This document shows positions 1-64,000 of a stretch of 64,000 nt of DNA, in pieces. The DNA comes from Balneola sp. EhC07 (GTDB taxonomy: Bacteria; Bacteroidota; Rhodothermia; Balneolales; Balneolaceae), in the NCBI RefSeq assembly GCF_001650905.1, contig NZ_LXYG01000017.1:434001-498000 (forward strand), given 5' to 3'. The position numbers and the translations under genes are program-made. A model generated the notes under the pieces. That model saw nothing but the letters and a program-made list of their open reading frames with translations, ran no database searches and was not told the origin of the DNA. Position 1 is the stretch's first letter, and each line of letters begins with the position of its first letter.

Positions 1-1
1 A

Positions 2-148
2 GAAGCCCAAATCTTTTTCGATTCCTTAGCTTTCAGTCACCGAAGAGAATATGTGAGATGGATTCATGACGCCAAAAAAGATGAAACCAGAGCGCGAAGA
101 ATCAAAAAGACGATAGAACTTTTACTGGAGGGGAAGAAGGTGAAGTAG
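2..148 (+). CDS. YdeI/OmpD-associated family protein, C-terminal fragment
   Basis: The window opens inside this gene; 48 codons and a TAG stop remain. The readable end contains SHRREYVRWI, then a DAKKDETRARRI segment and a basic tail. This is the usual C-terminus of proteins with the YdeI/OmpD-associated (OmdA) domain, in which a conserved Trp-Ile and a TRxRRI helix recur. The function of the family is poorly defined (a link to bacteriocin or stress protection is the basis of the name). The start lies outside the window, so domain content upstream cannot be judged. Confidence 0.75.
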   Translation, partial: EAQIFFDSLAFSHRREYVRWIHDAKKDETRARRIKKTIELLLEGKKVK

Positions 149-238
149 AGATCTGTAGTTGTAATTACTGCGGGATAAATCCCTTGCTAGCAAACCTAAA
201 GAAAAGCGAATTTGGCAAAATAGATATTAAGTAAACAA

Positions 239-264
239 GCGAGGACTTCAGTCCGGTTGAACCT
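239..264. repeat. REP-like palindromic unit
   Basis: The segment holds GGACTTCAGTCC, a 5-bp inverted repeat with a 2-bp spacer, preceded by GCGA and followed by a GGTTGAACC tail. The same core with TT in the spacer and a similar GAACAACC tail lies at 14833-14856, and a related GGATT/AATCC version occurs twice at 14763-14917. The unit sits just past the stop of the minus-strand gene 248-847 and slightly overlaps its end. It resembles REP units mobilised by RAYT-type transposases, but no such transposase is present here. Confidence 0.5.
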
Positions 265-847
265 TTTGGGACGAAGAAAAAGTATTCTTAGTTATGCGGA
301 AAAAACTACCATATGTGGAATCGGGTTCACGATTATCATGGAACCTGATAATCATTTTATTTTCAATAATAAAAGCTGTGTCTGGATAAAATGAATTAAT
401 ATCATATGGGTCTTCTATGAAGAAAATTTTTTCATCTTCGATCAAACAAACTCCGGAAAAATCATTTGTGAAACCAAACATCATATGGATTTTCGAAACA
501 CAGGAGTCATCCTCGTAAATAGTCAATTCAATTGCTGAAAGATCATCAACGAGATTTGCCTCAAGAATGGAGGCGCCGCGAAACCAATTCGGATTATAAA
601 AATGAACAAGGGTGGTTATCAGAATAAACGTTAATGATAACTTGAAATAGAGAGGCTTCTTTTTTGGTTCACAAAGCCCAAAAAGAACTAAAAATGAAAA
701 CACAAAAAACAGAAATAAAAATATGTATTCCGCATAGATAAATAGGAATCTATAAAAAGTCTCATAAAAGAAGTATATCAAATTGAACGAAGCCCCAATT
801 AGTATTAAAACAATGGGAAAAGCATCTGAGATCTTGGGTTCTTTCAT
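248..847 (-). CDS. hypothetical membrane protein
   Basis: No family recognised. The 199-residue product has three hydrophobic segments near residues 10-27, 35-58 and 68-84, followed by a soluble domain of about 110 residues with two Cys and many acidic residues. It could sit in the inner membrane with the C-terminal part outside or inside; topology is unclear. The gene stands alone between a plus-strand gene end and the next minus-strand gene, whose stop is about 50 bp upstream of this start. A REP-like repeat touches its 3' end. Reality as a gene rests on an uninterrupted frame and sensible composition. Confidence 0.6.
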   Translation of the reverse strand: MKEPKISDAFPIVLILIGASFNLIYFFYETFYRFLFIYAEYIFLFLFFVFSFLVLFGLCEPKKKPLYFKLSLTFILITTLVHFYNPNWFRGASILEANLVDDLSAIELTIYEDDSCVSKIHMMFGFTNDFSGVCLIEDEKIFFIEDPYDINSFYPDTAFIIENKMIIRFHDNREPDSTYGSFFRITKNTFSSSQKVQPD

Positions 848-899
848 GTATGATTTTTTTGCTAAAAAATTACCGGGGTTTTCTGCGATATAGTTTCGT

Positions 900-1493
900 C
901 TACTCCTTTGCTATTCTTGTATTAACCGAACTAATCAAATCTTCAGAAAGCAACATACTCATTAAAGCCTGGTTTGATTCATCAAATTCCATAAAAAACC
1001 AGTTTGAATGTATATCTTCGTTTATAGCTACGATATACTTGCCTGCATTTACTTTTAGAGAAAAGTCTTCTTTTTGAGCTTCTACATTTTCAGCACCAAA
1101 TTGAGACTCAAATATAACTTTCATAGTATTGAACATGGACTCCGTTTTGGTTTCCTCACTTACCAGTTTTATGCCCATTTCCATGGAATATCTAATAAGT
1201 GCATAATTATTATTATGGACTCCCTCGATCCATTTTAAATCAGGGTTGTCAAAACTAAATTCTAAACCTGTTCCAATGCCGGAAAACATCGCAATCATAT
1301 CTTTTTTGCTGGCAATAGTGAAAACTTTAGGATAGACATATTCCATTATGGCCTCATATTCACCTGCTGAAATAAGAGTCATATATTCATCTAGGCGGGC
1401 TTCTATTTTATCTTTTTCAGATGAAGAAAGCTTTTGAGCTTTTACAGTGATGTTCAGCAATAGAAACAGAATCAGTAATAAATATTTAGGCAT
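900..1493 (-). CDS. secreted hypothetical protein
   Basis: The 197-residue product begins with a clear Sec signal peptide (hydrophobic residues 4-18, likely cleavage after VKA before Gln20). The mature part starts with a helical region (SSEKDKIEARLDEYM) and an AGEYEAIMEYVYP segment. That pattern is seen in NTF2-like or DUF-type periplasmic proteins of Bacteroidota, but I cannot name a family. It has no lipobox. It is followed about 50 bp later by the membrane protein gene at 248-847 on the same strand, so the two may be cotranscribed. Confidence 0.65.
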   Translation of the reverse strand: MPKYLLLILFLLLNITVKAQKLSSSEKDKIEARLDEYMTLISAGEYEAIMEYVYPKVFTIASKKDMIAMFSGIGTGLEFSFDNPDLKWIEGVHNNNYALIRYSMEMGIKLVSEETKTESMFNTMKVIFESQFGAENVEAQKEDFSLKVNAGKYIVAINEDIHSNWFFMEFDESNQALMSMLLSEDLISSVNTRIAKE

Positions 1494-1698
1494 AAGATCA
1501 TTTTTAGTTCAGTGCTATTCAAAAATAAACTTGTCGTTTATATCTTCCTAATAATTTCAATTCAAGTCCGGGCAATTAAAACGTTTCTTAAAACCATCCT
1601 GTAATAATCACATCTCTTTTTGCTACTAATTCAGTATTCGTTATTATCATGGAGTCTGTCTGAGGCAGGTATATTCATCCACATAAGAAAATTTATTT

Positions 1699-2589
1699 AT
1701 GGAATTATCTCTATCCAATATTTCAAAGACGTATAAAAATGGCGTAAAAGCACTTGACGATGTAACTATTGATATTTCAGCAGGAATGTTTGGGCTTCTG
1801 GGTCCGAACGGTGCAGGGAAGTCTACGTTGATGAGAACCATCGCAACGTTACAAGCTCCTGATTCAGGGATAGCTTCATTAAATGGTATAAATATTCTTG
1901 AGGACAAGATCGCTCTTCGCCAGACATTGGGGTATTTGCCACAGTCATTTGGTGTTTATCCGAAAATGAGTGCAGAAGATCTGTTGCTGTATTTTGCGAG
2001 ATTAAAAGGAATCAGCAATAAAAAAGAGCGCGAAGAAATTGTTCAAACGGCACTGGAAATTACCAACTTGTGGGAAGTTCGCAAGAAAAATGTGAAGGGA
2101 TATTCCGGAGGTATGAAACAGCGATTCGGAATTGCTCAATTACTTCTGAATAGTCCGAAATTGATCATTGTGGATGAACCGACAGCCGGATTGGATCCTG
2201 CAGAAAGACACCGGTTTTTAAATGTACTTCGTGAGATCGGAACTAATAACATCGTGATCTTTTCTACTCACATTGTGGATGATGTGAAAGAATTGTGTAC
2301 GGATATGGCGATCATGAATGGAGGGAAAATCTTAAGTCATCATACCCCAACTGAAGGCGTGGAAAGACTGAAAGGACAGATGTGGACCAAAAATATCCAG
2401 CGCGATGATCTGGAAGAACATGAAGCTAAATTCAATGTGATCTCTTCTAATTTCAATCAGGATAATTCACTGAACATAAGAGTACACAGTGAGATGCAGC
2501 CGGACGAAAGTTTTGCTTCAAGCAATCCCGAGTTGGAAGATGTTTACTTCGTAACCCTTCACAAAGACAGCGAAGTAGTAGCTGCTTAA
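1699..2589 (+). CDS. ABC transporter ATP-binding protein
   Basis: Complete 296-residue ATPase that should drive the membrane protein encoded 11 bp downstream. Visible motifs: Walker A GPNGAGKST at residues 35-43, Q-loop Gln82, signature YSGGMKQ at 135-141, Walker B LIIVDE at 155-160 with the catalytic Glu160, and the switch His191. The order and length fit the ABC-2/CcmA-like class (antibiotic or lipid exporters and regulators). About 80 residues after the core show no recognised domain. The tight spacing indicates one operon with the permease-peptidase fusion. Confidence 0.93.
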   Translation: MELSLSNISKTYKNGVKALDDVTIDISAGMFGLLGPNGAGKSTLMRTIATLQAPDSGIASLNGINILEDKIALRQTLGYLPQSFGVYPKMSAEDLLLYFARLKGISNKKEREEIVQTALEITNLWEVRKKNVKGYSGGMKQRFGIAQLLLNSPKLIIVDEPTAGLDPAERHRFLNVLREIGTNNIVIFSTHIVDDVKELCTDMAIMNGGKILSHHTPTEGVERLKGQMWTKNIQRDDLEEHEAKFNVISSNFNQDNSLNIRVHSEMQPDESFASSNPELEDVYFVTLHKDSEVVAA

Positions 2590-2600
2590 CAGATTCTATT

Positions 2601-5600
2601 ATGTTCTATTCTATTTTCTCATTCGAGATCCGGTATTGGTTCCGTAAGCCTCTTTTCTACATTTACTGTGGAATCATGTTCTTCCTGTCCGCTTTTATAA
2701 TGGCAGCGGCTGCCGGAATTTTCGAAGGTATTACCGCTACTATAAATTCGGTGACCATTGTGAATTCAGCGATCGCTATCAACGGTCTGTTGAATGAAAT
2801 GACCGTCATTATGTTCTTCTTGCTACCTTCAATTATTGGAGGGACAATATTCAAGGACTTTGATAATGAAATGCATTCGGTCACTTTTTCTTATCCATTT
2901 AAAAAATGGGAGTATTTGCTCGCGAAATTTCTGAGTGGTCTGACGATTACAATTATAGTGCTTTCTTTTGCGGCTATCGGGATCATGTTGGGAAGTGTAC
3001 TTCCCGGTACTAATCCTGAATTGCTGGGGCCATTTATTTTGATGAACTATGTTCAGTCGTTTGTCTACTATTTGATTCCAAATCTTGTTTTCTACGGAGC
3101 AATAGTATTTGCCGTAGTTACATTTACCCGAAATGTGAGTGTAGGTTTTATCACTGTTTTAGCTCTGATTATTCTACAAGGTTTTGCTGGAGTTTTAACC
3201 CAAGACAGCGATAATAAGATTCTGACAGCAATGCTGGACCCGTTTGGCTCGCTTGCTAATAACTACTACACAGAATACTGGACTATTTACGAGCGAAATG
3301 AAAACCCACTGCCTTTCGGGGATATCATATTATACAATCGTTTACTGTGGACAGGTATTGGATTGCTGGTCTTCGGATTTGTATACCGCACATTCAGCTT
3401 TGATCAGGAGGCTTTCTCATTCAGTTTCTTCAAAAGAAAAGAAGGCAGAGCGGTTACAAAAAAGAACTTCGGAAGCATAATGGCAGTGAAGTTACCGAAA
3501 GTGAATTTAGACTTTTCGTTCATCGAGAGTTTTAAAACTGCATGGATAATTTCCAATCAGGATTTCAAATACATTATCAAAAGCTGGGCGTTTATCATTA
3601 TTACTATTCTCGGGCTTTTATTGTCGCTGGTAACGATTTCTGTAAGCGCCGAAATTTATGGTACAGATACTTTGCCGGTAACCTGGCAAATGCTGGAATT
3701 TCCGGGACTGTTTTTTGGCTTGTTCATAAATCTGCTCACATTTTTATATGCAGGGATGCTCATCCACAGAAGTAGAACGGATAAGATCGACCAACTGGTT
3801 CATTCCACTCCTATGCCGAACTGGGCAATTTTGTTATCTAAATTTTTTGCGTTGGTAAAAATGCAGGCGGTTTTATTATTGGGGATAATGTTTCTGGGAA
3901 TGGGGATTCAGATCTTCGCCGGGTATTTCAATTTTGAGATAGGACAGTACTTATTCGAATTATATGGCATCAAACTGGTGCATGTAGTTATCTGGGGATT
4001 TTTGGCAATCTTTGTTCATACGCTGTTCAAAAACTTCTACATGGGTTTTTTCCTGTTACTGATCGTGTCAATCGGTTTGAATTTTATAGATCAGATCGGT
4101 GTGGAACAAATGATCTTCAAGTTCAATCAATCGCCGGGCACTGCATATTCTGATATGAATGGATATGGATCAACTTTGTCTCCTTATTATATCTATAAGC
4201 TGTATTGGTTGTTGCTGGGAACGGCGCTGTATGTTCTTTCGATCATCTTCTTCAGGCGCGGAGTTCCTGATTCCATTTCTGAGCGATTTTCTGATGCCCG
4301 AAAAGCATTTACACCAATTCTGAAAGCAGTGTTTTCAATCAGTCTGATAGGATTCCTATCCATGGGAACGTGGATCTATTATGTGAACAATGTTGAGAAT
4401 GAAAATCTGTCGTCTAAGGAATTGGAAAAAAGACTGGCAGACTGGGAGAAGAATTACGGGAAATTTGAGAATATAGCTCAACCGAGAATTGTAGACGTAA
4501 ATGTGAATCTGGATATCTATCCTGAAAGCCGTGACTTTGAAGCTCGTGGAGAATATATTCTGGTTAACAAAACAGACGTAGCTATTGATTCCATCCACAT
4601 AGATCATGGAGGATTTATAACTGAGTTTGGTTTTGAGAAACCATCGGAGCTGGTATTGGAAGATGATTCCATGAATTACGATATATATCAGCTTGCAGAA
4701 GCATTACAGCCGGGAGATTCCGTAGTGTTTACATTTAATATTTCGAATGAACCGAATGGGATTTTCAGAAATAATTCTCCAATCAGAGCAAACGGTACAT
4801 TCGTAAATAACAGTTTATTTCCCCGTATCGGATACAATCCTGCAAGTGAGTTAAGAGGCGAGGAATCGCGCGAGAAGTTCGGTTTACCACCTAAAGAGCG
4901 TATGGCATCACAAACAGATTCTGCAGCCTTACAGAACACTTACATCGCTTATGATGCGGACTGGATCGATTTTGAGACCACCATTAGCACTTCGTCGGAA
5001 CAAATCGCTATTGCACCGGGATATCTTCAGGATGAGTGGACCGAAAATGGGCGTCGTTATTTCCATTATAAAATGGACAGCAAGATGCTGAATTTCTATT
5101 CATTCATATCCGCAGAATTTGAAGTCGCAAAAGATTTATGGAATGATATTGCCATTGAAGTGTACTATCACAAAGATCATGATTACAATATTGACAGGAT
5201 GATTAAAGGAGTGAAAAGGTCTCTGGATTATTACACGGAAGAATTTAGTCCTTATCAGCATAAACAAGTTCGGATCATTGAGTTTCCGAGAACAGGCGGT
5301 GGATTTGCTCAATCGTTTGCGAATACTATTCCGTATTCTGAAGCCATCGGTTTTATTGCAGAAGTGGATGAAGAAAATGAAGACGGAGTTGATTATCCGT
5401 TCAGCATTACCGCGCATGAAGTGGCGCATCAGTGGTGGGCGCATCAGGTAATTGGTGCCAATGTTCAGGGAGCTACGGTGATGAGTGAAAGCATGTCGGA
5501 GTACAGTTCTTTGAAAGTACTTGAGAAAGAATACGGCGAAGACAAAATGAGAATCTTTCTGAAAGACGCTTTAGATAGTTATTTGTTGGGAAGAGCGGTT

Positions 5601-6263
5601 GAATCATCAAAAGAAAAGCCGTTGATGTATAACGAAAACCAGCAATACATCCATTATAATAAAGGATCTTTGGTTCTGTATGCATTAAGTGATTATATCG
5701 GCGAGGAAAATATGAATGCCGCTTTAAGCAGATATATTGATGCCGTTGCTTTTCAGAATCCGCCTTATACAACTGCAACTGAATTCCTTTCTTATCTGGA
5801 TGAAGCAACTCCGGATTCATTAAAATATTTACTGGAAGATATGTTCAGAACAATTACGCTGTATGATAACAGTGTAAAAGATGCTTCTTTTGAAACACTT
5901 GAAGACAGTACTTTCAAAGTTGATCTGGAATTCTATGCCACAAAATATCGCACCAGTGAAGAAGGAAAACGATCATATAAAAACACCGCAGGCGATAGTC
6001 TTTCAGTTGAGATAGAAGGACGGAGAAGACCGTTGCAATCGTTGCCACTTGAGGACTGGATCGATGTAGGAGTATTCGGAGTGGATGAAGACGGCAAAGA
6101 AACGGTGCTGTATTTGAAAAAACACAAGATCACGGAGATCGAGAATCTGGTAAGTATAACAGTAGATCAAAAACCTGTTTCAGCCGGAATTGATCCATAC
6201 AATAAGTTGATCGATACGGATTCGAACGATAATAAAAGAGTGCTGAAAGAGGGGACTGAATAA
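2601..6263 (+). CDS. ABC-2 type permease fused to M1 family aminopeptidase
   Basis: A 1220-residue fusion. The first half has roughly twelve hydrophobic segments (about residues 15-595) in two sets, as in ABC-2 permeases. The second half, after about residue 620, is a soluble M1 peptidase-like region. The zinc motif HEVAH lies at residues 939-943, with Glu940 as the catalytic candidate and Glu963 as the third zinc ligand (19 residues between, one more than classical M1 enzymes). A Tyr-rich HYNKGSLVLYAL segment follows. Such permease-peptidase fusions are known in Bacteroidota; the substrate is unknown. With the upstream ATPase it would form a transporter whose peptidase domain probably faces the periplasm (inference). 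Confidence 0.92.
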   Translation: MFYSIFSFEIRYWFRKPLFYIYCGIMFFLSAFIMAAAAGIFEGITATINSVTIVNSAIAINGLLNEMTVIMFFLLPSIIGGTIFKDFDNEMHSVTFSYPFKKWEYLLAKFLSGLTITIIVLSFAAIGIMLGSVLPGTNPELLGPFILMNYVQSFVYYLIPNLVFYGAIVFAVVTFTRNVSVGFITVLALIILQGFAGVLTQDSDNKILTAMLDPFGSLANNYYTEYWTIYERNENPLPFGDIILYNRLLWTGIGLLVFGFVYRTFSFDQEAFSFSFFKRKEGRAVTKKNFGSIMAVKLPKVNLDFSFIESFKTAWIISNQDFKYIIKSWAFIIITILGLLLSLVTISVSAEIYGTDTLPVTWQMLEFPGLFFGLFINLLTFLYAGMLIHRSRTDKIDQLVHSTPMPNWAILLSKFFALVKMQAVLLLGIMFLGMGIQIFAGYFNFEIGQYLFELYGIKLVHVVIWGFLAIFVHTLFKNFYMGFFLLLIVSIGLNFIDQIGVEQMIFKFNQSPGTAYSDMNGYGSTLSPYYIYKLYWLLLGTALYVLSIIFFRRGVPDSISERFSDARKAFTPILKAVFSISLIGFLSMGTWIYYVNNVENENLSSKELEKRLADWEKNYGKFENIAQPRIVDVNVNLDIYPESRDFEARGEYILVNKTDVAIDSIHIDHGGFITEFGFEKPSELVLEDDSMNYDIYQLAEALQPGDSVVFTFNISNEPNGIFRNNSPIRANGTFVNNSLFPRIGYNPASELRGEESREKFGLPPKERMASQTDSAALQNTYIAYDADWIDFETTISTSSEQIAIAPGYLQDEWTENGRRYFHYKMDSKMLNFYSFISAEFEVAKDLWNDIAIEVYYHKDHDYNIDRMIKGVKRSLDYYTEEFSPYQHKQVRIIEFPRTGGGFAQSFANTIPYSEAIGFIAEVDEENEDGVDYPFSITAHEVAHQWWAHQVIGANVQGATVMSESMSEYSSLKVLEKEYGEDKMRIFLKDALDSYLLGRAVESSKEKPLMYNENQQYIHYNKGSLVLYALSDYIGEENMNAALSRYIDAVAFQNPPYTTATEFLSYLDEATPDSLKYLLEDMFRTITLYDNSVKDASFETLEDSTFKVDLEFYATKYRTSEEGKRSYKNTAGDSLSVEIEGRRRPLQSLPLEDWIDVGVFGVDEDGKETVLYLKKHKITEIENLVSITVDQKPVSAGIDPYNKLIDTDSNDNKRVLKEGTE

Positions 6264-6381
6264 CGGTTTTTACTTCTTTTTAATGGTTCCTTTAAATACC
6301 AAGCTCAACATAGTCATTCCTGTAGATGGTTGATAATTCACTTACAAAAATTGTCTTATTTATAATCCTGACGATTTCCGA

Positions 6382-6569
6382 AAAAGCTTCCAACTACTCC
6401 GACCTTTAGAATTATTGGCGAGCCAAGAACGCAATGAAATCGACGGCTCCGAAGGAGCAATCATTACATTCAGGATGATTCTTGAATGTGTTCAGTTTGA
6501 ACGAAGACCTTTTGTAATGATTAGTTGATGTAATGGAGTTCTCGCCAATAATTCTTGTCGGGAGCTTTT
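6382..6569. repeat. long imperfect fold-back element
   Basis: Left arm 6382-6422 and right arm 6541-6569 are inverted copies: a perfect 15-bp core (AGAATTATTGGCGAG at 6408-6422 against 6541-6555) extended by matching CCGAC/GTCGG and AAAAGCTT/AGCTTTT blocks. Inside are a second 10-bp pair (AATCATTACA 6459-6468 with 6513-6522) and a small GCTCC-GAA-GGAGC hairpin (6446-6458). The nested layout suggests a MITE-like non-autonomous element or a structured RNA; no ORF is inside. Confidence 0.7.
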
Positions 6570-6570
6570 G

Positions 6571-6672
6571 GTACTTTTGTCGGTACAAAAGTACATAGAG
6601 CTAAGGAACTGAATCCTGTAAACACACTTAGCTTAGAATAGGGTACCTACTTTTGTCTTGATACAAAAGTAG
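6571..6672. repeat. paired ACTTTTGT/ACAAAAGT palindromes
   Basis: Two similar hairpins: GTACTTTTGT (6571-6580) pairs perfectly with 6585-6594 over a 4-base loop, and CTACTTTTGT (6647-6656) pairs perfectly with 6663-6672 over a 6-base loop. The recurring text around them (GTCTTGATACAAAAGTAGC) is of the type seen as dispersed intergenic repeats in Bacteroidota genomes; that comparison is from memory. Confidence 0.65.
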
Positions 6673-6688
6673 CAAAAGATCAAGCCGA

Positions 6689-6837
6689 AGTATTTAAGAC
6701 GGGTTCAATGATCCTGCGCTGAATAATCCTAAAGGTCTTCTCTCGTTCTGAGAAAGTTATTAGACTCTTGACCTGAAAGGATTATTCCTGCTTCGCAGAC
6801 ACATCCGGATCACGCTCTCTTTTCCGCCTTAAATACT
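6689..6837. repeat. second nested fold-back element
   Basis: Outer arms AGTATTTAAGACGG (6689-6702) and 6824-6837 match as inverted copies at 13 of 14 positions. Inner arms 6721-6737 and 6770-6787 (GAATAATCCT plus AAGGTC) also match with one extra base. GATCCTGCG after the left arm and CGGATCACGC before the right arm partly continue the pairing. It directly follows the previous palindromes, so the whole 6382-6837 block may be one composite element. Confidence 0.65.
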
Positions 6838-7080
6838 AAGGGCGAATTTTTCTAGAATTATTACAACTAAACTGTCAACGAATTATCTAACATCTACAAG
6901 TGCAACGGACAGTCTGCGAGATGACCCTTTTTTCCAAAAACCGGCAATAATTATTTAATGTCAAAAGGAAGTGACTAAGCCATTGCAGAAAAACCTGCTA
7001 GAGGACTTCGGTTTATAAAATCAGTTTTTTATTCAGGGACGACTGGCTATCTTCTTTGAGATAAAAACAAATCTGAGATC

Positions 7081-7749
7081 ATGGGTGCAATTCAGAAGTC
7101 TACTCTGGAGTTTTTAAACCAGTTAAAGGTTAACAACAACCGCGAATGGTTTGAGCGTAATAAAGAACGTTACAGAACTGCACATGAGAACATGATCGGT
7201 TTCATGGATGATATGATCGCTGAAATGAATAAAGTCGATAATATCGAAACCATTTCAGGCAAAAAATCTCTTTTCAGAATTTACAGAGACGTTCGTTTCT
7301 CAAAAGACAAATCACCATATAAGCCGTATTTCGGTGCCAGAATGGCTCGAGCAACGAAATGGCTGAGAGGTGGACATTATATCCATATTGAGCCCGGGAA
7401 CTGTTTTATAGCAGCAGGTTTTTTTAATCCTAATTCAGCTGACCTTAAATTGATCAGAGAAGATATCGCTCATGACTCCAAACCGCTAAAAAAGATATTA
7501 GCAGACTCTGATTTTAAAAATATATGGGGAACGTTTCAGGGCGACGCTGTAAAAACATCGCCCAGAGGTTTTGATAAGGAACATCCTGATATTGAGTTGA
7601 TACGGTTCAAGCAATTCCATTTGTCCCATAAATTTTCAGACGAGGAAGTACTTTCGGAAGATTTCGTATTTGAAATAGTAAAATCATTTCTGGTTATCCG
7701 CCCCTATTTTGATTACATGAGCGAAGTGCTTACCCGTGACACGAAATAG
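7081..7749 (+). CDS. DUF2461 (TIGR02453) family protein
   Basis: The 222-residue product matches the family pattern: an N-terminal FLNQLKVNNNREWFERNK segment (residues 11-28), then the SLFRIYRDVRFSKDKSPYK block, a GGHYIHIEPG segment and an AAGFFNPN segment. Length is typical. Members are cytosolic and of unknown biochemical role. No partner gene is close; the next gene starts about 150 bp downstream. Confidence 0.92.
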   Translation: MGAIQKSTLEFLNQLKVNNNREWFERNKERYRTAHENMIGFMDDMIAEMNKVDNIETISGKKSLFRIYRDVRFSKDKSPYKPYFGARMARATKWLRGGHYIHIEPGNCFIAAGFFNPNSADLKLIREDIAHDSKPLKKILADSDFKNIWGTFQGDAVKTSPRGFDKEHPDIELIRFKQFHLSHKFSDEEVLSEDFVFEIVKSFLVIRPYFDYMSEVLTRDTK

Positions 7750-7896
7750 CAAAAGATCAGTGTAAATTTTATTGAGATTTTCTAGTCGCATCCATTTCTC
7801 AAGAAGAAACCCAACCAGCGGCAGAATTAAATAAAGGAACTAATTCGGTACGATTTCCTTTAAGCTATTATCTAACATAAACTAACGGAGATTTTT

Positions 7897-8094
7897 ATGA
7901 AGAAGACAATCGGACAGATTATGGGAGCCGGAGGTTTAATAGGCGTTATTTATTACGGCTACATGTATTTTCAGGATTCCGAATCATTTGAAGCATTTGG
8001 GGCTGATGTAGCAGTAAGTACAGGTGATTATGTTCCTGTTTTGATATCTGCAGTAGTTATGCTGGCCGGTATCTTGATCGCAAGGTCCAAGTAA
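7897..8094 (+). CDS. small two-helix membrane protein
   Basis: A 65-residue protein with two hydrophobic stretches (about residues 8-26 and 45-61), separated by an acidic loop, and a positive end (ARSK). An ATG is preceded by CGGAG at a suitable distance. It lies 38 bp ahead of the DUF1328 gene on the same strand and both may be one transcript with the phospholipase D gene. No family is recognised. Function unknown. Confidence 0.65.
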   Translation: MKKTIGQIMGAGGLIGVIYYGYMYFQDSESFEAFGADVAVSTGDYVPVLISAVVMLAGILIARSK

Positions 8095-8132
8095 ACAGAG
8101 ATTAGATTTAATTAAGAGAAAAGGAGAGAGCC

Positions 8133-8300
8133 ATGTTAAGATGGAGTATTACACTATTTATTATAGCGTTAATTGCAGCTGTATTAGGCTTTGGAGGCAT
8201 TGCAGGTGCGGCAGCAGGTATTGCTGAAATATGTTTTTATATATTTTTAGTTTTATTTGTGCTTTCATTACTATTTGGGAGAAGAAAAAATCCTACTTAA
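8133..8300 (+). CDS. DUF1328 (YtjA-like) small membrane protein
   Basis: A 55-residue frame starting at an ATG nine bases behind a good AAGGAG ribosome-binding site. It opens [20 protein letters not shown], then [12 protein letters not shown], a second hydrophobic stretch and a basic GRRKNPT end: the hallmark layout of DUF1328 proteins (two helices, about 50-60 residues). These inner-membrane proteins are frequent in stress-related gene sets; the biochemical role is unknown. It lies between another small membrane protein and a phospholipase D-type enzyme, 10 bp ahead of the latter. Confidence 0.88.
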
Positions 8301-8310
8301 AAAATGACAT

Positions 8311-9453
8311 ATGGGGTATCAGCAAGCCCTTGAACAAACTATTGGGGTGCCATTTACTGAGGGAAACTCTGTAACCGTTCTAAAAAACGGAGATGAAATA
8401 TTTCCGTCCATGAAAGAGGCTGTTTCTAAAGCACAGAAGTCAATTTCTTTTTTGACTTTTGTGTATTGGCAGGGAAATATAGCAGTTGAATTTGCTGAGT
8501 TGTTTTCAAAAAAAGCCAGAGAAGGTGTAATGGTAAAAGTGCTCTTGGATTCGTACGGAGCTTTTCCAATGCGTCAGGAACTTGTTGACCTAATGATCGA
8601 TTCGGGAGTTGAAGTGGTATGGTTTCGTCCGCTTTCCAGATGGAAAGTTTGGAAAATGGATAACAGAACGCATCGAAAAATTCTTATCTGTGACGAAAAA
8701 ACAGCATTTACCGGCGGAGTTGGTATAGCTGAAGAGTGGACCGGTGATGCCGGAAATAAAGACGAATGGAGAGAAACTCATTTTAAAATAGAAGGTCCTG
8801 CTGTGGAGGGAATTAAAGCGGCTTTCACTGAAAACTGGATCGAAGCGGGAAATGAGCTGGAAATAAATAAAAGTGAGACAAGTACATTACAAAGTACCGG
8901 TTCTGTAAAAATTCAGACTGTTCGTACTTCTGCTTCTGTACGCTGGAGCGATATTGTTCTTTTGTATCAATCTTTAATTGAGCTGGCTGAAAAAAGAATT
9001 CTTATTCAGACTGCATATTTTAATCCTGATGAAAAGCTTGTTGAACTGCTGACTAAACGAGCCAAAGAAGGGATAGAAGTAAAGATCATATTTCCGGGAA
9101 AGTACACAGATCAAAGAGCTACTAAAATAATGGCGGGTCACAGCTTTGAAAGATTACTGGAAGCGGGAGTGGAGTTATTCTATTATCAGAAAACAATGAT
9201 GCATGCCAAAGTAATTATGGTTGATGATGAGCTTTCTTGTATAGGATCTGCAAATTTCAACCATCGTTCTATGCTAAAAGATGATGAGATCAATCTGGTT
9301 ATGATCGACAAAAGTATATTTAAAGAACTTTTTGCTCACTTCGAAGAAGACCTGGATTACTGTGAGCGTATTACAAATTTCAGATGGAAAAAAAGAGATT
9401 CCGTCAAAAGAGCTTTGGAAGTAATCGTTCGTCCATTTAGGCAACAACTGTAA
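8311..9453 (+). CDS. phospholipase D-family protein (cardiolipin synthase-like)
   Basis: The 380-residue enzyme has two HKD motifs: HRKILICD at residues 121-128 (His121, Lys123, Asp128) and HAKVIMVD at 298-305, each followed by the usual GG or GSANFNHRS segment. Two such halves form one active site in cardiolipin synthases, which condense phosphatidyl groups. Unlike E. coli ClsA it lacks N-terminal membrane helices, closer to ClsB-type enzymes. The start at 8311 is the first ATG in frame. A short membrane protein gene ends 10 bp upstream, so cotranscription is likely. Confidence 0.9.
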   Translation: MGYQQALEQTIGVPFTEGNSVTVLKNGDEIFPSMKEAVSKAQKSISFLTFVYWQGNIAVEFAELFSKKAREGVMVKVLLDSYGAFPMRQELVDLMIDSGVEVVWFRPLSRWKVWKMDNRTHRKILICDEKTAFTGGVGIAEEWTGDAGNKDEWRETHFKIEGPAVEGIKAAFTENWIEAGNELEINKSETSTLQSTGSVKIQTVRTSASVRWSDIVLLYQSLIELAEKRILIQTAYFNPDEKLVELLTKRAKEGIEVKIIFPGKYTDQRATKIMAGHSFERLLEAGVELFYYQKTMMHAKVIMVDDELSCIGSANFNHRSMLKDDEINLVMIDKSIFKELFAHFEEDLDYCERITNFRWKKRDSVKRALEVIVRPFRQQL

Positions 9454-9499
9454 GATATGTTCTTCTTATACCTGCTCACAAAATGAGAGCTATTTGTTT

Positions 9500-10378
9500 T
9501 TATAATTGTATCTCAGGTTGATTCGTTAGATCACAAAGTTCTTCGCTGATTTCCCATAACTTTTTTGCAGCTTCCATATCTCTGGCTTGTTTCTTTGGAG
9601 CGACCGCTTTCATGTTTTTGAAATAAGCGCCGTTTGCATTTTCAACTTCATCAGAGCTGGCCAGATAAACAGATGTTTCGGCGCCTTCTTTGTTCGAAGT
9701 CATAAACACACCAAATACTTTGTAAAACAAACTTATATACCATTCTCCGCTTTGTCCAAAATTAGAACGAATCACGCCAGGGTGAAGACAGTTTGCGGTG
9801 ACATCGCTATCCTTTAATCGCTCAGCCAATTCTTTAGTAAATAGAATGTTAAAGAGTTTAGAGTTTCCATAGGCTTTCATTGGGCTGAAATTTTCCTGAA
9901 GTTGAATGTTCTCAGGATCAAATTCTCCGGCGCGGTGAGCGTCAGAAGCTACGTTTACAATACGGGCTTTTTTGGCTGCTTTTATATTATCCAGCAACAG
10001 ATGAGTGAAGAGGAAATAACCAATGTGATTGACTGCAAAAGTTTCTTCCAGTCCATCCACGGTCTCATTTCTTTCGGAAGCTATAAAGCCATGATTATTT
10101 ATAAGAACATCTATTTTTTTGTATCGGGATGTGATCTCTTCAGCTGCTTTATGAATTTCCTTCTGAATAGAGAAATCACAAAGTACGATTGCGATTCCGG
10201 CATCATCTACAGTTTGCAGAATTTCATTTTTTGCTTGGATGGCTTTGTCTTCATTTCTGCAAACCATTACAATGTAAGCTCCCTTTTTAGCCAATGCTTT
10301 TGCAGTTTCGAAGCCTATTCCGGAATTAGCGCCTGTAATTACGCAGAGTTTATTTGTCATATCCATAGTTGAAATCAT
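9500..10378 (-). CDS. short-chain dehydrogenase, retinol dehydrogenase-like
   Basis: A Rossmann-fold oxidoreductase of 292 residues. TGANSGIG at residues 15-22 binds NAD(P)H, INNHG near 93-97 replaces the usual NNAG, Ser145 and the pair Tyr170-Lys174 (YGNSK) complete the active site. Its length and the DAHRAGEF segment after Ser145 resemble WW-oxidoreductase/retinol-dehydrogenase-type SDRs. The substrate cannot be predicted. Translation might begin at Met5 or Met7 instead. The gene is divergent from the GroES-like gene, with about 70 bp of AT-rich DNA between. Confidence 0.9.
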   Translation of the reverse strand: MISTMDMTNKLCVITGANSGIGFETAKALAKKGAYIVMVCRNEDKAIQAKNEILQTVDDAGIAIVLCDFSIQKEIHKAAEEITSRYKKIDVLINNHGFIASERNETVDGLEETFAVNHIGYFLFTHLLLDNIKAAKKARIVNVASDAHRAGEFDPENIQLQENFSPMKAYGNSKLFNILFTKELAERLKDSDVTANCLHPGVIRSNFGQSGEWYISLFYKVFGVFMTSNKEGAETSVYLASSDEVENANGAYFKNMKAVAPKKQARDMEAAKKLWEISEELCDLTNQPEIQL

Positions 10379-10449
10379 TTTTTGTTTTCTACACGTTAAT
10401 CTAAACTCAAAGGTTCAGAATTCCTTATTTTTTCATAAACTTTAAGATT

Positions 10450-10815
10450 ATGATACAGGAATACCTTAATTCAGTTGAAAAATTTATAGTAGTTGGTGAT
10501 CGCGTACTCATCAAACCAAGGGATATGGAAACTCATACTCGGAGCGGACTAGTGTTACCGGCTTCTGTAAAGGAAAAAGAAGAGATCCAAAGTGGTTATA
10601 TCATAAAAACAGGTCCCGGTTATCCTATTCCCAATACAGATTTTGAAGAAAGCTGGAAAGCTAATGAAGACACAAAGTATATCGGTATGCAAGCCAACGC
10701 CGGCGACTTAGCTATTTTCCTGAAAAGCAGAGCGCATGAAATTGAATTCGAAAATGAGAAATATCTTATAGTACCGCACAGTGCTGTTCTCCTGTTGATC
10801 AGAGATGAAGACTGA
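10450..10815 (+). CDS. GroES-like co-chaperonin family protein
   Basis: 121 residues with the Cpn10 fold signature: VGDRVLIKP near the start, SGLVLP in the mobile-loop region, GDLAIFLKS, and the final strand YLIVPHSAVLLLI. It is about 25 residues longer than classical GroES (about 95), with an insertion at GYPIPNTDFEESWKANEDTK. No groEL lies beside it, so it is probably a divergent second copy and not the main co-chaperonin. Whether it still caps GroEL is unknown. Confidence 0.85.
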   Translation: MIQEYLNSVEKFIVVGDRVLIKPRDMETHTRSGLVLPASVKEKEEIQSGYIIKTGPGYPIPNTDFEESWKANEDTKYIGMQANAGDLAIFLKSRAHEIEFENEKYLIVPHSAVLLLIRDED

Positions 10816-10818
10816 AAA

Positions 10819-10900
10819 AATAACGAATACAGAACAGGGAATATCGAGTATCGAAGTATTTTTTTAAAAATTCATTATTGGGTAGTCAATATTCGTTATT
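10819..10900. repeat. inverted repeat between convergent gene ends
   Basis: AATAACGAATA at 10819-10829 pairs perfectly with 10890-10900. The right arm forms the last codons (Asn-Asn-Glu-Tyr) of the minus-strand DUF1801 gene and abuts its TGA; the left arm starts three bases past the TGA stop of the GroES-like gene. The interior contains GAATATCGAGTATCGAAGTAT, itself repetitive (written here only as a description of 10840-10860). It may work as a two-way terminator, or be an inserted palindrome. Confidence 0.7.
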
Positions 10901-11263
10901 CCGCTTTGGTTTGTAAGGGACGGTTTCATCCAGAAAGAGTGCTTCGTTTATGATCTCGTTCATTAACTTTTTAGGGATTTCATCAACCGATGCGAATTCA
11001 GCACTAAGCACTTGTTTCCGGCCTTTGCTTTCCAGTAAACCTTGTTCGTTAGACATCTCGTAGCCTCTTAAAAAGCAGATCGCGATTTTATCCGGTTTTA
11101 CGGGATTCAGATAACAAACCCATGTGTTTTGATAGTAAAATGGAATCTTATACCTGATCTTAGGTGTCACAGCAGGAAATGAGGTTAACACATCATGAAA
11201 GTATAAAAGCACCTCCTGTTGATCTCCTTCAAATCCATAAATGTAATCTTCTATAGTTTGCAT
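10886..11263 (-). CDS. DUF1801 domain protein
   Basis: 125 residues. The middle part (ITPKIRYKIPFYY-like: PAVTPKIRYKIPFYYQ, then KIAICFLRG) matches the DUF1801/YdhG fold, which is related to frataxin-like SufE-IscU-type folds and has no settled function. The protein is cytosolic with no signal. The final residues KRNNEY are coded by the arm of an inverted repeat, so the native C-terminus may have been altered by repeat insertion. It is convergent with the GroES-like gene. Confidence 0.85.
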   Translation of the reverse strand: MQTIEDYIYGFEGDQQEVLLYFHDVLTSFPAVTPKIRYKIPFYYQNTWVCYLNPVKPDKIAICFLRGYEMSNEQGLLESKGRKQVLSAEFASVDEIPKKLMNEIINEALFLDETVPYKPKRNNEY

Positions 11264-11290
11264 ATTGGAGATTAATAAAAATTAGGTATC

Positions 11291-11327
11291 AAAAAAAAGT
11301 GGCTCCCAAAATTAATTGAAAGCCACT
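11291..11327 (-). terminator. Rho-independent terminator
   Basis: Read on the minus strand, AGTGGCT (11321-11327) pairs with AGCCACT (11298-11304) over a 16-base loop and is followed by eight T residues. It lies about 25 bases past the stop of the GIN-domain gene. Confidence 0.8.
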
Positions 11328-11353
11328 CTCTTGATGAATAGGTCTCTCTCAAC

Positions 11354-11866
11354 CTAGTTTCTTTTAACTTCGCCTGCATCTATAATATCTTTATGAACAA
11401 ACGGGTTTCCTTTGTAATTGATGATTCCACCACCCTTTATTTTTCCATAAAGAAATTCCTGAGCATCTAAACTAATTATTCCACCACTTTCAATTGATGC
11501 AAACATAGAGTCCGCTTTAACAGATGAAAGGTTGATAATTCCGCCATTCTTCACATTGATATCAACAATTTTTGGAGCTCCAATAACTACTTCAGCTTTG
11601 CAGTTATCAAATCCATCTTTTTTTGTTATGTGTAAAGTATTCTCAGATACATTTGTTTCGAATGCTTCAACACAGGCTCCTTCACCATTGATCTGAAGTG
11701 TGTTTTTTTCATTGTATAAAACTACGATGTTTCCCGCTGATTCTATGGAAAGGTCAGCAAACGATTCTACCGAAATTTGTTTTGTTACCCAGTCGGTTGG
11801 GGTAATATCTGTTGATGGAGCTAGTGGCACCAGCAATGATATAAGAGAAAGGATTAGGGTTTTCAT
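11354..11866 (-). CDS. GIN-domain (DUF2807) secreted protein
   Basis: The start at 11866 gives a proper Sec signal peptide (MKTLILSLISLLVPLAP); an in-frame ATG 57 bases upstream would add an unlikely hydrophilic leader. The 170-residue product carries the beta-helical repeats typical of head GIN domains: alternating short strands such as ADLSIESAGNIVVLY, VDINVKNGGIINLSS, ASIESGGIISLDA and KIKGGGIINYKG. Such proteins are exported to the cell surface or periplasm in Bacteroidota and are thought to bind by their stacked strands; the role is unknown. A strong terminator follows. Confidence 0.82.
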   Translation of the reverse strand: MKTLILSLISLLVPLAPSTDITPTDWVTKQISVESFADLSIESAGNIVVLYNEKNTLQINGEGACVEAFETNVSENTLHITKKDGFDNCKAEVVIGAPKIVDINVKNGGIINLSSVKADSMFASIESGGIISLDAQEFLYGKIKGGGIINYKGNPFVHKDIIDAGEVKRN

Positions 11867-12130
11867 GATTGTACTCTCTGATTTTGGTTCTTGATGATAG
11901 TCTTGAACCTTAGACGAGTGCAATCTTAGTTAGTTGCGACCGAAGATGTTAAATAAATGTTAAAAACAGGAAAGTGAAAGTTAAAAGTGAAAAATAGCTC
12001 ACTTCTAATTTATTTTCTGCGGTGATGACAGATACACGAGTTTAATGTAAAAAAACATGAATCATAAAACATTGCGGGGTAGTAAGCGTAGGTTTTTTAT
12101 TCCAAACTAAACACACATACTTCTACCATT

Positions 12131-12622
12131 ATGAAAAACCAAAAGCTCTTCAAAATATTACCACTGTTTATCATTTCTGGATTATCAATACAGTTAAACG
12201 GGCAGGCTCAGGAAAGTCAGTATGAATATTTAAAAAGCACATTGACTTCTGCTAAAGATTTCACAATCGAAGTTTTCAACGCAATGCCAGCAGATGATTA
12301 TTCTTTTAAGCCAACGGAAGATGTTCGAACATTTGCAGCACAAGCGTACCACATTGCGTATAGTTTAGAGTGGTTTAGCAACAGACTGAAAGGAACTCCA
12401 ATAGCCTGGGCACCGGGAGATGAAGATGCGATGTCTAAAGATGAGTTGGTTAAATATGTAACCGAGCAATTCGATTCAATGACAGAAATAGTTATGAATG
12501 CTGAAGAAAGCGGACCTTTTACTTCCGGGGTAATTGGGGTGCTCCGCCATAATTCTCATCATCGCGGGCAAATGGTTACCTATCTGAGAGCAAATGGTAT
12601 TGCTCCTCCGTCATATAAGTAG
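12131..12622 (+). CDS. DinB-family protein, secreted
   Basis: 163 residues with a signal peptide (hydrophobic residues 8-24, probable cleavage at NGQA). The mature part is a four-helix DinB/YfiT-like fold: AMPADDYSFKPTEDVRTF, AYHIAYSLEWF with the first metal-binding His, and RHNSHHRGQMVTYLRANG with the other His ligands near the end. DinB-like enzymes often bind Zn or Ni and can act as thiol-dependent transferases. Export of such a protein is common in this phylum. It stands alone, followed by a possible terminator. Confidence 0.88.
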   Translation: MKNQKLFKILPLFIISGLSIQLNGQAQESQYEYLKSTLTSAKDFTIEVFNAMPADDYSFKPTEDVRTFAAQAYHIAYSLEWFSNRLKGTPIAWAPGDEDAMSKDELVKYVTEQFDSMTEIVMNAEESGPFTSGVIGVLRHNSHHRGQMVTYLRANGIAPPSYK

Positions 12623-12646
12623 TTAAAACATATACCACATTCTTCG

Positions 12647-12697
12647 AGCACCATTTGGTTGGTTCAGTTTAAGTTGGATCACATTTGGTGCTTTTTT
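12647..12697 (+). terminator. possible terminator after the DinB gene
   Basis: AGCACCA (12647-12653) pairs with TGGTGCT (12686-12692), followed by a run of T to 12697. The loop is 32 bases, longer than usual, so the call is tentative. Confidence 0.45.
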
Positions 12698-12771
12698 ATG
12701 ATTAAGAACTAAAGAAAAGAACAGAAAAGTTACTGTCAGACTAAATCTGAGTTCTCATAAAGCTTAAGACA

Positions 12772-13518
12772 TTAAATACCAGTATCAAGTTCAGCTCTCC
12801 AGGCATTAAGTCTGTCAAAAGCTTCAAGCATTCCGGAACCGTACCAGCTAAACCATTCTCCATTAATTAGTTCAATTTTAGCATCAGGACAGATTTCCTT
12901 TATTTCTTCAATGTGTTTTTGCTTGAAAGGAAAAGGCTCGCTACTCAAAAGGATCAATTCCGGATCTTGATTTTGCAGTTCGTCTACAGAGATCTGAGGA
13001 TAACGTTGCTGATCAGTAAATATATTTTCCAGATCATAATGCTTCATTACAGAATCAATATAGGTGCCACTAGCAGCAACCATCCACGGATCTTTCCATA
13101 TGAAGTAAGCTGTTTTTAAAGGCGGATATTTCGGAGACTCGGACAGCAAAACCATAATTTCATCAACAAGCTTTTGAGCATTTGATTCCAATCCCAAGTC
13201 TCCGCCAAGTTCACATATTGCATTTATCGCATCATTTATAGTATCAATTTCTGTGATATTTACTTCTGTATGTGCCTGAAGTTCTTGTACATCTTCTTTT
13301 CTGTTTTCTTCGTGATTGGCAATAATGTAATCAGGGTTCAGAGATAGTATCTTTTCAATATTCGGATTTTTTGTTCCACCGATAATGGGAATCTCCTTTA
13401 CCAGTTCTTCAGGATGGATACAAAAACGGGTTCTGCCAACAAGTCTGTTGCCAAGTCCCAAATCCAGTACTAATTGTGTAAGACTAGGAACCAGACTTAT
13501 GATTCTTTGATAAGACAT
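12772..13518 (-). CDS. BtuF-like helical-backbone metal/cobalamin-binding protein
   Basis: From Met at 13518 the product has 248 residues and begins RIISLVPSLTQLVLDLG, the standard opening of the BtuF/TroA-like periplasmic binding fold, followed by GRTRFC, IGGTKNPNIEKIL and LNPDYIIANHEENR. A longer in-frame start at 13665 would overlap the divergent gene and is unlikely. No signal peptide is visible, as in other members of this subfamily from Bacteroidota, so it may act in the cytoplasm or the start may be wrong. No transporter partner is nearby. It is divergent from the flavin monooxygenase gene. Confidence 0.82.
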   Translation of the reverse strand: MSYQRIISLVPSLTQLVLDLGLGNRLVGRTRFCIHPEELVKEIPIIGGTKNPNIEKILSLNPDYIIANHEENRKEDVQELQAHTEVNITEIDTINDAINAICELGGDLGLESNAQKLVDEIMVLLSESPKYPPLKTAYFIWKDPWMVAASGTYIDSVMKHYDLENIFTDQQRYPQISVDELQNQDPELILLSSEPFPFKQKHIEEIKEICPDAKIELINGEWFSWYGSGMLEAFDRLNAWRAELDTGI

Positions 13519-13591
13519 TTCCGGAAATTGAATTATTTTTAGAATTAATATGTAAGATAACCAATCAACAACGGAACCAATAACCACCAAT

Positions 13592-14617
13592 ATGGAATTA
13601 GGCATTTTCACTTTTGTAGATAATAATCCGGATCCGAATACCGGAGAGAAATTGCATCCTTCCAAGCGGTTGCAGAATTTAATAGAAGAAGCTGAGTTGG
13701 CAGATCAAGCCGGTTTGGATATCTATGGGATTGGAGAACATCACCGTGAAGAGTATGTGGCTTCGGCTCCGGCGGTAATTTTATCAGCTATTGCAGCCAG
13801 AACAAAGAATATACGATTAACAAGTACGGTTACGGTTTTGGGTTCAGAGGATCCCGTTCGGGTTTTTCAGCAGTTTGCTACCTTAGATCTGTTATCAAAA
13901 GGGAGAGCAGAAATCATGGTAGGAAGAGGTTCTTTTATTGAATCGTTTCCATTGTTTGGTTATGACTTACAGAACTACGAAGAGCTGTTTGAAGAGAAAT
14001 TAGAGCTTTTGATGAAGCTTCGAGAAAACGAAAAAATAACCTGGTCCGGAAATTTCAGAGCTGCAATTGATGACAAAGGAATATATCCGCAACCGATGCA
14101 ATCGGAATTACCTATTTGGAGAGCAGTAGGAGGTACGCCAAAATCAGCATATGTAACCGGCGCTCTGGGATTACCATTAGCATTGGCAATTATCGGAGGA
14201 TTGCCCGAGCAGTTCAAGCAATTTGCTGATATTCATGAGCGGGGAGCAAAAGACAATGGAAAAGAAAAGCCTGCTCTAAGTATCAATTCTCATGGTTTTA
14301 TTGCGGAGACTTCAGAAGAAGCAAAAGACATTGCTTTCCCGGCGTTTAAACAGACTATGGATAAGATCGGAAGTGAGAGAGGTTGGGCACCAATGAGCAG
14401 AGAACAATTTGAATCATCAACCATGCTTAAAGGCGCTAACTTTATTGGTAGTCCACAGGAGATCATTGATAAAATCTTATATCAGCATGAAATTTTCGGA
14501 CACGATCGCTTTCTGATGCAAATGAGTGTGGGTAGCGTTCCTCATGAAAAGATGATGAAATCGATAGAACTGTTTGCTACGGAAGTGGCGCCCGTTGTTA
14601 GAAAAGAGTTGGGGTGA
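13592..14617 (+). CDS. LLM-class flavin-dependent oxidoreductase
   Basis: 341 residues of luciferase-like TIM-barrel type. Recognisable parts: start MELGIFTFVDN, the GLDIYGIGEHHREEY segment with the conserved His pair, a TSTVTVLGSEDPVRVFQQFATLDLLSKGR segment, and GRGSFIESF. Such enzymes use FMNH2 (or F420) to oxidise small molecules; the substrate is unknown. The gene lies alone and is divergent from the BtuF-like gene with 73 bp between them. The following 300 bp are repetitive. Confidence 0.92.
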   Translation: MELGIFTFVDNNPDPNTGEKLHPSKRLQNLIEEAELADQAGLDIYGIGEHHREEYVASAPAVILSAIAARTKNIRLTSTVTVLGSEDPVRVFQQFATLDLLSKGRAEIMVGRGSFIESFPLFGYDLQNYEELFEEKLELLMKLRENEKITWSGNFRAAIDDKGIYPQPMQSELPIWRAVGGTPKSAYVTGALGLPLALAIIGGLPEQFKQFADIHERGAKDNGKEKPALSINSHGFIAETSEEAKDIAFPAFKQTMDKIGSERGWAPMSREQFESSTMLKGANFIGSPQEIIDKILYQHEIFGHDRFLMQMSVGSVPHEKMMKSIELFATEVAPVVRKELG

Positions 14618-14921
14618 TTTTCGTCCCAAGTGTAAAAAATGTACTATTTCTTCGGACGCAAGCATCCTTCTGGTTTAAGGTTTTAAATTGCTTTGTATTT
14701 TAAACAAGCAGATCATTTAGGTTCTGCGGTGCGTGTAATCCCAGCAATTCTTAAATCGCTGCGGATTAAAATCCTCGCTAGTGTACTTAGCAAAATCTGC
14801 GCACCACCTACGTTCAGAATCAAGTTCATCAGAGAGGACTTTAGTCCGAACAACCCCAGGCCTTAAAAGTATTCTCAATCGACTTTCATATCGCAGCGGA
14901 TTGAAATCCTCGCTGGTGTAC
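14618..14921. other. intergenic region with REP-like repeats
   Basis: No gene is seen. The region ends two genes that converge here and contains three REP-like palindromes, listed next. An apparent frame on the minus strand (14717-14929) merely translates these repeats twice (YTSEDFNP) and is not accepted. Confidence 0.65.
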
Positions 14922-14929
14922 CTAACCAA
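14757..14929. repeat. cluster of REP-like palindromes
   Basis: A direct repeat of about 40 bases begins near 14757 and again near 14885. Each copy has the core GGATTnnAATCC (AA or GA in the middle) followed by TCGCT(A/G)GTGTAC and a CAAAATC-like end. Between them, at 14833-14856, is a unit with GGACTTTAGTCC and a GAACAACC tail in the family of the one at 239-264. The layout (short palindrome plus conserved tail, alternating orientation) is that of REP doublets. Confidence 0.65.
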
Positions 14930-15776
14930 ATCGCTTCAAAATTTCCAGAGTTCGGTGTATATACCCGCCTCCAAATAAATTAGCATGAACCAGGATCGGA
15001 TACAGATTGCAGAGTTCAATACGATCTTCAAATCTATCCGCTAAAGGATATTCTGAATTATACCCTTCATAAAAGTAAGAGGAAAAACCACCGAATAAAC
15101 GAGTCATGGCGATGTCCATTTCTCTGTGCCCGTAGTAAACTGCAGGGTCATAAATACTTGCGACTCCACTTTTTGTAAACATATAATTTCCGCTCCAAAG
15201 ATCGCCATGCAGAAGCGCAGGTTGTTCATATGGGAAAAGGTCTTGAACAGTTTTATGAAGTGCATCAACGATTGGAATTAGATCGCTTTCAAATTTTCCG
15301 GTCTGAATTCCAAGTTTGATTTGTGGTTCAATTCTTTCGGAAACAAAGAAATCGGCCCAATTTTGATGTTGAATGTTACTCTGAGGCAATTTCCCAATAA
15401 AGTTATCATGATCCAGCCCAAAAGTAGCAGCAGAATGTTGGTGTAGTTTTGCTAACTCCGTTCCAAATCCATAAGCAGATCCTGAATTTCCGGAACCGGG
15501 AATAAGCAAACTTAACAGCAGAAAGTTTTTTCCGACCTCAACCACCTCAGGAATTACCAGATCAGTGTTCGCATCAGAAAGTATCTTTAAGCCTTTAGAC
15601 TCAGTCTCGAACATATGGTCAGGAGCAGAACTGTTCCATTTAAGGAAAAGGGATTCACCATCACTCAACTTTATAATTGAAGCATTATTAATATCTCCAC
15701 CGGATTGAGTTTTGGAAGATATAATTTCGTCATCAAGCTTTAACTCAACTACAGATCTGATACGGTCAGGGATCAT
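14922..15776 (-). CDS. fructosamine/ketosamine-3-kinase family protein
   Basis: 284 residues with a kinase-like fold. Lys46 (FLKW) is the probable ATP-binding lysine, HGDLWSGNYM at residues 190-199 holds the catalytic Asp192, and YDPAVYYGHREMD at 209-221 holds the metal-binding Asp210. Bacterial members phosphorylate ribulosamines or erythrulosamines on proteins, making an unstable product that falls off, which repairs glycated lysines. The start codon overlaps the stop of the LMW phosphatase gene by 4 bp (ATGA), so translation is coupled. Confidence 0.9.
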   Translation of the reverse strand: MIPDRIRSVVELKLDDEIISSKTQSGGDINNASIIKLSDGESLFLKWNSSAPDHMFETESKGLKILSDANTDLVIPEVVEVGKNFLLLSLLIPGSGNSGSAYGFGTELAKLHQHSAATFGLDHDNFIGKLPQSNIQHQNWADFFVSERIEPQIKLGIQTGKFESDLIPIVDALHKTVQDLFPYEQPALLHGDLWSGNYMFTKSGVASIYDPAVYYGHREMDIAMTRLFGGFSSYFYEGYNSEYPLADRFEDRIELCNLYPILVHANLFGGGYIHRTLEILKRFG

Positions 15777-16285
15777 TTCTCAATATGAGGCTTTAATTCG
15801 TTCAGTAATGCTTCGGTACTTCTGCTCAGAATCTGAAAAACATTCTCAAAACCTTGTAAACCACCATAATAAGGGTCAGGAACACTTCCGTCTTCCGGAG
15901 AAGGATCAAAATCTCTCATTAGTTTAATTTTATGAGCAAACCGATCTCTTCTGTCCAAATCATGAATATTCGAAAAATTTTCTCTATCCATAGCCAGAAT
16001 AAGATCAAATTCCTCCAGATCGGCATACTCAAATTTTCTCGCTTTAGAAGGGAGATGAATTCCATGTTTATTTGCTGTAGCCTGACTTTTACTATTTGCG
16101 CCTTCTCCTACATGATAAGCAGCCGTACCGGCCGAGTCGATATAAAAATAATTTTCGAATCCTTCTTCTCTTACTTTATGAATAAAGAGCCCTTCAGCGG
16201 TCGGACTTCTGCAAATATTACCGAGGCATACAAAGCACAATTTGTAAGGATTTTCTTTCGTAATTGTCCGTAAATATGTTTTCAT
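15773..16285 (-). CDS. low-molecular-weight protein tyrosine phosphatase
   Basis: 170 residues. The P-loop CLGNICRS has nucleophile Cys20 and Arg26 (C-x5-R), with Ser27 following; the general acid Asp137 lies in VPDPYYGG. Classical members act on phosphotyrosine, but eukaryotic LMW-PTP-A also dephosphorylates ribulosamine 5-phosphate on proteins. The overlapping kinase gene makes that second role attractive: the phosphatase would make the substrate for the kinase. The first twelve residues precede the normal start of the fold, so a slightly later start is possible. A short inverted repeat lies upstream. Confidence 0.9.
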   Translation of the reverse strand: MKTYLRTITKENPYKLCFVCLGNICRSPTAEGLFIHKVREEGFENYFYIDSAGTAAYHVGEGANSKSQATANKHGIHLPSKARKFEYADLEEFDLILAMDRENFSNIHDLDRRDRFAHKIKLMRDFDPSPEDGSVPDPYYGGLQGFENVFQILSRSTEALLNELKPHIEK

Positions 16286-16319
16286 GTCTGAATTAAAATT
16301 TTAATGTTTGCAAAAAAGC

Positions 16320-16354
16320 ACCGTTAAGCCCATAGATACAAAATTTTTAACGGT
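16320..16354. promoter_or_regulatory. inverted repeat in divergent promoter region
   Basis: ACCGTTAA (16320-16327) and TTAACGGT (16347-16354) are perfect inverted copies spaced by 19 bases, between the divergent phosphatase and ileS genes. The spacing would suit an operator or a small hairpin. No regulator is known. Confidence 0.3.
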
Positions 16355-16417
16355 TTTAGGAAATTTCATACAAAACTAATATTCCGAACTCAATGCCTGC
16401 TTTTTGCTAAGTTTTTG

Positions 16418-16425
16418 TATATTTG
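16418..16425 (+). promoter_or_regulatory. candidate Bacteroidota-type -7 element for ileS
   Basis: TATATTTG fits the TAnnTTTG consensus of Bacteroidota promoters and lies 34 bases before the ileS start. A matching -33 TTTG at the right distance is not clear, so this is tentative. Confidence 0.3.
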
Positions 16426-16459
16426 AGGCTTAAAATTATTCTGTGGACAACATATTTAT

Positions 16460-19400
16460 ATGTCGAAAAAGTTTGAAGAAATAAAGCAGCTTAACTATCC
16501 GAAGTCGGAAGTTGAGACAATGAATTGGTGGAAGGACCATGACATTTTTAAACAGAGTTTAGAAACTCGGGAAGATGGAATACCCTTCACATTTTATGAA
16601 GGACCACCAACTGCTAACGGTAAGCCGGGAATCCATCATGTAATGGGGCGAACAGTGAAAGATATGTTCTGTCGATACAAGACGCTCAAAGGATTCAGAG
16701 TAGAACGAAAAGCGGGTTGGGATACACATGGTTTACCTGTAGAAATTGAAGTAGAAAAAGAGCTGGGTTTAGAAGGCCGCTCTCAGGTAGAAGAGTTTGG
16801 CATTGCTAAATACAATGCGAAGTGTCGTGAAAGTGTTCTTAAGTATAAAGATCTTTGGGATGATCTCACTTCCCGTATGGCTTATTGGGTAGATCAGGAA
16901 GATCCGTATATCACATTCAAAAACGAATACATTGAATCTGTTTGGTGGGCTTTTGATAAGCTTTTTGAAAAAGGATTGGTGTATAAAGGATACAAGATCC
17001 AATGGTATTCTCCAGGTTCAGGAACGGTGCTGTCCTCTCATGAAGTAAGTTTGGGTTACAAAGAAACTCAGGATCCTTCCGTTTATGTGAAATTTAAAGC
17101 TGATGGCGAAGAAAACACTTATTACCTGGCATGGACTACGACTCCATGGACGGTAGTTTCGAATATGGCGTTGACCATAAATCCAAAGCTTACATACGCA
17201 AAAGTATCTTTCGAAGGTGAGAATTTTATTGTCGCTAAAGACTGTGCAGAACAGGTTTTCGGAGAAGGTTTTGAAATTCTTGAAGAAATTCCCGGGCATT
17301 CTTTATTAGGAAGAACTTATGAACCGGTTTTTGACTTTGCTTTTAAAGACTTTGACAAGTCAGAAGCCTGGAAGATTATCGAAGCAGAATATGTTACTAC
17401 TGATGAAGGAACAGGCGTAGTTCATACTGCTCCGGCTTATGGTGCGGATGATTTTGATTCTTGCCAAAAGGCTGGTATACCGATGTTCAATCCTATTGAT
17501 AGGGAAGGTAAATTCACCAGTGAAGCACCTGATTTTGAAGGACAGTGGTTCAAAGAAGCTGATAAAGATATTGCGCGTGCCATAAAAGAAAAGAACCTGA
17601 TGTTCAGGCATGAGACTTGTGTTCACAATTATCCGTTTGATTGGAGAAAAGGAACACCGCTGATGAGTTATCCAGTTGATTCATGGTTTATCAAAACTAC
17701 CAGTGTTAAAGAACGCATGGTTGAGCTAAACAAGAAAATAAACTGGAAACCTGAAAGTACAGGAAGTGGTCGTTTTGGAACCTGGCTGGAAAATAATGTA
17801 GACTGGGCTGTTTCAAGACAAAGATATTGGGGAACTCCGATTCCAATCTGGGTTAGTGATAAAGACCCTGAGTATGTGGAATGTATCGGAAGTATGAGAG
17901 AGCTTCGTGAGAAAGCAGGGCTCAATGAGCTGGACGAAATCGATCTTCACAGGCCGTACATAGATGATATTACATGGGAAGCTCCCGATGGCGGAACCAT
18001 GAGAAGAATTCCTGATCTTTTAGATGTCTGGTTCGATTCAGGCGCAATGCCGTTTGCTCAATGGCATTATCCGTTCGATAACGATCATGAATTCAGCTAC
18101 AATTATCCGGCTGATTTTATAGCAGAAGGAGTGGACCAAACAAGAGGTTGGTTCTACACATTGCACGCTTTAGGAACGATGCTTTTTAATGAAGAAGCGT
18201 TCCGTAATGTGATCTCCAATGGTTTGGTTCTGGATGAGAACGGCGAAAAAATGAGTAAGTCGAAAGGTAACACTGCTGATCCTTTTGAACTCATAAATAA
18301 ATACGGCGCTGATACAGTTCGATGGTACATGATGAGTAACTCATCACCATGGGAAAATCTAAAGTTTTCTGAAGACGGACTGAAAGAAGTTCAGCGAAAA
18401 TTCTTCAATACTTTAGTGAATACGTATTCCTTCTTTGCCTTGTATGCAAATATCGATGGATTTACTTATTCCGGTTCCCAGATTCCTACCAATGAACGTC
18501 CTGAAATTGATCAATGGGTTATCTCCAGATTGAATACTACCATTAAAACGGTAGAAGGATTTTTAGAAGATTATGAGCCGACCAAAGCTGCCAGAGAATT
18601 AGAAGAGTTTGTAGAAGAATTAAGTAACTGGTACGTACGAAGAAATCGTCGTCGTTTTTGGAAAGAAGGTAATACGCTTGATAAAACAGCTGCTTACCAA
18701 ACTTTGTACGAATGTCTTAAAAGTCTGAGTAAAATGATCAGCCCGATAGCACCTTTTATGGGCGAGTGGCTATATCAGAATCTGAACAGAGTTACAGGCT
18801 TGGAAGAAAAATCAGTTCATATATCATTCTTCCCAACTGTAGAAGAGACCGCGATTTTCAAAAAGCTTGAACATAAAATGGATATGGCAAGATTGATCTC
18901 TTCCATTGTTCTGCGTATTAGAAATCAGATCGAGATGAACGTTCGACAGCCTCTGGCTAGAATTATTCTACCGATCAAGGACGAAGCAGAAAGAGCGGCC
19001 ATTGAATCCGTAAAAGATATTATCTTAGAAGAGGTGAATGTGAAAGACATTCAGTTTGTGGATGATGATTCAGGAATTGTACATAAATCAGCGAAAGCCA
19101 ATTTCCCGGTTTTAGGAAAAAAGCTTGGCCCCAAAATGAAACCTGTTGCAGCTAAAATTGCTCAGCTATCGACGGATGAGATCACTCAATTTGAAAAAAA
19201 TGGTTTCCTTGAGTTAACCCTTGAGGATGGTGAAACAATTAGATTAGACGAAGACGGTCTTGAGATCGTTAGAACCGGACTGGAAGGTTGGCAAGTTGAA
19301 ACTGAACGCGGATTAAGCGTAGCTGTCGACACGGAATTATCTCCGGAATTAAAACTTGAGGGTTTCGCCAGAGAGTTCGTTAATAGAGTACAGAGTATGC

Positions 19401-19621
19401 GAAAAGAAGCAGACTTTGATGTAGTTGACAGAATACAAATTGGTTTTACGGGATCAGAAGATCTTAAAGAAGCAGTGGTTTCTATGGATGAGTACATTAA
19501 AAGAGAAACACTTGCTGAAGAAATTAAACTTGAAAATTTAGACGTTTCCGACTTTGTAAAAGAGTGGGAAATTGGCGATGATGATTGCAAAATATCTATT
19601 CGCAGAACAGTTAATACATAA
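16460..19621 (+). CDS. ileS: isoleucyl-tRNA synthetase
   Basis: Charges tRNA-Ile with isoleucine in the cytosol. The 1053-residue protein has the class I signature near residues 49-64 (PPTANGKPGIHHVMGR, a GIHH variant of HIGH), the Rossmann fold with the editing insertion (TTTPWTVVSN region), the WYMMSNSSPWEN block and KMSKS at 597-601. The C-terminal anticodon-binding part continues to about 1050 residues. Length and the variant HIGH suggest the eukaryote-like (type 2) IleRS, often mupirocin-resistant; that is inference. The DksA-like and lspA genes follow at close spacing. Confidence 0.97.
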   Translation: MSKKFEEIKQLNYPKSEVETMNWWKDHDIFKQSLETREDGIPFTFYEGPPTANGKPGIHHVMGRTVKDMFCRYKTLKGFRVERKAGWDTHGLPVEIEVEKELGLEGRSQVEEFGIAKYNAKCRESVLKYKDLWDDLTSRMAYWVDQEDPYITFKNEYIESVWWAFDKLFEKGLVYKGYKIQWYSPGSGTVLSSHEVSLGYKETQDPSVYVKFKADGEENTYYLAWTTTPWTVVSNMALTINPKLTYAKVSFEGENFIVAKDCAEQVFGEGFEILEEIPGHSLLGRTYEPVFDFAFKDFDKSEAWKIIEAEYVTTDEGTGVVHTAPAYGADDFDSCQKAGIPMFNPIDREGKFTSEAPDFEGQWFKEADKDIARAIKEKNLMFRHETCVHNYPFDWRKGTPLMSYPVDSWFIKTTSVKERMVELNKKINWKPESTGSGRFGTWLENNVDWAVSRQRYWGTPIPIWVSDKDPEYVECIGSMRELREKAGLNELDEIDLHRPYIDDITWEAPDGGTMRRIPDLLDVWFDSGAMPFAQWHYPFDNDHEFSYNYPADFIAEGVDQTRGWFYTLHALGTMLFNEEAFRNVISNGLVLDENGEKMSKSKGNTADPFELINKYGADTVRWYMMSNSSPWENLKFSEDGLKEVQRKFFNTLVNTYSFFALYANIDGFTYSGSQIPTNERPEIDQWVISRLNTTIKTVEGFLEDYEPTKAARELEEFVEELSNWYVRRNRRRFWKEGNTLDKTAAYQTLYECLKSLSKMISPIAPFMGEWLYQNLNRVTGLEEKSVHISFFPTVEETAIFKKLEHKMDMARLISSIVLRIRNQIEMNVRQPLARIILPIKDEAERAAIESVKDIILEEVNVKDIQFVDDDSGIVHKSAKANFPVLGKKLGPKMKPVAAKIAQLSTDEITQFEKNGFLELTLEDGETIRLDEDGLEIVRTGLEGWQVETERGLSVAVDTELSPELKLEGFAREFVNRVQSMRKEADFDVVDRIQIGFTGSEDLKEAVVSMDEYIKRETLAEEIKLENLDVSDFVKEWEIGDDDCKISIRRTVNT

Positions 19622-19631
19622 GGATAAAGTT

Positions 19632-20030
19632 ATGGCTGATAAATCAAATACCGAGGAAAGAGTATCTCCTTATACCGACAAAGAGCTTGAATATTTTCGT
19701 GGAATAATCGAAAAGAAGCTAAAAGAATCAGAAGACGAACTGAATACATTACAGAAGTCTCTTCGCGAAAGCATGGAAAATGCCTCTGACGAATCAGCCT
19801 ATTCTTTCCATATGGCTGATGCCGGAACGGATGCCCAGGAACGTGAAAAAACGTATGTACTGTTGAACCGTACCAGAAAATTTATCAAGTATCTGGATGA
19901 TGCTATCAAGCGTATCGACAATAAAACGTATGGTGTTTGTAAAGTTACAGGTAAGAAAATTGCCAAGGGCAGACTGGAAGCAGTGCCACATACGCAGCTA
20001 AGTATTGATGCGAAACTAAAGCGTAGATAA
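19632..20030 (+). CDS. TraR/DksA-type RNA-polymerase-binding protein
   Basis: From the ATG at 19632, ten bases after ileS ends, the product has 132 residues. A longer in-frame start inside ileS is unlikely. It has a long coiled-coil-like region (EKKLKESEDELNTLQKSL), ASDESAYSFHMADAGTDAQE, and a globular end with TYGVCKVTGKKIAKGRLEAVP. DksA-like proteins insert the coiled coil into the RNA polymerase secondary channel. The zinc finger is reduced: only one Cys remains of the usual four, as in several relatives from this phylum. Position between ileS and lspA is a typical order. Confidence 0.88.
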   Translation: MADKSNTEERVSPYTDKELEYFRGIIEKKLKESEDELNTLQKSLRESMENASDESAYSFHMADAGTDAQEREKTYVLLNRTRKFIKYLDDAIKRIDNKTYGVCKVTGKKIAKGRLEAVPHTQLSIDAKLKRR

Positions 20031-20044
20031 TTAATCAAAGAGAT

Positions 20045-20632
20045 TTGAATCGAACCAAACTTATTGCGCTTTTAACGCCGGCTGCTGTTGTTCTGATACT
20101 GGATCAGATCACGAAATACATAATCCGAACGTCTCCCGAACTTCATAATAAAGTTCTGATAGAAGGATGGTTGCGATTGTATTATACTCAGAATCCCGGA
20201 ATGGCAATGGGGATAGACTGGTTGCCAACCATCGTGGTGAGCTCAGTCGCTATTCTGGCGGTAACAGGTATTTTGGTTTATTTACTCCGTTCCATTGAAA
20301 CAGCTTCTATAGGATATCTGATATTTATGGGATTGATTCTGGGTGGAGCTTTCGGAAATATTTCGGACAGAATTTTTATGGGATATGTAGAAGGCAACGG
20401 TGGAATTCTTGAAGGACATGTAGTCGATTTTATCTATTTCAGCCTTCAGATAAATGACTGGACAGTTTTCCCTTATATCTTTAATGTAGCTGATATTGGC
20501 ATCTCTGTTTCAATCATCTCGTTATTGATCTTCAGCAAGAAACTTCTTCCGGCTTCACAAAAAGAAGAGCCTGCAGCAGAAGTAGATGTTGCCGGTGAAG
20601 AAAGAGCTGTAGAGGAAATTTCTAAGAAATAA
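20045..20632 (+). CDS. lspA: lipoprotein signal peptidase (signal peptidase II)
   Basis: Cleaves the signal peptide of lipid-modified prolipoproteins in the inner membrane. The 195-residue protein shows the four-helix layout and the motifs LDQITKYIIR, YTQNPGMAMG, GGAFGNISDR with catalytic Asp108, and FNVADIGIS with Asp150. The start is a TTG at 20045: the in-frame TAG at 20024 leaves no upstream ATG, and the next internal Met would remove the first helix. The acidic C-terminal tail (residues about 170-195) is beyond the family core. The gene lies 14 bp after the DksA-like gene. Confidence 0.95.
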   Translation: MNRTKLIALLTPAAVVLILDQITKYIIRTSPELHNKVLIEGWLRLYYTQNPGMAMGIDWLPTIVVSSVAILAVTGILVYLLRSIETASIGYLIFMGLILGGAFGNISDRIFMGYVEGNGGILEGHVVDFIYFSLQINDWTVFPYIFNVADIGISVSIISLLIFSKKLLPASQKEEPAAEVDVAGEERAVEEISKK

Positions 20633-20636
20633 AAGG

Positions 20637-21815
20637 CTAGTTTTTTCTTACAGGATCGTCCAGAAAATCTATACTTGTATCGATAGCAACCTGATCTACG
20701 ATCTCTAATCCAAAACTTTTGATGCCAATTCTTTTCACCGGATTATTGGACAGAAGACGGATCTTGCAAACGCCTAAAGATTTAAGAATTTGAGCACCTA
20801 TTCCGTAATCTCTGGAATCGCCTTTTTTCGGATTGTTATTTTCTTCCTCTGGTTCAGGATTGCCTTCCTGCATTGCCTTTAATGTGCGAAGTTGATTTAC
20901 AAGCACGGAACCACGTTGATTTCTGTTCATATACAGAACGACTCCTTTTCCTTCACGTTCAACCTGAAGCATTGCCTGATGAAGCAACTCACTGGTATCA
21001 TTCAAACGGCTTCCGAAAATATCGCCGATCAGATCAGAAGAATGAACACGTGTGAGAACAGGTTCTTCCTTATTCCAGCTTCCTTTTGTGAGCGCCATGT
21101 GGATGTCGCCCGTCAGATTTTCTTTGAATGCTCTGAGCTTAAAATCACCATACATGGTCGGCATATTGATGTCCATCACTTCGTGAACTAAAGATTCATT
21201 CTCATTACGGTATGCAATAAGATCTTTAATGGTGATGAATTTCATATCATATTTCTGTGCGATCTTAGCAAGATCCGGAACACGAGCCATTTCACCATCT
21301 TCATTCATGATCTCGCAGATAATACCAACAGGTTTTAATCCGGCTAGTTTTGCAAGATCAATGGCAGCTTCAGTATGTCCGGCACGGCGAAGAACACCGC
21401 CATCTACTGCAAGAAGTGGAAAAACATGTCCGGGTCTTCTGAAATCAACAGGTTTTGCATCTTCATTTGCGATTTCGCGAATAGTGTTAGCGCGATCAGC
21501 AGCAGAAATGCCCGTGGTTGTCAATCTTTTATGATCGATAGAAATGGTAAAGTTGGCCTCATCAGGATCAGCGCCATCGGTGACCATGTGAGTAAGTTTT
21601 AGCTTTTCGGCACGACTTTTATTGATTGGTGCACAAACCAACCCACGGCCATGAGTGATCATAAAATTTATAGCTTCGGTAGAAACCATTTCTGCAGCCA
21701 TCAGAAAATCGCCTTCATTTTCACGATCTTCATCATCGACAACAATAACCATTTTGCCATTTTTAATGTCTTGAATGGCTTCAGGGATGGTATTAAATTT
21801 TATAGAGTCACTCAT
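20637..21815 (-). CDS. ribB: DHBP synthase with degenerate GTP cyclohydrolase II domain
   Basis: Two-domain protein of 392 residues. The N-terminal DHBP synthase (about 1-205) is intact: VDDEDRENEGD (26-36), TTGISAADR, RPGHVFPL, GHTEAAIDL (146-154) and NEDGEMAR. It makes the four-carbon precursor of riboflavin from ribulose 5-phosphate. The C-terminal domain (about 215-385) aligns with GTP cyclohydrolase II (RVHSSDLIGD, RDYGIGAQIL, LLSNNPVKR), but the three zinc cysteines are Asp261, Asn272 and Thr274, the QEGRGxGL motif reads RNQRGSVL, and an acidic linker replaces part of the fold. GTP cyclohydrolase activity is probably lost or strongly changed. Hence ribB only. Confidence 0.9.
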   Translation of the reverse strand: MSDSIKFNTIPEAIQDIKNGKMVIVVDDEDRENEGDFLMAAEMVSTEAINFMITHGRGLVCAPINKSRAEKLKLTHMVTDGADPDEANFTISIDHKRLTTTGISAADRANTIREIANEDAKPVDFRRPGHVFPLLAVDGGVLRRAGHTEAAIDLAKLAGLKPVGIICEIMNEDGEMARVPDLAKIAQKYDMKFITIKDLIAYRNENESLVHEVMDINMPTMYGDFKLRAFKENLTGDIHMALTKGSWNKEEPVLTRVHSSDLIGDIFGSRLNDTSELLHQAMLQVEREGKGVVLYMNRNQRGSVLVNQLRTLKAMQEGNPEPEEENNNPKKGDSRDYGIGAQILKSLGVCKIRLLSNNPVKRIGIKSFGLEIVDQVAIDTSIDFLDDPVRKN

Positions 21816-21824
21816 TTGACTGAA

Positions 21825-22148
21825 TTACTTTTTTTCCTGCTTATTTGGATTCACATCATTGATAGCGGATTTCAAAAATCTGATCTTGACATTTCCACCA
21901 ACTTCGATCAACACAGAATCGTCTTCAATTGTATTTAGCACACCAATCATTCCTGAAGAAGTAACAACTTTGTCGCCCTTTTTCATTTCAGAAACTTTGT
22001 TCTGAATTTCTTTCTGTTTCTTGCTTTGTGGACGAATAATGAAAAAGTAAAAAACCACAAAGATAGCGCCCATAAAGATAAGGCTTGTATATCCACTTCC
22101 TTCACCTTCAGCAGGTGGTGCCATTAGAAAAAACGTAAGTAAACTCAT
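21825..22148 (-). CDS. yajC: preprotein translocase subunit YajC
   Basis: 107 residues. One membrane helix (about residues 21-39, SLIFMGAIFVVFYFFIIRP) is followed by the family signature RPQSKKQKEIQ and a small KGDKVVTSSGMIGVL domain. YajC associates with the SecDF complex at the translocon. It lies 9 bp upstream of the ribB start on the same strand, so both are probably in one transcript. A lone TAnnTTTG-like element precedes it. Confidence 0.95.
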   Translation of the reverse strand: MSLLTFFLMAPPAEGEGSGYTSLIFMGAIFVVFYFFIIRPQSKKQKEIQNKVSEMKKGDKVVTSSGMIGVLNTIEDDSVLIEVGGNVKIRFLKSAINDVNPNKQEKK

Positions 22149-22178
22149 TTATAAATTTTTAATAGTTAATTAGAAGCC

Positions 22179-22186
22179 CAAAGATA
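22179..22186 (-). promoter_or_regulatory. candidate -7 element for yajC
   Basis: On the minus strand the bases read TATCTTTG, fitting TAnnTTTG, about 30 bases before the yajC start. No convincing -33 element is seen. Confidence 0.25.
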
Positions 22187-22241
22187 CGGCATTATTGACT
22201 GAATCTCACTGCTTTTTGGCGATCTGAAATGTTAAAGATAC

Positions 22242-23528
22242 TCAGGATTTGAGTTGATCTTTGAGGGCATCAACGAACCTATCGAGTTCTTCAAGCGTGG
22301 TATACACATTGGGAGTAACGCGTATTCCCTTAAATTGATCGTGATTGATTGGGGTGGTAATTATCCTGTAATCCCGCCATAAGGCAGCGTTCAGATCATT
22401 TGGTGCAATGCCTTTCAACTCTACCGTAGCAATTGCACAAGCGTATTTGGGGTTTCTACTGGTATGTAACACAACGCGGTCATTATCAATCAGCTGATCT
22501 ATCCAGTAGTCGTTCAAGTACTTTAGTCTGGCTTCTTTTCTGTCAGAGCCAATGCCTTCATGGAAAGTAAGTGCTTCACCAATTGCTAGATAATTTGCAG
22601 CAGGATGCGTTCCTATCTCTTCAAATTTCCGGATGTTCTCATCCATGGTTTCGGGAGCAGCCATCATAGGCCAAAGATCTTTGATCTTATCTTTCTTTAC
22701 ATACAACATTCCCGTTCCGTGAGGAGCGAACAGCCATTTATGAAGACTGGTGGTATAATAATCACAATCCAGGTCCTCTTGTTTGAAAGTAAAATGAGCA
22801 AAGGCATGAGCGCCATCCACAATAACAGGAATTCCTTTTTTGCGAGCCATTTGTACTACTTTTTTAACAGGCAGGATCTGTCCCGAAATATTAACAATAT
22901 GGCTCATTAGAATGAGTTTGGTTTTCGGAGTGATATTTTGCTCAAACAGAGAGACGATCTCGTCATCATTTTCAGCCGGAACGGGAATACTGAATTGATT
23001 GAGTTTTATTCCTTCACGACGTTCTCGTTGTTGGAATGTAGTGATCATTCTAGGGTAGTCCTGATCAGTAGTAAGAACTTCATCTCCTTTTTTAAGATCT
23101 ATTCCCAGCTGGCAGATCTGCAGACTCTCAGACGCATTACGGGTTAGAGCAATTTCTTCAGTATCCACACCAAACATTCTGGCTATTCTTTGGCGAACAC
23201 CTTCACGTCTTGGTTCCAAAATCCGCCACATATTATAAACAGGTGCTTGATTGGAGAAGTCCAGATGTTTCTTCATAGCCGCTTGAACAAATTCAGGAGA
23301 AGGACTGACACCGCCATTATTCAGATTTATGAGACTTCGATCTACGGTAAAAGCCTGCTGTACGGTAGCCCAGAAATCTTCATCTTTTGCTATATCAAAA
23401 GCTGATCCTGAAAACGAATTCAGTTCTTCGTAAAAAGAGTCAGAAAGCGGTTTGGTAAGAAAAGCGGTAGAAGCCAAAGCAAGTGCCCCACCGGATATTT
23501 GATTAATAAACTGCTTACGTGAACTCAT
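22242..23528 (-). CDS. class V aminotransferase-fold PLP enzyme, exported
   Basis: 428 residues. The start MSSRKQFINQISGGALALASTAF resembles a twin-arginine leader with Lys in place of one Arg, so export is likely but not certain. The PLP enzyme core has VIVDGAHAFAH with the cofactor-binding Asp, and the Schiff-base Lys264 in TSLHKWLFAPHG. Overall it resembles isopenicillin-N epimerase-like and cysteine desulfurase-like members. The substrate is unknown. It lies between yajC and the YtxH gene on the same strand but is separated from both by clear gaps and a terminator. Confidence 0.9.
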   Translation of the reverse strand: MSSRKQFINQISGGALALASTAFLTKPLSDSFYEELNSFSGSAFDIAKDEDFWATVQQAFTVDRSLINLNNGGVSPSPEFVQAAMKKHLDFSNQAPVYNMWRILEPRREGVRQRIARMFGVDTEEIALTRNASESLQICQLGIDLKKGDEVLTTDQDYPRMITTFQQRERREGIKLNQFSIPVPAENDDEIVSLFEQNITPKTKLILMSHIVNISGQILPVKKVVQMARKKGIPVIVDGAHAFAHFTFKQEDLDCDYYTTSLHKWLFAPHGTGMLYVKKDKIKDLWPMMAAPETMDENIRKFEEIGTHPAANYLAIGEALTFHEGIGSDRKEARLKYLNDYWIDQLIDNDRVVLHTSRNPKYACAIATVELKGIAPNDLNAALWRDYRIITTPINHDQFKGIRVTPNVYTTLEELDRFVDALKDQLKS

Positions 23529-23591
23529 ATTTTCTCCAATAATTTATTACTGAGATTTAAAGATTGGGGGTTAAAAAAGCAAGGTATAAAC

Positions 23592-23627
23592 AAAAAAAGG
23601 ATGACATCCTTGCGAACATCATCCTTT
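23592..23627 (-). terminator. Rho-independent terminator
   Basis: On the minus strand AAAGGATGA (23619-23627) pairs with TCATCCTTT (23596-23604) and is followed by T residues to 23592. It ends the transcript of the YtxH gene. Confidence 0.8.
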
Positions 23628-23651
23628 AAATTTCAAAATAGGAGAAAAGAC

Positions 23652-23957
23652 TTAGCCTTCTTTAACATCATCGATGCTTTCAAGAAGAGTCTCAGCTTCT
23701 TTGATCAGATCATCAGCTTTTTGTTTTGCTGACTGAACAACTTTATCGCCTTTGTCTTTTGCTTCGGAAATGAGTTGTTGTTTTTCTTCTCTTAGCTGGG
23801 CGATCAGATCGTTAAGCTCATCTTTGTAGTTGCTTAGTTGATATGAAAGACGGTTTCTGGTGTTCTTTCCTGTATCGGGAGCATAAAGAAGTGCTAAAAC
23901 GGTTCCTGCTAATGCTCCTGTTAAAATGCCTGCAATAAAATTACCTGACTTGTTCAT
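23652..23957 (-). CDS. YtxH domain-containing protein
   Basis: 101 residues. A glycine- and alanine-rich N-terminal membrane segment (NFIAGILTGALAGTVLALLYAPDTGKNTR) is followed by a long charged helix (about residues 40-95), exactly the YtxH layout. The APxxGxxxR signature is visible. YtxH-like proteins are associated with general stress responses in other bacteria; the mechanism is unknown. It is a single-gene unit ending in a good terminator, downstream of the RND operon on the same strand. Confidence 0.9.
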   Translation of the reverse strand: MNKSGNFIAGILTGALAGTVLALLYAPDTGKNTRNRLSYQLSNYKDELNDLIAQLREEKQQLISEAKDKGDKVVQSAKQKADDLIKEAETLLESIDDVKEG

Positions 23958-24052
23958 AATAAAATCCTCAAATTAAAATTCTTTCTTTCTAACTATAACA
24001 AGAATAGCTATTCGTAGTTCCAATATCTATCGTTTCAGGAAAAAATATCATA

Positions 24053-27000
24053 TTAACTTTCCAATGCTCGCTTTTTAGAAGAGAAGAAGTTTTTAAGAAT
24101 TGCACCCCAAATTTCTCTAATGAAGTTTATTACTTGTTTAAAGCCCACTGAAATGGTAGGAGTAATAAACAAAGTAAAGATCACACCAAAGGCTAAGCCC
24201 CCGATTACTGTTTTGGCAAGTGGTGACCAAATTTCTGCTCCGGCACCTAACTCAAGTGAAAGCGGAATCATTGAACAGATAGTAGTTATTGCTGTTAGCA
24301 AAATGGGACGCATTCTTCTTTTACAAGCATAAATAATTCCATCAAGGAATTCTGAACCTTTATTCAAATCAAAAGCCATGCCTCTTGTTTTTAAGTGCAT
24401 GTAATCCACAAGTACAATTCCATTATTTACGATAATACCTACTAACATAAACAATCCGATATTTCCGGTAGTGCTTAGCGGATTTCCAACTATGTACAGA
24501 GAGAATAAAGCTCCAAAAAGAGCCATCGGTATACACAACCAGATCACAAAGGGGTCACGGAAGTTTTCGAAAAGTGATGCCATGATCATGAACATCAACA
24601 CAAGTGCGGCTAAACCCGCAAATAAGAATTGTTGTGCACCTTCCTCAGCTTCCCGGGTTGCTCCTGTAAATTCATAGCGATAACCTTCAGGCATTACCAC
24701 TTCATTTGTGATAAAATTAGTAATGAGTTCACGGTATTCGTTAGCGTCACCTGTAAATTGAATGCTGACATCGAGTAAAATTTCTCTGTTTCTTTTCTGA
24801 TAGGAATCTACTCCTTTAGTTTCAACAAACTCACCAACCGCGACTACAGGCACTCGCTGATCTTCATATTGAAGCACTTCCAGATCAAACAGATCTTCTC
24901 TGGATTTAAGCGAGCTCTTGGCCGTACGAATTTCAATAGGAATTTCCTTACCATCGGCTCTGAAGTAACCCGCCTGATTACCCAATGTCTGAGTACGCAA
25001 TGCATTAGCAACCTGACTGATACTTGAATTAAGTAAACCGACTCGGTTTCTGTCTAACACAAATTGCATTTCCGGGGTTGGATCAGTTCGTCCGTTATCT
25101 ACCTGGATGATATTCGGGTCATCAAGTAATCTGTCTTCTATGGATTTGGAAATCTTAAGCAATTCTTCCATTTCAGGACCAATCAGACTTAGTCTTATGG
25201 ATCCGCCTCCCGACCTGAAACCTCTTCCACCAAAGCGTAATCCGCCACCTTCCACAGAAGCACGGATGGTTACTCCCGGAGCGGTTAACTCTTGCCGGAG
25301 AGCAGCAGCAAGTTCACTACTGGTAATATCTCTTTCTTCGAGGGGAACAAGTTTGAGTGTAAAACTACCACGGTTGGTTTGCTCGGTAAACCGACTTCTT
25401 CCAATTGAAGAAACAACGGTTTCGATCTCTGGTTTTTGTAACAATTGAGTTTCAAAATCCTTCATCACTGCCACTGTTTTAACCAAACGGGTTCCTTCTT
25501 TTAAGGTCACGTTTACATCTACTTCTCCCGAATCTGTTTCAGGAAAACCTTCTTTATCTATTCCCTGATAAATAAATACAGTTCCAAATAAAATACCGAT
25601 CAGTGCTAATCCGGGTATCCATTTATGAAGGAGTAACCAACTCAATACTTTTCCATAGCCATTTTCCAGCTTATGGATCGCTTTAAACATGAAATTTCTT
25701 TTATTGAACATCTCGGAATCCAATACCAAAACGGATAAAACGGGTACTAAGACAATAGAACAAATAAAGGAGATTGCGATCGCAAAGCTTATGGTAAGCG
25801 CGAATTCTTTAAAGAAAATTCCCTGAATTCCGCTGATCAGTGTGATAGGGATAAATACTCCAAGAGTTGTAAGGGTAGAACCCAGAAGAGGACCCACCAC
25901 TTCATTAGTACCTGTAAGAGCAGCATCAAATTTACTTAATCCATCTTCTAACTTTCTGGCAACACTTTCTGCTACTACGATGGCATTATCAACTAATAGT
26001 CCGATCGCGAGAGCTAATGCAGAAATGGTAAAAATATTCAGAGTAAGATCGGCTGCATACATAGTTGCAAAACTGGCAGCGATAGAAACAGGAATGGAAG
26101 TGGCTACAACTAAAGAGATTCTCCACCCGCCCATAAAGATCAGAATTACAAAAATAACTACTATAAGTGCTATTACGGAAGATTGAGAAAGGTTATTGAT
26201 AGAATCCTCAATAGACTGACCTTCATCAGAAAGTATTCTGAGTTCCACGCCGGGGGGAAGAATTTCATTGATCCCGGGAACAGCTTCTTCAACAGCTTTT
26301 ACTACATCAAGGGTGTTGGCGTCAGAGTTTTTTTGTATCTCAATAGAAACACTGTTATTGCCGTTTACATTTACCAAACTGGTAACTTCTGTAAAACCAT
26401 CAGAAACATCCGCTACGTCTTCAACTCTGATCGGAATGCCGTTATCCGAAACTTTTATAATGGTTTTTTTTATCTGTTCAACATCTTCGTATAACGACTG
26501 AGCTCGTACACTATAGCTAATATTTTGAGTTACTACATTTCCAATCGGCAGCTGTACGTTATTTGAACTTATTGCACTTTCCAGATCCTGAGGTACAATG
26601 TTGTGTTGAGCCAGGCTCATTGGTGATACATCTACATAAATTCTTCTTTCGAGTCCGCCACGTGTGTCTGCTGAAGCCAAACCTACAATTCGTTCCAGTC
26701 TTGGCTCCACAAGTTCTATTGCTAGTTCACGTAATTCATCCAATCCTCTTAAGCCAGAGTTAATGCTTAATTGCATGATCGGTCTGCTTTCCGGATCAAA
26801 CTGAAAGATAGCAGGTGCCCGAGCCTGAGCAGGTAGATCAGCTCGGATCTGATCGATAGCTTTTTGGACTTTTAGCTCCGTTTTTCGGATGTCAGTTCCT
26901 TCAAAAAGTCGTAAAATTACAAATGCACTTCCACGACTTACACGGGCTTCCAACGATTCAATTCCTTCGATGGCAGAAACGGCTCCTTCAATCGGAGTTA

Positions 27001-27199
27001 CTATAAGTCGGTCTATGTCTTCCGGAGCTACATTCTGGTATCCTGACGAGATCGCCAAAACCGGAATATTAAGAGAAGGGAAAAGGGTAACTCTTAAATT
27101 TGTAAGTGAAAAAACACCAAATCCTACTACGATCAGTGTACACATGATCACAGTGATTGGTCGGTTTAAAATACCACCGGTAAGATTGAACTTTTTCAT
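24053..27199 (-). CDS. RND efflux permease, second subunit
   Basis: 1048 residues, HAE-1/AcrB-type: two repeats of six membrane helices with large periplasmic loops. It begins with the usual NRPITVIMCTLIVVGFGVFSL helix, and TM4 is LAIGLLVDNAIVVAESV. The proton-relay pair of AcrB (Asp407-Asp408) is Asp404-Asn405 here. TM10 has VGIIVNNGIVLVDY, without the AcrB lysine. Its start overlaps the stop of the preceding permease gene by 4 bp (ATGA), so both are translated together. It may form a mixed trimer with that permease, as MdtBC does (inference). Confidence 0.93.
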   Translation of the reverse strand: MKKFNLTGGILNRPITVIMCTLIVVGFGVFSLTNLRVTLFPSLNIPVLAISSGYQNVAPEDIDRLIVTPIEGAVSAIEGIESLEARVSRGSAFVILRLFEGTDIRKTELKVQKAIDQIRADLPAQARAPAIFQFDPESRPIMQLSINSGLRGLDELRELAIELVEPRLERIVGLASADTRGGLERRIYVDVSPMSLAQHNIVPQDLESAISSNNVQLPIGNVVTQNISYSVRAQSLYEDVEQIKKTIIKVSDNGIPIRVEDVADVSDGFTEVTSLVNVNGNNSVSIEIQKNSDANTLDVVKAVEEAVPGINEILPPGVELRILSDEGQSIEDSINNLSQSSVIALIVVIFVILIFMGGWRISLVVATSIPVSIAASFATMYAADLTLNIFTISALALAIGLLVDNAIVVAESVARKLEDGLSKFDAALTGTNEVVGPLLGSTLTTLGVFIPITLISGIQGIFFKEFALTISFAIAISFICSIVLVPVLSVLVLDSEMFNKRNFMFKAIHKLENGYGKVLSWLLLHKWIPGLALIGILFGTVFIYQGIDKEGFPETDSGEVDVNVTLKEGTRLVKTVAVMKDFETQLLQKPEIETVVSSIGRSRFTEQTNRGSFTLKLVPLEERDITSSELAAALRQELTAPGVTIRASVEGGGLRFGGRGFRSGGGSIRLSLIGPEMEELLKISKSIEDRLLDDPNIIQVDNGRTDPTPEMQFVLDRNRVGLLNSSISQVANALRTQTLGNQAGYFRADGKEIPIEIRTAKSSLKSREDLFDLEVLQYEDQRVPVVAVGEFVETKGVDSYQKRNREILLDVSIQFTGDANEYRELITNFITNEVVMPEGYRYEFTGATREAEEGAQQFLFAGLAALVLMFMIMASLFENFRDPFVIWLCIPMALFGALFSLYIVGNPLSTTGNIGLFMLVGIIVNNGIVLVDYMHLKTRGMAFDLNKGSEFLDGIIYACKRRMRPILLTAITTICSMIPLSLELGAGAEIWSPLAKTVIGGLAFGVIFTLFITPTISVGFKQVINFIREIWGAILKNFFSSKKRALES

Positions 27200-30100
27200 G
27201 ATAGGACCTCATTTTTTTCCAAAAGCGGATCAGTTTTATGAACAGCGTCAAATCCAAGGTTGTCAACACCTTTGTTAATCAGATTATAAACGCTGGGTAC
27301 AACAAAAAGCATCAAAATGGTTGACATGGTTAAACCACCGATCACTGTTCTGGCCATTGGGCTCCAAGTTTCAGAACCGGATCCCAATTCCAGAGCAAGT
27401 GGAACCATGGATAAAATGGTAGTGAGAGCAGTCATCAATATCGGGCGAAGACGACGTGTAGCACCCTTCACAATAGCTTCATGACGATCAATACCTCTTG
27501 CTTGTAAGATCTTGATGTAATCGATCATTACAATTCCATTATTTACAACAATTCCCGAAAGCAAGATGAGTCCCACCATGGAAGTTACACTGATCGCCGT
27601 TCCGGTAATTCCAAGAATGATCAAAACACCTGACAGCGCCAAAGGAATAGTAAAAATGATTATGAATGGCTCAATCAGACTTTCAAATTGAGAAGCCATA
27701 ACCATATAAGTCAAAATTCCTGCGATAGCAAAAGCAATAAGCAAAAAGTTAAATGACTCAGCTTGTTCTTCTGCCGATCCTGCTAACGCATAACGGTAGC
27801 CATCAGGCCATTCAACTTCATCAAGAATTTCACGGGCTTCAGCGCTGGCTGTTTTAAGATCCACTCCATCTAACTCCGTTAAGATCTCTACCACTCTTTC
27901 CTGATTGATTCGGGTCACATTAGTTGGGCCGGTATAGCGTTCAATTCTGGCAAGAGTTCTGAGTGGTAACCAATCTCCTGCAGGAGTTTGAATTTGTATA
28001 TTTTCCAGATCTGTAGAGGCAGCTTTTTGTTTGGGATCCAATTCTACCTTTACTTCAAATTCCACACCCTGATCTACAAAACTTGTGGCAATATTTCCCT
28101 GAACAGCATCACTTAATGCAGTGGCAACCTGATTAGTATTCATCCCAACCAGAGCAATACGCTCTCTGTCTAGCACCAACCGAAGTTCAGGTCGGCCCTG
28201 ATCAGCAGTACTGTAAGCACTTACTACGCCATCGATTTGGGTGATCTTTTCTTTGACACCATCCGATAAATTCTTCTTTACCTCAGCATCAAATCCAAAG
28301 ATCTGAACAATAAGTCCATTTTCGCCATCAGGACTTAATGGATCCTGAATAGTTTCCTGTATACTGACACCCGGAACGATCTCCAGTTTTTTGAGCAGAT
28401 CACTCACTACTTCAAACTGTGTACGACTTCGTTCATCTTTTGGTACCAATTCAACACGAACGGCACCTGTGAATCCGCCGGGATTATCGGCTCCCTCAAT
28501 TCCATCTTTGTCTCCATAATCAGATACAATGATCCTGGCTTCAGGTACTTCCTTCATGATAATACTTTCTACCTGACCGATAGAACGCTCCAACTCAAGC
28601 AAACTAACGCCTGCTTCTCTGGTCACTTCCAGATTAAATGCGTTTTCATCAACTCGAGGGAAAAACTCACCACCAAGCATATTAAAGATCGGTAGGGTAG
28701 CAACAAAAAATACAATTGCAACCAGTACTACAAGTCCGCTTTTATGAAGAGCTTTATCAAGCTTTTCGGAATACCATTGTTCGAGTTTGTTCAGAAGATC
28801 ACTGAAGAAATTAGCGACTTTATTTGTTGCTTCAATAGATAATTCCCCATCCTTATAGAATTGAGAAGTCATCATTGGAATTAGTGTAAGAGCCACCAAT
28901 GAAGAAACCGATAGTGAGAAGGAAATAGTTAATGCCAGATCTCTGAAAAGAAATCCTGCGATACCGGGCACAAATAAGATTGGCAGAAATACAACCAAGG
29001 TGGTCAAGGTTGATATCACCACAGGCACGGCTACTTCTTTAGCACCCATGATCGCGGCGTCTTTACGTCCTTTGCCTTCTTCACGGAATCTAAAAATGTT
29101 TTCAAGTACTACTACTGCATCATCCACTACCAATCCAACTGCAAGGGTTAAACCCGAAAGCGAGATGATATTCAAACTCAGATCAGCAAAGTCCATTACA
29201 GCAAATGTTGTAACAATAGATACAGGAATGGAGATCGCAATTATAAGAGCAGAACGTCCACTTCTAAGAAAAGCCAGCAGAATAAGAACTACCAAAATTA
29301 TAGCCTGAACGCCGGTTAATAATAGATTCTCAATAGACTGCTTAATGAATTCTGCTTTGTTTGTAAGAACTTCAACTTGTACATCTGCAGGCAGGCTTTT
29401 TTTGATCTCTTCCAGATTTTCAATCACTGCTTCTGCTGCTACTACTACATTTGCATCACTCTGACGATATACATTGATAATGACACCATCTTCTCCATCC
29501 ACACGCACATTTCCTATTGGTTGTGCGATGCCATCTTCAACTTCTGCAACGTCTCTCAAAAAGAGTGACTGTCCATTTCTGGTGGCTACTACTGTATTTT
29601 TGATTTGCTCAACGCTTTTCAATTCTCCCATGGTGCGAAGCGAGTAAACCGTATTACCTTCTGTAAGCTGACCGGCCGGAACCTGAATGTTTTCAGCACT
29701 TAGTCTGGATGAAATTTGTGCAATTGTAAGGTTATACAACCGCATTTTTTCATTATCTATAACTACATTGATCTGTCTTTCAAGTCCACCTGAAGTTTCT
29801 GCTGAAGCAATGCCATTTACTCTTTCTATGCGTTGTTCCAGAATCTGTGTAGCATAAGTTCTGAGGTCGCGAGAACTTCGTGCTTCAGAAGTCAACGCCA
29901 ATACAATGATAGGTTCCTGATTGGGATCATAACTGAATACCAACGGAGTTTCGGCGTCTCTTGGGATAGATCTTTCAATTGAACCTAACTGCTTACGAAC
30001 ATCATTTTCAGCTTCATAAAGATCGGTTCCCCAATTAAAGTTCAATTTTACTACAGAAGCACCTTGGCTGGAAAGAGAACGAACTCTTTTGATTCCGCTG

Positions 30101-30324
30101 ATACTTCCCACATTTTCTTCAATCGGTCTAGTGATCAATGTCTCCATATCTTCCGGAGCCACACCTTCATAACCGGTAAAAATAGTTATGGTTGGGAAGC
30201 TTACATCTGGATAAAGGTTCAAACGAAGTTGAAGTACACCAAATATCCCAAACCCAATTAAGATCAGGCTTGTCATTAAAAAGGTAATAGGCCTGTCTAC
30301 AGCCAGTTTTGAAAGTCCACCCAT
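27196..30324 (-). CDS. RND efflux permease, first subunit
   Basis: 1042 residues, HAE-1 type, of the same fold as the downstream gene but clearly diverged. It begins LAVDRPITFLMTSLILIGFG, and TM4 is LTLAVGLVVDDAVVVLENIF, with the intact acidic pair Asp401-Asp402. TM10 has SGIVVNNGIVMIDY. Energised by the proton gradient, it would pump hydrophobic drugs or bile-type compounds to the outer membrane channel. It follows the adaptor gene by 3 bp. The two permeases differ mostly in the acidic pair, which suggests a division of labour. Confidence 0.93.
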   Translation of the reverse strand: MGGLSKLAVDRPITFLMTSLILIGFGIFGVLQLRLNLYPDVSFPTITIFTGYEGVAPEDMETLITRPIEENVGSISGIKRVRSLSSQGASVVKLNFNWGTDLYEAENDVRKQLGSIERSIPRDAETPLVFSYDPNQEPIIVLALTSEARSSRDLRTYATQILEQRIERVNGIASAETSGGLERQINVVIDNEKMRLYNLTIAQISSRLSAENIQVPAGQLTEGNTVYSLRTMGELKSVEQIKNTVVATRNGQSLFLRDVAEVEDGIAQPIGNVRVDGEDGVIINVYRQSDANVVVAAEAVIENLEEIKKSLPADVQVEVLTNKAEFIKQSIENLLLTGVQAIILVVLILLAFLRSGRSALIIAISIPVSIVTTFAVMDFADLSLNIISLSGLTLAVGLVVDDAVVVLENIFRFREEGKGRKDAAIMGAKEVAVPVVISTLTTLVVFLPILFVPGIAGFLFRDLALTISFSLSVSSLVALTLIPMMTSQFYKDGELSIEATNKVANFFSDLLNKLEQWYSEKLDKALHKSGLVVLVAIVFFVATLPIFNMLGGEFFPRVDENAFNLEVTREAGVSLLELERSIGQVESIIMKEVPEARIIVSDYGDKDGIEGADNPGGFTGAVRVELVPKDERSRTQFEVVSDLLKKLEIVPGVSIQETIQDPLSPDGENGLIVQIFGFDAEVKKNLSDGVKEKITQIDGVVSAYSTADQGRPELRLVLDRERIALVGMNTNQVATALSDAVQGNIATSFVDQGVEFEVKVELDPKQKAASTDLENIQIQTPAGDWLPLRTLARIERYTGPTNVTRINQERVVEILTELDGVDLKTASAEAREILDEVEWPDGYRYALAGSAEEQAESFNFLLIAFAIAGILTYMVMASQFESLIEPFIIIFTIPLALSGVLIILGITGTAISVTSMVGLILLSGIVVNNGIVMIDYIKILQARGIDRHEAIVKGATRRLRPILMTALTTILSMVPLALELGSGSETWSPMARTVIGGLTMSTILMLFVVPSVYNLINKGVDNLGFDAVHKTDPLLEKNEVLS

Positions 30325-30327
30325 TTT

Positions 30328-31722
30328 TTAATTCCCTGAAGCGTTAGCTGTTCTTAGGCTATCCATGTAAGCGCGTCTATCTTCCTGGCTCATATTTTGT
30401 AGTCTCTGTCTCATTTTTGCTTGGTCTTCGTCGCTCATATTTTGGAAGGGATTTCCGCCTTGTCCGGGTCTGCCGCCACCTTGGCGAGCTTGTCTGTTTT
30501 GACCATTACCAGCTTGATTGTCACCAGCCACTCGTTGCTGTTGGGGAGATTGAAAGTCAGAACCGGATGCAACTCTTATAGATCCGCGATCCTGAAGACT
30601 CTGTTGACCTGTTACAATGATATTGTCCCGGGGATTTAATCCTGAAAGTATTTCAATTCTGTCTCCCTGCTCAATCCCCAATTCTAAAGTTCTGAGTTGA
30701 GCAACAGAATCACCCTGAGATACAAAAACTGAGTAAGTTCGTTGAAGTTGAATAGTATTTGATTCAGGCTCTACAATAGTTTCAACCTTCTCTACCATGG
30801 CGCTTCTTGGAATTACAATAGCCCGATCTTTGGTAACGATACTAATCACATTCTCAGTGAGTACTCCGGGATAGATATTTGGTCCGATTTCTGTAAGTGT
30901 GATCACCACTTCGCCGAGACCGGTGGTGGCATCAAGCTGCGGGCTTTTACGGGAAACGACTCCTTTAGCTGATGATTCTTTTTCGTTTGATACTCTAAGA
31001 TTAACTTCCTGACCTATTTTTACTGCTTTCCAATCCTGAACAGGGAGATATATTCTAGTTTCATAACCTACAAGATTTGCAACCTCAAAAAGGGTTTGTC
31101 CGGCACTTGCGATATCTCCTTCGGCGCCGGTTCTGGAAATTACAACTCCGTGTACAGGAGAACGAACTTCCGTATTATTGAAATTTTCTTGGGCCTGAGT
31201 AACTGAAGCTACAGCTGATTGATATTGAGAAACACTGTTGCGATAGGTAGCAAAAGCGTTATCAAATTCAGCCTGGCTAATTGCATTAGACTCAAGTAAT
31301 CTTTGTTGACGTGCAAATTGAGTGCTGTCGCGTTCAATGGCTACTTTACTTTGTTCCAATTGTGCTTTTGCCTGTTGAAGCTGATCTTTAAAAGTGGGGT
31401 CATATATTTTGGCAAGAATCTGACCCTGCCGAACAGTATCACCCAAATCAGCATAAAGTTTGACAATACGATTACTTACTTGAGGATTGATAGCAACTAC
31501 ATCCTGAGCTTTTATTGTACCAAAAGATTTGACTTGCTCTGAAATGGATTGACGAGTTACCGGTTCTGTTTCTACACTGGTTACGCGATCACCACCAAAT
31601 CCACCGCCTCCCCATCCGGAAAATTGTGCATTTTGTGCCGGATTGGAATCTTCGGCGTCACTACCGCATCCGATTAATGTTAGTGATAAAAGTAAAACTG
31701 CAGATAAAGTAAGTTTGGTCAC
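30328..31722 (-). CDS. RND efflux periplasmic adaptor (membrane-fusion protein)
   Basis: 464 residues, first gene of the efflux operon. A lipoprotein signal (LTLIGC, lipid-anchored Cys19) places it on the inner membrane facing the periplasm. The HlyD-like core shows a biotinyl-lipoyl half (INPQVSNRIVKLYADLGDTVRQGQ), a coiled-coil hairpin (about 125-190) and the second half (RSPVHGVVISRTGAEGD). After about residue 385 comes a Gln/Gly/Arg-rich tail (NGQNRQARQGGGRPGQGG) and a short helix, not part of the fold. No outer-membrane channel gene lies in the window, so TolC-like protein must come from elsewhere. Confidence 0.92.
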   Translation of the reverse strand: MTKLTLSAVLLLSLTLIGCGSDAEDSNPAQNAQFSGWGGGGFGGDRVTSVETEPVTRQSISEQVKSFGTIKAQDVVAINPQVSNRIVKLYADLGDTVRQGQILAKIYDPTFKDQLQQAKAQLEQSKVAIERDSTQFARQQRLLESNAISQAEFDNAFATYRNSVSQYQSAVASVTQAQENFNNTEVRSPVHGVVISRTGAEGDIASAGQTLFEVANLVGYETRIYLPVQDWKAVKIGQEVNLRVSNEKESSAKGVVSRKSPQLDATTGLGEVVITLTEIGPNIYPGVLTENVISIVTKDRAIVIPRSAMVEKVETIVEPESNTIQLQRTYSVFVSQGDSVAQLRTLELGIEQGDRIEILSGLNPRDNIIVTGQQSLQDRGSIRVASGSDFQSPQQQRVAGDNQAGNGQNRQARQGGGRPGQGGNPFQNMSDEDQAKMRQRLQNMSQEDRRAYMDSLRTANASGN

Positions 31723-31899
31723 GTCCGTAAAAGTTATTTTAATTTGTGGATTTATAGACAGTAAAGTTCGCTATTTAGTTCATGGCTTACATACCGGTCA
31801 TGTAAAAAGAAGCAACATAAATATCGTTTTACATAATGATTAGGATGCTTCGATTTCGTATGTTTAGGCGACAAAACTTCAACAAACTCTCACTACCGA

Positions 31900-32559
31900 A
31901 TGAAATTTTTTATAGACACAGCAAATCTCGAAGAAATCCAGGAAGCTAACGACCTTGGAGTACTGGATGGGGTAACTACAAACCCAAGTTTATGTGCTAA
32001 AATCGGGGTTCGTGATTTCGAAGGCCATATCAAAAAGATCTGTGATATTGTTGAAGGCGATGTTTCTGCAGAAGTGGTTTCAACTACTTACAATGAAATG
32101 ATCGAAGAGGGGAGAAAGATCGCAAAGATCGCGGATAACGTAGTAGTAAAGATTCCTTTGATCAAAGATGGAATTAAAGCTATCAAGACTTTTTCTGAGG
32201 AAGGAATTAAAACCAATTGTACACTTTGTTTTTCTCCAACACAGGCGTTGATCGCAGCAAAAGCAGGAGCAACTTATATTTCTCCGTTTATGGGAAGATT
32301 GGATGATATTTCAAGTGACGGTATGAAATTGATCGAAGATATCGTGCAGATCTACGTGAATTACGGATTTGAAACAGAGGTGCTGGCTGCGAGTATTCGT
32401 CATCCGATGCATGTTGTGGAATGTGCCAAAGTTGGAGCTGATGTCGGAACCATGCCATTGAATGTAATTATGGGAATGTTGAAGCATCCGTTAACAGATT
32501 CCGGACTTGCCAGATTTCTAAAAGATTGGGAAGATCTGCAGGCTAGTTTAAAGAAATAG
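31900..32559 (+). CDS. tal: transaldolase, fructose-6-phosphate aldolase-like subfamily
   Basis: 219 residues, the short form of transaldolase. It starts [10 protein letters not shown] with Asp6, GVTTNPS follows at residues 24-30 (Asn28), and the Schiff-base Lys84 is in [28 protein letters not shown] block and [11 protein letters not shown] complete the fold. It acts in the non-oxidative pentose phosphate pathway. The stop codon TAG is directly continuous with a 25-bp inverted repeat whose left arm begins at the G of the stop. A gap of about 175 bp separates it from the divergent efflux operon. Confidence 0.94.
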
Positions 32560-32620
32560 TGTTAGGGTGCTATGGTGTTATAGCTTCGAGGTAATCTATA
32601 ACACCCTAGTACCATAACAC
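32559..32620. repeat. 25-bp inverted repeat at the transaldolase stop
   Basis: Left arm 32559-32583 and right arm 32596-32620 match at 22 of 25 positions, with a perfect GGTGTTATAG/CTATAACACC core and a 12-base loop. The left arm starts at the last base of the transaldolase stop codon. The right arm runs on into the first 27-bp direct repeat (32611-32637). It may act as a terminator or be a remnant of an inserted element. Confidence 0.75.
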
Positions 32621-32637
32621 CGTCACACCATAACACT
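32611..32637. repeat. 27-bp direct repeat, left copy
   Basis: This copy begins ACCATAACACCGTCACACC and matches 33090-33116 at 24 of 27 positions in direct orientation, and 60098-60124 at about 24 of 27 in inverted orientation. It overlaps the stop codon of the four-helix-bundle gene. Confidence 0.75.
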
Positions 32638-33001
32638 ATTGTTTATTGAAATGTTTTATAAGCCCTAACACCAATCTTTGGCAAGAAGTCGCCTGTTCTC
32701 TTAATTCTTTTGCCTTTTCATTTGAGAGATATCCAAGATCTTCTGCTACATAGAGCAAACTTTTAACTTCGGCTGCAGAACTCTGAGAAAAATCAAAAAA
32801 CCTGACCGATTCTTTTCTGTGATATCTTGAAAACCCTTCCGAAATATTTGTCATTACAGACACGGAAGCTCGTTGGATTTGGTCTCGTAATCCAAAGTCT
32901 TTAGAAAAAGGTGATTCGTGAGTTGCCGAATATATTTTTTTAACTAAAGTTCTGGCCTCTTTCCAACAAGTAAGTTCTTCAAAAGCGGTTATTTTAGGCA
33001 T
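32636..33001 (-). CDS. four-helix-bundle protein (S23/IVS-type family)
   Basis: 121 residues if it starts at the ATG at 33001 (MPKITAFEELTCWKEAR is the usual opening); an earlier ATG at 33052 is possible but adds an odd basic leader. The features are typical: FEELTCWKEARTLVKKIY, FGLRDQIQRASVSVMTNISEGF, FFDFSQSSAAEVKSLLYVAEDLG and a final helix. The family was first met in intervening sequences of 23S rRNA; other copies lie at random chromosomal sites. No biochemical function is settled. The gene sits between two 27-bp direct repeats, and its own stop codon is in the left repeat, which suggests a moved unit. Confidence 0.88.
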   Translation of the reverse strand: MPKITAFEELTCWKEARTLVKKIYSATHESPFSKDFGLRDQIQRASVSVMTNISEGFSRYHRKESVRFFDFSQSSAAEVKSLLYVAEDLGYLSNEKAKELREQATSCQRLVLGLIKHFNKQ

Positions 33002-33089
33002 TAGTTTCTTTATTAAATTCCTTTCTCTATAATCAGACAGTTTCAAACCCAATTCCTTACAGAATTTCTAAAATTACTTTCGGACAACT

Positions 33090-33116
33090 ACCATAACGCT
33101 GTCGCACCATAACACT
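33090..33116. repeat. 27-bp direct repeat, right copy
   Basis: Direct copy of 32611-32637 (24 of 27 identical), directly followed by CTCACACTATAACACC, which continues the same motif. It lies 37 bp before the penicillin acylase start and just upstream of the four-helix-bundle gene. Confidence 0.75.
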
Positions 33117-33153
33117 CTCACACTATAACACCATCTTTCTTTAACACCAGTAA

Positions 33154-35562
33154 ATGAACTATTTAAAAGCTCTGCTTCCTTCATTAATTCTTGTAGTAGC
33201 AATTGTATCCCTAAACACCCAATTCGGTACAATTCCCCCAATCGGAAAACTTGTAGACCCTGAGTCCGGTTTTTGGGCTAATGCCGAAATTGATCTCCCG
33301 GAATCCAATGAATTAGCTTTAGAGGGATTTGATGGGAACGCCTCTGTATATTTTGATGAACGACGAGTGCCTCACATCTTCGCTGAAAATGAATACGATC
33401 TCTATTTTGCTCAAGGTTATGTTGTTGCCAGAGACAGACTGTTTCAAATGGAGCTTCAAACCTTAGATGCCTCCGGTAGATTAGCTGAAAAAATTGGGGA
33501 AAGAGCATTAAGCAGAGACAAAACCACCCGAAGGAGAGGAATGCCTTATGGCGCTGAAAAAGCTCTGGAAACGATGAAGCAAGATCCTAAAACCTGGGAA
33601 ATTGTAAATGCGTATGCAGATGGAGTTAACGCTTATTTATCATCATTGGAACCCAAGAATTATCCGCTAGAGTATAAAATTCTGGATTTTGAACCGGAAG
33701 AATGGACACCAATCAAGACTGCTCATCTTCTGAAAAACATGACCCGAACACTTGCCGGAGGAAATAACGATGATCGAACCAGTAACACCATGGAATATTT
33801 TGGTGCAGATTTCATTGAGAAATTCTTTGAAGCTAAACCTGAGTTAAACGATCCGATCATTCCGTCATCTAAAGAATGGGACTTTGAACGAATTCCCGTT
33901 GAAGCTCCGGATACTTTATTTAAACCGGCATCAGCAGTGGAGCTGGGAGAATATGAACGACCTGAAGGAGTGGGAAGTAATAACTGGGCAGTTTCAGGGT
34001 CGAAAACAAAATCAGGATATCCGATCTTAGCAAATGATCCTCATCTCAGTTTAACACTTCCTTCTATTTGGTACGAAGTTCAATTACATGCTCCGGGTAT
34101 AAATACCTATGGAGTAACACTACAAGGTACACCCGGAATTGTGATCGGCTTTAATGAAAATATAGCATGGGGTGTCACGAATGTCGGGACAGATGTTATG
34201 GATTGGTACGAGATCAAATTTAAAGATGAAACTCAAAAGGAGTATTGGCACGATGGAAAGTGGAAACCAACTACAATGCGAATCGAAGCGATCAAAGTTA
34301 AAGATAGAGAAACAGTATTAGATACGGTTATCTACACACATCACGGCCCGGTTACAAAAGTAGAATCAAATATTAATGAAGAACAAAAACCCGTTTATCA
34401 TGCTCTAAGGTGGATCGCTCATGAAGCTTCCAATGATATTCGTGCTTTTTATGGATTGAACAGATCTGAAAATTATGATGATTATGTGGAGGCATTAAGT
34501 CATTACGTTGCTCCGGCTCAGAATTTTGTATTTGCAAGTAACGAAGGAGACATTGCTTTATGGGTTAATGGTAAGCTACCAAATAAGTGGGAATATCAGG
34601 GAAGAACAGTAAGTGATGGAACAGATCCGTTATATGATTGGCAAGGTTGGATTCCGTTCGAACATAATCCTCACGTAAAAAATCCCGAAAGAGGTTTCGT
34701 AAGCTCTGCAAACCAAGAGTCAGCAGCTCCCGATTATCCATATTATCTGGATGATGATTTCGCACCTTTTGAAAGAGGGCGTCGAATCAATGACAAACTT
34801 GCGGCTATGCAGGATATCACAGCAAAGGACATGCAGGAAATGCAAATGGACAGTTACAGCTATTATGCTGAAACCTTGCTTCCTTCACTTTTGGAATGGA
34901 TGGATAGAGATAGCTTGTCCAGTATTGACGCAGAAATTTTTCAATTAATGGAAGAGTGGGATTATTTTATGGATGGTGATGAAATAGCGCCTTCATTTTT
35001 TCGTCACTGGTCAGGTAATTTTTACAGAGCTGTTTTTTATGATGAATATGAAACAACAGAAGCTACACTCAGATATCCTTCCAGAGATCGTTTTGTGGAG
35101 ATCATAAAAGCTGAACCGAATTTTAAATTCATAGATGATATCGATACCGATAAAATTGAAACAAGATCCGACATCGTAACTATATCTTTTCATGAAACAG
35201 TAGCCGAGCTTGAGAATTACTTAGGTGAGTTTGGTGATAAATGGAAATGGGGTTATTTCATCGATAATGATATTGATCATTTAGCAAGTATTCCGGGTTT
35301 GGGCAGACAGAATTTATTCAGTTCAGGATCTTCCGAAGCTATAAATGCAACCAGAGGTGGATTTGGTCCTTCCTGGAGGATGGTTGTTGAACTTGGCCCT
35401 GAAGTAAAAGGTTATGGATTATATCCGGGTGGAGCTTCCGGAAATCCGGGGTCACCAAACTACGATTTCATGGTTGATCCTTGGAGAACGGGACAACTCT
35501 TCGAACTCAATTTCATGAAAGAAGAACCCAAAGAATATTTATATAAACTTGAACTCAAATAG
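33154..35562 (+). CDS. penicillin acylase family protein (Ntn hydrolase)
   Basis: 802 residues. N-terminal hydrophobic segment (about 5-21) for export. The precursor would cleave itself before Ser275, in EGVGSNNWAVSG, making a small and a large subunit; this Ser is the N-terminal nucleophile of the large one. Supporting blocks: RVPHIFAENEYDLYFAQGYVVARDRLFQMEL (residues about 69-99) and ANDPHLSLTLPSIWYEVQLH. Members hydrolyse penicillins, acyl-homoserine lactones or other amides; substrate unknown. The TAG stop is continuous with a perfect 16-bp inverted repeat. Confidence 0.94.
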   Translation: MNYLKALLPSLILVVAIVSLNTQFGTIPPIGKLVDPESGFWANAEIDLPESNELALEGFDGNASVYFDERRVPHIFAENEYDLYFAQGYVVARDRLFQMELQTLDASGRLAEKIGERALSRDKTTRRRGMPYGAEKALETMKQDPKTWEIVNAYADGVNAYLSSLEPKNYPLEYKILDFEPEEWTPIKTAHLLKNMTRTLAGGNNDDRTSNTMEYFGADFIEKFFEAKPELNDPIIPSSKEWDFERIPVEAPDTLFKPASAVELGEYERPEGVGSNNWAVSGSKTKSGYPILANDPHLSLTLPSIWYEVQLHAPGINTYGVTLQGTPGIVIGFNENIAWGVTNVGTDVMDWYEIKFKDETQKEYWHDGKWKPTTMRIEAIKVKDRETVLDTVIYTHHGPVTKVESNINEEQKPVYHALRWIAHEASNDIRAFYGLNRSENYDDYVEALSHYVAPAQNFVFASNEGDIALWVNGKLPNKWEYQGRTVSDGTDPLYDWQGWIPFEHNPHVKNPERGFVSSANQESAAPDYPYYLDDDFAPFERGRRINDKLAAMQDITAKDMQEMQMDSYSYYAETLLPSLLEWMDRDSLSSIDAEIFQLMEEWDYFMDGDEIAPSFFRHWSGNFYRAVFYDEYETTEATLRYPSRDRFVEIIKAEPNFKFIDDIDTDKIETRSDIVTISFHETVAELENYLGEFGDKWKWGYFIDNDIDHLASIPGLGRQNLFSSGSSEAINATRGGFGPSWRMVVELGPEVKGYGLYPGGASGNPGSPNYDFMVDPWRTGQLFELNFMKEEPKEYLYKLELK

Positions 35563-35610
35563 TACTTAGTATTGAGTAATTAGCTTAAGCTTTCCTCAAT
35601 ACTAAGTACT
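35561..35610. repeat. perfect 16-bp inverted repeat at stop codon
   Basis: AGTACTTAGTATTGAG (35561-35576) pairs perfectly with 35595-35610 over an 18-base loop. The first two bases are the end of the penicillin acylase stop TAG. The loop holds AGCTTAAGCT, itself palindromic. Further TACTAA repeats follow before the next gene. Confidence 0.85.
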
Positions 35611-35623
35611 AAATACTAATAGA

Positions 35624-35965
35624 ATGATCTTACTGATACTTTTAATAATCACTGCCTATCTCATAAACCTCGTTCTTCCCTGGTGGGGAATTGCGATAAC
35701 CGGATTTGTTCTGGGCTTTCAAATGAAACCGTCTTCCGGAAAAGCCTTTGGAATTGGTTTTCTTGCTCTATTTCTGCTTTGGAGCGGACAGGCACTTTAT
35801 ATCCATTTAGCCAACGATGGAGTTTTATCAACAAGGATTGCTGAAATGCTGGGCGCTGGGTCTCCAATACTTGTGATTTTAATTACAGGAATTGTAGGAG
35901 GTTTAGTAAGCGGACTAGCGGTTTTGAGTGGAAGTTTATTAGGTCAAAGTATCAATAAGAAATAA
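35624..35965 (+). CDS. small membrane protein, unknown
   Basis: 113 residues with three or four hydrophobic stretches (about residues 2-30, 42-60 and 78-105) and glycine-rich turns. It starts at an ATG 14 bases after the previous palindrome. It could be a small inner-membrane protein; no family is recognised. A tiny membrane protein gene follows at 35980 with a better ribosome-binding site, so both may be cotranscribed. Confidence 0.6.
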   Translation: MILLILLIITAYLINLVLPWWGIAITGFVLGFQMKPSSGKAFGIGFLALFLLWSGQALYIHLANDGVLSTRIAEMLGAGSPILVILITGIVGGLVSGLAVLSGSLLGQSINKK

Positions 35966-35979
35966 AGGAGTATATAATT

Positions 35980-36087
35980 ATGGGTTCATTAGGAAGTACA
36001 GAACTAATAATGATAGCGATAACACTAGCTATTTTTGGTGGAAGTATTTATCTGATAGTTCGATTGGCTAATCGGAAAAAAGAATAA
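35980..36087 (+). CDS. 35-residue single-helix membrane protein
   Basis: A short frame that begins with an ATG behind AAAGGAG (about 10 bases spacing), one of the better ribosome-binding sites in the window. The product MGSLGSTELIMIAITLAIFG (residues 1-20) continues with GSIYLIVRLANRKKE: one membrane helix with a basic end. The MGSLG start and the FGG turn recall the first helix of TatA, but the amphipathic helix of TatA is missing, so I give no family. It is 14 bp after the previous gene. Confidence 0.55.
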   Translation: MGSLGSTELIMIAITLAIFGGSIYLIVRLANRKKE

Positions 36088-36529
36088 GGATTGTCATAAA
36101 TAGAATAGGTTTCTAATTGAATCCAATCCTCACCTTTCTTATCTTCATCGAACTCTAAACAAAGCTACAAAAGAAATTAAAGTGTCAGCAATTTACAGCT
36201 TTGAAAACCCGGCAAAGCACGCCACAAAATTAAGGACGTGCAATTGATGCCATTCCCATTTTATCATATCATTTTCCAATCCGGCGCGGTCTTCGTAGTC
36301 GGATTTTTTTTGATATTTTATTTAGAGGATAAATTTCAGGACACTTTAACTTCCCAAAAACCCTCTCCTCTATTTCCTTTCCTCGGAGGAGAAGACTCCG
36401 GAATCAAATTTTTATCTAAAACAAAGAGCTTCCCCTCCCCGGAGGGGATTGAGGGGTGGGTCAAAAGGGTAAAGTTAGCTTTGTCAGTAACCACATTAAA
36501 CTCTTCACCAATAACTACTAACTAAATTT
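36088..36529. other. intergenic region with GC-rich palindromes
   Basis: 442 bases without a credible gene. A frame at 36238-36525 contains phrases (PLFPFLGGEDSG, PSPEGIEGWVKRVK) that only translate the palindromic repeats CCTCGGAGGAG and CCCCTCCCCGGAGGGG at about 36382-36461. Such text is typical of dispersed intergenic repeats. The carA promoter is probably in the last 100 bases. Confidence 0.6.
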
Positions 36530-37645
36530 ATGTCGCTTCCTAAACGAAAAAAAGCAATCCTTGCACTTAGTGACGGAACCATAGCTCATGGATGGGCGGT
36601 TGGTCATGAAGGTATTACAGGCGGAGAACTCTGCTTCAATACTTCGATGACCGGTTATCAGGAAATATTCACAGATCCAAGTTATCATGGCCAATTGATG
36701 ATGATGACCTATCCGCATATTGGAAACTACGGAACCATGTCGCGTGATGATGAAGCCAGAAAAGTGATGGTGGCCGGAATTATTACCAGAGCTTTTTCTC
36801 ATGAATTCAGCAATCCAATGGCAGATGGTAGTCTTCAGGAATATTTGGAAGATCAGGAAGTAGTTGGTATTTCAGGCGTAGACACCAGAAAATTGGTTCG
36901 ACACATCAGAGAAAAAGGAGTGATGAACGCCGTTATCTCTTCCACAGAATTGGATGAAGAGAAGCTAGTTCAAATGGCGAAAGACTGGGAAGACATGACC
37001 GGACTTGAGCTGGCTTCAAAGGTTTCCAGAAATGAAGCACAGACAGTAAATGGTGAAAGTGATTTCAAAATAGCCGCATTTGACTACGGAATTAAACAGA
37101 ACATCATCAACAGTCTGAACGCGAGAGGTTGTACATTAAGAGTATTTCCTGCTAAAACTTCTTTAGAAGAGATTAAAGATTGGGACGCAGATGGATTCTT
37201 TTTCAGTAACGGACCCGGAGACCCTAATGCCACCGCAGAATATGCACTGGAAACAGTTGAATATGCTAAATCGACAGGTAAGCCACTGTTTGGAATTTGT
37301 CTTGGACATCAACTAATGGCTTTAAGCGAAGGAATTGAAGTAGGAAAAATGTTTGTAGGTCATCGCGGAGCAAATCATCCCGTAAAAAATTTAAGAACGG
37401 GATTGGTTGAGATATCTACTCAAAATCACGGATTTGCAGTGACAGAAGGAAGCGTAAAAGATGAGGTTGCAGAAGTAACTCATATCAACTTAAATGATGG
37501 TACCGTGGAAGGATTGAGGTTTAAGAATTTCCCCGGGTTTTCAGTTCAATACCATCCTGAAGCATCGCCCGGGCCACACGATTCGGCTTATTTATTTGAT
37601 GAATTCATTGATATGATGAAAGAAGGTAAAGGAATTGAGGTTTAA
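36530..37645 (+). CDS. carA: carbamoyl-phosphate synthase small chain
   Basis: 371 residues. The N-terminal half has the family opening (ALSDGTIAHGWAVGHEG, NTSMTGYQEIFTDPSYHGQ). The C-terminal half is a class I glutamine amidotransferase: nucleophile Cys257 in GICLGHQL, and the His-Glu pair in the YHPEASPGPHD segment near the end. It releases ammonia from glutamine and passes it to CarB for pyrimidine and arginine synthesis. The downstream carB gene is 206 bp away, separated by five hairpins. The stop TAA directly touches the first palindrome. Confidence 0.97.
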   Translation: MSLPKRKKAILALSDGTIAHGWAVGHEGITGGELCFNTSMTGYQEIFTDPSYHGQLMMMTYPHIGNYGTMSRDDEARKVMVAGIITRAFSHEFSNPMADGSLQEYLEDQEVVGISGVDTRKLVRHIREKGVMNAVISSTELDEEKLVQMAKDWEDMTGLELASKVSRNEAQTVNGESDFKIAAFDYGIKQNIINSLNARGCTLRVFPAKTSLEEIKDWDADGFFFSNGPGDPNATAEYALETVEYAKSTGKPLFGICLGHQLMALSEGIEVGKMFVGHRGANHPVKNLRTGLVEISTQNHGFAVTEGSVKDEVAEVTHINLNDGTVEGLRFKNFPGFSVQYHPEASPGPHDSAYLFDEFIDMMKEGKGIEV

Positions 37646-37779
37646 TCTCCCCTCGAGGGGAGACGAACAAATCGGTAGTTCCCGATTTGTTCTGAGGGAT
37701 GTTTAATTTGATTGTTTACTCAACTTAAACATCCCCCGCAAAATCTCTGAACGAGATTTTGAGCCCCCTTGTAAGGGGG
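37646..37779. repeat. array of five palindromes between carA and carB
   Basis: In order: TCTCCCCTCGAGGGGAGA (37646-37663, perfect 18-bp palindrome); GAACAAATCGG (37665-37675) with 37682-37692; GGGATGTTTAA (37696-37706) with 37725-37735; CAAAATCTC (37739-37747) with 37753-37761; CCCCCTT (37764-37770) with 37773-37779. All five are perfect. Together they fill the carA-carB gap. They could end or attenuate transcription, protect mRNA, or be inserted repeats of the CCCTC/GAGGG type that is common in Bacteroidota. Confidence 0.85.
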
Positions 37780-37851
37780 ATTTACTTATTGCTCAAATTA
37801 TTCAAAAACAAAAGAAGACTATAATCTTCAAAAACATACTAAGAAGAAAAA

Positions 37852-40680
37852 ATGCCAAGACGCGACGATATCCATAAAATTCTAATTATTGGTTCAGGAC
37901 CTATAGTAATTGGGCAAGCATGCGAATTTGATTATTCCGGGACTCAGGCTTGTCGATCCTTACAGGAAGAGGGTTATGAGATCGTATTGATCAACTCAAA
38001 TCCTGCAACGATCATGACAGATCCAATCATGGCAGATTCTATTTATATGTTGCCAATGACTACAGATTCGATCAGAGAAATTGTAGAAAAAGAAAAACCT
38101 GATGCAGTTCTGCCAACAATGGGTGGACAAACAGGATTGAATCTTTGTCGCGATCTGGAAAAAGAAAATTTCTGGGTAGAAAGAGGAATAAAGATCATTG
38201 GTGTTGACATTGATGCGGTAGAATTAACCGAAGATCGCCAGCTTTTCCGGGATAAAATGGAAGAGATCGGAATTGAGCAATGTAAAAGTAGACAGGCAGA
38301 ATCTCTGTTAGATGCCAAAGAGATCAAAGAAGAATTAGGTGGTTTGCCGATCGTGATTCGTCCATCATTTACCATGGGTGGTGCCGGTGGCGGAATTGTT
38401 TGGAACGAAGAAGATTTCGATAAAATGGTGCTTCGGGGGCTTGAAATGAGCCCGGTTCATTCTGTACTTATTGAAGAATGTATTTTTGGATGGAAAGAAT
38501 ACGAACTAGAATTACTTCGCGATTCCAACGACAATGTGGTGATCATTTGTTCTATCGAAAATATGGATCCGATGGGAGTTCACACCGGAGATTCTGTAAC
38601 GGTTGCACCAACACAGACCTTAACGGACAAGCAACTTCAGATCCTCAGAAATGCAGCTATAAAAATGATGCGCTCTATCGGGACATTTGCGGGAGGTTGT
38701 AATGTGCAGTTTGCTATGGAACCCGGAAGCGATCGGTTTGTAGCTATTGAGATCAATCCGAGAGTAAGTCGTTCATCGGCGCTGGCATCGAAAGCAACAG
38801 GGTATCCGATCGCGAAAGTGGCTACTAAATTAGCGGTAGGTTACAATCTGGATGAACTCAAAAATCAGATCACAGGAAATACTTCCGCTTGTTTTGAGCC
38901 GAGTATTGATTATGTGGTTTGCAAAGTGCCTCGTTTCAATTTTGATAAATTTGTTGGTGTTGATGAAGAGCTTTCTACACAAATGAAAGCGGTAGGCGAG
39001 GTGATGAGCATCGGTAGAAATTTCCCTGAAGCGCTAAATAAAGCGTGGCAATCAATGGAAGTTGGCAGAGACGGGCTTGGTGCTGATGGTTACGAAGAAC
39101 TGGATCGTAAGCACGTCAGCGAACGCCTGATGAAGCCGTATTGGGATCGCTCGCTTCAGATCAGAAACGCATTTAAACTTGGAGCTTCAGTAGAAGAAAT
39201 AGCAGACATTACTAAAGTTGATCCATGGTTTTTGCAGCAGATCAGATATATGGTTTCGCTTGAAAACAGAACCGAAGGACAAACTCTGGAAACCATCGAC
39301 AAAGATGATTTCTTTGAACTCAAGCAAGCAGGTTTTTCTGATACACAAATTGCCTGGTTATTGAGCAAGAGCGGTGCAGAGGTTTCGGATGAACAAGTTC
39401 GCGATCAAAGAAAGAGTTTAGGTTTAAAGCCGGTTTTCAAGTTGGTGGATACTTGTGCGGCAGAATTTCCTGCTAAAACGCCGTACTACTATTCTTCTTA
39501 TGAAGGTGAGAACGAAAGTGAAGTCACCGATCGCAAAAAAGTAGTCATTTTAGGAAGCGGTCCAAACAGGATCGGACAGGGCATTGAGTTTGATTACTCT
39601 TGTGTGCATGCTGTTTTAGCCACGAAAGAAATGGGCTACGAAGCCATCATGATAAACTGTAATCCGGAGACTGTTTCCACAGATTTTGACATTGCAGACA
39701 AGCTTTACTTTGAGCCTGTGTATTGGGAAAGAGTGTTGGATATCATCGAGCATGAAAAACCGGAAGGTGTGATCATTCAGGTTGGAGGTCAAACGGCGCT
39801 AAAACTCGGAAAGCGTTTTGTTGATGCCGGAATCAAGATCTTTGGAACCGCTTTTGAGATGATCGATTTTGCAGAAGATCGCGGACAGTTTTCGGATCTG
39901 CTTACAAGACTAGATATTCCTTTCCCGGAATATGGAACGGCCTTTGATGAAGAAGAAGCTTTAAAGATCGCAAGAAGAATCGGATATCCGGTGTTGATTC
40001 GCCCTAGTTATGTATTGGGTGGACAGGGAATGAGAATCGCGGTGAAAGAAGAAGAACTGAAACGATATGTAACCAGAATTCTGAAAACCCATCCGGAGAA
40101 TGCATTCTTAATTGATAAGTATTTAGAGCATGCCATAGAAGTGGATGTGGATTCAGTGTACGATGGAGATCAACTTCATATTTCCGGAATGATGCAGCAT
40201 ATTGAGCCTGCAGGAGTACATTCAGGTGATTCTACAGCTGTATTGCCTCCATATTCATTGAGCGAAGAAGTGATGCAAACAATTCGGGATCATCAGGAAA
40301 AAATTGCTGATGCAATGGAAATTCTTGGTTTCTTAAATGTTCAGTATGCAGTGAAGGACGAGAAAGTATATGTGCTGGAAGCGAATCCGAGAACAACCAG
40401 AACAGTTCCATTTTTGGCGAAAGCGAATCAGGTTCCTGAAGCAGCTATCGGTACAAAAGTGATGCTGGGAGCAAAACTCAAAGAATTCGATCTGAAATCC
40501 AAGCTGGATTGCTGGGCGATCAAAGAGCCTGTATTCCCATTTGATAAATTCCCGGGCGTAAAAAAGGAACTCGGTCCGGAAATGAAATCAACGGGTGAAA
40601 GTATCTACTTCGCTAAAGACTTTAAAGATGAACACTTCAGAAAACCATTTGAGTTTAAGAGTCTTTATCTGTCCAAATAA
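37852..40680 (+). CDS. carB: carbamoyl-phosphate synthase large chain, without MGS domain
   Basis: 942 residues with both ATP-grasp halves: first half IGSGPIVIGQACEFDYSGTQ near residues 13-32, PTMGGQTGLN and a RPSFTMGGAGGG loop; second half LGSGPNRIGQGIEFDYSCVH, VGGQTALKLG and RPSYVLGGQGM. E. coli CarB is 1073 residues and ends with an MGS-like allosteric domain of about 130; this protein stops after the second ATP-grasp (FEFKSLYLSK). So the nucleotide and ornithine control known for E. coli should be absent. This shortened form is also found in other Bacteroidota. Confidence 0.96.
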   Translation: MPRRDDIHKILIIGSGPIVIGQACEFDYSGTQACRSLQEEGYEIVLINSNPATIMTDPIMADSIYMLPMTTDSIREIVEKEKPDAVLPTMGGQTGLNLCRDLEKENFWVERGIKIIGVDIDAVELTEDRQLFRDKMEEIGIEQCKSRQAESLLDAKEIKEELGGLPIVIRPSFTMGGAGGGIVWNEEDFDKMVLRGLEMSPVHSVLIEECIFGWKEYELELLRDSNDNVVIICSIENMDPMGVHTGDSVTVAPTQTLTDKQLQILRNAAIKMMRSIGTFAGGCNVQFAMEPGSDRFVAIEINPRVSRSSALASKATGYPIAKVATKLAVGYNLDELKNQITGNTSACFEPSIDYVVCKVPRFNFDKFVGVDEELSTQMKAVGEVMSIGRNFPEALNKAWQSMEVGRDGLGADGYEELDRKHVSERLMKPYWDRSLQIRNAFKLGASVEEIADITKVDPWFLQQIRYMVSLENRTEGQTLETIDKDDFFELKQAGFSDTQIAWLLSKSGAEVSDEQVRDQRKSLGLKPVFKLVDTCAAEFPAKTPYYYSSYEGENESEVTDRKKVVILGSGPNRIGQGIEFDYSCVHAVLATKEMGYEAIMINCNPETVSTDFDIADKLYFEPVYWERVLDIIEHEKPEGVIIQVGGQTALKLGKRFVDAGIKIFGTAFEMIDFAEDRGQFSDLLTRLDIPFPEYGTAFDEEEALKIARRIGYPVLIRPSYVLGGQGMRIAVKEEELKRYVTRILKTHPENAFLIDKYLEHAIEVDVDSVYDGDQLHISGMMQHIEPAGVHSGDSTAVLPPYSLSEEVMQTIRDHQEKIADAMEILGFLNVQYAVKDEKVYVLEANPRTTRTVPFLAKANQVPEAAIGTKVMLGAKLKEFDLKSKLDCWAIKEPVFPFDKFPGVKKELGPEMKSTGESIYFAKDFKDEHFRKPFEFKSLYLSK

Positions 40681-40693
40681 GGATTGATGATTT

Positions 40694-41265
40694 CGTTGAT
40701 CAGGACGTGATTTTCGCTGATTAAGATCTTTTTTTGTAAGGAATCCGTCTGAATTTGTCTTACTGGATAATATGTAAGATAAATGTAAAGGTGATGATTG
40801 AAGAAAAAGAGTTTGTAAGTAAAGAGTATAAGTTCAGTAAAGAAACAGGGCTGGTATTAAAGTGTGCGATGAAAGTTCATTCAGAAATCGGGAATGGATT
40901 TCAGGAAGTAATTTATCAGAGGGCTCTTGCTGATGAAATGAATAACACTTCATTAAGGTTTGATAGGGAGAAAGAGTTTCCGATATTTTATAATGGGAAT
41001 AAAGTTGGAGCCGGAAGAGCAGACTTTGTCGTTTTCGATAAGATATTAGTTGAATTAAAAGCGATTAAAGAACTTGAGCAAAGGCACTATTCACAAATTT
41101 TAAATTATTTAAAAGCTTACAGGCTTGAAGTCGGATTATTGATTAACTTCGGTGCTCCGAGTTTAGAGTGGAAAAGAGTAATAACAAATAGAAAAGCAAT
41201 TCTTTGTGAGAATTGTCTAAATCAAAAAATCAGCGATCAAAAATCAATGCAATCAGTGATCAACG
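40694..41265. mobile_element. candidate GxxExxY cassette bounded by inverted repeats
   Basis: The left repeat (40694-40722: CGTTGATCA, then TGATTTTCGCTGATT) is mirrored at 41228-41265 (AATCAGCGATCAAAAATC, then AATCAGTGATCAACG), with 9-bp, 7-bp and 8-bp perfect blocks and short gaps. The repeats enclose exactly the GxxExxY coding segment. The right repeat codes for the linker and the first residues of RecQ. The boundaries suggest that the segment was inserted in front of recQ. Confidence 0.55.
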
Positions 41266-43430
41266 AGGCAAAAAGTATTCTTAAGGAAACCTTTGGATAT
41301 GAGGCTTTCCGACTTCAGCAAGAACAGGCAATAAATCAGGTTTTACACAAAAAAGATGCATTGGTAATAATGCCGACAGGGGGAGGGAAATCTCTTTGTT
41401 ATCAAATTCCGGCAATGATGTTTGATGGTTTGACCATCGTAATTTCTCCATTGATCTCATTGATGAAAGACCAGGTAGATCAGCTCAGAGAATATGACGT
41501 TGATGCTGTATATCTGAATAGTTCACTTCGTCCGGAAGTCTACGACTTTAACGTACGCAAAATTACTTCAGGTAAAGTGAAAATGCTCTATGTTGCTCCT
41601 GAAACATTGATGATGGAGAAGACAAGAGAGATGCTTTCTAATCTGAAAGTAGATTGTTTTACGATTGATGAAGCACACTGTATTTCAGAATGGGGACACG
41701 ATTTCCGTCCTGAATACCGACAGATCGCAGCTTTAAGAGAGGATTTTCCGGACGCAGTTTGTATGGCTTTGACCGCTACTGCAACTCCACGTGTTCAGGA
41801 AGACATCAAGAATATTCTGAAATTTGATGATTCCGAAGAATTCATTTCAAGTTTTGATCGCGACAATCTGTTTTTGAAAGTAGTAGACAAAAAAGATCCG
41901 GTTAATCAATTACTTGATTTCTTATTCACGAGAAAAAAGCAATCAGGGATCATTTATTGTTTCTCCAGACGGCAAGTTGATGAGCTCTCAGAAACGCTGG
42001 AAGATGAAGGCTATTCCGTTAAGCCATATCACGCGGGATTAAGCGATGGGATGAGAGCAGGAAATCAGCGAGCCTTTATCCGCGATGATGTGCAGATCAT
42101 TGTGGCGACGATAGCATTTGGAATGGGTATCAATAAATCGAACGTGAGATTCATTGTGCACTACGATATGCCACAGAATATAGAGTCATATTATCAGCAA
42201 ATTGGTCGTGCCGGGCGTGATGGACTTCGAGCAGATTGTTTACTTCTTTACGGTTCTTCAGATACCCAAAAGATCCAGTATTTCATCAACAAGAAAAAAG
42301 GACAGGAAAGAGAAGTTGCTGAAAAGCATTTGAAGCAGTTGAAAAAATATCTGGAGTCTTTGGAATGTCGAAGAAAACCATTGATGGCTTATTTCGGGGA
42401 GACTTACCCCAAAGATGAATGCGGGATGTGTGATAACTGTCTTTCTGTAGATGACGATGTTGAAGACCTGACCATACAAGCCCAACAGTTTTTATCAACG
42501 ATCATTCGAAGTGGAGAGAAATTTGGAGCTACTCATATTGCGGATATACTACGAGGATCAAAAGCTAAAAAGATTCTTGAGAATGAGCATGAGAAGCTTT
42601 CTACTTATGGAATTGGCTTAGAGTTTTCCAAAGATCAATGGATGCAGGTCTCAAAAATGTTACTCCGTCAGGAATATATCAGCAAAGGAGAATTTGGAGG
42701 ATTAAAACTGCAAAAGCCTGCACTTGCTGTTCTTGATGGAACTGAAAATGTGTTCGGAACTATGGACAGAAGCAAAACATCGCTTGAAGGAGAAGCGGTA
42801 GTTCGAACGTCATCAGAAATTGAAAACGAATATGACGAAGCTCTTTTCGATATACTCAGATTAAAACGAAAAGAACTTGCTGATGAACAGGATATCCCGC
42901 CATACGCTGTTTTTCCGGATACAACGTTGGTGGAAATGTCCTACTTCTATCCTCAAAGTAAAGATAGTTTAGAGCCATTGTACGGAGTGGGTTCAGCTAA
43001 AAAGGAGAAATACGGAGACTCGTTCGTTGGCGTGATTAAAAACTATGCAGCCGAACATGGTAAACAAGAAAAGAAGAAATCTATAGCCAAGCAGATCAAG
43101 AAAAAGACAGGCGGGCAAAAATTTGAGATCGTTGGCGAGGCATTTAATGCCGGTCAATCTGTTGAATTACTCGCTGAAGAACACGGGGTTAAGGATATGA
43201 CCATTCTCAAGCATTTAAAGGATTTTCTGGATGATGGAAATACTTTGAGATTGGAAGGATTACTTGAGGCTTCAGAGCTTTCGCTTAGACAAAGAGATCA
43301 GGTAATGAAATCTTTTGATAAGAAAAACCCACTTATGTTACGCCCTGTTTATGACGACTTGAATAAGAAGATCGGATACGATGAGCTTAGAGTAATGCAA
43401 CTTTATTATTTGGCTAAGGAGAAACAATAG
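40794..43430 (+). CDS. recQ: GxxExxY nuclease-like domain fused to RecQ helicase
   Basis: From the ATG at 40794 there is one open frame of 878 residues. The first 150 form a GxxExxY domain: GFQEVIY, and PD-(D/E)xK-like residues in ADFVVFDKILVELKA (Asp, Glu and Lys spaced as usual), then LLINFGAPSLEWKR. A stretch of 20 residues leads, with no stop, to a full RecQ: VLHKKDALVIMPTGGGKS (Walker A), TIDEAHCISEWGHDFRP, QQIGRAGRDG, the zinc motif with CGMCDNC, and a C-terminal HRDC/HTH region. RecQ could also start independently at Met 41247. A 3'-5' DNA helicase for repair; the added domain suggests a nuclease partner. Whether the fusion is translated is not known. Confidence 0.9.
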   Translation: MIEEKEFVSKEYKFSKETGLVLKCAMKVHSEIGNGFQEVIYQRALADEMNNTSLRFDREKEFPIFYNGNKVGAGRADFVVFDKILVELKAIKELEQRHYSQILNYLKAYRLEVGLLINFGAPSLEWKRVITNRKAILCENCLNQKISDQKSMQSVINEAKSILKETFGYEAFRLQQEQAINQVLHKKDALVIMPTGGGKSLCYQIPAMMFDGLTIVISPLISLMKDQVDQLREYDVDAVYLNSSLRPEVYDFNVRKITSGKVKMLYVAPETLMMEKTREMLSNLKVDCFTIDEAHCISEWGHDFRPEYRQIAALREDFPDAVCMALTATATPRVQEDIKNILKFDDSEEFISSFDRDNLFLKVVDKKDPVNQLLDFLFTRKKQSGIIYCFSRRQVDELSETLEDEGYSVKPYHAGLSDGMRAGNQRAFIRDDVQIIVATIAFGMGINKSNVRFIVHYDMPQNIESYYQQIGRAGRDGLRADCLLLYGSSDTQKIQYFINKKKGQEREVAEKHLKQLKKYLESLECRRKPLMAYFGETYPKDECGMCDNCLSVDDDVEDLTIQAQQFLSTIIRSGEKFGATHIADILRGSKAKKILENEHEKLSTYGIGLEFSKDQWMQVSKMLLRQEYISKGEFGGLKLQKPALAVLDGTENVFGTMDRSKTSLEGEAVVRTSSEIENEYDEALFDILRLKRKELADEQDIPPYAVFPDTTLVEMSYFYPQSKDSLEPLYGVGSAKKEKYGDSFVGVIKNYAAEHGKQEKKKSIAKQIKKKTGGQKFEIVGEAFNAGQSVELLAEEHGVKDMTILKHLKDFLDDGNTLRLEGLLEASELSLRQRDQVMKSFDKKNPLMLRPVYDDLNKKIGYDELRVMQLYYLAKEKQ

Positions 43431-43444
43431 TTTCTATTTAAAAT

Positions 43445-43475
43445 CCAATCTCAACTCTTCCAGAGTTGGGATTGG
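43445..43475. terminator. inverted repeat after recQ
   Basis: CCAATCTCAACTC (43445-43457) pairs with GAGTTGGGATTGG (43463-43475) at 12 of 13 positions over a 5-base loop, 14 bases after the recQ stop. There is no T-run directly after it, so this could be a terminator for either strand or another dispersed palindrome. Confidence 0.5.
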
Positions 43476-43529
43476 GGTCATTTACGAAAAGTAAGAAAGT
43501 ATAACTTTGGAAGAGTTTATAAAGTACTC

Positions 43530-44087
43530 TTAAAAGCGATGTCCTACATTCAAGCCAATCAATAGAATTGCACCTTCACCGACTTCTCTGCCTTTGGTTT
43601 TGATGTTTATTTCATAACCAAAAGAAAGGCTTGGTTTCAGAAACAAGTTTGCGGAAAAAGGAATATTGTATTCAATCCCAATCGTTGGTTGGAGTATAAT
43701 GATCTTGCTAGTCCCGTTTATATCTTGTTCAAAGCAAGGAGGTGCTATGCCACAAATGGTTTGTGAATCCCTCCAATCAATATCCATAAACCAAAGATCG
43801 GTTCTTATGTGAGCGGATAGATTTTGAGTTATGAAATCAGATTTTACATAACCAATTCCAAAGCCCGGACCCCCACCTTCTTCATTATCATTTTTTCCAA
43901 AATCTTGTCGATCCGTAAAATTATATCCAATTCGGGAAGTTAAGTAAGAGTTGTTACCAATATTAAAGTCAAAACGAACACCGGGAATAATACCTGCCGG
44001 ATAAGCCTGAGTTTCTAACTGAATTGAGTTTTGGGCAAAAAGAACAAACGGGGTAAATAGAAGTGCTAAAATGAATACTTTTTTCAT
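43530..44087 (-). CDS. outer-membrane beta-barrel-type protein, unknown
   Basis: 185 residues with a signal peptide (MKKVFILALLFTPFVLFAQ). The mature part has alternating hydrophobic strands ending in aromatic residues and closes LLIGLNVGHRF with a C-terminal Phe, the outer-membrane barrel signature. Two Cys occur in a loop (QTICGIAPPCFEQ). Barrel size is about eight strands. No family name can be given. The start lies inside an imperfect AT-rich inverted repeat (44086-44135). Confidence 0.68.
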   Translation of the reverse strand: MKKVFILALLFTPFVLFAQNSIQLETQAYPAGIIPGVRFDFNIGNNSYLTSRIGYNFTDRQDFGKNDNEEGGGPGFGIGYVKSDFITQNLSAHIRTDLWFMDIDWRDSQTICGIAPPCFEQDINGTSKIIILQPTIGIEYNIPFSANLFLKPSLSFGYEINIKTKGREVGEGAILLIGLNVGHRF

Positions 44088-44179
44088 GGCTTGAATAATT
44101 AAAAATTAAGAATTAAAAATTCAAAATTATTAAGCCATACCAAAGTTTCATTTATAGAGTAGAACTTGTAAACTAAATC

Positions 44180-45100
44180 ATGATCTTAGAACCGGATATA
44201 CTATCAAAATTATCATCGCTTGAGCTGCGTGCAAAAAAAATTGTAGAGGGATTTATTTCAGGATTGCATAAAAGTCCATATCACGGATTTAGCGTTGAAT
44301 TTGCAGAACATCGACCATACAACCCGGGTGATGATTTCAAGCACATTGACTGGAAACAGTACGCAAAGAAAGAACGGTTTTATGTAAAGCAGTATGAAGA
44401 AGAAACAAATCTTCGATGCTATGTTTTGCTGGATACCAGCTCATCTATGTTGTTCAAACATTTTGGTGAGTGGAGTAAGCTCAGATATGGAATTCACTAT
44501 GCGGCTTCACTTTTATATTTGATGCACCGACAGAGAGATGCTTGTGGGCTTATCCCTTTTTCCTCAAAAATTGAGAGCTTTATCCCGGCTAAAGGTACAT
44601 ACGCTCATTTAAGGCAAATTTACCTGGAGCTTGAAAGAGAATTGATAAGGGAAGGAAAGAAAGATGAGCTCAAGAGAACTACAGCAACCGCATCAGTAAT
44701 TCATGAAGTAGCAGAGCGATTAAACCACCGAAGTTTGGTTGTGATAATAACAGATCTGTTTGAAAATGTAGAAGCACATGATGAACTGATATCATCACTT
44801 AAACACTTGCGACATCGCAAACATGAAGTTCTGTTATTTAATACGCTGGAAAAAAGAAGTGAGCGGGAACTGGATTTTTCTGACAACAAATTTGTGTTTG
44901 AGGATTTGGAAACGGGTGCCGAGTTGGAGGTAATGCCTGCTCAGATTCGTGAAGATTACATAGCCAAAGTGGAAGAACACACGAAGAAATTTAAAATGGC
45001 GTGTAGTGAATTTGAGATCGATTACGAAGAAATGGATACGGAATCAGGTTTTGATAAAGCATTGCTGGCTTATCTGAATAAAAGAAGAAGGTTAGGCTAG
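44180..45100 (+). CDS. DUF58 domain protein (vWA-like)
   Basis: 306 residues. The DUF58 signature is YNPGDDFKHIDWKQYAKKERFYVKQYEEE (residues about 47-75), followed by a MIDAS-like motif DTSSSM at residues 85-90 (Asp85, Ser87, Ser89). It is cytosolic. In related genomes DUF58 genes stand next to a MoxR AAA ATPase and vWA/BatA genes; none is here. The likely role is in assembling or testing protein complexes, which remains unproven. Minus-strand neighbours on both sides make it a single-gene unit. Confidence 0.9.
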   Translation: MILEPDILSKLSSLELRAKKIVEGFISGLHKSPYHGFSVEFAEHRPYNPGDDFKHIDWKQYAKKERFYVKQYEEETNLRCYVLLDTSSSMLFKHFGEWSKLRYGIHYAASLLYLMHRQRDACGLIPFSSKIESFIPAKGTYAHLRQIYLELERELIREGKKDELKRTTATASVIHEVAERLNHRSLVVIITDLFENVEAHDELISSLKHLRHRKHEVLLFNTLEKRSERELDFSDNKFVFEDLETGAELEVMPAQIREDYIAKVEEHTKKFKMACSEFEIDYEEMDTESGFDKALLAYLNKRRRLG

Positions 45101-45104
45101 ATCT

Positions 45105-45644
45105 TTAAAAAAGATTAGGTCCTATTGCAAAACCAAAGCCTAAACTCGGGATATATACATCTTCATTTGTAGCTTTTAAAAGTCCAATTTTAAATTTATA
45201 AAAAGCATAGAGTTCAGCTTCAATTCCAATCAAATTTGAACTTTTTAATACAGTTGAAAAGCTATTGTTCATTAAATAAACGAATCCGATTCTGGTACCG
45301 GCAGCACCGACCATGGAAGAAGTTAAATTAACGTAGGACGCTCCAAAACGATATCCTCCTCTGTATAAGCCTGCTTCCAGATTGACTCCTTTTAAAGATT
45401 GGGATGATAAAGGAGGATTGTTCCCGTAATACCGTATTTCACGGGTTTTTGTACCGAAAGAAAGATTAAAAGAGACCCCGTATTTTTGAGGGGTTGTATA
45501 TTCTATAGCTCCGGCGGGTGCAATATTAAAAGTTGTCTCAATTTTTTTTGAGATTTTTGTTGAGTCAGTTTCGTTCTGAGCAAATGAAAAAGCAGGAACA
45601 AGGCTGAGTAATGCTATCAGAATTAAATTTTTAAATTGAGGCAT
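45105..45644 (-). CDS. outer-membrane-type protein, unknown
   Basis: 179 residues. A signal peptide (LILIALLSLVPAFSFAQ) is followed by a barrel-like sequence with strands such as YGVSFNLSFGTK, GYRFGASYVNL and GIEAELYAFYKF; the end SLGFGFAIGPNLF has a C-terminal Phe. The gene lies 12 bp downstream of the beta-propeller lipoprotein gene on the same strand, so they are likely cotranscribed. Family unknown. Confidence 0.65.
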   Translation of the reverse strand: MPQFKNLILIALLSLVPAFSFAQNETDSTKISKKIETTFNIAPAGAIEYTTPQKYGVSFNLSFGTKTREIRYYGNNPPLSSQSLKGVNLEAGLYRGGYRFGASYVNLTSSMVGAAGTRIGFVYLMNNSFSTVLKSSNLIGIEAELYAFYKFKIGLLKATNEDVYIPSLGFGFAIGPNLF

Positions 45645-45656
45645 TGCAATACTTAT

Positions 45657-46580
45657 TTAGTTACAAGGAATCCAAATAGGGTCCCCGTCAAAACCGGGAT
45701 TAAAAGTGATTTGTTCTTTACCGTTTCCATCTGAGTTCATTATGAAAACTTCCCAATCATTATCAACTACTCCACCAAAGGCTATTTTTTTTCCATCCGG
45801 TGAAAATCTTCCTATAAGTTGATTAGAGGAGTCAAAGGTAAGTTGTGTTAAACTCTCGGATTCGATCTCTAAAGTAAAAAGATCAGCATCACCATCCTGA
45901 TAAATATAAAAGAGTACTTCACTTCCGTCAGGGCTCCAGTCAGGATGGCCATTAAGCTTCAAATTATTGGTCAAGTTTCTGAAACCACTTCCATCAGAAT
46001 TAATAATTGCGATGTCAGCGTTGAAAACGGAGTCTGTTACTACAAAAGCAATTTGGTTTCCGTCAGGACTCCATACAGGATCATAGGATTGCTTGGCATT
46101 TTTATATAAGACCTGTTCTCGACCGGTGTCAATATTTTTGACAATAAGTGAATAATTTTGCTGGCTGATTTCAGAAGAGTAGACAATGCTATGTTCAATT
46201 GGTGACCAATCAGGGACTTCATCTCCAGCCGGGTTTGAAATCAGAAATGTGATCTGATCTGTGTCAATATTTTTGCTGTATAGATCTCTGCCGGTTGTAC
46301 TTTTTTGAGCAAAGATCAATGTATTGTTGAATGAATTAAATACGGGCGCTCCAATTGCAGAATCAGCCACCAAAAATGCAACTGTTTCAAATGAAACCGG
46401 ATCAAAAGCGTAAAGATCACCATTATTTGTTCTATTTGAATAGAAAATGATCTTATCAGAACATTGCTGTATTTGGGAATTTGTTTCAGTTTGTGAGACA
46501 ATTTCAGGATTCATTGTCTTTGAACAGGCTGAGATCATCAGGAAACAGCAGGTCAGCAAAGTAATAAATTGTACCTTCAT
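45657..46580 (-). CDS. TolB-like beta-propeller lipoprotein (PD40 repeats)
   Basis: 307 residues with a lipoprotein leader (MISAC, Cys19). The mature part holds four to five PD40/WD40-like repeats, each with a PDWSP or PVWSPDGNQIAF-type core (VPDWSPIEHSIVYS, DPVWSPDGNQIAF, HPDWSPDGSEVLF, IGRFSPDGKKIAF). This is the TolB/DPP propeller fold, usually a binding platform. It may bind surface or periplasmic partners; none is known. It lies in a possible operon with the SDR gene upstream (9 bp apart) and the barrel gene downstream. Confidence 0.88.
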   Translation of the reverse strand: MKVQFITLLTCCFLMISACSKTMNPEIVSQTETNSQIQQCSDKIIFYSNRTNNGDLYAFDPVSFETVAFLVADSAIGAPVFNSFNNTLIFAQKSTTGRDLYSKNIDTDQITFLISNPAGDEVPDWSPIEHSIVYSSEISQQNYSLIVKNIDTGREQVLYKNAKQSYDPVWSPDGNQIAFVVTDSVFNADIAIINSDGSGFRNLTNNLKLNGHPDWSPDGSEVLFYIYQDGDADLFTLEIESESLTQLTFDSSNQLIGRFSPDGKKIAFGGVVDNDWEVFIMNSDGNGKEQITFNPGFDGDPIWIPCN

Positions 46581-46589
46581 CGATTTTAT

Positions 46590-47387
46590 CTAAACTACTT
46601 TACTGTTTTTAAGAATTCTATTCAGAAGTGCAGGCGAAATACGTTTAACCAAGAGAGCCATCCGCTCTTTCCAGCCTGAAACAACGATCTCATCTTTTTC
46701 TGAAACAAGTCTGTTCCATATTTTTGCAACCATTTCGTCCGCATCCATAGCAGTATCGTGCATGTCGCCCATTTTACCGAAAGAAGTTCCGTCACCGGTT
46801 AAAGCATTTTTGGTAATATTAGTTTTAATGGGGCCCGGACAGATCAGCGTAACTGCAACATTGTGTTCGTACATTTCCTGACGGAGCGAATCAAAAAAAC
46901 CCTGAACGGCATGTTTACTTCCGGCATATGCGGTTCGATATTTAGTACCTATTTTACCGGCAACACTACTGGTAACTATTATATGCCCACTCTTTCGTTT
47001 GATCATATGAGGAATAACTTCTCTCGTTAATCCAACAGATCCGAAATAATTTACTTCCATGATCTTGCGGACTGTATCAAGATCTGTTTCCTCGAAAATA
47101 GAACGTTGGCTTATTCCTCCGTTATTAACCAAAACATCAATCGAACCAAAAAGTGATAATGCATCTGCAGTTTTAGTGGCAAAAGTATCCGATAGAGAAA
47201 GGTCGAGTGTAAGAATTTTTATTCGGGAATGATCGTCATTGAGTGTTGCCCTTACTTTTTCCAAAGCATCTTGCCTGCGCGAAGAGAGAATTAGATTCGC
47301 TCCATTTTTGTAATAAGCCTTTGCAAGTGCTTCTCCAATCCCTGAAGAAGCTCCGGTTATCCAGACGGTTTTGTTAGTGTATTTCAT
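46590..47387 (-). CDS. short-chain dehydrogenase/reductase
   Basis: 265 residues of the classical SDR fold. TGASSGIG at residues 11-18 binds the nucleotide, VNNGG at 87-91 replaces NNAG, Ser140 is probably the active serine, and the pair Tyr154-Lys158 (YAGSK) follows. The C-terminus resembles the DHRS7/YqjQ-like subgroup. Substrate unknown. It is divergent from the response regulator gene. Confidence 0.9.
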   Translation of the reverse strand: MKYTNKTVWITGASSGIGEALAKAYYKNGANLILSSRRQDALEKVRATLNDDHSRIKILTLDLSLSDTFATKTADALSLFGSIDVLVNNGGISQRSIFEETDLDTVRKIMEVNYFGSVGLTREVIPHMIKRKSGHIIVTSSVAGKIGTKYRTAYAGSKHAVQGFFDSLRQEMYEHNVAVTLICPGPIKTNITKNALTGDGTSFGKMGDMHDTAMDADEMVAKIWNRLVSEKDEIVVSGWKERMALLVKRISPALLNRILKNSKVV

Positions 47388-47482
47388 TAATCAAGTAAGA
47401 GAATGGAAAGTTTTTGTATTCCGTTAAATTTGAACCGCTAATATTAGTATTTTTAAGGAGAACACAAATTTATAGCCGAACA

Positions 47483-48184
47483 GTGACGGAAGCAAAAACC
47501 ATTTTACTTGTTGAAGATGAAATTGAATCAGGAGAGATGCTGGCCAACTTTCTGGAACTGAAGGACTATTCAGTATTATGGGCTCAGGAAGGTAAAAAAG
47601 CTCTTGAGCTTATTGAAGATAAAGCTCATGAGATCGATTTGGCGATATTAGATATCATGGTTCCAAATCATGATGGTAAAGAGATTTGCAGGCATATTCG
47701 GCAGCACCCCGTGCTAGCTGATATCCCGGTTCTTTTTTTGACAGCAAAGGATGAAGAAGTAGATGAAATTGAAGGATTGAACCTGGGAGCAGACGATTAT
47801 ATAAAAAAGCCCGCAAGTTTAAATCTTATAAAAGCCAGGATCGAATCTCAATTGAGGCGCATGAATCCGGAAAAAGCACATTGGCTGAAATATGACCATG
47901 TATATCTGGACACGGAAACAAATCAGATGTTCATCAATGAAGAGTTGATAGATCTTACTCATACAGAATACTTGATCGCAGAATTGTTTTTTAAGCACCC
48001 TAAATTAGTGTACTCACGTGCTGAAATCTTAGAACATATCACAGATGAAGAGAAGTATATTTTTGACAGGACTGTAGATGTGCATATCAAGAATCTTCGC
48101 ATCAAAATGAAAGAAGAGGAAAAGCTTATAAAAACTTACCGTGGTGTTGGGTATGGTTTTAACAGAGAGTATTTAAAGCGATGA
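47483..48184 (+). CDS. OmpR-family response regulator
   Basis: From GTG at 47483 the product has 233 residues beginning VTEAKTILLVEDE; longer in-frame frames begin with TTG and have no domain support, but an ATT closer to an AAGGAG at about 47456 cannot be excluded. Receiver: acidic pair Glu11-Asp12, phosphoacceptor Asp57 in LDIMVP, conserved KKP (DDYIKKPASL). A winged-helix DNA-binding domain follows (THTEYLIAELF, RTVDVHIKNLRIKM, YRGVGYGF). It overlaps the kinase gene by 4 bp (ATGA). The pair probably controls an unknown stress or envelope regulon. Confidence 0.93.
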   Translation: MTEAKTILLVEDEIESGEMLANFLELKDYSVLWAQEGKKALELIEDKAHEIDLAILDIMVPNHDGKEICRHIRQHPVLADIPVLFLTAKDEEVDEIEGLNLGADDYIKKPASLNLIKARIESQLRRMNPEKAHWLKYDHVYLDTETNQMFINEELIDLTHTEYLIAELFFKHPKLVYSRAEILEHITDEEKYIFDRTVDVHIKNLRIKMKEEEKLIKTYRGVGYGFNREYLKR

Positions 48185-49581
48185 ATATCCAATCCAAATT
48201 AGCGGTTACTTACATTACCTTGCTCAGTATTGGAGTGGTGGTAATAAGCTCATATGCTATTTTAAGTATACGCTCATTTTTGTTGGAAGAAGCTATCCAA
48301 AAATTTGAAAATGATGCACATACGTTTGCAACTTCTTTTGAAGGACCCGGGCAGGATCAGAACTTGTTCAGTGAAGCTAAGTTTGTATCTGATTTAACCG
48401 GATATAACGTAGCGGTGTTTGATTCTCTTGGGAAGCAATTGATCGCCTATCCGGATACGGGATTTATGGATGCGTCGGAATTTTTGAATGATGAAGTCAG
48501 AACAGAACTCATTGCTAACGATAAACCTGTCATCATCAATAAAGAAGAGCTTGAAAACCTGGTGGCTTTTGAGCGGATTCAAAATAATGAAACAGCGGCA
48601 AGATATTTGCGAATCAGCCAGCCAAAAGATGAGTTATATGCAGCAGAGGCTAGTATTCGTCATTTGATATACGGCGCTATGGTAGGATCTATTCTGGTTG
48701 TATTTATCGTGAGCTTTTATTTTGCGAGATATCTGGCCAAGCCGATCACGCAACTTAAAGAAGCTGCGTTGGATATATCGAAAGGGAATTTAGATAGGGA
48801 AATTCATTTAAAACGTTCTGACGAGTTTGGTACACTTGCTGATTCACTGAACCAAATGGCGGGTACTTTGAAATCTGACAACGAAAAACTGAAAGAGCTG
48901 AATGAGAAGCAGAATCAGTTTTTTGCTGATATCACACATGAAGTGAGAAACCCTCTTCATACGATCTCAGGATCTCTGGAGATGATAGAATTAGAGGATC
49001 TCTCTAATGAGGATAAGGCGAAATATCATCAGCAAGCAAAAAGGCAAATAAACCGTATCACTCGATTGTTTGAGGAAATTAAAACGCTTCAGAAATACGA
49101 TTTCGATCAAAATTTTGTTGAAAAGAAACAATTCGATCTCAAACAAATTATAGATGGTCTCATAGAGATCCACAAGCCAATTGCAGTAGAAAAAGGAATT
49201 AATATTACTGTGGATTCTGATCTGACGTCGAATGTATTTGGTGATCCGGATAAGATTGAGCAAGTGATCGAGAATTTACTTTCAAATGCTATCAAATATA
49301 CAAATGAGGGTCAGATAGCTGTGTCTTTAAAAGAGCATAAAAATGCAGTTACTGTTTCCGTGAAGGACACAGGAATTGGGATTGCTCAGGAACATCTCGA
49401 CAGATTGTTTGATCGATTTTACAGAACAGATAAAGCGCGTTCAAGGGATAAAGGAGGCACAGGCTTAGGGCTTGCGGTAGTGAAAAGAATTTTAAAAGCT
49501 CATGAGTCTGAAGTTATGGTAGCTAGCGAGGTTGGTGCCGGAAGTACATTCAGCTTTACGCTCAGTACTCATCCTCGATAA
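48181..49581 (+). CDS. sensor histidine kinase
   Basis: 466 residues. Two membrane helices (about 8-30 and 160-182) enclose a periplasmic sensor of about 130 residues. HAMP (about 183-235) precedes the dimerisation helix with His253 (ITHEVRNPLHT); the ATP domain has N-box ENLLSNAIKYT, G1 DTGIGI and G2 GGTGLGLAVVK. It phosphorylates the response regulator encoded just upstream. The sensor domain has no recognised fold. The last 20 bases overlap the end of the convergent aquaporin gene. Confidence 0.95.
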   Translation: MNIQSKLAVTYITLLSIGVVVISSYAILSIRSFLLEEAIQKFENDAHTFATSFEGPGQDQNLFSEAKFVSDLTGYNVAVFDSLGKQLIAYPDTGFMDASEFLNDEVRTELIANDKPVIINKEELENLVAFERIQNNETAARYLRISQPKDELYAAEASIRHLIYGAMVGSILVVFIVSFYFARYLAKPITQLKEAALDISKGNLDREIHLKRSDEFGTLADSLNQMAGTLKSDNEKLKELNEKQNQFFADITHEVRNPLHTISGSLEMIELEDLSNEDKAKYHQQAKRQINRITRLFEEIKTLQKYDFDQNFVEKKQFDLKQIIDGLIEIHKPIAVEKGINITVDSDLTSNVFGDPDKIEQVIENLLSNAIKYTNEGQIAVSLKEHKNAVTVSVKDTGIGIAQEHLDRLFDRFYRTDKARSRDKGGTGLGLAVVKRILKAHESEVMVASEVGAGSTFSFTLSTHPR

Positions 49582-50221
49582 TAAATTTATACATAAAAGC
49601 TGCCATAGTTGCCCCCAAAAAAGGACCAATAGTATATAAAGGGATGTCTTTGTAAGAAGAACCTCCCAGAAAATAATCCAAAACAGAAGTGCCAAGTGAT
49701 AATGCAGGGTTAAAAATTCCACCCGATATATTCTGAGACATTATAAAAAGTGCTACCAATGCAAAACCCATTACAAAGGAATAAGTAGCTACACTTTTAT
49801 GATTGGGGTTACCGATCCAGGCAACGTAAGCTACAAGTGCGAGCACAAAAGTCAGGAGTGTTTCAACTCCTAGTTGATTATAGAACAGTGAGTTTATCGG
49901 AGCTTCAACATAAAAGACGGAAGAAGAAATAAAAAGAACTGTTGCAGCAGCTAAAAAAGCTCCGATGATCTGAGCAATTACATATCCCAAAAACTCTGAC
50001 GCTGAAATTCGTTTTAGAAAAAATGCACCTAAACTGATCGCAGGATTATAGTGAGCTCCGGATGTTAGTGCACCAATATAGATAAGCGCACTCAGGATAA
50101 ATCCAATAGCAAAAGCATCTCCTGATAGACCATAAGCCAAAACCAGAAAGAAACTGCCAATAAACTCAACCAGGTATTTTTTATTTTTTAAACCCAATAA
50201 GAAACCAATTTTGTCCTTCAT
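49562..50221 (-). CDS. aquaporin / MIP-family channel
   Basis: 219 residues, six membrane helices. The two pore motifs are NPA at residues 59-61 (GAHYNPAISLG) and 171-173 (GIFNPALSLG). The second NPA is followed by Leu174, whereas most members have Arg there (NPAR) as part of the selectivity filter. The channel therefore may be less restrictive or pass other solutes than water or glycerol. Gene and histidine kinase end overlap by 20 bp, tail to tail. Confidence 0.93.
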   Translation of the reverse strand: MKDKIGFLLGLKNKKYLVEFIGSFFLVLAYGLSGDAFAIGFILSALIYIGALTSGAHYNPAISLGAFFLKRISASEFLGYVIAQIIGAFLAAATVLFISSSVFYVEAPINSLFYNQLGVETLLTFVLALVAYVAWIGNPNHKSVATYSFVMGFALVALFIMSQNISGGIFNPALSLGTSVLDYFLGGSSYKDIPLYTIGPFLGATMAAFMYKFIIEDEY

Positions 50222-50367
50222 TAGTTAGCTTCGGAAGCTAATTCGAGTATTCTGTAATTGCAACCTAATTATCGGCATTACTTGTTTAGTTTTTAAGTAA
50301 CTTTGGAAACTAAATGGCTCGTTATTGTCGAGTTAAGTGTTGGAATATGAGAAGTAAAAAAATTTAA

Positions 50368-50688
50368 ATGAGTATAATTGACAAGCTGAAATCACGCTGG
50401 GGAATAGAAAGTACCTTTCAGGTGATTGTGATCTTAATAGTATTTGCATGTACAGGATTTACCGCTTTGTATGCCCGGGAATTTGTATTCGATCTTTTAG
50501 GAGTGACGAATGAGTTTCCTTTCTGGCAACGTGCTTTAATTTGGGTAGTTACAATTTTACCGCTATATAATTTATTTCTTTATATATACGGAACCATTTT
50601 TGGGCAAAGAGAATTTTTCACACTCTTTTTGAAGAAGACTTTTGGACGGTTAATACCGGGGAAAAAAACGTCTAAGAAAGAAGTTTAA
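50368..50688 (+). CDS. small membrane protein, DUF6787-like
   Basis: 106 residues with two clear helices (about 19-37 and 55-76). The text KLKSRWGIESTFQVIVILIVFA, then PFWQRALIWVVTILPLYN, and YIYGTIFGQREFFTLFLKKTFGR match a small family in Bacteroidota that I recall as DUF6787. Its role is unknown. The end overlaps the convergent MmcQ/YjbR gene by 17 bp. Confidence 0.78.
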   Translation: MSIIDKLKSRWGIESTFQVIVILIVFACTGFTALYAREFVFDLLGVTNEFPFWQRALIWVVTILPLYNLFLYIYGTIFGQREFFTLFLKKTFGRLIPGKKTSKKEV

Positions 50689-51028
50689 GCTCCTCTTTAG
50701 TTTTCTTGGGCAAACTTTCAACGATCAGATCATATGAATGTCGGATGAGCTCTGTAAAAAGTTCGTCTTCAACATCAGCTGATGTTTTAACAGAATTCCA
50801 GTGAACTTTATTCATGTGCCAACCGGGACTGATTCCCTCATATCTTTCTCTTAGTATAAGAGCTCTTTCAGGGTCACACTTCAGATTTACAAAATCGTAA
50901 CTTTCAATATTTGTGAGCGCAAACATCTTGTTCATTACTTTAAAAACCAAGGTTTCGGGCCCAAAGGGAAATCCCTCAGTTACACCGGGCAGCGCAAGAC
51001 AAAAATCTCTGTATTCTTCAATATTCAT
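50672..51028 (-). CDS. MmcQ/YjbR family protein
   Basis: 118 residues. The family features are EEYRDFCLALPGVTEGFPFGPETLVFKVMNKMFAL at the N-terminus, then CDPERALILRERYEGI and WHMNKVHWNSV. Members have a cyt-C-like alpha/beta fold and are annotated as DNA-binding without proven function. Its start follows directly on the stop of the secreted protein gene at 51029, so the two share a transcript. No signal peptide. Confidence 0.9.
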   Translation of the reverse strand: MNIEEYRDFCLALPGVTEGFPFGPETLVFKVMNKMFALTNIESYDFVNLKCDPERALILRERYEGISPGWHMNKVHWNSVKTSADVEDELFTELIRHSYDLIVESLPKKTKEELKLLS

Positions 51029-51532
51029 TCAGTTTAACCTTTCAAATTCATCTTTAAATTCTTTAGTGGCTTCCACAACAACTCCCGCTATTTCATTAAC
51101 CCTGTCAAAAGAAACCATTCCTACATAACCGGAATGCCATGTAGATGCCATACTTTCTACATCATTTTTTAAGCTGAGTTTTATGGGTTGATAAAATCTC
51201 ATTTCTATCGAAAAAGGATAAATACCATCTTCAGCTTTCATGATGTTGACATGAACATAGAAAAACGGATTATAAAAAGATTGCTTAAGCTCGTTAAAAC
51301 TTAACAGCGTTACCGGAAGGGATTCAAAACTCTCATGGATCTTTTTTTGTATCTGAGCCGGATTCAGAGTCGCTTCTTTTAAACCGATTGGTTTTTCGAT
51401 TTCAACAGAGATGCCAAATTTTTTGATGCCGACTAAGGAATGTCGTTCCGTCTCCACTTCATTCTGCGCGTACAACGTTGAACTCATCAAAATAAGAGAC
51501 AAAAGGAGAGGGAGTGAGGACCTGATTTTCAT
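51029..51532 (-). CDS. secreted hypothetical protein
   Basis: 167 residues. Signal peptide (LPLLLSLILMSSTLYAQ), then a mature part with GIKKFGISVEIEKPIGL and alternating strands (FFYVHVNIMKAEDG, FSIEMRFYQPIKL). It resembles small periplasmic or outer-surface proteins, but no family is recognised. The gene is directly followed, without any gap, by the MmcQ/YjbR gene, and its stop overlaps nothing. Confidence 0.65.
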   Translation of the reverse strand: MKIRSSLPLLLSLILMSSTLYAQNEVETERHSLVGIKKFGISVEIEKPIGLKEATLNPAQIQKKIHESFESLPVTLLSFNELKQSFYNPFFYVHVNIMKAEDGIYPFSIEMRFYQPIKLSLKNDVESMASTWHSGYVGMVSFDRVNEIAGVVVEATKEFKDEFERLN

Positions 51533-51624
51533 ATTAGTAGAATTGGTGACACTTTAATTAAACATATTGCGGTAATTGATACAAGTAAAATGCAGTTAAG
51601 TGATTATGTGGTTATCTTTGATGA

Positions 51625-52608
51625 ATGAATATTTTAGCAATCGAATCTTCCTGTGATGACACATCTGCAGCCGTTCTAACAGAACGAGGCATGCAATCTA
51701 ATGTAATTGCTTCTCAGGCGATTCATGTAAAATTCGGAGGAGTGGTGCCGGAGCTGGCATCCAGAGCTCATCAGACAACGATATCTCAAACGGTGCAACA
51801 AGCACTGAATGAAGCAGAGCTATCAATAAATGAGATCGATCTGATTGCAGTAACTCAAGGTCCCGGTTTGATGGGGTCACTATTAGTTGGATTGTGTTTC
51901 GCAAAGGGAATGGCGCTGGCAAATGATATTCCGATTATTGGAGTGAATCACATGGATGCTCATATTTACGCCAACTTCATTGATGCCAAACCGGAATTTC
52001 CGTTTATATCACTCACTGTTTCGGGCGGGCATACGCAATTAGTTCATGTAAAAACACCGTTCGAGCATGAGATCCTTGGAAAAACCAGAGACGATGCCGC
52101 CGGGGAAGCTTTTGATAAGATCGGGAAAGTATTTGGACTTGAATATCCCGCCGGACCAACTATGGATAAATTGGCTCAATCCGGTAATACCAAATTTCAC
52201 AAATTTCCACAGGCATTGTTGAGGGAAGGATTGGATTTTAGCTTCTCAGGATTGAAAACAAGCGCATTGTATTTTGTTCAGGATCAGGAAGAAGGATTTA
52301 TAGAAGAAAATCTGAATGATCTATGTGCCAGTGTTTCGGAAGCCATAACGGAAGTATTGGTCAAAAAACTGAAGCGAGCAGTAGAACAAACCGGAGTGAA
52401 AACGATAGCACTGGCCGGAGGTGTTTCCGCTAACTCCATGCTTCGGGCTAAAACAGAAAAGCTGGCTGAAAAAATGGGAGTTTCACTTCATATTCCAAAA
52501 ATTACGTACTGCACAGATAACGCCGCCATGATCGCCATTACCGGAAAAATGAAAGCCGAACTCGGCGAGTTTGATGGTATGGAAATAAGACCTTTTGCTT
52601 CTTTATAG
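51625..52608 (+). CDS. tsaD: tRNA N6-adenosine threonylcarbamoyltransferase
   Basis: 327 residues. TsaD transfers the threonylcarbamoyl group to A37 of tRNAs that read ANN codons. The start MNILAIESSCDDTSAAVL is characteristic, metal ligands His109 and His113 are in GVNHMDAHIYANF, and SGGHTQLV, KTRDDAAGEAFDKIGKVFGL, and the C-terminal CTDNAAMIA segment follow. It needs TsaB, TsaC and TsaE, which are not in the window. The stop is closely followed by the left 25-bp repeat of a repeat-bounded segment. Confidence 0.97.
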   Translation: MNILAIESSCDDTSAAVLTERGMQSNVIASQAIHVKFGGVVPELASRAHQTTISQTVQQALNEAELSINEIDLIAVTQGPGLMGSLLVGLCFAKGMALANDIPIIGVNHMDAHIYANFIDAKPEFPFISLTVSGGHTQLVHVKTPFEHEILGKTRDDAAGEAFDKIGKVFGLEYPAGPTMDKLAQSGNTKFHKFPQALLREGLDFSFSGLKTSALYFVQDQEEGFIEENLNDLCASVSEAITEVLVKKLKRAVEQTGVKTIALAGGVSANSMLRAKTEKLAEKMGVSLHIPKITYCTDNAAMIAITGKMKAELGEFDGMEIRPFASL

Positions 52609-52615
52609 AATTATG

Positions 52616-52640
52616 GATTTTAGATTTTGAATGATGAATT
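52616..52640. repeat. 25-bp inverted repeat, left copy
   Basis: This copy matches the reverse complement of 53241-53265 at 22 of 25 positions (shared blocks GATTTT and ATGATGAATT). It starts eight bases after the tsaD stop. The segment between the copies (about 600 bp) holds one orphan membrane ORF and palindromes. Confidence 0.7.
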
Positions 52641-52651
52641 AAAGACAAATA

Positions 52652-52963
52652 ATGAAGATAAGTGAAGAAGAAATGATTCCTGAACCAGGAATTAAAAGAA
52701 AGATTAAGCACTCACTAAATGCCGTTGTTTTTGGCACGCTATTATTTCAGCTCTTTATTTTTTGTTTGCACTACTATCTATTTTTCGCACACTCTATTTT
52801 CATTAAAATATTTCCTTATGTATCGGTATTTCGTTATTGGGATAATATTTTTTTAATAGGATATATTTTAGTGTTAGCTATCTTAGGTTGGAGATTCGGA
52901 GAAGTTTTTTCAGCCTGGTTAAAAAAGAAAATGAGTTTTTTATATCAACTACTTAATATTTGA
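52652..52963 (+). CDS. orphan membrane protein, unknown
   Basis: 103 residues with two to three hydrophobic helices (about 31-55, 57-68 and 71-89) rich in aromatic residues (FCLHYYLFFAHS). It starts 43 bp after tsaD and is framed by the 25-bp inverted repeats at 52616-52640 and 53241-53265. No family is recognised, and the gene may have been brought in with the repeats. It could be expressed with tsaD. Confidence 0.55.
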   Translation: MKISEEEMIPEPGIKRKIKHSLNAVVFGTLLFQLFIFCLHYYLFFAHSIFIKIFPYVSVFRYWDNIFLIGYILVLAILGWRFGEVFSAWLKKKMSFLYQLLNI

Positions 52964-53287
52964 CTTGTTTCAAAAGCACTAGAAGGGATTATACTATCTT
53001 GTCATTTATATAAATTGCTTCATTAACTTAAACAAATATTAAAACTATTCTTAACCTCTTTCCCAATCTCCTGATTGGGAAAACAAACAGGAGCTCCTGC
53101 TCCAACTAAAAAGCTTGATTCGAATTTTAAATCCCTTTTCTAGTTCAAGCGAGAGGCCTGCGTTAGTTGGGCCGCTGATATAAGATTCCGAAACGATACT
53201 GAATCAATTTCAGCAAAAGGTTCGGAATGACCTCGAATTAAATTCATCATCCAAAATCCAAAATTAAGAATTGGTAACACCCAATTT
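52964..53287. other. intergenic region with palindromes
   Basis: No gene is seen in 324 bases. It contains perfect hairpin arms TTTCCCAATC (53059-53068) with 53073-53082, the palindrome CAGGAGCTCCTG (53088-53099), CCAACTAA (53102-53109) paired with 53163-53170, and an inverted ATTCCGAA/TTCGGAAT pair near 53187-53226. These are dispersed intergenic repeats of the kind common in this phylum. The right 25-bp repeat and the rnhA hairpin close the region. Confidence 0.65.
53241..53265. repeat. 25-bp inverted repeat, right copy
   Basis: Inverted copy of 52616-52640 (22 of 25). It is followed by a hairpin (53263-53292, AATTAA-AATTGG/CCAATT-TTAATT arms with one mismatch) whose right arm contains the TAA stop of rnhA. 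Confidence 0.7.
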
Positions 53288-53743
53288 TTAATTATTCATC
53301 TTTAATTTGAGCGATTCAGCAACCGCCAATTGATCCACCCGTTCGTTCAGCTCCAATCCTGAGTGACCTTTAACTTTGATCCAACTCACTTTATGGGGTT
53401 TCATCGCAGCTAACATCTGTTCCCAAAGTTCTTTGTTCTCCACCGGTTTTTTATCGGCTTTACGCCATCCTTTTTTTTGCCAGTTTTCGATCCAGCCTTT
53501 GGTCATGGCGTTAATGATAAGCGCGCTGTCGCTGTGAATTTTAACATGACATGGTTTCTTCATGGCTTTTAAAGCTTCTATCACCGCCTTCATTTCCATG
53601 CGGTTGTTGGTGGTAGCTGGATCGCCACCGGAAAGTTCTTTCTCTTTTCCATTCCAGATCAGGATCGCTCCCCAACCGCCCGGACCTGGGTTTCCACTGC
53701 AAGCTCCATCGGTGTATACAATTACTTCAGGTAAATCAGACAT
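53288..53743 (-). CDS. rnhA: ribonuclease HI
   Basis: 151 residues. Degrades RNA in RNA-DNA hybrids in the cytosol. The active-site acids are Asp12 ([11 protein letters not shown]), Glu50 (NNRMEMKA), Asp72 (IHSDSALI) and Asp137 (NERVDQLA), with the mobile His127 in VKGHSG. It overlaps the pyrF gene by 8 bp, so both are translated from one transcript. Its final codons (Asn-Asn-stop) lie in the arm of a hairpin. Confidence 0.97.
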
Positions 53744-54575
53744 ATCTTTCTGTGATCATATTCAGTTTCTCTTTCATTTCTTGGGCTTTGTGAGCAACGT
53801 GTTCCGTCCAGTTTTCGTGATCGCTTCCTGCATAAATAATTCCGCGGCTGGAATTGATCAATGGAATGCCTTCATGTTCATTCAATGAAGCAGCCAACTC
53901 TTCAATAGAACCGCCTTGTGCTCCAATTCCGGGAATCAGTAAAGATGCTTTTTTGTGAAGATCAGTTACTGATTTGGACAGCTCGGCTTGTGTAGCTCCG
54001 ATTACCATTCCCAAATGAGCATCCGAAGAGGACGATCTTTTTTTCAATTCAGAAGCGATGTACTGAGCCATCATGTCAAAACCTTCAAACGGCTTTTTCA
54101 GGAAGTCATCTGCTCCGGGGTTTGACGTCAAAGCAAGTGCGTAAATTCCTTTGGATTCGTCTTCAGTAAAAGCATCCAGCGTTTCAAAACCCATAAGCGG
54201 ATTCAAGGTGATGGCATCCACATGAAACTGATCGAAAAAAGATTTTTTGTAGTGTTCGGCGGTGGTAGAAATATCGCCACGTTTTGCATCAGCAATAATA
54301 ATACGGTTTTCAGGAATGTGAGCCAGTACTTCATGAAAAACTGATAATCCCGATGAACCTAAAGCTTCAAAAAAGGCCAAATTGGGTTTGTAAGCAGCAC
54401 AGTCATTTTTTGTGGCATCAATCACCATCTTACAAAAATGTATAACTTGTTCTTCAGGAGAGTTAAAAAGTTTTTTTACTGAAACCGGAAGTTTCGATAA
54501 GTTCGGATCCAATCCCACACAGAGGGTCGAATCGGAGTCTGATACAGCTGCTTGTAATTTTTGAACGAAGGTCAT
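53736..54575 (-). CDS. pyrF: orotidine-5'-phosphate decarboxylase, type 2
   Basis: 279 residues, longer than E. coli PyrF (245) and of the type 2 subfamily. LCVGLDPN near residues 18-25 and the catalytic DAKRGDI (Asp96, Lys98) at 96-102 mark the TIM barrel. Last step of UMP synthesis: OMP is decarboxylated. The gene is the first in a two-gene operon with rnhA. With carA and carB it contributes to the pyrimidine route, but lies about 13 kb away. Confidence 0.96.
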
Positions 54576-54731
54576 TTAAGAATAATTTTCAATGAAGATA
54601 AGATTCTATATTTATGAATTAAATTTTAAAGCACAGTATCTGAGAAGATAAAATAAAATTACTTCTGCTAAACACTTTCATCAATTTCTATTACATTAAC
54701 TCAATTATTATCAAAACAGATCAAGGTGTTT

Positions 54732-56567
54732 ATGTCTAAAAAATATTTGAGACCATTATTTGTAATCGCGATTGCTTCATTACTGGTATTTGATGCATAT
54801 GCTCAAACTATAAAAGTACCTGTTATTAAAGATGGTCAAGCTCAGGTTATACCGGAATTCGAAAATCCTGATGACTGGTTGAGACATGATCTGTGGGTGG
54901 AAACAGAGTTTGATACTGATGGCGACGGAAAAGCAGACAGAATGCATGTTTCTGTTACAAGACCGAAACAAACAGAGTCCGGAAATCTGAAACTACCGGT
55001 CGTTTATGAGTCAAGCCCGTATTATGCAGGAACACCAAGACCACCATTCGATTTTTTCTGGGACGTAAAGCATGAGTTGGGAGAAAATCCACCTGCACGT
55101 ATTAAAGGTCCTAAAATTGCAGTCAGAGAACAGCGTCCTGTTATTTCAAATTCACAAATAAAGAACTGGGTTCCGAGAGGTTTTATAGTAGTTCATTCAT
55201 CTTCTCCGGGAACCGGACTATCACAAGGCTCACCAACGGTAGGAGGAGATAATGAGTCTTTAGCTCCAAAAGCAGTAATTGATTGGTTGAACGGAAGAGC
55301 GAATGGCTACACAACTCCATATGGAAATGAAAAAGTTGAAGCATTTTGGGCTACGGGTAAAGTTGGAATGACAGGGACTTCCTACAACGGAACCTTGCCA
55401 TTAGCTGCAGCTACAACAGGAGTTGAAGGTTTAGAAGCTATTATCCCGATCGCGCCCAACACTTCTTATTATCATTATTACAGATCTAATGGCTTAGTTC
55501 GCTCTCCCGGAGGTTATCTTGGAGAAGATGTAGATGTGTTGTATGATTTTATTCATAGTGGAAGCGACGAATTCCGTGAGCATAACAATCGTGTATATCG
55601 CGACAAAATTATGGCGAATGGACTGGATAGAGTTACAGGTGATTACAATGACTTTTGGGCTTCTCGGGATTATCTGAATGATATGAAGCCTTTAAAAGCG
55701 GCGGTACTGATGGCGCATGGTTTTAATGATTGGAATGTGATGCCCGAACACAGCTACCGAATTTATGATGCAGTTCGAAAAAAGGGAGTGCCACATATGG
55801 TGTATTATCATCAGGGTGGGCATGGTGGAGAACCTCCAATGGAGCTGATGAATAAATGGTTTACTAAATTCTTGTTTGGTGTAGATAATGATGTTGAATC
55901 ACTGCCGAAATCCTGGATAGTTCGCGAAAATGATGATCGTCTGAAACCAACTTCATATGCTGATTACCCTCATCCTAAAGCCGAAATGGTAACTTTTAAA
56001 CCAACGGCAGGTTTTCCCGAAAGAGGAAGTCTGGTGACAAGTAGTACAACAAAGCAGGGAACAGAAACCTTTGTAGATAATGTTTCATTTGATGGGGAAT
56101 CTTTAGCAAAAGCTGAGTGGACCAATCATCGGTTGATGTTTACGACCCCGGTATTATCAGAGTCTGTTCATATCTCAGGAGTTTCAACTATTACTGTGAA
56201 GTTGGCAAGCAATAAGCCGGCTGCAAATTTATCAGTTTGGTTAGTAGCGTTACCGTGGGAAGAAGGTCGCAGAGCTAAGATCACAGATAACATTATTACA
56301 CGAGGCTGGGCAGATCCTCAAAATCATAAATCTTTATCTGAAAGCGAGCCTCTAAAACCAGGTAATTTTTATACAGTAACTTTTGATTTACAACCGGACG
56401 ATCAGATAATAGAAGCAGGGCAGCAGATCGGATTAATGATCTTTAGCAGTGATAAAGACTTTACCCTTCATCCTGATCCCGGTACAGAAATAACAGTAGA
56501 TCTTGATGGAACATCAATTTCAATACCTGTAGTAAATGGAAAAAGTGCATTCACTTTTAAAAAATAG
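54732..56567 (+). CDS. S15/CocE-type hydrolase (X-Pro dipeptidyl-peptidase family)
   Basis: Start at ATG 54732 gives 611 residues; an upstream in-frame GTG (54726) is less likely. A signal peptide (PLFVIAIASLLVFDAYAQ) exports it. The alpha/beta-hydrolase triad is Ser217 (GMTGTSYNGT), Asp333 (HGFNDWNV) and His364 (GGHGGEP). A C-terminal beta-sandwich (from about residue 420, VSGVSTITVKLASNKPAANLSVWLV) is typical of the family. It may act as an X-Pro dipeptidyl-peptidase or esterase in the periplasm. A propeller-amidohydrolase follows, possibly for further degradation. Confidence 0.92.
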   Translation: MSKKYLRPLFVIAIASLLVFDAYAQTIKVPVIKDGQAQVIPEFENPDDWLRHDLWVETEFDTDGDGKADRMHVSVTRPKQTESGNLKLPVVYESSPYYAGTPRPPFDFFWDVKHELGENPPARIKGPKIAVREQRPVISNSQIKNWVPRGFIVVHSSSPGTGLSQGSPTVGGDNESLAPKAVIDWLNGRANGYTTPYGNEKVEAFWATGKVGMTGTSYNGTLPLAAATTGVEGLEAIIPIAPNTSYYHYYRSNGLVRSPGGYLGEDVDVLYDFIHSGSDEFREHNNRVYRDKIMANGLDRVTGDYNDFWASRDYLNDMKPLKAAVLMAHGFNDWNVMPEHSYRIYDAVRKKGVPHMVYYHQGGHGGEPPMELMNKWFTKFLFGVDNDVESLPKSWIVRENDDRLKPTSYADYPHPKAEMVTFKPTAGFPERGSLVTSSTTKQGTETFVDNVSFDGESLAKAEWTNHRLMFTTPVLSESVHISGVSTITVKLASNKPAANLSVWLVALPWEEGRRAKITDNIITRGWADPQNHKSLSESEPLKPGNFYTVTFDLQPDDQIIEAGQQIGLMIFSSDKDFTLHPDPGTEITVDLDGTSISIPVVNGKSAFTFKK

Positions 56568-56715
56568 CTCAGAACAATATCAGAGCTGTTTTAAATATGT
56601 AATGAACAGAAGGAGCTGGACAATCACTTAAAATTTGTAAAAGCGCTAATGGAAGCTCGGTGAAAATAAGTAGATTCTGGTTCGGTTAAATTCGAACTAA
56701 CTACTGATAAATATC

Positions 56716-59700
56716 ATGAGCATTTCAACAAAGTTGTATCAATATTTTAAGCTGATCCTTTCAACCTTTCTGATCGCAGGTGTTTTTACCGTTACATCTT
56801 TTGCACAAGATGAACCGGCTGAATCAGATTCTACAGAAGAAAAAATCAAAAACGGAGATCTTCCTTTAGAAGCAGGAAGAGAGTTCTCATTCGATCTGGA
56901 TGAAGGTTCATGGATCGCTCTGGATGTAAGTCCCGATGGAGAAACCATTGTATTCGATTTTCTGGGCGACCTTTACACTATGCCAATTTCAGGTGGCGAA
57001 GCAACACAAATAACGGAAGGTATGCAGTTCGATAGTCAGCCAAGATTCAGTCCTGATGGCAGCAAAGTAGTGTTTATTTCTGACGCTTCAGGTGGAGAGG
57101 GAGTTTGGACGATCAATCTTTCATCCGAAGACATGGAGAAAAAGCAGATCACCAAAGGGAAAAGCAATGAATATCAATCTCCTGAATGGGCTCCGGATGG
57201 AAAATATATCATTGCCTCTAAAAACTCACCGGGGAGTCATAAAATTTGGATGTACCATGTTGATGGAGGTTCGGGAACAGCTTTAGTTAGAGAACCGGGA
57301 AATATGAGAATGACAGAAGGGGCTTTCAGTCCGGACGGAAGATATATCTGGTTTTCAAGAAGAAGCGGAGCCTGGAATTACAATGCTTCTATGCCCCAGT
57401 ATCAGATTGTTACCTACGATCGTGAGACAGGGGATATGGCCACTCAGGCATCTCGTTATGGTTCTTCATTTCGGGCAACTCCGTCAAACAATGGTAAGTG
57501 GTTGGTATACGGAACGCGTCACGACGAGCATACAGGACTGGTGATTCGTGATCTGAAAACAGGTAGTGAGCGATGGTTAGCTTATCCGGTTCAACATGAC
57601 GATCAGGAATCGAGAGCTTCAAGAGATGTACTTCCGGGAATTTCCTTTACTCCGGATGATAAATATGTGGTAGCGTCTTATGGAGGAAAAATATGGAAGA
57701 TTCCTACTGAAGGTGGTGATGCGGTTGAAATTCCTTTTAATGTAAACGGCACAATTGAATTGGGACCGGAACTCGATTTCGAATATCCGATCTCGGATAG
57801 TGAAGAATTTACGATCACTCAGATCAGAGATGCTGTTCCATCTCCGGACGGAAAGATGATTGCTTTTACAGCGTTGAATGAAGTATATACTATGGAATTT
57901 CCGAACGGAACTCCTAAGAAACTAGTAAATCTGGATGAAACTCAGGCGCAACCGGTTTGGTCGCCTGATGGAAAATGGATCGCTTTTGTAACATGGGAGC
58001 CGGAAGGTGGAAAAGTATATAAAGTGAAGCCTAATGGAAAAGGATTAAAGCAACTGAACAAAGATAACGGAGTGTATCAGCATCCGGCATGGAGTAATGA
58101 CAGTAAAAAAATAGTTTTAGTTAACGGTGATTCGGAAGGCTTCCGGAATGCTACTCAAAGAACCGCATTTCGAGGAACTTCGAATTTAATATGGTTAAGT
58201 GCTGACGGAAGTGAAGACAACTTTATCGCATACTCTAACGGACGATCAAACCCTCACTTCGTAAAAGGAAATGATAGAATTTTTCTATCCAGCTTTAACG
58301 GTTTGACTTCCATTCGCTGGGATGGAACCGATGAAAAAGAACATCTGAAGGTTCAGGGAAGTCCTGCTCCGGGATCAAGCTTCAGCCCAAGAGCTTCATG
58401 GATAAGAATGGCGCCTGAAGGTGATCAGGCGTTGGCTCAGTTAGGATACGATCTTTATGTAGTTACTGTGCCACAAGTTGGGGGCGATGCTCCAACGATT
58501 CGTGTTGGGGGCTCAAGTTCTTTCCCTACTGAAAAATTAACCGATATCGGAGCACAATTTCCTGCATGGGGATGGGAAGCCAATAATATTCATTGGTCAA
58601 TCGGAAATGCTCATATTCGCTATAGTCTGGATGATGCCGAAGCCTATGAAGACAGCGTGAAAGTAGCTAAGGAAATGGAGAAGAAAAAGAAAGAAGAAGC
58701 CAAAGACTCTGATGAAGACGATGAGGAAAAAGGAGATGATGCTGAAGAAAAATCAGAGGATAAAAAAGAGAAAAAGAAAGATGAAGGCTATCAACCTTTA
58801 GAAAAAAGAATTGAAGTACAGGCAAAGCGTGATACTCCGGAAGGAATGATCATATTGAGAGGAGCGACTGCAATTACTATGAATGGTGATGAGATCATTC
58901 GTAATGCTGATATTTTGGTAGAGAATAACAGGATCAAAAATGTTGGAGCAAGAGGATCTTTCGAGATTCCAAGTGGTGCTGAAATCATGGATATGAGTGG
59001 AAAAACCATTGTGCCCGGCTTTGTGGATACTCACGCTCATTTCCGTCACCCGGTAAATCTTCACCGTGGTCAGTTTTGGTCGTACTTAACAAACCTGGCT
59101 TTTGGTGTGATCACAACTCGTGATCCTCAAACAGCAACTACTGACGTATTGACGTACAGTGATTTAGTTGATGCAGGAGAATTACTGGGACCAAGAGTTT
59201 ATTCAACAGGTCCGGGAGTGTTCAGCAGCGAGAATATCAAAAACCTTGAACATGCACAGGATGTATTGAAGCGATATAGCTCATATTACAATACCAAAAC
59301 CATCAAAATGTATGGAGCCGGAAACCGAGAGCAACGTCAATGGATCATTGAAGCAGCCCGTGAGCAAAAGTTGATGCCAACAACCGAGGGTTCTCTCGAC
59401 TTCAAGGAAAATCTGACTCAGGTAATTGATGGCTATCCGGGGCATGAACATTCTTTCCCTGTGTTCCCACTCTATAAAGATGTTGTGGATCTGGTAGCAT
59501 TTTCTAACACAGCTTATACACCAACATTGTTAGTTGCTTATGGTGGTCCATGGACGGAGAACTATTTTTATGCAACAGAGCGTCCGCATGATAACGTGAA
59601 ACTGAATCACTTTATGCCACACGAGAATTTAGATTCCAGATCTCGTCGCAGAAACGCAGGTTGGTTCATGGAAGAAGAATATGTACATGAAGAGCAATCG

Positions 59701-60099
59701 AAAGTACTGAAAGACATCGTAGAAAAGGGAGGAATTGCCGGAGTAGGAAGTCACGGTCAGTTGCAAGGACTTGGATTCCATTGGGAGCTTTGGGCTATCC
59801 AGAGCGGTGGACTAAGCGAGCACGATGCTCTTAAAGTTGCAACTATTCACGGCGCAAAAGCGATTGGGCTGGAACGTGATCTTGGAACGATCGAAGTTGG
59901 TAAACTTGCTGATTTTGTAATTATGGATAGAGATCCTCTACAAAATATTCGTAACTCGAACTCTGTAAGCTACATTATGAAAAATGGAAGATTGTATAAT
60001 GCCAATACGTTAGATCAGGAATTTCCGGTTAAAGAAGAACTGGGAACATTCTGGTGGCAGAATACAGGTCCGATGAATGTACCGGGAGTTAAAGAGTAG
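56716..60099 (+). CDS. secreted PD40 beta-propeller fused to amidohydrolase
   Basis: 1127 residues. The signal peptide covers about residues 1-30. A TolB-like propeller (about 40-640) is built from PD40 repeats (PRFSPDGSKVVFIS, PEWAPDGKYIIAS, PVWSPDGKWIAFV). Then a charged, Lys/Glu/Asp-rich linker (about 652-692) leads to a metal-dependent amidohydrolase (about 705-1100) with the metal motif DTHAH at 771-775 and closing strands typical of imidazolonepropionase-like enzymes. Known in Bacteroidota and believed to act on peptides or imides; substrate unknown. The TAG stop runs into an inverted repeat. Confidence 0.93.
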   Translation: MSISTKLYQYFKLILSTFLIAGVFTVTSFAQDEPAESDSTEEKIKNGDLPLEAGREFSFDLDEGSWIALDVSPDGETIVFDFLGDLYTMPISGGEATQITEGMQFDSQPRFSPDGSKVVFISDASGGEGVWTINLSSEDMEKKQITKGKSNEYQSPEWAPDGKYIIASKNSPGSHKIWMYHVDGGSGTALVREPGNMRMTEGAFSPDGRYIWFSRRSGAWNYNASMPQYQIVTYDRETGDMATQASRYGSSFRATPSNNGKWLVYGTRHDEHTGLVIRDLKTGSERWLAYPVQHDDQESRASRDVLPGISFTPDDKYVVASYGGKIWKIPTEGGDAVEIPFNVNGTIELGPELDFEYPISDSEEFTITQIRDAVPSPDGKMIAFTALNEVYTMEFPNGTPKKLVNLDETQAQPVWSPDGKWIAFVTWEPEGGKVYKVKPNGKGLKQLNKDNGVYQHPAWSNDSKKIVLVNGDSEGFRNATQRTAFRGTSNLIWLSADGSEDNFIAYSNGRSNPHFVKGNDRIFLSSFNGLTSIRWDGTDEKEHLKVQGSPAPGSSFSPRASWIRMAPEGDQALAQLGYDLYVVTVPQVGGDAPTIRVGGSSSFPTEKLTDIGAQFPAWGWEANNIHWSIGNAHIRYSLDDAEAYEDSVKVAKEMEKKKKEEAKDSDEDDEEKGDDAEEKSEDKKEKKKDEGYQPLEKRIEVQAKRDTPEGMIILRGATAITMNGDEIIRNADILVENNRIKNVGARGSFEIPSGAEIMDMSGKTIVPGFVDTHAHFRHPVNLHRGQFWSYLTNLAFGVITTRDPQTATTDVLTYSDLVDAGELLGPRVYSTGPGVFSSENIKNLEHAQDVLKRYSSYYNTKTIKMYGAGNREQRQWIIEAAREQKLMPTTEGSLDFKENLTQVIDGYPGHEHSFPVFPLYKDVVDLVAFSNTAYTPTLLVAYGGPWTENYFYATERPHDNVKLNHFMPHENLDSRSRRRNAGWFMEEEYVHEEQSKVLKDIVEKGGIAGVGSHGQLQGLGFHWELWAIQSGGLSEHDALKVATIHGAKAIGLERDLGTIEVGKLADFVIMDRDPLQNIRNSNSVSYIMKNGRLYNANTLDQEFPVKEELGTFWWQNTGPMNVPGVKE

Positions 60100-60124
60100 T
60101 GTTAGTGTGTGAAGGTGTTATGGT
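60098..60124. repeat. 27-bp repeat, inverted copy at amidohydrolase stop
   Basis: The reverse complement matches 32611-32637 at about 24 of 27 positions. The copy starts at the last two bases of the stop TAG, like the one at the transaldolase gene. Confidence 0.7.
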
Positions 60125-60166
60125 ATTCTCTTTTTTAAAGGAAATACCATAACACCAAAACACTGC
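60113..60166. terminator. 14-bp inverted repeat between convergent genes
   Basis: GGTGTTATGGTATT (60114-60127) pairs perfectly with AATACCATAACACC (about 60144-60157) over a T-rich loop. It lies between the amidohydrolase gene and the convergent gene at 60178, so it could end transcripts from both directions. It shares sequence with the 27-bp repeat family, so its origin is probably the same. Confidence 0.6.
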
Positions 60167-60177
60167 AACACCTTTTT

Positions 60178-60846
60178 TTACAGAACTGATTCAGGAAAAA
60201 CTTCTTCAAATCCGTGAGGAGGACGAGCGAGAGTCCATGTCTCAAAATAGAAATGTCGCTCTGATCTGAATTTCTTTCCGTTGATGCTGAAGAAGCGGAA
60301 AGCATCCGGCAACATACTTTGTAGCGGAAAAAAGAACTTAGTGTAGATATTTTTCTTGGAGAATAAATGAAGATCGAATCCATTTTTGGCTTGTTCTTTA
60401 TAGATCACCACAAATTCACTTTCCAAGACTTCTCTCAGTTCTGTTTTTAAATGACCTACATTGGAGTTGGTATCCACGTGAAGAGTTGAGATATCGAAAT
60501 CAGCTTCTTTATTACCTGTAACGATCACTTCTCCGTATTCCAGACTATCAACAGCTTGATTAAGAGAGTCATAATTCCCTTTCTGCGTTTGATAACTATC
60601 CGAATCTAGTCCTTCTTCCAAAGCGGAGATAAATCCCTCGTACTTATCCAGAACATTCAATCCAAATTCTTCTTTTTCCAGATCGGTAGCAGTAAAGTAT
60701 AATTTCGAATACGTAGGATCCGGCTTCATAAAATCAGCCAAAGTAGATTCGATCTGCTCCTTGGTACGATTCGCATTTCGATCCGCTAATTGGTCCAATC
60801 GTTGATCGTGATGAAAGATGAGTTTTAGGATTTGGGAATTATTCAT
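60178..60846 (-). CDS. hypothetical protein, unknown
   Basis: 222 residues, soluble and acidic in its N-terminal half. The text shows helices (FHHDQRLDQLADRNANRTKEQIESTL), then alternating strands to the end (EFVVIYKEQAKNGFDLHLF, RSERHFYFETWTLA). No family, signal or catalytic motif is recognised. It is a single gene, convergent with the propeller-amidohydrolase. Confidence 0.65.
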   Translation of the reverse strand: MNNSQILKLIFHHDQRLDQLADRNANRTKEQIESTLADFMKPDPTYSKLYFTATDLEKEEFGLNVLDKYEGFISALEEGLDSDSYQTQKGNYDSLNQAVDSLEYGEVIVTGNKEADFDISTLHVDTNSNVGHLKTELREVLESEFVVIYKEQAKNGFDLHLFSKKNIYTKFFFPLQSMLPDAFRFFSINGKKFRSERHFYFETWTLARPPHGFEEVFPESVL

Positions 60847-61042
60847 TATTCGTAGAAATAATTAGATATTTATCGTAGGGAGCGGATCGCGATCCGCCCG
60901 TACGGAAATTCAAGAGTCTTCCTTCAAAGTTAAGTAAATGCTAGAAACTTATTTGTGAAGATTCTTCGCTGACGCTCAGAATGACGGTGAAGAGATAAAA
61001 TCCTCTCCCTTCAAGGGGAGATTTTTCCATCATGTGGATACC

Positions 61043-61079
61043 AAAAAAAATCCCACTCACAATTTCTCATGAGTGGGAT
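61043..61079 (-). terminator. Rho-independent terminator of hppA
   Basis: On the minus strand ATCCCACTCA (61070-61079) pairs with TGAGTGGGAT (61050-61059) over a 10-base loop, followed by eight T residues. It ends the pth-hppA transcript. Confidence 0.85.
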
Positions 61080-61093
61080 CTGAAAATCTAAAT

Positions 61094-61126
61094 AATTCAG
61101 ACAGAGTTTAAAACTCTGTCTGAATT
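61094..61126. repeat. 33-bp near-perfect palindrome after hppA
   Basis: AATTCAGACAGAGTTT (61094-61109) pairs perfectly with 61111-61126 around a single central base. It lies 20 bases behind the hppA stop and 15 bases ahead of the terminator. It might stabilise the mRNA, terminate, or be a DNA-binding site. Confidence 0.85.
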
Positions 61127-61146
61127 AGCAAAAAGCTAGGAATAGC

Positions 61147-63357
61147 TTAGATCATTGTTGCGATAACAAGTGCAACAACTGACATCAACTTAAGAAGGAT
61201 GTTTAGCGATGGTCCTGAAGTATCCTTGAAAGGATCACCAACAGTATCACCAACAACACCGGCTTTATGAGCTTCGGAACCTTTTCCGTACTCAACACCA
61301 TCAATGGTAACGCCTTCTTCGATCATTTTCTTAGCGTTATCCCAAGCACCACCTGCGTTACTCTGGAACAATGCCATAAGTACACCTGCAGAAGTTACAC
61401 CTGCAAGAAGTCCACCAAGCATCTGAGCTCCTAAAGTAGGATCGTCGCTTACAAATCCCGGAACGAATCCGAATAGTACAGGAACGATCACAGCTAGTAG
61501 TCCCGGAAGAACCATTTCGCGAATAGAAGCAGTTGTTGAGATCTCAACACATTTTTCATATTCAGCTTTTCCATCAGCAGCATCAAATGTTGCTTTGTCT
61601 TCGTCTGTCCAGTCAGCGTATTCTGTTTCGCCGTTTTTGTTCATAACGTCAAGAGCAGCTCTCAATTCAGGAATAGAAGCAAACTGACGACGAACTTCTT
61701 CAATCATACTCATTGCAGCACGTCCTACAGCTTGCATAGAAAGAGCAGAGAATAAGAATGGAAGCATAGCTCCAACAAAAAGAGAAGCCATTACAGTCGG
61801 GCTCAATACATCGATAGCAAGAAGCTTAACTTCGTGCGTTGCGTTGTAAGCAGTGATGAAAGCTGCGAATAGTGCAAGAGCAGTTAATGCAGCAGAACCG
61901 ATCGCAAAACCTTTACCGATAGCAGCAGTAGTGTTACCAACAGCATCAAGCTTATCAGTACGCTCACGAACTTCAGGCTCTAGTTCAGCCATCTCCGCGA
62001 TACCACCTGCGTTATCAGAAACAGGACCGTAAGCATCAACAGCTAGTTGGATTCCTGTGTTTGCAAGCATACCTACAGCAGCAATTGCGATTCCGTAAAG
62101 TCCGGCAAAGCTGTAAGCTCCTACAATTGCGATTGCAATAATGATGATAGGAATTGCAGTCGAGATCATTCCAACTCCAAGTCCGGCGATGATGTTAGTT
62201 GCAGCACCGGTTACAGATTGCTTAACAATAGAAAGAACTGGTTTTGTACCTGTACCTGTGTAATGCTCAGTCACTAAACCGATCAATAATCCTGCAGCCA
62301 ATCCGAAGATTGTAGCCCAGAAAACACCCATGCTTGTGTATTCAATTCCTGAGAATGTCCATGTTTCAGGAAGCATCCATTTAATGATGAAGAAAGAAGC
62401 AACCAACATAACAGCAGCTGATAAAAACTCACCCATGTTCAAAGCTCTTTGTGGATCTCCACCATCTTTAACTCTTACAAAGAAGGTTCCCAAAATAGAA
62501 GTAAAGATTCCTGTTCCTGCAAGAACCAAAGGAAGCATTACTGCTGAAAGTCCGTCGAAGTTATCGCTCCATCCCGGAATAGTCATGAAAGCAGCACCAA
62601 GAACCATAGTACCGATGATTGAACCTACATAAGATTCGAAAAGGTCAGCGCCCATTCCGGCAACGTCACCTACGTTATCACCAACGTTGTCTGCAATAGT
62701 TGCAGGGTTTAACGGGTGATCTTCAGGAATACCTGCTTCAACTTTACCTACAAGGTCAGCTCCAACATCAGCAGCTTTGGTATAAATACCGCCACCAACA
62801 CGAGCAAAAAGTGCGATTGAAGAAGCTCCGAAAGAGAATCCTGTTACTACGGCCAATACTTTGTTTACTGCACCGGCACCGTCAATACCAAACATTTGAG
62901 AGAACACGAAGAATAAAACTGAAAGTCCTAATACTCCAAGTCCTACAACGCCAAGTCCCATTACAGAACCACCTGCAAATGCAACTTCAAGACCTTTTCC
63001 AAGGCTGGTACGAGCAGCGTTTGTTGTTCTTACGTTTGCTTTAGTAGCAACTTTCATTCCGATGAAACCTGCAAGTCCGGAACAGATTGCTCCAACTACG
63101 AAAGAGATGGCAACCATCCAGCTCGAAGTTTCAGGATTAGCACTAAAAGCTAAGATTAAAGCTACTACAAGTACGAAACCTGAAAGCACTTTATATTCTG
63201 CTTTTAAGAAAGCCATTGCACCTTTTGCGATACTTTCTGCGATACGGGCCATTCGGTCAGTACCTACTTCTTGTTTACTTACCCAAGAAGATTTTAATGC
63301 GGTAAATAGAAGTGCAATAACACCCGCTGCCGCTGAGAAATAGATTATGTTTAGCAT
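61147..63357 (-). CDS. hppA: membrane-bound ion-translocating pyrophosphatase, K+-dependent type
   Basis: 736 residues, about 16 membrane helices. Pyrophosphate hydrolysis drives H+ (or Na+) out of the cytosol. The active-site signature is [18 protein letters not shown] followed by [19 protein letters not shown]. The cation-type motif reads [10 protein letters not shown]; Ala478 and Gly481 take the places of Ala460/Gly463 of K+-dependent enzymes (Lys/Thr in K+-independent ones). Whether Na+ or H+ is pumped cannot be read here. It lies 31 bp behind pth on the same strand and ends with a terminator. Confidence 0.97.
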
Positions 63358-63388
63358 AATACTCTTTTCGTTAGTTTATGATTGTAAT

Positions 63389-63946
63389 TCAATTGAAATA
63401 ATTCATTGCCCTTTCTATACCCAAATTCACGAAAGCAAGGGCAGCGTCGTGAGCATGTTGTACAGCCTGATTTTTTTCCTCAAGCTCATCTTCATCAAAA
63501 GGAGACAGTACGTAATCGACTTGTCTGCCTCTCGAAAAATTATCACCGATACCAAATCGCAAGCGTGGGAAGTCATTGCTTCCAAGTCGCTCAATAATAT
63601 CAGAAATCCCATTGTGACCGCCCGCACTTCCATTTGGCTTCATTCTGTTTGTGCCAAGTGGAAGATTCAAATCGTCATAAACGATCAGGCAATCTTTTTT
63701 ATCTGTGTTGAACTTAGCTAACGCTTTCTTAACTGCTGTACCACTTCTATTCATAAAAGTAGTTGGTTTAACAAGAACGATGTTGCGTCCTTTGTGTCTT
63801 CCCTCAGCTATTTCAAAAGGTCCGCCACCCAGACCAAATGAAATTGAAAGCGTTTTTGCCAGTTCATCAAGAACATCAAAGCCGATGTTATGACGGGAGC
63901 CATCATATTCGCTACCGATATTTCCTAATCCTACGATTATGGACAT
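63389..63946 (-). CDS. pth: peptidyl-tRNA hydrolase
   Basis: 185 residues. It frees tRNA from peptidyl-tRNA that has dropped off the ribosome. Active-site residues: Asn9 (VGLGN), His19 (RHNIGF), Asn66 (TFMNRSG), Asp92 (YDDLNLP) and Asn112 (GGHNG). The length agrees with the family. The hppA gene follows 31 bp later. Upstream, the last bases of the window might be the end of another minus-strand gene (often rplY), but only six codons would be visible. Confidence 0.97.
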   Translation of the reverse strand: MSIIVGLGNIGSEYDGSRHNIGFDVLDELAKTLSISFGLGGGPFEIAEGRHKGRNIVLVKPTTFMNRSGTAVKKALAKFNTDKKDCLIVYDDLNLPLGTNRMKPNGSAGGHNGISDIIERLGSNDFPRLRFGIGDNFSRGRQVDYVLSPFDEDELEEKNQAVQHAHDAALAFVNLGIERAMNYFN

Positions 63947-64000
63947 GGTGTTGAATTGGGCATTCCCGCCTTAATCACTTTAATTATTCTTCAGTTTTTT

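Follow-up and report, generated by a model that had tools for sequence, protein, structure and literature searches.

A GxxExxY nuclease-like domain fused in frame to RecQ in Balneola, probably part of a long-resident repeat-bounded element in the carB-recQ leader

The DNA analysed here, called the window, is a stretch of 64,000 nucleotides from Balneola sp. EhC07 (GCF_001650905.1, NZ_LXYG01000017.1, positions 434,001-498,000, forward strand). We designate the genome of the window G000 and those of its relatives by other G numbers. Downstream of carB, a reading frame is open from a TTG at 40755 (or from the ATG at 40794) through its end at 43430 with no interruption, and it couples a GxxExxY domain to a RecQ helicase (Table 1). 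A preliminary description of this DNA had reported such a coupling to a complete RecQ, and profile searches bear it out. Residues 31-143 of the TTG-started frame match TIGR04256, the GxxExxY family, at 135.3 bits (cut-off 35), the nuclease part scores 131.1 bits against PF13366 (cut-off 22), and residues 173-764 match TIGR01389 at 736 bits (cut-off 640.2). The RecQ part is complete, the Pfam domains DEAD, Helicase_C, RecQ_Zn_bind, RQC, HRDC and HTH_40 all being matched.

Table 1. Features of the carB-recQ region, in window positions
Feature	Position	Strand	Basis or remark
carB, carbamoyl phosphate synthase large subunit	37852..40680	+	name by reading; ORF list; upstream neighbour in relatives
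Left arm of imperfect inverted repeat	40694..40722		26 identical of 29/38 with gaps against right arm
Promoter-like box TGTAAGGAATCCGTCTGAATTTGTCTTAC	40735..40763	+	pattern match
Possible LexA-like site	40771..40790	-	14/20 bases of published Balneolaeota motif
GxxExxY-RecQ fused ORF, 878 aa	40794..43430	+	ungapped in G000, G007, G004, G002
GxxExxY (PDDEXK_3) nuclease part of fused ORF	40794..41227	+	HMM match 40845-41183
Right arm of inverted repeat; linker and likely old recQ start	41228..41265		ATG 41247, GTG 41256
RecQ helicase (DEAD, Helicase_C, Zn, RQC, HRDC)	41271..43046	+	TIGR01389
C-terminal HTH_40 domain	43137..43397	+	PF14493, 37 bits, aa 795-881

The nuclease part carries both the GxxExxY and the PD-(D/E)xK residues. 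In an alignment of 48 rows, comprising the window and 47 of 49 loci with a stop-free ORF of 115-150 amino acids (the other two were left out), G33, G35, E38, Y41, D77, E87, K89, Q101 and Y105 (numbered from the ATG at 40794) are invariant, as are the motifs GxGxxExxY, D, ExK and QxxNY. An AlphaFold2 model of this part (pLDDT 87) has the Cas4 protein SSO0001 as its top fold match, at 17% identity, and Cas4, MGME1, AddAB and Dna2 are among its fold matches. The domain had been called nuclease-like, which holds in the form of a predicted nuclease fold with its catalytic residue set, and the model suggests that GxxExxY proteins likely belong to the Cas4/lambda-exonuclease-like structural class. 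A LAGLIDADG protein found as a sequence match in the PDB was weak (E 0.0045) and was taken as chance.

We read 29 carB-recQ junctions in Balneolaceae, chosen to include known GxxExxY-recQ neighbours together with others having both genes; the C-terminal part of carB is 76-100% identical in relatives (tblastn of the window translation). The order carB-GxxExxY-recQ, intact or broken, occurs in 16 of the 29, a count that is not a prevalence. GxxExxY is usually a gene of its own, and three other genera of the family carry a separate copy at this same site. Four Balneola species (G000, G007, G004, G002) have the ungapped fusion with no intervening stop. G052 and G050 show the order and frame of the window with one and two stops kept, respectively, so the fusion fits stop-codon loss in one Balneola sublineage and would have required nothing else. 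In a fifth Balneola, G001, the N-terminal half of the nuclease is deleted and RecQ is kept; in this frame no ATG precedes that of the right arm, though a TTG does. At other junctions we found a Y1-transposase-like gene in place of GxxExxY (G051 and G057, by reading) or arm or box relics without an ORF (G020 and G018). An empty site, which the preliminary description had proposed to seek in relatives, is present in G005 (carB stop, 15 nucleotides, recQ ATG).

The inverted repeats had been described as exactly enclosing the nuclease domain. The arms do lie at its two ends, but they are imperfect and gapped, with 11 gap columns in the alignment of the left arm to the reverse complement of the right, and the window repeat is weak alone (p 0.018-0.025 against local shuffles of the locus). 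An ungapped repeat finder did not report the pair, and the window right arm ranks third of 15, ties counted, as partner for the window left arm. Over 11 recQ-linked lineages, left and right arms of the same locus outmatch swapped arms (410, where permutations average 310 and reach at most 400; p 5e-5). The most conserved stretch, 41219-41293, is identical at every nucleotide in the four fused species. Both the ATG and the in-frame GTG listed in Table 1 lie inside the right arm, confirming that this repeat codes for the linker as well as for the opening residues of RecQ; in relatives the recQ start codon marks the end of the right arm, which likely holds the old RecQ start. In G007 and G002, whose gene is fused, the left arm has decayed (by eye, with low arm scores). 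This comes close to the fused gene without repeats that had been named as contrary evidence.

The pattern of the promoter-like box matches 26 times in G000 and 3 times when the control, a reversed version, is scanned. At recQ, the box is present at 14 of 16 loci with GxxExxY and at none of nine loci without any element (loci sorted by us; Fisher test); four junctions with a relic, a hairpin or a Y1-type gene, each carrying the box, are excluded from this test. We read 49 of 52 box sites (two at recQ were left out, and a site close to a contig end was pooled with a similar one). Genes behind the box include those for ComEC, YifB (ComM), SSB, RadC, RecA, RecF, RecJ and an integron integrase, and also small mobile-type genes. 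The box lies upstream of recN in six of six genomes, no box was found within 1500 nucleotides upstream of dprA in six of six, and 2 of 19 other GxxExxY genes have one, plus one more found from the box side.

Is the box a native recQ promoter, or a classical mark of competence genes? For the former speaks G018, where the box adjoins an ORF-less hairpin at recQ, and against it G003 and G005, which lack the box at recQ although it occurs 16 and 15 times elsewhere in these genomes. The list of genes behind the box favours a competence mark, whereas the dprA and recN results do not, nor does the SOS network of Bacteroidetes, to which Ssb, RecQ, RadC, RecA and RecN belong according to the accessible part of PMC8565304. 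The Balneolaeota LexA motif is given as TTACACATATTTTWTACATA in the accessible part of PMC7739468. Besides the possible site in the window, a LexA-like match lies beside the box at recQ in G007, G004, G002 and G020 (15 of 20 bases); about 0.04 matches such as that of the window are expected in 40681-40800, since there are 24 among the 127,962 window 20-mers. Box loci generally show no LexA-like sites, the mean best match over 52 sites being 12.8 of 20 against 12.6 when shuffled. On these motif comparisons alone, SOS control may still apply here.

Similar arms occur beyond this locus. We took the best 80 of 301 GxxExxY loci, less four Balneola recQ loci and five with short flanks or long ORFs, which leaves 71, some with internal stops. 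Across many phyla, these genes tend to be flanked by quasi-periodic inverted repeats, and an arm fits its own partner more closely than it fits the arms of other loci. With 248 ORFs as controls, terminal inverted repeats exceed the 99% point at 31 of the 71 loci and do not pass it at 40. S23-type (TIGR02436) genes of Balneolaceae have comparable arms, 17 of the 26 loci tested exceeding the 99% line set by shuffles (25 of 30 loci, four with short flanks and L218 being left out, plus the window copy). These four-helix-bundle genes, which we take to be the family of the 23S rRNA intervening sequences, lie between box and recN in at least four of six genomes. The literature searched, which covered few subscription journals, held no description of repeats around GxxExxY genes or of a GxxExxY-RecQ fusion. 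Five longer-than-usual GxxExxY ORFs (two above 200 amino acids) have no second Pfam domain.

In the GxxExxY tree, all 14 recQ-linked copies fall into one group of 15 rows (one intruder; support 97/92), and the other four GxxExxY copies of the window's genome fall outside it. On the RecQ tree, GxxExxY presence is patchy: it takes 11 changes, and well-supported branches force 8 of these. The distribution would also fit descent with some ten losses, and homing between genera is not proved, since the AU test keeps common descent of two GxxExxY groups within one genus (p 0.112). Among fused species, dN/dS is 0.14-0.50 for the nuclease part, some 5 to 22 times the values for RecQ (0.017-0.026), and these ratios indicate purifying selection on the nuclease part. 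Between G007, G004 and G002, synonymous differences are 0.15-0.22 in GxxExxY, 0.52-0.53 in recQ and 0.32-0.38 in carB (GxxExxY against recQ, Fisher 8e-8 to 9e-11), which points to an exchange of the nuclease part later than that of its flanks. Pairs with the window's own species show no trough (0.34-0.39 in GxxExxY).

The reading we prefer, with a probability of roughly 0.6, is that a long-resident, repeat-bounded GxxExxY element occupies the carB-recQ leader of Balneolaceae and was fused to recQ by stop loss, probably yielding both the fusion and RecQ alone. The element runs from a left arm near the carB stop through the box and the nuclease ORF to a right arm whose end coincides with the recQ start; as no stop separates nuclease from RecQ in the four Balneola species, their frame runs through the right arm into RecQ. 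The box would drive a single transcript for both. Ribosomes starting at ATG 40794 would make a nuclease-helicase of a predicted ~101 kDa, and those starting in the right arm, at ATG 41247 or GTG 41256, would still make ordinary RecQ, with a predicted mass of ~83 kDa from ATG 41247. Long ORFs between the window arms comprise the GxxExxY part only, with no transposase of its own. The element may persist by recombination-assisted, homing-like copying into the same site, its nuclease acting perhaps on DNA ends or on the arm hairpins. Against this reading stand the weakness of the window repeat alone and the decayed left arm of two fused relatives, so that the element at this locus may not be a living one. 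The AU result, the missing synonymous trough in pairs with the window's own species and the 40 loci that do not pass the control line also count against it, and no transposition event or target duplication was seen.

The preliminary description had explained the fusion by insertion of a small mobile gene before recQ, the frame being kept. Repeats on both sides and the empty site in G005 fit such an event, as does another GxxExxY copy, which is missing at clean junctions in G003, G005 and G006. However, three other genera share the gene order, the recQ-linked copies form a clade, and ORF-less relics persist at the same site in G020 and G018; we rejected recent insertion as very improbable. Comparison of that other copy with G003, G005 and G006 showed no target-site duplication clear by eye; the recQ site is too old for such a comparison. 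Could the fusion instead be a reading-frame accident, the stop having been lost by drift, with little fused protein made and RecQ starting in the right arm? The survival of recQ in G001 after deletion of half the nuclease, the conservation of the right arm with its ATG/GTG and the high dN/dS of the nuclease part relative to RecQ all suit this idea. Yet four species, with synonymous differences of up to 0.56 in recQ, have all retained the 878-codon frame without a stop or gap, and the dN/dS of the nuclease part has the values given above, which makes an accident rather unlikely in our view.

Selection of the fusion as a new nuclease-helicase for end resection, like WRN or Dna2, would agree with the maintained frame, with catalytic residues that are intact in all four fused species, and with the Cas4, MGME1, AddAB and Dna2 fold matches. 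We nevertheless hold it unlikely, given that relatives manage with separate genes, that G001 lost half of the nuclease and that RecQ is under far stronger selection than the nuclease part. The arms may also act in RNA, as a leader hairpin cut or trimmed from the recQ message like the 23S rRNA intervening sequences, with the recQ start directly after the stem. Such a role is doubtful: the matching of arms to their own partner over 71 loci, the recQ start codon ending the right arm in relatives and the S23-type genes with the same kind of arms point towards it, but the arms are imperfect and gapped, G007 and G002 keep the gene despite a decayed left arm, and no Rfam family matches in 40500-41400 up to E 1.

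How does the fused gene compare with known systems? Its cut-off score and invariant residues are those of the GxxExxY family, but relatives mostly have a separate ORF of ~115-160 amino acids, whereas the window copy is in frame with RecQ. It has the domain set of RecQ (TIGR01389), including Zn, RQC and HRDC, and differs by the N-terminal nuclease extension. With Cas4, MGME1 and lambda exonuclease the nuclease part shares the predicted fold and D..ExK..QxxxY, at the identity to its best match given above. WRN combines a DnaQ-type exonuclease with RecQ, and Dna2 a Cas4-like nuclease with a helicase of a different superfamily; the window protein likewise has a nuclease before a helicase in one chain. 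A small ORF between inverted repeats recalls the 23S rRNA intervening sequences with S23 ORFs, but the window element lies between carB and recQ, outside any rRNA gene, and encodes a predicted nuclease. Coxiella offers a case of such an intervening sequence (accessible part of PMC4990558). REP/RAYT and IS200 also combine a small gene with hairpin ends, but the window element has no Y1 transposase; unlike insertion sequences and transposons it has no transposase of its own, although its class shows terminal inverted repeats (at the 31 loci above). Like a homing endonuclease gene, GxxExxY is patchy at one conserved site.

More tentatively, GxxExxY, S23-type and some GIY-YIG and Y1-transposase genes might form one undescribed class, marked by quasi-periodic co-varying inverted arms, a single small gene and stop/start junctions. 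In Balneolaceae they would have settled between the shared box and recQ or recN, tied to a programme of recombination and DNA uptake with a box that does not resemble the published LexA motif, and the GxxExxY-RecQ fusion would be an element captured by a host gene. We regard this as possible, with the balance somewhat against it. GxxExxY proteins, on which we found very little in print and which two papers name in passing, gain a repeat-bounded context recurring across phyla, and their natural fusion to the well-studied RecQ makes their biochemistry testable. In Balneolaceae, a set of recombination and DNA-uptake genes has its box in common with small mobile-type genes of several kinds. Searches for phage cargo gave no match for GxxExxY, and plasmid cargo is rare (8 of 72,556 records, each below 60% identity). 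At E 0.01, the nuclease part matched no PADLOC model, and DpdF-type helicase models of that collection match the RecQ part.

The fused ORF of the window reads open throughout, and profile searches identify in it, in order, a GxxExxY nuclease domain (TIGR04256/PF13366), a linker of about 20 residues, a complete RecQ and a C-terminal HTH_40 domain. Two claims of the preliminary description are thus confirmed: GxxExxY and RecQ share one stop-free frame, and the linker is encoded by the right arm of an imperfect inverted repeat. Taken on its own, the arm pair of the window is weak (p about 0.02). The genome (G000, 3.62 Mb) carries five GxxExxY genes.

Features of the carB-recQ junction in the window
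Feature	Position	Strand	Remarks
carB			upstream of the fused ORF; named by reading
Left arm of inverted repeat	40694-40722		between carB stop and nuclease start
Promoter-like box	40735-40763		between carB stop and nuclease start
LexA-like candidate site	40771-40790	(-)	14/20 bases of the Balneolaeota motif, just behind the box
Fused ORF	40794-43430		ATG to stop
Right arm of inverted repeat	41228-41265		encodes the linker; contains ATG 41247 and in-frame GTG 41256

Besides GxGxxExxY, an alignment of 48 rows has D77, E87, K89, Q101 and Y105 (counted from the ATG of the fused ORF) as invariant residues. The predicted structure of the nuclease part (pLDDT 87) best matches Cas4 SSO0001, with a Foldseek E-value of 1.5e-4 and a TM-score of 0.52, and in VIA-align a Z of 10.7 and an rmsd of 8.7 over 116 residues. 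Next come MGME1, LHK-Exo, lambda exonuclease, RecE and AddAB in Foldseek, and restriction enzymes (BpuSI, Z 8.2) in VIA-align; matches below Z 8 reflect only the common restriction-endonuclease-like fold.

We compared by reading 29 carB-recQ junctions from Balneolaceae genomes (numbered G000 onwards). GxxExxY is present at 16, including broken copies in G001 (half deleted) and G040 (stops); two (G051 and G057) hold a gene that reads as Y1-transposase-like, G018 a hairpin without ORF and G020 a relic. Nine junctions were sorted as lacking any element, though G041 and G003 still show what look like remnants of arms. The empty site that the preliminary description had proposed to look for exists in G005, from the same genus, where 15 nt separate the carB stop from the recQ ATG. 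Among the matches listed for 128 genomes of the order, only those in G000, G007, G004 and G002, hereafter the fused species, run stop-free through both domains; G052 and G050 have the same frame, interrupted by one and two stops, respectively. In species with separate genes, the codon at which recQ probably starts, in many cases GTG, lies at the end of the right arm (..CTGTGATCAAAGAAGC). Left arm, box and the N-terminal half of the nuclease are missing from G001, whose first in-frame ATG is that of the right arm, preceded by one TTG. At the recQ site of G051 and G057 (loci L147 and L148), the Y1-transposase-like gene occupies the position that GxxExxY has in relatives, with right arm and box retained; in G012 (L014), the carB 3' end, left arm and box are tandemly duplicated ahead of GxxExxY.

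How could such a fusion arise? We propose that an arm-bounded nuclease element has long resided in the recQ leader, where its gene would be co-transcribed with recQ, and that loss of a stop codon in one sublineage would have joined the two, giving two products, the long fusion and RecQ alone. Recombination into this one site is its likely means of spreading. A live rival places the matter at the RNA level: the recQ leader would contain a hairpin resembling rRNA intervening sequences. A literature search, with most subscription journals outside its reach, found no description of a GxxExxY-RecQ fusion or of arms around GxxExxY genes. In our view the fusion is a variation on families already known; the more novel reading is that arm-bounded elements form a class.

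Arms were sought at other GxxExxY genes by aligning the 300 nt upstream to the reverse complement of the 300 nt downstream. For 71 loci outside Balneola, drawn from the best 80 of 301, the mean score was 42.4, versus 23.7 for 248 other ORFs from the same loci. The control 95% point was passed by 41 (30 below) and the 99% point by 31 (40 below). Own arms gave a score sum of 3008 against a mean of 1890 and a maximum of 2263 for swapped arms (20,000 permutations), and the own partner ranked first at 17 of the 71 loci. By eye, arm units such as CACNGATT recur every 9-11 bases or so. A second GxxExxY copy of G000 sits between a stop and a start codon; in the relatives G005, G003 and G006, where this site is empty, the two codons overlap or are separated by 2-3 bases, and G004 holds a decayed version. 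In G007, a third site contains a hairpin but not the gene. Quasi-periodic inverted repeats, varying in sequence from element to element, also flank S23-type four-helix-bundle genes (TIGR02436; L190-L219), with arms exceeding the 99% shuffle line at 17 of 26 loci; G000 has 12 copies, one in the window (32648-32968, minus strand).

In a GxxExxY tree of 43 rows, all 14 recQ-linked rows fall within a group of 15 (support 97/92), which includes one copy from another genomic place (G062); the remaining four copies of G000 lie outside. Under the AU test, a clade made up strictly of recQ-linked copies remains acceptable (p 0.294). On the RecQ tree (47 rows), GxxExxY presence requires 11 changes, eight forced by well-supported branches, and 36 of 500 label shuffles do as well; two histories would therefore fit, a single ancient arrival followed by about ten losses or the repeated return of a site-specific lineage. 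Two GxxExxY groups within one genus hint at repeated return; their common descent is not rejected (AU test, p 0.112).

Synonymous differences among G007, G004 and G002 are 0.15-0.22 in the nuclease part versus 0.52-0.53 in recQ and 0.32-0.38 in carB, with values of 0.09 and 0.00 in the nuclease second half plus linker. This pattern, absent in pairs with the window's species (0.34-0.39), indicates that the nuclease stretch was swapped among the three later than the flanking genes. Across the four fused species the 20 linker codons show no differences and the DNA of 41219-41293 is identical, which fits retention of a RecQ translation start inside the right arm, recent exchange, or both. The dN/dS ratio is 0.14-0.50 for the nuclease part (six pairs) versus 0.017-0.026 for RecQ.

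The box is present at 14 of 16 recQ loci with GxxExxY versus none of nine without element (Fisher, 2.7e-5), and at 2 of 19 GxxExxY genes elsewhere. It differs from the Balneolaeota LexA motif published in PMC7739468, and comparison with that motif revealed no LexA-like sites at box loci in general. Just behind the recQ box, the candidate site matches 15/20 bases in G007, G004, G002 and G020, and 11-13 in other genera; from the matches of 14-15/20, SOS control of the Balneola locus appears possible. SOS networks of Bacteroidetes include recN, recA, ssb, recQ and radC (PMC8565304), and radC is induced during competence in several bacteria (PMC4630621).

The pattern TGTAAGGA-N14-24-TCTWAC has 26 occurrences each in G000 and G010, against 3 and 1, respectively, in the reversed controls; with an N15-20 spacer, eight more genomes have 12-31 occurrences each (control 0-1). 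An ORF starts 0-208 nt from the box at 44 of 49 sites read. A family scan of 30 box-associated ORFs of G000 and G010 found SSB, YifB and RadC in both, and RecA, RecF, RecJ, ComEC, an integron integrase and a second RecQ (partial, below cut-off) in G010; the small genes included four for TIGR02436 proteins, two RAYT (one below cut-off), two GIY-YIG and an IS200. When 30 sites of the other eight genomes were matched to these proteins, with some labels assigned by our reading, the same gene kinds came up: six S23-type, three SSB, two integrase, RecA, YifB, RadC, RAYT, IS200, GIY-YIG and one GxxExxY, with five other genes and three sites without ORF. Flanking arms were absent at the seven box-carrying host genes tested (scores 17-26); at element genes with a box they are often, not always, present. 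The box was absent at dprA in 6/6 genomes. At recN it lies 447-732 nt upstream in 6/6 (L306-L311), with a small ORF between, TIGR02436 in the four genomes matched and another in G013, a layout shared with the recQ locus.

The recN start codon of G000 and G010 is directly preceded by a repeat-like stretch. The G010 integrase (L229; TIGR02249, 444 bits) has integrase-like counterparts behind the box in G013 and G053. A GxxExxY-like gene away from recQ lies 27 nt behind a box in G013 (L298, contig C2:178385-178415). Near-identical GIY-YIG genes have the box 5 nt ahead of the start codon (L224, L254, L257), and this box also occurs at several contig ends (G000 C2, C15, C18, C20), a distribution that a repeat family of recent origin would give.
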